From Bacteroidota bacterium (GTDB taxonomy: Bacteria; Bacteroidota; Bacteroidia; JACCXN01), in assembly GCA_013696965.1 (NCBI GenBank), contig JACCXN010000033.1, forward strand, positions 1 to 7,763: DNA of 7,763 nt, given 5' to 3'. Below are positions 1 to 7,763 of the stretch, piece by piece; position 1 is the stretch's first letter, and every line of letters starts with the position of its first letter. A model generated the notes under the pieces. The model did no database searches. It was not told where the DNA came from and saw only the letters and a program-made list of their open reading frames with translations. The translations under genes and the position numbers were made by a program.

Positions 1-116
1 ATCTCTCTTTTAAATAAATGCACTTTGCGCCCACCTAAGAATAAAAAACATAAGGGTGAAGGGTGTTTTTTTGCAAATGATGCCTCAGGGTGGATATTAT
101 ATTCTTTTAATGGCAT
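1..116 (-). CDS. Possible partial protein, 3' part outside the window
   Basis: An open frame on the minus strand begins at an ATG (114-116) and stays open to the left edge, giving 38 codons; without the ATG the frame is open from about 164. The visible peptide starts MPLKEYNIHPEASFAKK and later reads LGGRKVHLFKRE. I do not recognise the family. The composition looks protein-like (charged, balanced, no low complexity), but the visible part is too short to be sure and no promoter or ribosome-binding signal decides the start. It could equally be a chance frame. Confidence 0.33.
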   Translation of the reverse strand, partial: MPLKEYNIHPEASFAKKHPSPLCFLFLGGRKVHLFKRE

Positions 117-164
117 TTCTATGTTGAGTTGATTCAAACTACAATTGTTTCTACGGTTTTTTAT

Positions 165-440
165 TTACTGTTTTCTAAATTTTTACAAATAACATACCCG
201 ATTTAGGTTTATTATTGTTTTTATGTGGCGAAGATTCGTTGAGTGCGAATTAGGATAGCCAAAGAGTATTATTTCCTGTAATCATGTAGGAATGAGTTTC
301 CCCTTATGTGCAATCTGTTATACTATTAATAAGTTACATGATTTACCTATTTCTATTCACTGTTGTCCTGGGAAAAGGATAGAGATTCCTCATTTCGCTA
401 CGCTCCATTCGGAATGGCAAGGGATTCAGTTATATCAATG
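165..440. other. Non-coding stretch without a supported gene
   Basis: I see no credible coding frame, RNA gene or relic here apart from the palindromic repeat at 348-416. The base composition is AT-rich with long T runs, as in the other intergenic parts of the window. Confidence 0.5.
348..416. repeat. Intergenic palindromic repeat with ATTCC/GGAAT arms
   Basis: ATTCC at 385-389 pairs with GGAAT at 411-415 around a loop containing TTCGCTACGCTCC. Just upstream, TCTAT (about 350) can pair with ATAGA (379-383) and TCC with GGA inside it, so the whole stretch could fold as two adjacent hairpins. Short intergenic palindromes of the 'GATTCCTC...GGAATG' kind are common in Bacteroidota genomes from my general knowledge; copy number here cannot be judged because only one copy is in the window. 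Confidence 0.4.
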
Positions 441-472
441 AGAGGGAGGGGTTAAAATAATTTTGATGTGCT
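441..472 (+). repeat. Left-flank direct repeat, copy 1
   Basis: This AG-rich stretch ends in ATAATTTTGATGTGCT (457-472) and directly precedes the first REP-like motif of the tandem array. A near-identical stretch lies at 6888-6920 on the same strand, just before the RAYT locus. It is in the same orientation at both places, although the REP-containing elements next to it point in opposite directions. Confidence 0.6.
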
Positions 473-480
473 GGGGCGTT

Positions 481-665
481 AAGGGGCGTTAGCCCTGTAT
501 TCTTCGTAGCAAAACGTATGTGTAGCAAAAAAGGGGCGTTAGCCCTGATATCTTTCCTAATCGTACCATGGGCTCAATCTGATGTCAGGGCTACGCCCCT
601 TTTTTTAAATTTTCATTGTTTTTCTACCAAGATTTTGGGGCTACGCCCCATTATTACTGTAGCAT
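481..665 (-). repeat. Tandem unit 1 (hairpins at 483-497, 533-547, 586-599, 637-649)
   Basis: The transposase 3'-end remnant lies at 550-565, the 14-nt linker at 566-579, and the arm matching the 5' flank of the transposase begins at 580. This unit is almost identical to unit 3. Confidence 0.85.
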
Positions 666-850
666 AAGGGGCGTTAGCCCTGTATTCTTCGTAGAAAAAT
701 GTATGTGTAAATAAAAAGGGGCGTAGCCCTGATATCTTTCCTAATCGTACCATAGGCTCAATCTGATGTTAGGGCTACGCCCCTTTTTTTTAAATTTTCA
801 TTGTTTTTCTACCAAGATTTTAGGGCTACGCCCCATTATTACTGTAGCAT
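666..850 (-). repeat. Tandem unit 2, the divergent copy (hairpins at 668-682, 718-731, 771-783, 822-834)
   Basis: It differs from units 1 and 3 in the spacer after the first hairpin (GTAGAAAAATGTATGTG instead of GTAGCAAAACGTATGTG), in a GTA loop in its second hairpin, and in AGGGCTACG in place of GGGGCTACG in the fourth. The remnant TACGATTAGG lies, on the minus strand, at about 740-749. Its spacer is closer to the one at the RAYT locus (7605-7620) than those of units 1 and 3. Confidence 0.8.
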
Positions 851-1024
851 AAGGGGCGTTAGCCCTGTATTCTTCGTAGCAAAACGTATGTGTAGCAAAA
901 AAGGGGCGTTAGCCCTGATATCTTTCCTAATCGTACCATGGGCTCAATCTGATGTCAGGGCTACGCCCCTGTTTTTTAAATTTTTCATTGTTTTTCTACC
1001 AAGATTTTGGGGCTACGCCCCATT
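851..1024 (-). repeat. Tandem unit 3, truncated after the last hairpin (853-867, 903-917, 956-969, 1009-1021)
   Basis: It matches unit 1 nearly base for base up to the last hairpin, then ends; the joining segment found between the other units (TTATTACTGTAGCAT) is replaced by TTGTTTTTTGCTATAATTG. The array therefore stops about 60 bp beyond the HK1 stop codon, so its hairpins would lie in the 3' untranslated part of an HK1 transcript. Confidence 0.8.
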
Positions 1025-1082
1025 GTTTTTTGCTATAATTGATTTTATTCTTTAATCCAGAAAAAACATTGAATTTAGAAAA

Positions 1083-2627
1083 TCACTTCCCAATTGGTAA
1101 GGTAAAATGAAAAGTAGTTCCTTTTTCAGGTTTGCATTCCACCCAAATTTCACCTTTGTGCTTTTCCACAAAATCTTTTACCAGTATCAGGCCCAGACCT
1201 TTCGGTTTCCCCTCTTCATCTTTCTGTTCTGAAACAAAAGCTTCATTACTGAATAATTTACTTCTTATTTCTTCAGGTATGCCTTTCCCAGTATCAGCAA
1301 CGGAGATTTCAATAAACCCTTTCTCTTTTTTTTGTGCGGAAATGGTGATTTTTCCACCCTCTGGGGTGAATTTTATGGCATTGGTAACGAGGTTCTGAAA
1401 GATGGAACGCAGCAGTAACGGATCTGCTTTTACCAGAATATCAGTATCAATATTATTTACAATGTCAATGTTTTTTTGATTTGCATTTACCTGAATCAAT
1501 TTTAATGAGAACAGAACGAATTCATATAAATTTATCGTCTGCGGATTAAAAATTATTTTTTTTGTTTTCTGATTCGACCACTCCACCAGTTCGTTGAGCT
1601 GTTCAATTATTTTTTTTGAAGATGTATTAATTATTCCTGAGAAATTTTTTATTTCATCCTTCTTCAGCGCTTCTATATTATTCAGGATAATGTTAGAGGA
1701 AGAAACAATGGCTGCAACCGGGTTTCTTAAATCGTGTGAAATGATAGAAATAAATTTGTCTTTTGTTTTACCAATCTCCTCAAGTTCAGCGTTAATTTCT
1801 TCCATTCTCCCGTAAGCCGATTCCAGTTCAATGGTTCTTTCTTTTACCTTGTTTTCCAGGGTTTTGTATAGCTCTTTAAGCTCATTTGTGGTTTTTATTT
1901 GGGATGATATATCTAAATAAATTGCATAAGATCCTAAAAATTCATCATCAACTATAATCGGAAACTTTACTGCCAGCACATCAATTAATTCATTGTCTTT
2001 TCTTTTTCTTTTTGTTTCAAGCCTGTCAAATTTGCCATTTTTAACTTTTTGTACAATTTCATTATATTCTATAACAAAACCTTCCGGAATTATTAAGTCT
2101 TTAAGGTTCTTATCTTTCACTTCATTGGCAGTGTATTGAAATGTTTCCTCAAAAATTTTGTTGATCTTTATTATCTGTTCTTTTTTATTTAAAAGAACTA
2201 TTGCAAAAGGGGCTGAATAAAAAAGTTCCTCAAGGTATGTGTTTAGTTTTTTTAACTCAGCCTTAGATTTTTTTTGCTCTGTAACATCTGTGGTAATTTT
2301 TAATATGCATGCTTTATTGTTAAATTCTATTTGTATGGCAACCAATTCTACATCTATCTCCTGGCCATCATCTTTAATGTTTTTTGTATTTAAATATATA
2401 TCCTTGTCTTCCGAAACTTTTTTTAACTGTTCTTTCAAAAATTCCCGCTCACCTTCAGGCACAATATCCATAAAAGTTTTTGCAAGCAATTTTTCTTCAG
2501 AATAGGATAATACTTTAATGGCTGCGGCATTTACCTTAAGAAATTTTAAATCTTCTTTGTCAATTACGATCATGGCCAATGGATTTTTTTCAAAAAGGGC
2601 CAGGTAATAATCTTTCTGCTTCTCCAT
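1083..2627 (-). CDS. Cytoplasmic PAS-PAS sensor histidine kinase (HK1)
   Basis: A 514-residue kinase that would autophosphorylate on histidine and pass the phosphate to a response regulator. No signal peptide or membrane segment is visible, so it should sense a cytoplasmic cue. Domains in order: PAS about 6-118; PAS about 130-245 (with DVLAVKFPI and GSYAIYLDIS); a charged coiled coil about 245-290; HisKA with the H box SHDLRNP, phosphoacceptor H298 and N302; HATPase with N box FQNLVTNAIKF (N412, N416), G1 DTGKG (445-449), G2 GLGL (477-480) and the terminal GTTFHFTLP. All catalytic boxes are intact. The start is the ATG at 2625-2627, whose protein aligns with HK2 from its first residues. It is closely related to HK2, and its 3' end plus about 28 bp of downstream sequence recur at 2653-2682. 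There is no cognate regulator on this strand. The sensed signal is unknown. Confidence 0.95.
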   Translation of the reverse strand: MEKQKDYYLALFEKNPLAMIVIDKEDLKFLKVNAAAIKVLSYSEEKLLAKTFMDIVPEGEREFLKEQLKKVSEDKDIYLNTKNIKDDGQEIDVELVAIQIEFNNKACILKITTDVTEQKKSKAELKKLNTYLEELFYSAPFAIVLLNKKEQIIKINKIFEETFQYTANEVKDKNLKDLIIPEGFVIEYNEIVQKVKNGKFDRLETKRKRKDNELIDVLAVKFPIIVDDEFLGSYAIYLDISSQIKTTNELKELYKTLENKVKERTIELESAYGRMEEINAELEEIGKTKDKFISIISHDLRNPVAAIVSSSNIILNNIEALKKDEIKNFSGIINTSSKKIIEQLNELVEWSNQKTKKIIFNPQTINLYEFVLFSLKLIQVNANQKNIDIVNNIDTDILVKADPLLLRSIFQNLVTNAIKFTPEGGKITISAQKKEKGFIEISVADTGKGIPEEIRSKLFSNEAFVSEQKDEEGKPKGLGLILVKDFVEKHKGEIWVECKPEKGTTFHFTLPIGK

Positions 2628-2678
2628 GGTGATTGTATTTTATGCTTTAAGTTCAGAAAAAACATTGAATTTAGAAAA

Positions 2679-2855
2679 TCACTTTCCAATTGGTAATGTA
2701 AAATGAAAAGTAGTTCCTTTTCCCAACTCACTTTCAACCCAAATTTTTCGCTTATGTTTTTTAATAAATTCTTTTACAAGAATTAAACCAAAGCCTGATT
2801 TATCATCAGAATTTTCATTTAACAAAATTGTATCATCACTGAATAACCATTTAAA
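2679..2855 (-). pseudogene. 3' remnant of a third histidine kinase
   Basis: The minus strand reads about 57 residues of a HATPase end: KWLFSDDT, then SGFGLILVKEFIKKHK, then GKGTTFHFTLPIGK and a stop. This covers the segment just before G2 to the C-terminus of the HK1/HK2 type; H box, N box and G1 are absent. The residues upstream of 2855 are unlike a kinase, and that frame closes at 2877-2879. The first ~60 bp inside the stop are identical to the HK2 3' end (4930-4990), while the sequence past the stop (2653-2682) is identical to that past HK1. It lies immediately upstream of HK1 on the same strand, consistent with a former tandem kinase pair that lost most of its upstream member. GFGL replaces GLGL in the G2 box. 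Confidence 0.85.
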
Positions 2856-2932
2856 GACGATTTTTCAAAGTGAAATTATTAGAAAAATTTCAGTAAATTT
2901 AATGGAAATGAATTTATTAAAGTTGCAACATC

Positions 2933-3511
2933 ATGTTGAATATAAAAACTAAACCTATAATTCTATTAGCCGGGAAAAAAAACAAGCCTTTTATAGAGCT
3001 TGCCCAGCTTTTAAAAGGAATAAAAAAATGGAAGCTTGTTTTAATAGATTCAGCAATAAAGCTTAAAGAGAATATTGCCAAAGAAAAGCCCGATTTAATA
3101 TTAACAAGTGATGATCCGGAATTTTCTGCTGCCTGTAAATTATTAAAATCCCAGCCTAACACAAAGGACATTATCATATTGGCTATTACAAAAGAGCAGG
3201 CATTAAACATTAGATTTTTATCTTCATTCTCTGATGATTTTATAGTAGAGCCAGTTAATTGGGAGCAATTAAAAAACAGAATACAGGCGTTCACTAAAAG
3301 TACCCTTCAAATAAAAGAAATGGCCACAGAATTAAATCAAACCAAAGTTTTTATGATGTTCTTCAGGGCATCCTCGGCCTCAACTGGTTCAGGATTGGGC
3401 TTGTTTTTGGTACAAGAAATGCTCAACAAAATAGGTGGTAAAATAAAACTGAAGTCAGAAGTAGGAAAAGGATCAGTTTTTTCAGTGATTTTGAAAAAGG
3501 AAAAGGCTTAA
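2933..3511 (+). CDS. Degenerate receiver fused to the tail of a kinase ATPase domain; probably a decayed hybrid kinase
   Basis: This 192-residue frame has two recognisable parts. Residues about 7-120 follow a receiver fold (KPIILLAG, PDLILTSDDPEF, DDFIVEPVNWEQLKNRI), but the acidic pair after strand 1 is absent, the phosphoacceptor position is S59 and the conserved lysine is E106, so phosphorylation is not expected. Residues about 139-190 (VFMMFFRASS, STGSGLGLFLVQEML, GKGSVFSVIL) are the F box, G2 box and end of a HATPase domain of a different subtype from HK1/HK2. HisKA, N box and G1 are missing between them, with the joint near residues 136-139. It is probably the in-frame internal deletion of a receiver-kinase. 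A small expressed regulatory protein cannot be excluded, since the frame has stayed open. The start ATG lies in a 13-nt palindrome (CAACATCATGTTG, 2926-2938). Its stop overlaps the convergent XRE gene by 4 bases. Confidence 0.7.
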   Translation: MLNIKTKPIILLAGKKNKPFIELAQLLKGIKKWKLVLIDSAIKLKENIAKEKPDLILTSDDPEFSAACKLLKSQPNTKDIIILAITKEQALNIRFLSSFSDDFIVEPVNWEQLKNRIQAFTKSTLQIKEMATELNQTKVFMMFFRASSASTGSGLGLFLVQEMLNKIGGKIKLKSEVGKGSVFSVILKKEKA

Positions 3512-3948
3512 TTTAAATTGTTTTTCATCATCGTTATAAGTTCTTCCTTTTCCTTTATTTGGCTTTTTACAGTATTAATGATAGTTTTTAAAAAACGGAT
3601 TTCTTTGTTGAGTTTTAAAATCAACAATTCATTGCTATTGCGCACATTTGAGTCTAATTTAAAACCAGTCGCAAGTGGAGGTATGTTTACTGGGGGATTA
3701 TTATCCAAAGTGGTGTCTTCAATAGGTATATCTTTCAACATATTGCCATTTCCTGTTAAAAGCCATTCACTATTCAATTCTGGAAAAACGTTCGATATTT
3801 TCATTAGTTTATCAATCCCAAAATTTTTCTTATAGGTTATCATCTGAGTCATCTGGCTGGCAGAACACTCTATTTTTTTACCAAACTTAGTAAAAGAAAG
3901 CCCCTTATATTCAATGAATTCCTTGAGTCTTGAAGAAAAATTATGCAT
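3508..3948 (-). CDS. XRE/Cro-CI family helix-turn-helix repressor with C-terminal coiled coil
   Basis: A 146-residue DNA-binding protein. Residues about 5-65 form an XRE-type HTH (RLKEFIEYKGLSFTKFGKK, then CSASQMTQMIT), followed by PELNSEWLLTGNGNML (56-71), a hallmark of Bacteroidota phage- and element-borne XRE repressors. A flexible Asn/Pro-rich linker (about 75-100) leads to a coiled coil (about 105-143) likely used for oligomerisation. There is no peptidase domain, so this is not a LexA/CI-type self-cleaving repressor. It is transcribed away from the small HTH gene at 4044 across a 95-bp AT-rich gap with two related palindromes, an arrangement like a phage cI/cro switch. Self-regulation and repression of the divergent operon are inferred from that layout. 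Its 3' end overlaps that of the receiver chimera. Confidence 0.85.
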   Translation of the reverse strand: MHNFSSRLKEFIEYKGLSFTKFGKKIECSASQMTQMITYKKNFGIDKLMKISNVFPELNSEWLLTGNGNMLKDIPIEDTTLDNNPPVNIPPLATGFKLDSNVRNSNELLILKLNKEIRFLKTIINTVKSQIKEKEELITMMKNNLN

Positions 3949-3966
3949 TTGTTTAAAAAAATTACA

Positions 3967-3979
3967 TTAATAATATTAA
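3967..3979. promoter_or_regulatory. Candidate operator near the XRE repressor start
   Basis: A perfect palindrome TTAATA-A-TATTAA lies 18 bp upstream of the repressor start codon. Its core resembles the palindrome at 4023-4040. The AT-rich composition makes chance palindromes easier, so this is tentative. Confidence 0.4.
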
Positions 3980-4022
3980 ACGTTGATTTTATTTAATATT
4001 TTTGTTTATGTATATTTAAAAC

Positions 4023-4040
4023 TGTTAATTATATTTAACA
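4023..4040. promoter_or_regulatory. Candidate operator just before the small HTH gene
   Basis: TGTTAATTATATTTAACA is an 18-nt palindrome with a single mismatched pair, ending 3 bp before the ATG at 4044. A bound repressor here would block transcript start or elongation into the HTH/response-regulator pair. A possible -7 box TATTTTTG sits at 3997-4004, but I find no well-spaced -33 TTG. Confidence 0.45.
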
Positions 4041-4043
4041 AAG

Positions 4044-4283
4044 ATGCAGCAAAACCCCGAATACACAACAGAATTAGAAAATTATTATAAAATTACTGTG
4101 CAAAAGCTTGTTGCAGAGCTTGCCGGATGCTCTACAGGCCTGGTTAGCATGGTGTGGAAAGGGCAGAGAAATAATTTACAGGTAAAAAAAGCAACCCAAT
4201 TTGTGGTTATTAAGGTAGGGGAAATTAAAAAAGAGTGGACCCAAAAAGCAGATAATGATACACCAACTTTTAATGATCGATGA
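4044..4283 (+). CDS. Small HTH protein, Cro-like by position
   Basis: A 79-residue basic protein. Residues about 18-42 (TVQKLVAELAGC, then STGLVSMVWKGQRN) look like a helix-turn-helix: two short helices with the turn around Gly28-Cys29, and a recognition helix followed by a KGQRN wing as in XRE-type proteins. The rest (KKATQFVVIKVGEIKKEW) is charged and may be the dimer helix. It is divergent from the XRE repressor, and its last 29 bases overlap the start of the response regulator gene, so the two are very likely co-transcribed and translationally coupled. I do not recognise a named family. The HTH call rests on pattern only. Confidence 0.65.
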   Translation: MQQNPEYTTELENYYKITVQKLVAELAGCSTGLVSMVWKGQRNNLQVKKATQFVVIKVGEIKKEWTQKADNDTPTFNDR

Positions 4284-4638
4284 CGATGAAGATTTTTTAT
4301 TTATGAATAAAATAATAATTAAAAGATCGGGAATTGTTAAAGAAATGATTGTTTTAGAAGCCTCACAAGCAATAAAACATTTAAAAGAGGGGAATGAAAA
4401 TTCTAAAATTTTACCCAATGCGATTCTTTTGGACCTTCACATGTATCCAATGGATGGGTTTGAATTTTTAGCCGCTTTCGATCTACTTCCAACAGAAATT
4501 AAAGATATTCCCATATATATATTATCTTCAAGCGTTGATCCTAATGATTATAAAAAAGCAATGAAGTTCCCTTATGTAAAAGATTTTTTACATAAGCCAT
4601 TAACCATCTCAGATGTTCAAAATTTGGTTCCACTTTAA
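4255..4638 (+). CDS. Single-domain response regulator (stand-alone receiver)
   Basis: A 127-residue CheY-like protein that is only a receiver domain. It keeps the acidic pocket (D9, D10, D11 in LLMIDDDED), the phosphoacceptor D60 (NAILLDLHM), the switch Ser at about 91-92 (IYILSSS) and K114 in HKPL, so it should be phosphorylatable. No output domain follows; it would act by protein contact or as a phosphotransfer intermediate. The chosen ATG (4255) keeps the first beta strand; a later Met at residue 7 would cut it. It overlaps the upstream HTH gene by 29 bp in another frame. HK1 and HK2, which lack receivers and lie on either side on the other strand, are the closest kinases, but partnership is inferred from proximity alone. 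Confidence 0.93.
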   Translation: MIHQLLMIDDDEDFLFMNKIIIKRSGIVKEMIVLEASQAIKHLKEGNENSKILPNAILLDLHMYPMDGFEFLAAFDLLPTEIKDIPIYILSSSVDPNDYKKAMKFPYVKDFLHKPLTISDVQNLVPL

Positions 4639-4875
4639 GAAATTAGAATGTTTGGGACTTCACCTTTATAACTACAGCATACTTTTCAGAAGTGACTTAT
4701 ATCGTTTCCTGTAATTATTGGATAATTAGAATGCAGAATGAACTTTTCTGGATATTGCTGAATTAAAAAAACCGGTAGTTCCCATTCATCCGTCTGTTTG
4801 TTTTAGGCACAAACACTGCAAATTATTTTTTATGAGGTGGCAAAAATTTTCAGGAACGTCAAAATAGCAAATTTC
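4639..4875. other. Intergenic region between the response regulator and HK2 3' ends
   Basis: I see no gene or recognisable relic. A phrase TTATTGGATAATTA occurs here (about 4716-4730) and again at about 6589-6602 with one base difference, which may be a small shared remnant. Confidence 0.45.
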
Positions 4876-4906
4876 AAAGCAGCTATGAGGCAAGTGGGGC
4901 TGCTTT
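4876..4906 (-). terminator. Hairpin at the HK2 stop, possible terminator
   Basis: AAAGCAGC (4876-4883) pairs perfectly with GCTGCTTT (4899-4906) around a 15-nt loop, overlapping the HK2 stop codon. The minus-strand sequence that follows (GAAATTTGCTATTTT) is only moderately T-rich, so intrinsic termination is plausible but not clear. Confidence 0.4.
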
Positions 4907-6434
4907 AAGAGTTGGGCTGATGGTCAGCTTTTCCAATTGGTAATGTAAAATGAAAAGTAGTTCCTTTTCCCAACTCACTTTCAACCCAAACCTTTCCTTT
5001 ATGTTTTTTAATAAAGTCTTTTACAAGAATTAAACCCAAGCCTGTAGATTTGCCCTTTTCAGGTTCTGAATTACTTATAACAGCTTCATCACTAAATAAT
5101 TTTTTGCTATCCTCGTCAGACATTCCAATACCTGTATCCTTTATTGAAACCTGGATAAACGAATTCCCTTTTTTAAGAGCAGAAACTATAATTCTGCCTC
5201 CCTTTGGAGTAAATTTGACAGAGTTAGTTACAAGGTTCTGAAAAACTGACCTTATTAAAAACGGGTCAACCCAAACCTGAAAAGATTTATCTACTTCATT
5301 AATAATTTGTATCTCTTTTTGTTTAGCATTTTCTATTATGAGTTCTGTTGACAGGGAAACTAATTCATATAAATTCCGGTTTTGAGGGTCGAAGTTTATT
5401 TTTTTTGTTTTTTGTTTTGACAACGCTACAAGTTCGTTGAGCTGATCAATAATTTTTACCGAAGCTCTGTTGATTATTTTAGTAAAATCCGAAATCATTT
5501 CCTGTTCAAGTGTTTTAGCATTTTTAATCATAATTTCAGAAGTAGAAATTATGGCAGAAACAGGATTTCTTAAATCGTGTGAAATAATAGAAATAAATTT
5601 GTCTTTAGACTTTGCGACTTCTTCAAGTTCAACATTGATTTCTTCAAGTCTGCTATATGCAGATTCTAAAACTTTAGTTCTTTCCGAAACTCTTCTTTCA
5701 AGTTCTGAATATAGCTCTTTGAGTTCTTTCTGTGCTTTTTTCTCTTCTGATATATCTAAATAAATGGCGTAAGAGCCTTTGATTTTTTTGTCAATCATAA
5801 CAGGGAATTTTACAGCCAAAACATCCATTAATTCATTCTCTTTTGTTTTTATTTTTGTCTGAAGCTGAACATATTGCCCATCGTTTACTTTTTCTGTCAT
5901 TTCTTGGTGTTCTGCAAAGTATTCTTCAGGTATAAAGGTTTGAGGCAGGGTTCTATTTTTTAATTCATCAGTAGAAAAATTGAAATTTTTTTCAAAAGTC
6001 TTATTTACTGCATTAATTTGTTCATTTCCATTTAAAAATGCAATTGCAAAAGGAGAGGAATTAAACAATTCCTCAAAAAATAGTGCAGTTGTTTCTTTTG
6101 CAAATTTTAATATGCAGTCTTTGTTTTTATATATTATATTACAAGCGGTGACTTGAAAATCAATTTTATCACTTTTTTTCTTTATATTTTGAATGAAAAA
6201 GGTTACAGTTTCTTTTTCAGGAATTCCATTTAAATTGTTTAGGATTTCGTTGATGTCTGCTCCACTAACAATATCTTTCATACTCATCGTTAGTAATTCA
6301 TTTTCAGAATAACCGAGGGTAGATGTGGCAGCCGGATTTACCTTTAAAAAATTCATATTCTCTTTTTCAATGATTATCACAGCTAAGGGAATAGTTCTAA
6401 AAAGGGTATCAAAAATATTTTCTTCCATAATCAT
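4905..6434 (-). CDS. Cytoplasmic PAS-PAS sensor histidine kinase (HK2), paralog of HK1
   Basis: A 509-residue kinase with the same plan as HK1: PAS about 6-115; PAS about 118-232 (DVLAVKFPV, GSYAIYLDIS); coiled coil about 232-278; HisKA with SHDLRNP and phosphoacceptor H286; HATPase with FQNLVTNSVKF (N400, N404), G1 DTGIG (433-437), G2 GLGL (465-468) and GTTFHFTLPIGK. The linker between its PAS domains is shorter than in HK1. No membrane segment is seen. The first ATG gives MIMEEN; the Met at residue 3 aligns better with the HK1 start and is an equally good choice. After LPIGK, where HK1 and the 2679 remnant stop, HK2 continues with ADHQPNS from unrelated sequence, which suggests a rearrangement joint at its 3' end. 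The upstream region holds a TAnnTTTG box and four CAAATGT repeats. Confidence 0.95.
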   Translation of the reverse strand: MIMEENIFDTLFRTIPLAVIIIEKENMNFLKVNPAATSTLGYSENELLTMSMKDIVSGADINEILNNLNGIPEKETVTFFIQNIKKKSDKIDFQVTACNIIYKNKDCILKFAKETTALFFEELFNSSPFAIAFLNGNEQINAVNKTFEKNFNFSTDELKNRTLPQTFIPEEYFAEHQEMTEKVNDGQYVQLQTKIKTKENELMDVLAVKFPVMIDKKIKGSYAIYLDISEEKKAQKELKELYSELERRVSERTKVLESAYSRLEEINVELEEVAKSKDKFISIISHDLRNPVSAIISTSEIMIKNAKTLEQEMISDFTKIINRASVKIIDQLNELVALSKQKTKKINFDPQNRNLYELVSLSTELIIENAKQKEIQIINEVDKSFQVWVDPFLIRSVFQNLVTNSVKFTPKGGRIIVSALKKGNSFIQVSIKDTGIGMSDEDSKKLFSDEAVISNSEPEKGKSTGLGLILVKDFIKKHKGKVWVESELGKGTTFHFTLPIGKADHQPNS

Positions 6435-6474
6435 CTTTTGTAATATAGTAAAGTTAAAAAATTCTGTGTAAATT

Positions 6475-6512
6475 CAAATGTAGCAAATGTGGCTTGCAAA
6501 TGTGCCAAATGT
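6475..6512 (-). promoter_or_regulatory. HK2 promoter candidate inside four CAAATGT repeats
   Basis: On the minus strand TACATTTG (6475-6482) fits the Bacteroidota -7 consensus TAnnTTTG, and TTTG (6506-6509) lies 23 bp upstream as a -33 element, slightly longer than usual. The same stretch holds four exact CAAATGT copies (plus strand) starting at 6475, 6484, 6497 and 6506. The boxes lie about 40-75 bp upstream of the HK2 start. Confidence 0.5.
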
Positions 6513-6618
6513 TTGACTGATTTCACGTTATAGGTTTTCCGAATTTTAGCATTACTTACAACTATTATTTAACATCAACCAGTTTTTTTGTTATTGGATA
6601 ATTATTAACTTTATAAAG

Positions 6619-6759
6619 GAAGGATTGGTATTAGTACATTTTGTCCTAATGAAGTATTTTGTCAACCAAAATGGTGGTGAAATTTATATTGAAAGTGAAG
6701 AACACAAAGGAACTACAGTGATTTTTACACTGCCATTGGCTGATGATTCACTTTATTAG
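6619..6759 (+). pseudogene. 3' relic of another histidine kinase, plus strand
   Basis: From about 6619 the frame reads KEGLVLV, then LMKYFVNQNGGEIYIESE, then HKGTTVIFTLPLADDSLY and a stop at 6757-6759. This matches the G2-box-to-C-terminus part of a HATPase domain (usual form GLGLVLxKxFV..NGGxIxVES..GKGTT..FTLP). The G2 glycines are damaged, apparently by a short insertion (HFV), and nothing kinase-like lies upstream. It runs opposite to HK2 and is less like HK1/HK2 than the 2679 remnant, so it comes from a different kinase. Confidence 0.7.
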
Positions 6760-6887
6760 TGGGGAATGACTGTGTATTAGTGCTATATCTTCACTATCAA
6801 TTTTATTTGCTTTCAAATGTTTGTTTGTCCCCATTAGATTAAATTTAATACAAAAATTGGACAAATTTAGGATGTGGGTATTCGAAT

Positions 6888-6920
6888 AGAAGCGGAGGGT
6901 AAATATAATTTTGATGTGCT
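6888..6920 (+). repeat. Left-flank direct repeat, copy 2
   Basis: It ends in the same 16 bases, ATAATTTTGATGTGCT (6905-6920), as the copy at 441-472, with similar AG-rich sequence before it. It lies 11 bp before the first REP-like hairpin of the RAYT locus. Confidence 0.6.
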
Positions 6921-6929
6921 AAGGTATCA

Positions 6930-6977
6930 ATGGGGCGTAGCCCTAAAATCTTGGTAGAAAAACAATGGAAATTTAAA
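6930..6977 (+). repeat. Extra copy of the RAYT element 5' end
   Basis: The hairpin motif GGGGCGTAGCCCT (6932-6944) and the following spacer (AAAATCTTGGTAGAAAAACA and on to ATTTAAA) repeat almost exactly at 7024-7072, 94 bp further on, with one difference in about 49 bases. It is the left end of an older or second element whose coding part is now only the short relic that follows. Confidence 0.8.
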
Positions 6978-7019
6978 GGTAGGTTTGCCTGGCAAGAAGG
7001 ATATGGGTCATTTTCCTAA
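6978..7019 (+). pseudogene. Relic of a second RAYT transposase gene (GRFAWQEGYGSFS)
   Basis: Forty-two bases between two copies of the element 5' end translate to GRFAWQEGYGSFS and a stop. This is the conserved segment GKFSWQDGYGAFTY that precedes the catalytic tyrosine helix in the RAYT at 7108 (its DNA at 7380-7421 is similar but clearly diverged). Everything before and after it is missing. It therefore came from a different RAYT copy than the neighbouring gene, as a scar of deletion or of one element landing in another. Confidence 0.75.
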
Positions 7020-7025
7020 ATCAAT

Positions 7026-7093
7026 GGGGCGTAGCCCCAAAATCTTGGTAGAAAAACAATGGAAATTTAAAAAAAAACAGGGGCGTAGCCCTG
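7026..7093 (+). repeat. 5' REP-like hairpin pair (GTA triloop type)
   Basis: Both motifs form GGGGC/GCCCC or GGGC/GCCC stems around GTA. The second ends 14 bp before the transposase start codon, so it would lie in the leader of the mRNA or over its promoter. Confidence 0.8.
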
Positions 7094-7107
7094 ACATCAT
7101 TACAACA

Positions 7108-7571
7108 ATGGCAAATACATACACACAATTATACATCCAATTCGTTTTTTCGATACAAGGGCGGCAAAACCTAATCAAAGAATCATTCAGAGATGAATTG
7201 GAAAAAGTGATGTGTGGAATTGTTACCAACCATAAATGTAAAACATACGCAATTTATTGCAATCCAGACCATACCCATATTTTTGTGGGAATGCACCCAA
7301 CAATTTCGCCTTCTAAACTAATGGAACAAGTGAAATCGGGTTCGTCAAAATGGCTGAATGAATCCCGATAATCGGGATGGGGAAATTTTCGTGGCAAGAT
7401 GGTTATGGGGCTTTTACCTATTCAAAATCGCATATCGACAAAGTAGTGAACTATGTTTTGAACCAACCAGAACATCATAAAAAACAATCTTCCCGAGACG
7501 AATACTTGTTACTATTAAAAAAATTTGAAATTGAATATGATGCAACATATTTGTTTGAATGTTACGATTAG
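7108..7571 (+). pseudogene. REP-associated tyrosine transposase (Y1_Tnp, IS200/IS605 superfamily), frameshifted
   Basis: The first part (7108-7371, 87 codons and stop) begins MANTYTQLYIQFVFS and carries the HUH motif DHTH (H55, H57). The second part (7377-7571, 64 codons) begins MGKFSWQDGYGAFTYSKSHI and carries the catalytic tyrosine in NYVLNQPEHH (Tyr26 of that part). Together they make about 152 residues, the normal family length, so nothing large is lost. The two parts are in different frames: one base is missing or two are extra within 17 bases holding the palindrome TCCCGATAATCGGGA. The start is the ATG at 7108; an upstream TTG in the same frame would only add repeat-derived sequence. 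As written, neither half could cut and join DNA alone. The second part's ATG follows the TAA by 5 bases, so re-initiation is possible but untested. No accessory TnpB gene is present. Confidence 0.85.
7363..7377. repeat. 15-nt palindrome at the transposase break
   Basis: TCCCGAT-A-ATCGGGA is a perfect palindrome with 7-bp arms and a one-base centre. It supplies the premature TAA (7369-7371) and spans the frame change. Confidence 0.8.
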
Positions 7572-7580
7572 GAAAGATTA

Positions 7581-7643
7581 CAGGGCTAACGCCCCTTTTT
7601 ATCTACATACATTTTTCTACCAAGAATACAGGGCTAACGCCCC
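7581..7643 (-). repeat. 3' REP-like hairpin pair (TAAC tetraloop type)
   Basis: CAGGGCTAACGCCCC occurs at 7581-7595 and 7629-7643, each able to form a GGGC/GCCC stem around TAAC. They are in the opposite orientation to the 5' pair and have one more loop base. The first starts 9 bp after the transposase stop and is followed by a T run, so it might also serve as a terminator. Confidence 0.8.
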
Positions 7644-7654
7644 TTTTTTGCTAC

Positions 7655-7763
7655 GAAGAATACAGGGCTACGCCCCTTATGCTACGGTAATAATGGGGCG
7701 TAGCCCTAAAATCTCCGTAGAAAAACAACGAAAATTTAAAAAACAGGGGCGTAGCCCTGAAAT
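7655..7763 (+). mobile_element. Junction and 5' end of a further RAYT-type element, cut by the window end
   Basis: Hairpins CAGGGCTACGCCCC (7663-7676), GGGGCGTAGCCCT (7695-7707) and CAGGGGCGTAGCCCTG (7744-7759) are joined by TTATGCTACGGTAATAAT, the same joint as between the tandem units at 481-1024 (read on the other strand). The last hairpin is followed by AAAT instead of ACATCATTACAACA, so it is unclear whether a transposase gene or a deleted unit follows. Confidence 0.75.

Follow-up and report, generated by a model that had tools for sequence, protein, structure and literature searches.

The window analysed here is contig C33 in its entirety (7763 bp), from a Bacteroidota genome of 3.86 Mb in 106 contigs, and the question that it raises is how a tandem array of 185-bp units near one end is related to the transposase element near the other (Table 1). 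The first-pass annotation had taken the units for internally deleted copies of a RAYT element. In the account that we regard as likely, they are PATE/MITE-like, ends-only, non-autonomous derivatives of an IS200/IS605-family element with a subclass-1.2 transposase gene (A-type tnpA), they contain a piece of a second tnpA gene (B-type, about 50% identical to the A-type, on contigs C41 and C72), and they were tandemly multiplied. The contigs come from short reads, and the number of units is possibly miscounted.

Table 1. Features of the array and of the A-type element in the window
Feature	Position	Strand	Remarks
Unit 1	480-652	-	LE 580-652, linker 566-579, tnpA 3′ end 550-565, RE 480-549
Unit 2	653-837	-	Variant linker GATTGAGCCTATGG at 750-763
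Unit 3	838-1024	-	Linker 936-949
Extra outer LE repeat copy	6929-6977	+	Repeat search, BLAST
35-nt B-type transposase fragment, between two LE copies	6984-7018	+	35/35 identical to C72:213-247
A-type element LE	7023-7099	+	Outer and inner REP-like palindromes; relatives share the architecture
A-type tnpA, IS200/IS605-like, subclass 1.2 motifs, broken	7108-7571	+	
A-type element RE, inner and outer palindromes	7572-7645	+	
Further RE copy and junction TTATGCTACGGTAATA	7646-7691	+	Junction close to that between units of the 480-1024 array
LE of a fourth unit	7692-7763	+	Continues on C75 (C75:56-226), linker GATTGAGCCTATGG

Comparison of the 185-bp unit with its own genome by BLAST recovered the three units of the array at 95–100% identity and, in the transposase element, matches to the two unit arms at 7023-7099 (94%, E 9e-27) and 7559-7645 (89%, E 7e-26). 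An inverted-repeat search agreed with these placements, which rest on local matches; a global pairwise alignment misplaced the left arm across the large gap. The matches span hairpins, spacers and codons alike and include the coding end TACGATTAG plus GAAAGAT, while TACGATTAGGAAAGAT is present in 3/3 units and the tnpA stop codon is retained in a frame-exact context. Thus, the first-pass description of minus-strand units that match both arms of the element, together with the spacers and the last codons, stop and 3′ flank of the transposase gene, was borne out, as was the 463-bp length of the gap between the arms (7100-7562), which is replaced by 14 nt in the units. Sharing of the hairpins only, named beforehand as the outcome contrary to such a derivation, was not what the alignment gave. 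Unit 3 is predicted to fold into a single long LE/RE hairpin (-39.2 kcal/mol, z -7.0), as would be expected of inverted transposon ends, which is no proof of mobility.

The array is intergenic and lies about 60 bp beyond the 3′ end of a histidine-kinase gene. This site, together with the strong hairpin potential, would suit repeats whose likeness to transposon ends is superficial, either ordinary REP/BIME sequences or structural elements downstream of the kinase gene (e.g., transcription terminators or mRNA stabilisers). Such an origin is very improbable, however, given the tnpA codons and stop kept frame-exact, the spacers shared besides the hairpins, and the lack of copies outside the clusters of C33, C75 and C59. 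As a full account it is refuted by the tnpA-derived sequence that sits between the arms, and the units may serve a secondary function in addition. Genome-wide, there are 14 exact copies of the core GGGGCGTAGCCCTG, versus 0 for the reversed control, and all 14 cores are confined to the same three contigs, with C59 holding a third, decayed copy and the C75 repeats terminating in an LE copy. So, of the REP/BIME-like, non-autonomous character proposed in the first-pass annotation, the construction from both element ends and the tandem state stand, but the repeats are local clusters and not a dispersed REP family in this genome. As side observations, three paralogous PAS/histidine-kinase genes adjoin repeat clusters (1083-2627, 4905-6434, and L032 from about 500), the arrays lying closely 3′ of two of them, and a 16-nt flank ATAATTTTGATGTGCT stands ahead of both clusters of the window (457-472 and 6905-6920), which are then oppositely oriented.

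Concerning the transposase itself, it is of the Y1/HUH type (Pfam Y1_Tnp match). The NCBIfam IS200/IS605 model NF033573 gave 59.5–74.1 bits, above its cut-off of 55, while the model of REP-associated tyrosine transposases (NF047646) gave only 24.5–28.7 bits against a cut-off of 80, so the RAYT identity first given to the element does not hold. The motifs DHTH, SWQ and YVLNQPEHH agree with the poorly known subclass 1.2 as defined by Quentin et al., and the last of them, of the Y---Q--HH type, recurs in 40/42 intact homologues in place of the Y motif of RAYT class 2 (Y...NP). Moreover, the dispersed REP family that is usual, but not universal, in RAYT hosts was not found in this genome. Subclass 1.2 TnpA-Y1 proteins are described as having DHxH, WQ and Y---Q--HH motifs and about 150 aa, and as occurring in Bacteroidetes in few copies (Quentin et al. 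2018, PMC6006769). The present protein shares all these traits, HUH and Y---Q--HH motifs included, and by profile scores and motifs it is an IS200/IS605-family TnpA, probably of subclass 1.2, and not a RAYT. Other tnpA paralogues carry palindromes of their own types, ATCCCGTAGGGAT in L025 (C17) and CACCCCTTCGGGGT in L027/L030 (C72/C41); a distinct type per paralogue suggests cognate end sets.

Another point is the origin of the linker. The 14-mer GATTGAGCCCATGG, said to be the same in all three units, is indeed exact in units 1 and 3, but unit 2 is one base different; this CCT variant is common to unit 2 and the C75 unit. Of the linker, the final 4 nt (ATGG) correspond to the transposase 3′ end as found in relatives (GAATGGTACGATTAG), so only about 10–12 nt are foreign. 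GATTGAGCCC is present in the B-type tnpA gene, and a chance match of the linker 10-mer alone to a tnpA gene of this genome would be expected in about 3 of 1000 cases by our own estimate. For so short a stretch, the assignment relies mainly on a longer copy: the terminal LE copy of C75 runs past the linker as GATTGAGCCCATCAATGAAAATTTC, which is 24/25 identical to the B-type tnpA at C72:118-142 (genome-wide E 4e-4), and this makes the B-type source firm. This extension, together with the second B-type fragment lying perfectly conserved between two LE copies (Table 1), indicates that, within the cluster, coding DNA of the B-type became attached to A-type ends. The linker is thus a chimera, in which GATTGAGCCCAT comes from inside the B-type tnpA and is joined through a shared AT to the A-type TGGTACGATTAG; the B piece ends in the units at GATTGAGCCCAT and has AT in common with the A-type 3′ end ATGGTACGATTAG. 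Each unit is composed of A-type LE, 12 nt of B-type tnpA interior, the last codons and stop of the A-type tnpA, and A-type RE. It is not, then, the product of the plain internal deletion first supposed, since the linker is coding DNA of the B-type paralogue.

A simple internal deletion could nevertheless be conceived if a sister A-type copy had the leader GATTGAGCCC before ATGG, so that recombination between the ATGG at its start codon and that in GAATGGTAC took out the whole gene; an A-type copy with CATCAGATTGAGCCCATGGC in close relatives would be its support. The family does have ATGG at both positions, and its LE-to-ATG leaders vary in sequence while being similar in length, but 0 of about 50 leaders resemble GATTGAGCCC, and the C75 copy continues with B-type coding sequence, not with ATGGC, which makes this deletion improbable. 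We had at first taken the linker for the 5′ leader of the parent, with ATGG at its end, and gave this up in view of the B-type match. A full-length parent with the linker in its interior, proposed as the object of a search, was found neither in the assembly nor by pattern search of 395 genomes of the class, which gave no true new case of the same deletion; a pattern for the linker had 64 matches in viral contigs, 0 of them in a REP or tnpA context.

The parent can be approached through the A-type gene of the window. About five of its codons (at about 7362-7378) are replaced by a palindrome, TCCCGATAATCGGGA, that is absent elsewhere in the assembly and introduces a stop and a frameshift, and the conserved Trp codon near its end has changed from TGG to TGT. 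In intact relatives TGGTACGATTAG is the usual C-terminus (...FEWYD*; e.g., L061, L070) and TGG the usual family codon. The units retain TGG, which points to descent from an older or sister copy; the earlier suggestion of a different, related parent copy is thus supported on this count, though the linker does not stem from the interior of such a copy. Only broken A-type genes, and no intact A-type transposase, were found in the assembly, and for this reason the units are probably immobile relics now. Their ends stay paired palindromes and could be recognized by a TnpA in single-stranded form.

Besides the tandem units of the array, an equivalent unit comes after the A-type tnpA copy. Over 127 bp, the end of the window (C33:7637-7763) is identical to the start of C75 (C75:1-127); this overlap resembles a k-mer overlap of the assembler and is an assembly link that leaves adjacency unproven, C41 and C72 being likewise joined through 127 bp. 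If C75 follows C33, the tnpA copy is directly followed by a unit of the same kind, with a junction TTATGCTACnGTAATAATGGGG that is nearly that of the array. As to how the array grew, units 1 and 3 are identical at 171/173 positions and flank the divergent unit 2, which argues for multiplication by unequal exchange. TnpA acts by peel-and-paste in IS200/IS605 biology, and consistently with it the units might instead have been placed beside existing ones by transposition; TTATGCTACnGTAAT, the junction between units, is found again between tnpA and the unit after it, and the 16-nt flank precedes both clusters. Transposition into place is unlikely, although it deserves some weight: the arrangement of the three units is that predicted by recombination, and no intact A-type tnpA was found in the assembly.

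Putting these elements together, the units would have arisen within a single repeat cluster, where illegitimate joining brought B-type gene pieces onto A-type ends. At the shared dinucleotide AT, a further join would have linked the B piece with the 3′ terminus of a TGG-bearing A-type gene and deleted the rest; slippage or unequal crossing-over between the repeats of the resulting miniature element would then have multiplied it. Candidates for the parent form would be an intact A-type copy and a chimera of the two types with CATCAGATTGAGCCC in it.

Not only does the linker originate from the B-type gene, but the process recurs in relatives. Close homologues of the transposase occur across distant Bacteroidota, mostly with 80–94% identity over the N-terminal 85 residues. 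By a motif-position test (a perfect-stem hairpin test was judged too strict), each of four fixed sites flanking the gene was seen to have a REP-like motif in 31–41 of about 50 homologues, versus 0.01–0.02 expected, and tandem REP-unit arrays adjoin the gene in about 20/50. In L093, an intact tnpA is followed by two tandem units with a 276-bp period, in which the last 57 nt of the CDS (19 terminal codons, 96–98% identity) are fused to the LE hairpin. L067 has a derived unit with the last 53 nt of the CDS, L072 has 100-bp LE units with its first 18 nt, and L064 and L068 have LE units with the first tnpA codons. The cleanest parent/derivative pairs found are those of L063's genome, where the parent tnpA is intact, three mini-elements, each on a contig of its own, retain codons from the start and from the C-terminal end of the gene, and a fourth has a different deletion. 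When 395 genomes of the phylum were searched with a strict pattern for C-terminal derivatives, just two matches came up, both chance-like, so such derivatives are not common. Separately, L062:1124-1895 (Runella) has, next to an intact tnpA, a tandem series of 134–189-bp units that include LE as well as RE, possibly a further mini-element array, and L040 and L049 (G117) hold, on separate contigs, RE copies with the last tnpA codons that adjoin another repeat family. A broader conjecture is that the subclass 1.2 TnpA elements of Bacteroidota routinely make mini-elements by joining their ends to transposase-gene pieces, including those of another paralogue, perhaps through TnpA-driven single-strand joining, with some dispersing as in L063's genome. 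It is speculative and rather doubtful; if true, it would provide a live model for the rise of REPINs from IS200-like ancestors.

Concerning known systems, PATEs are ends-only derivatives of IS200/IS605 elements formed by core deletion (Haloquadratum, PMC3119063; Halanaerobium, PMC7290912), and one from Halanaerobium consists of 28 nt of LE, the last 58 nt of tnpB and RE (PMC7290912). The units fit this description: like PATEs, some of which keep C-terminal codons, they are short and transposase-less, with palindromes kept near both ends and the core gone. So, the first-pass opinion that a derivation of this kind is rarely visible holds in that the steps are unusually clear here, but ends-only PATEs had already been published. 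Unlike PATEs, the units belong to Bacteroidota and to a subclass-1.2 TnpA, have doubled palindromes at each end, stand in tandem and contain a piece of a second transposase gene. With REPINs/BIMEs and RAYTs (PMC3116915, PMC6006769) they have in common that REP-like palindromes form inverted pairs close to a gene for a Y1 transposase, and arrays in tandem are known there too; unlike in those systems, the transposase is IS200-type and fails the RAYT model, and the repeats are few and local. Typical terminal structures are generally absent from subclass 1.2 according to Quentin et al. 2018 (PMC6006769), while conserved REP-like palindromes flank most of the about 50 homologues considered here. 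A transposase group reported as generally devoid of terminal structures has, then, conserved palindromic ends, and its parent/derivative pairs are therefore open to in vitro cleavage testing. Bertels and Rainey (PMC3116915) proposed that the ends of an IS200-like ancestor gave rise to REPINs, and such an origin of REP/REPIN sequences had been mainly inferred before. In this genome and a few relatives the steps can be read, from a parent gene that is still intact, through ends that retain some of its codons, to copies in tandem and copies that are dispersed. It can be said that the units belong to the PATE kind and illustrate the REPIN-origin proposal, and that what distinguishes them is their chimeric interior, their tandem state and a subclass-1.2 transposase with conserved ends.
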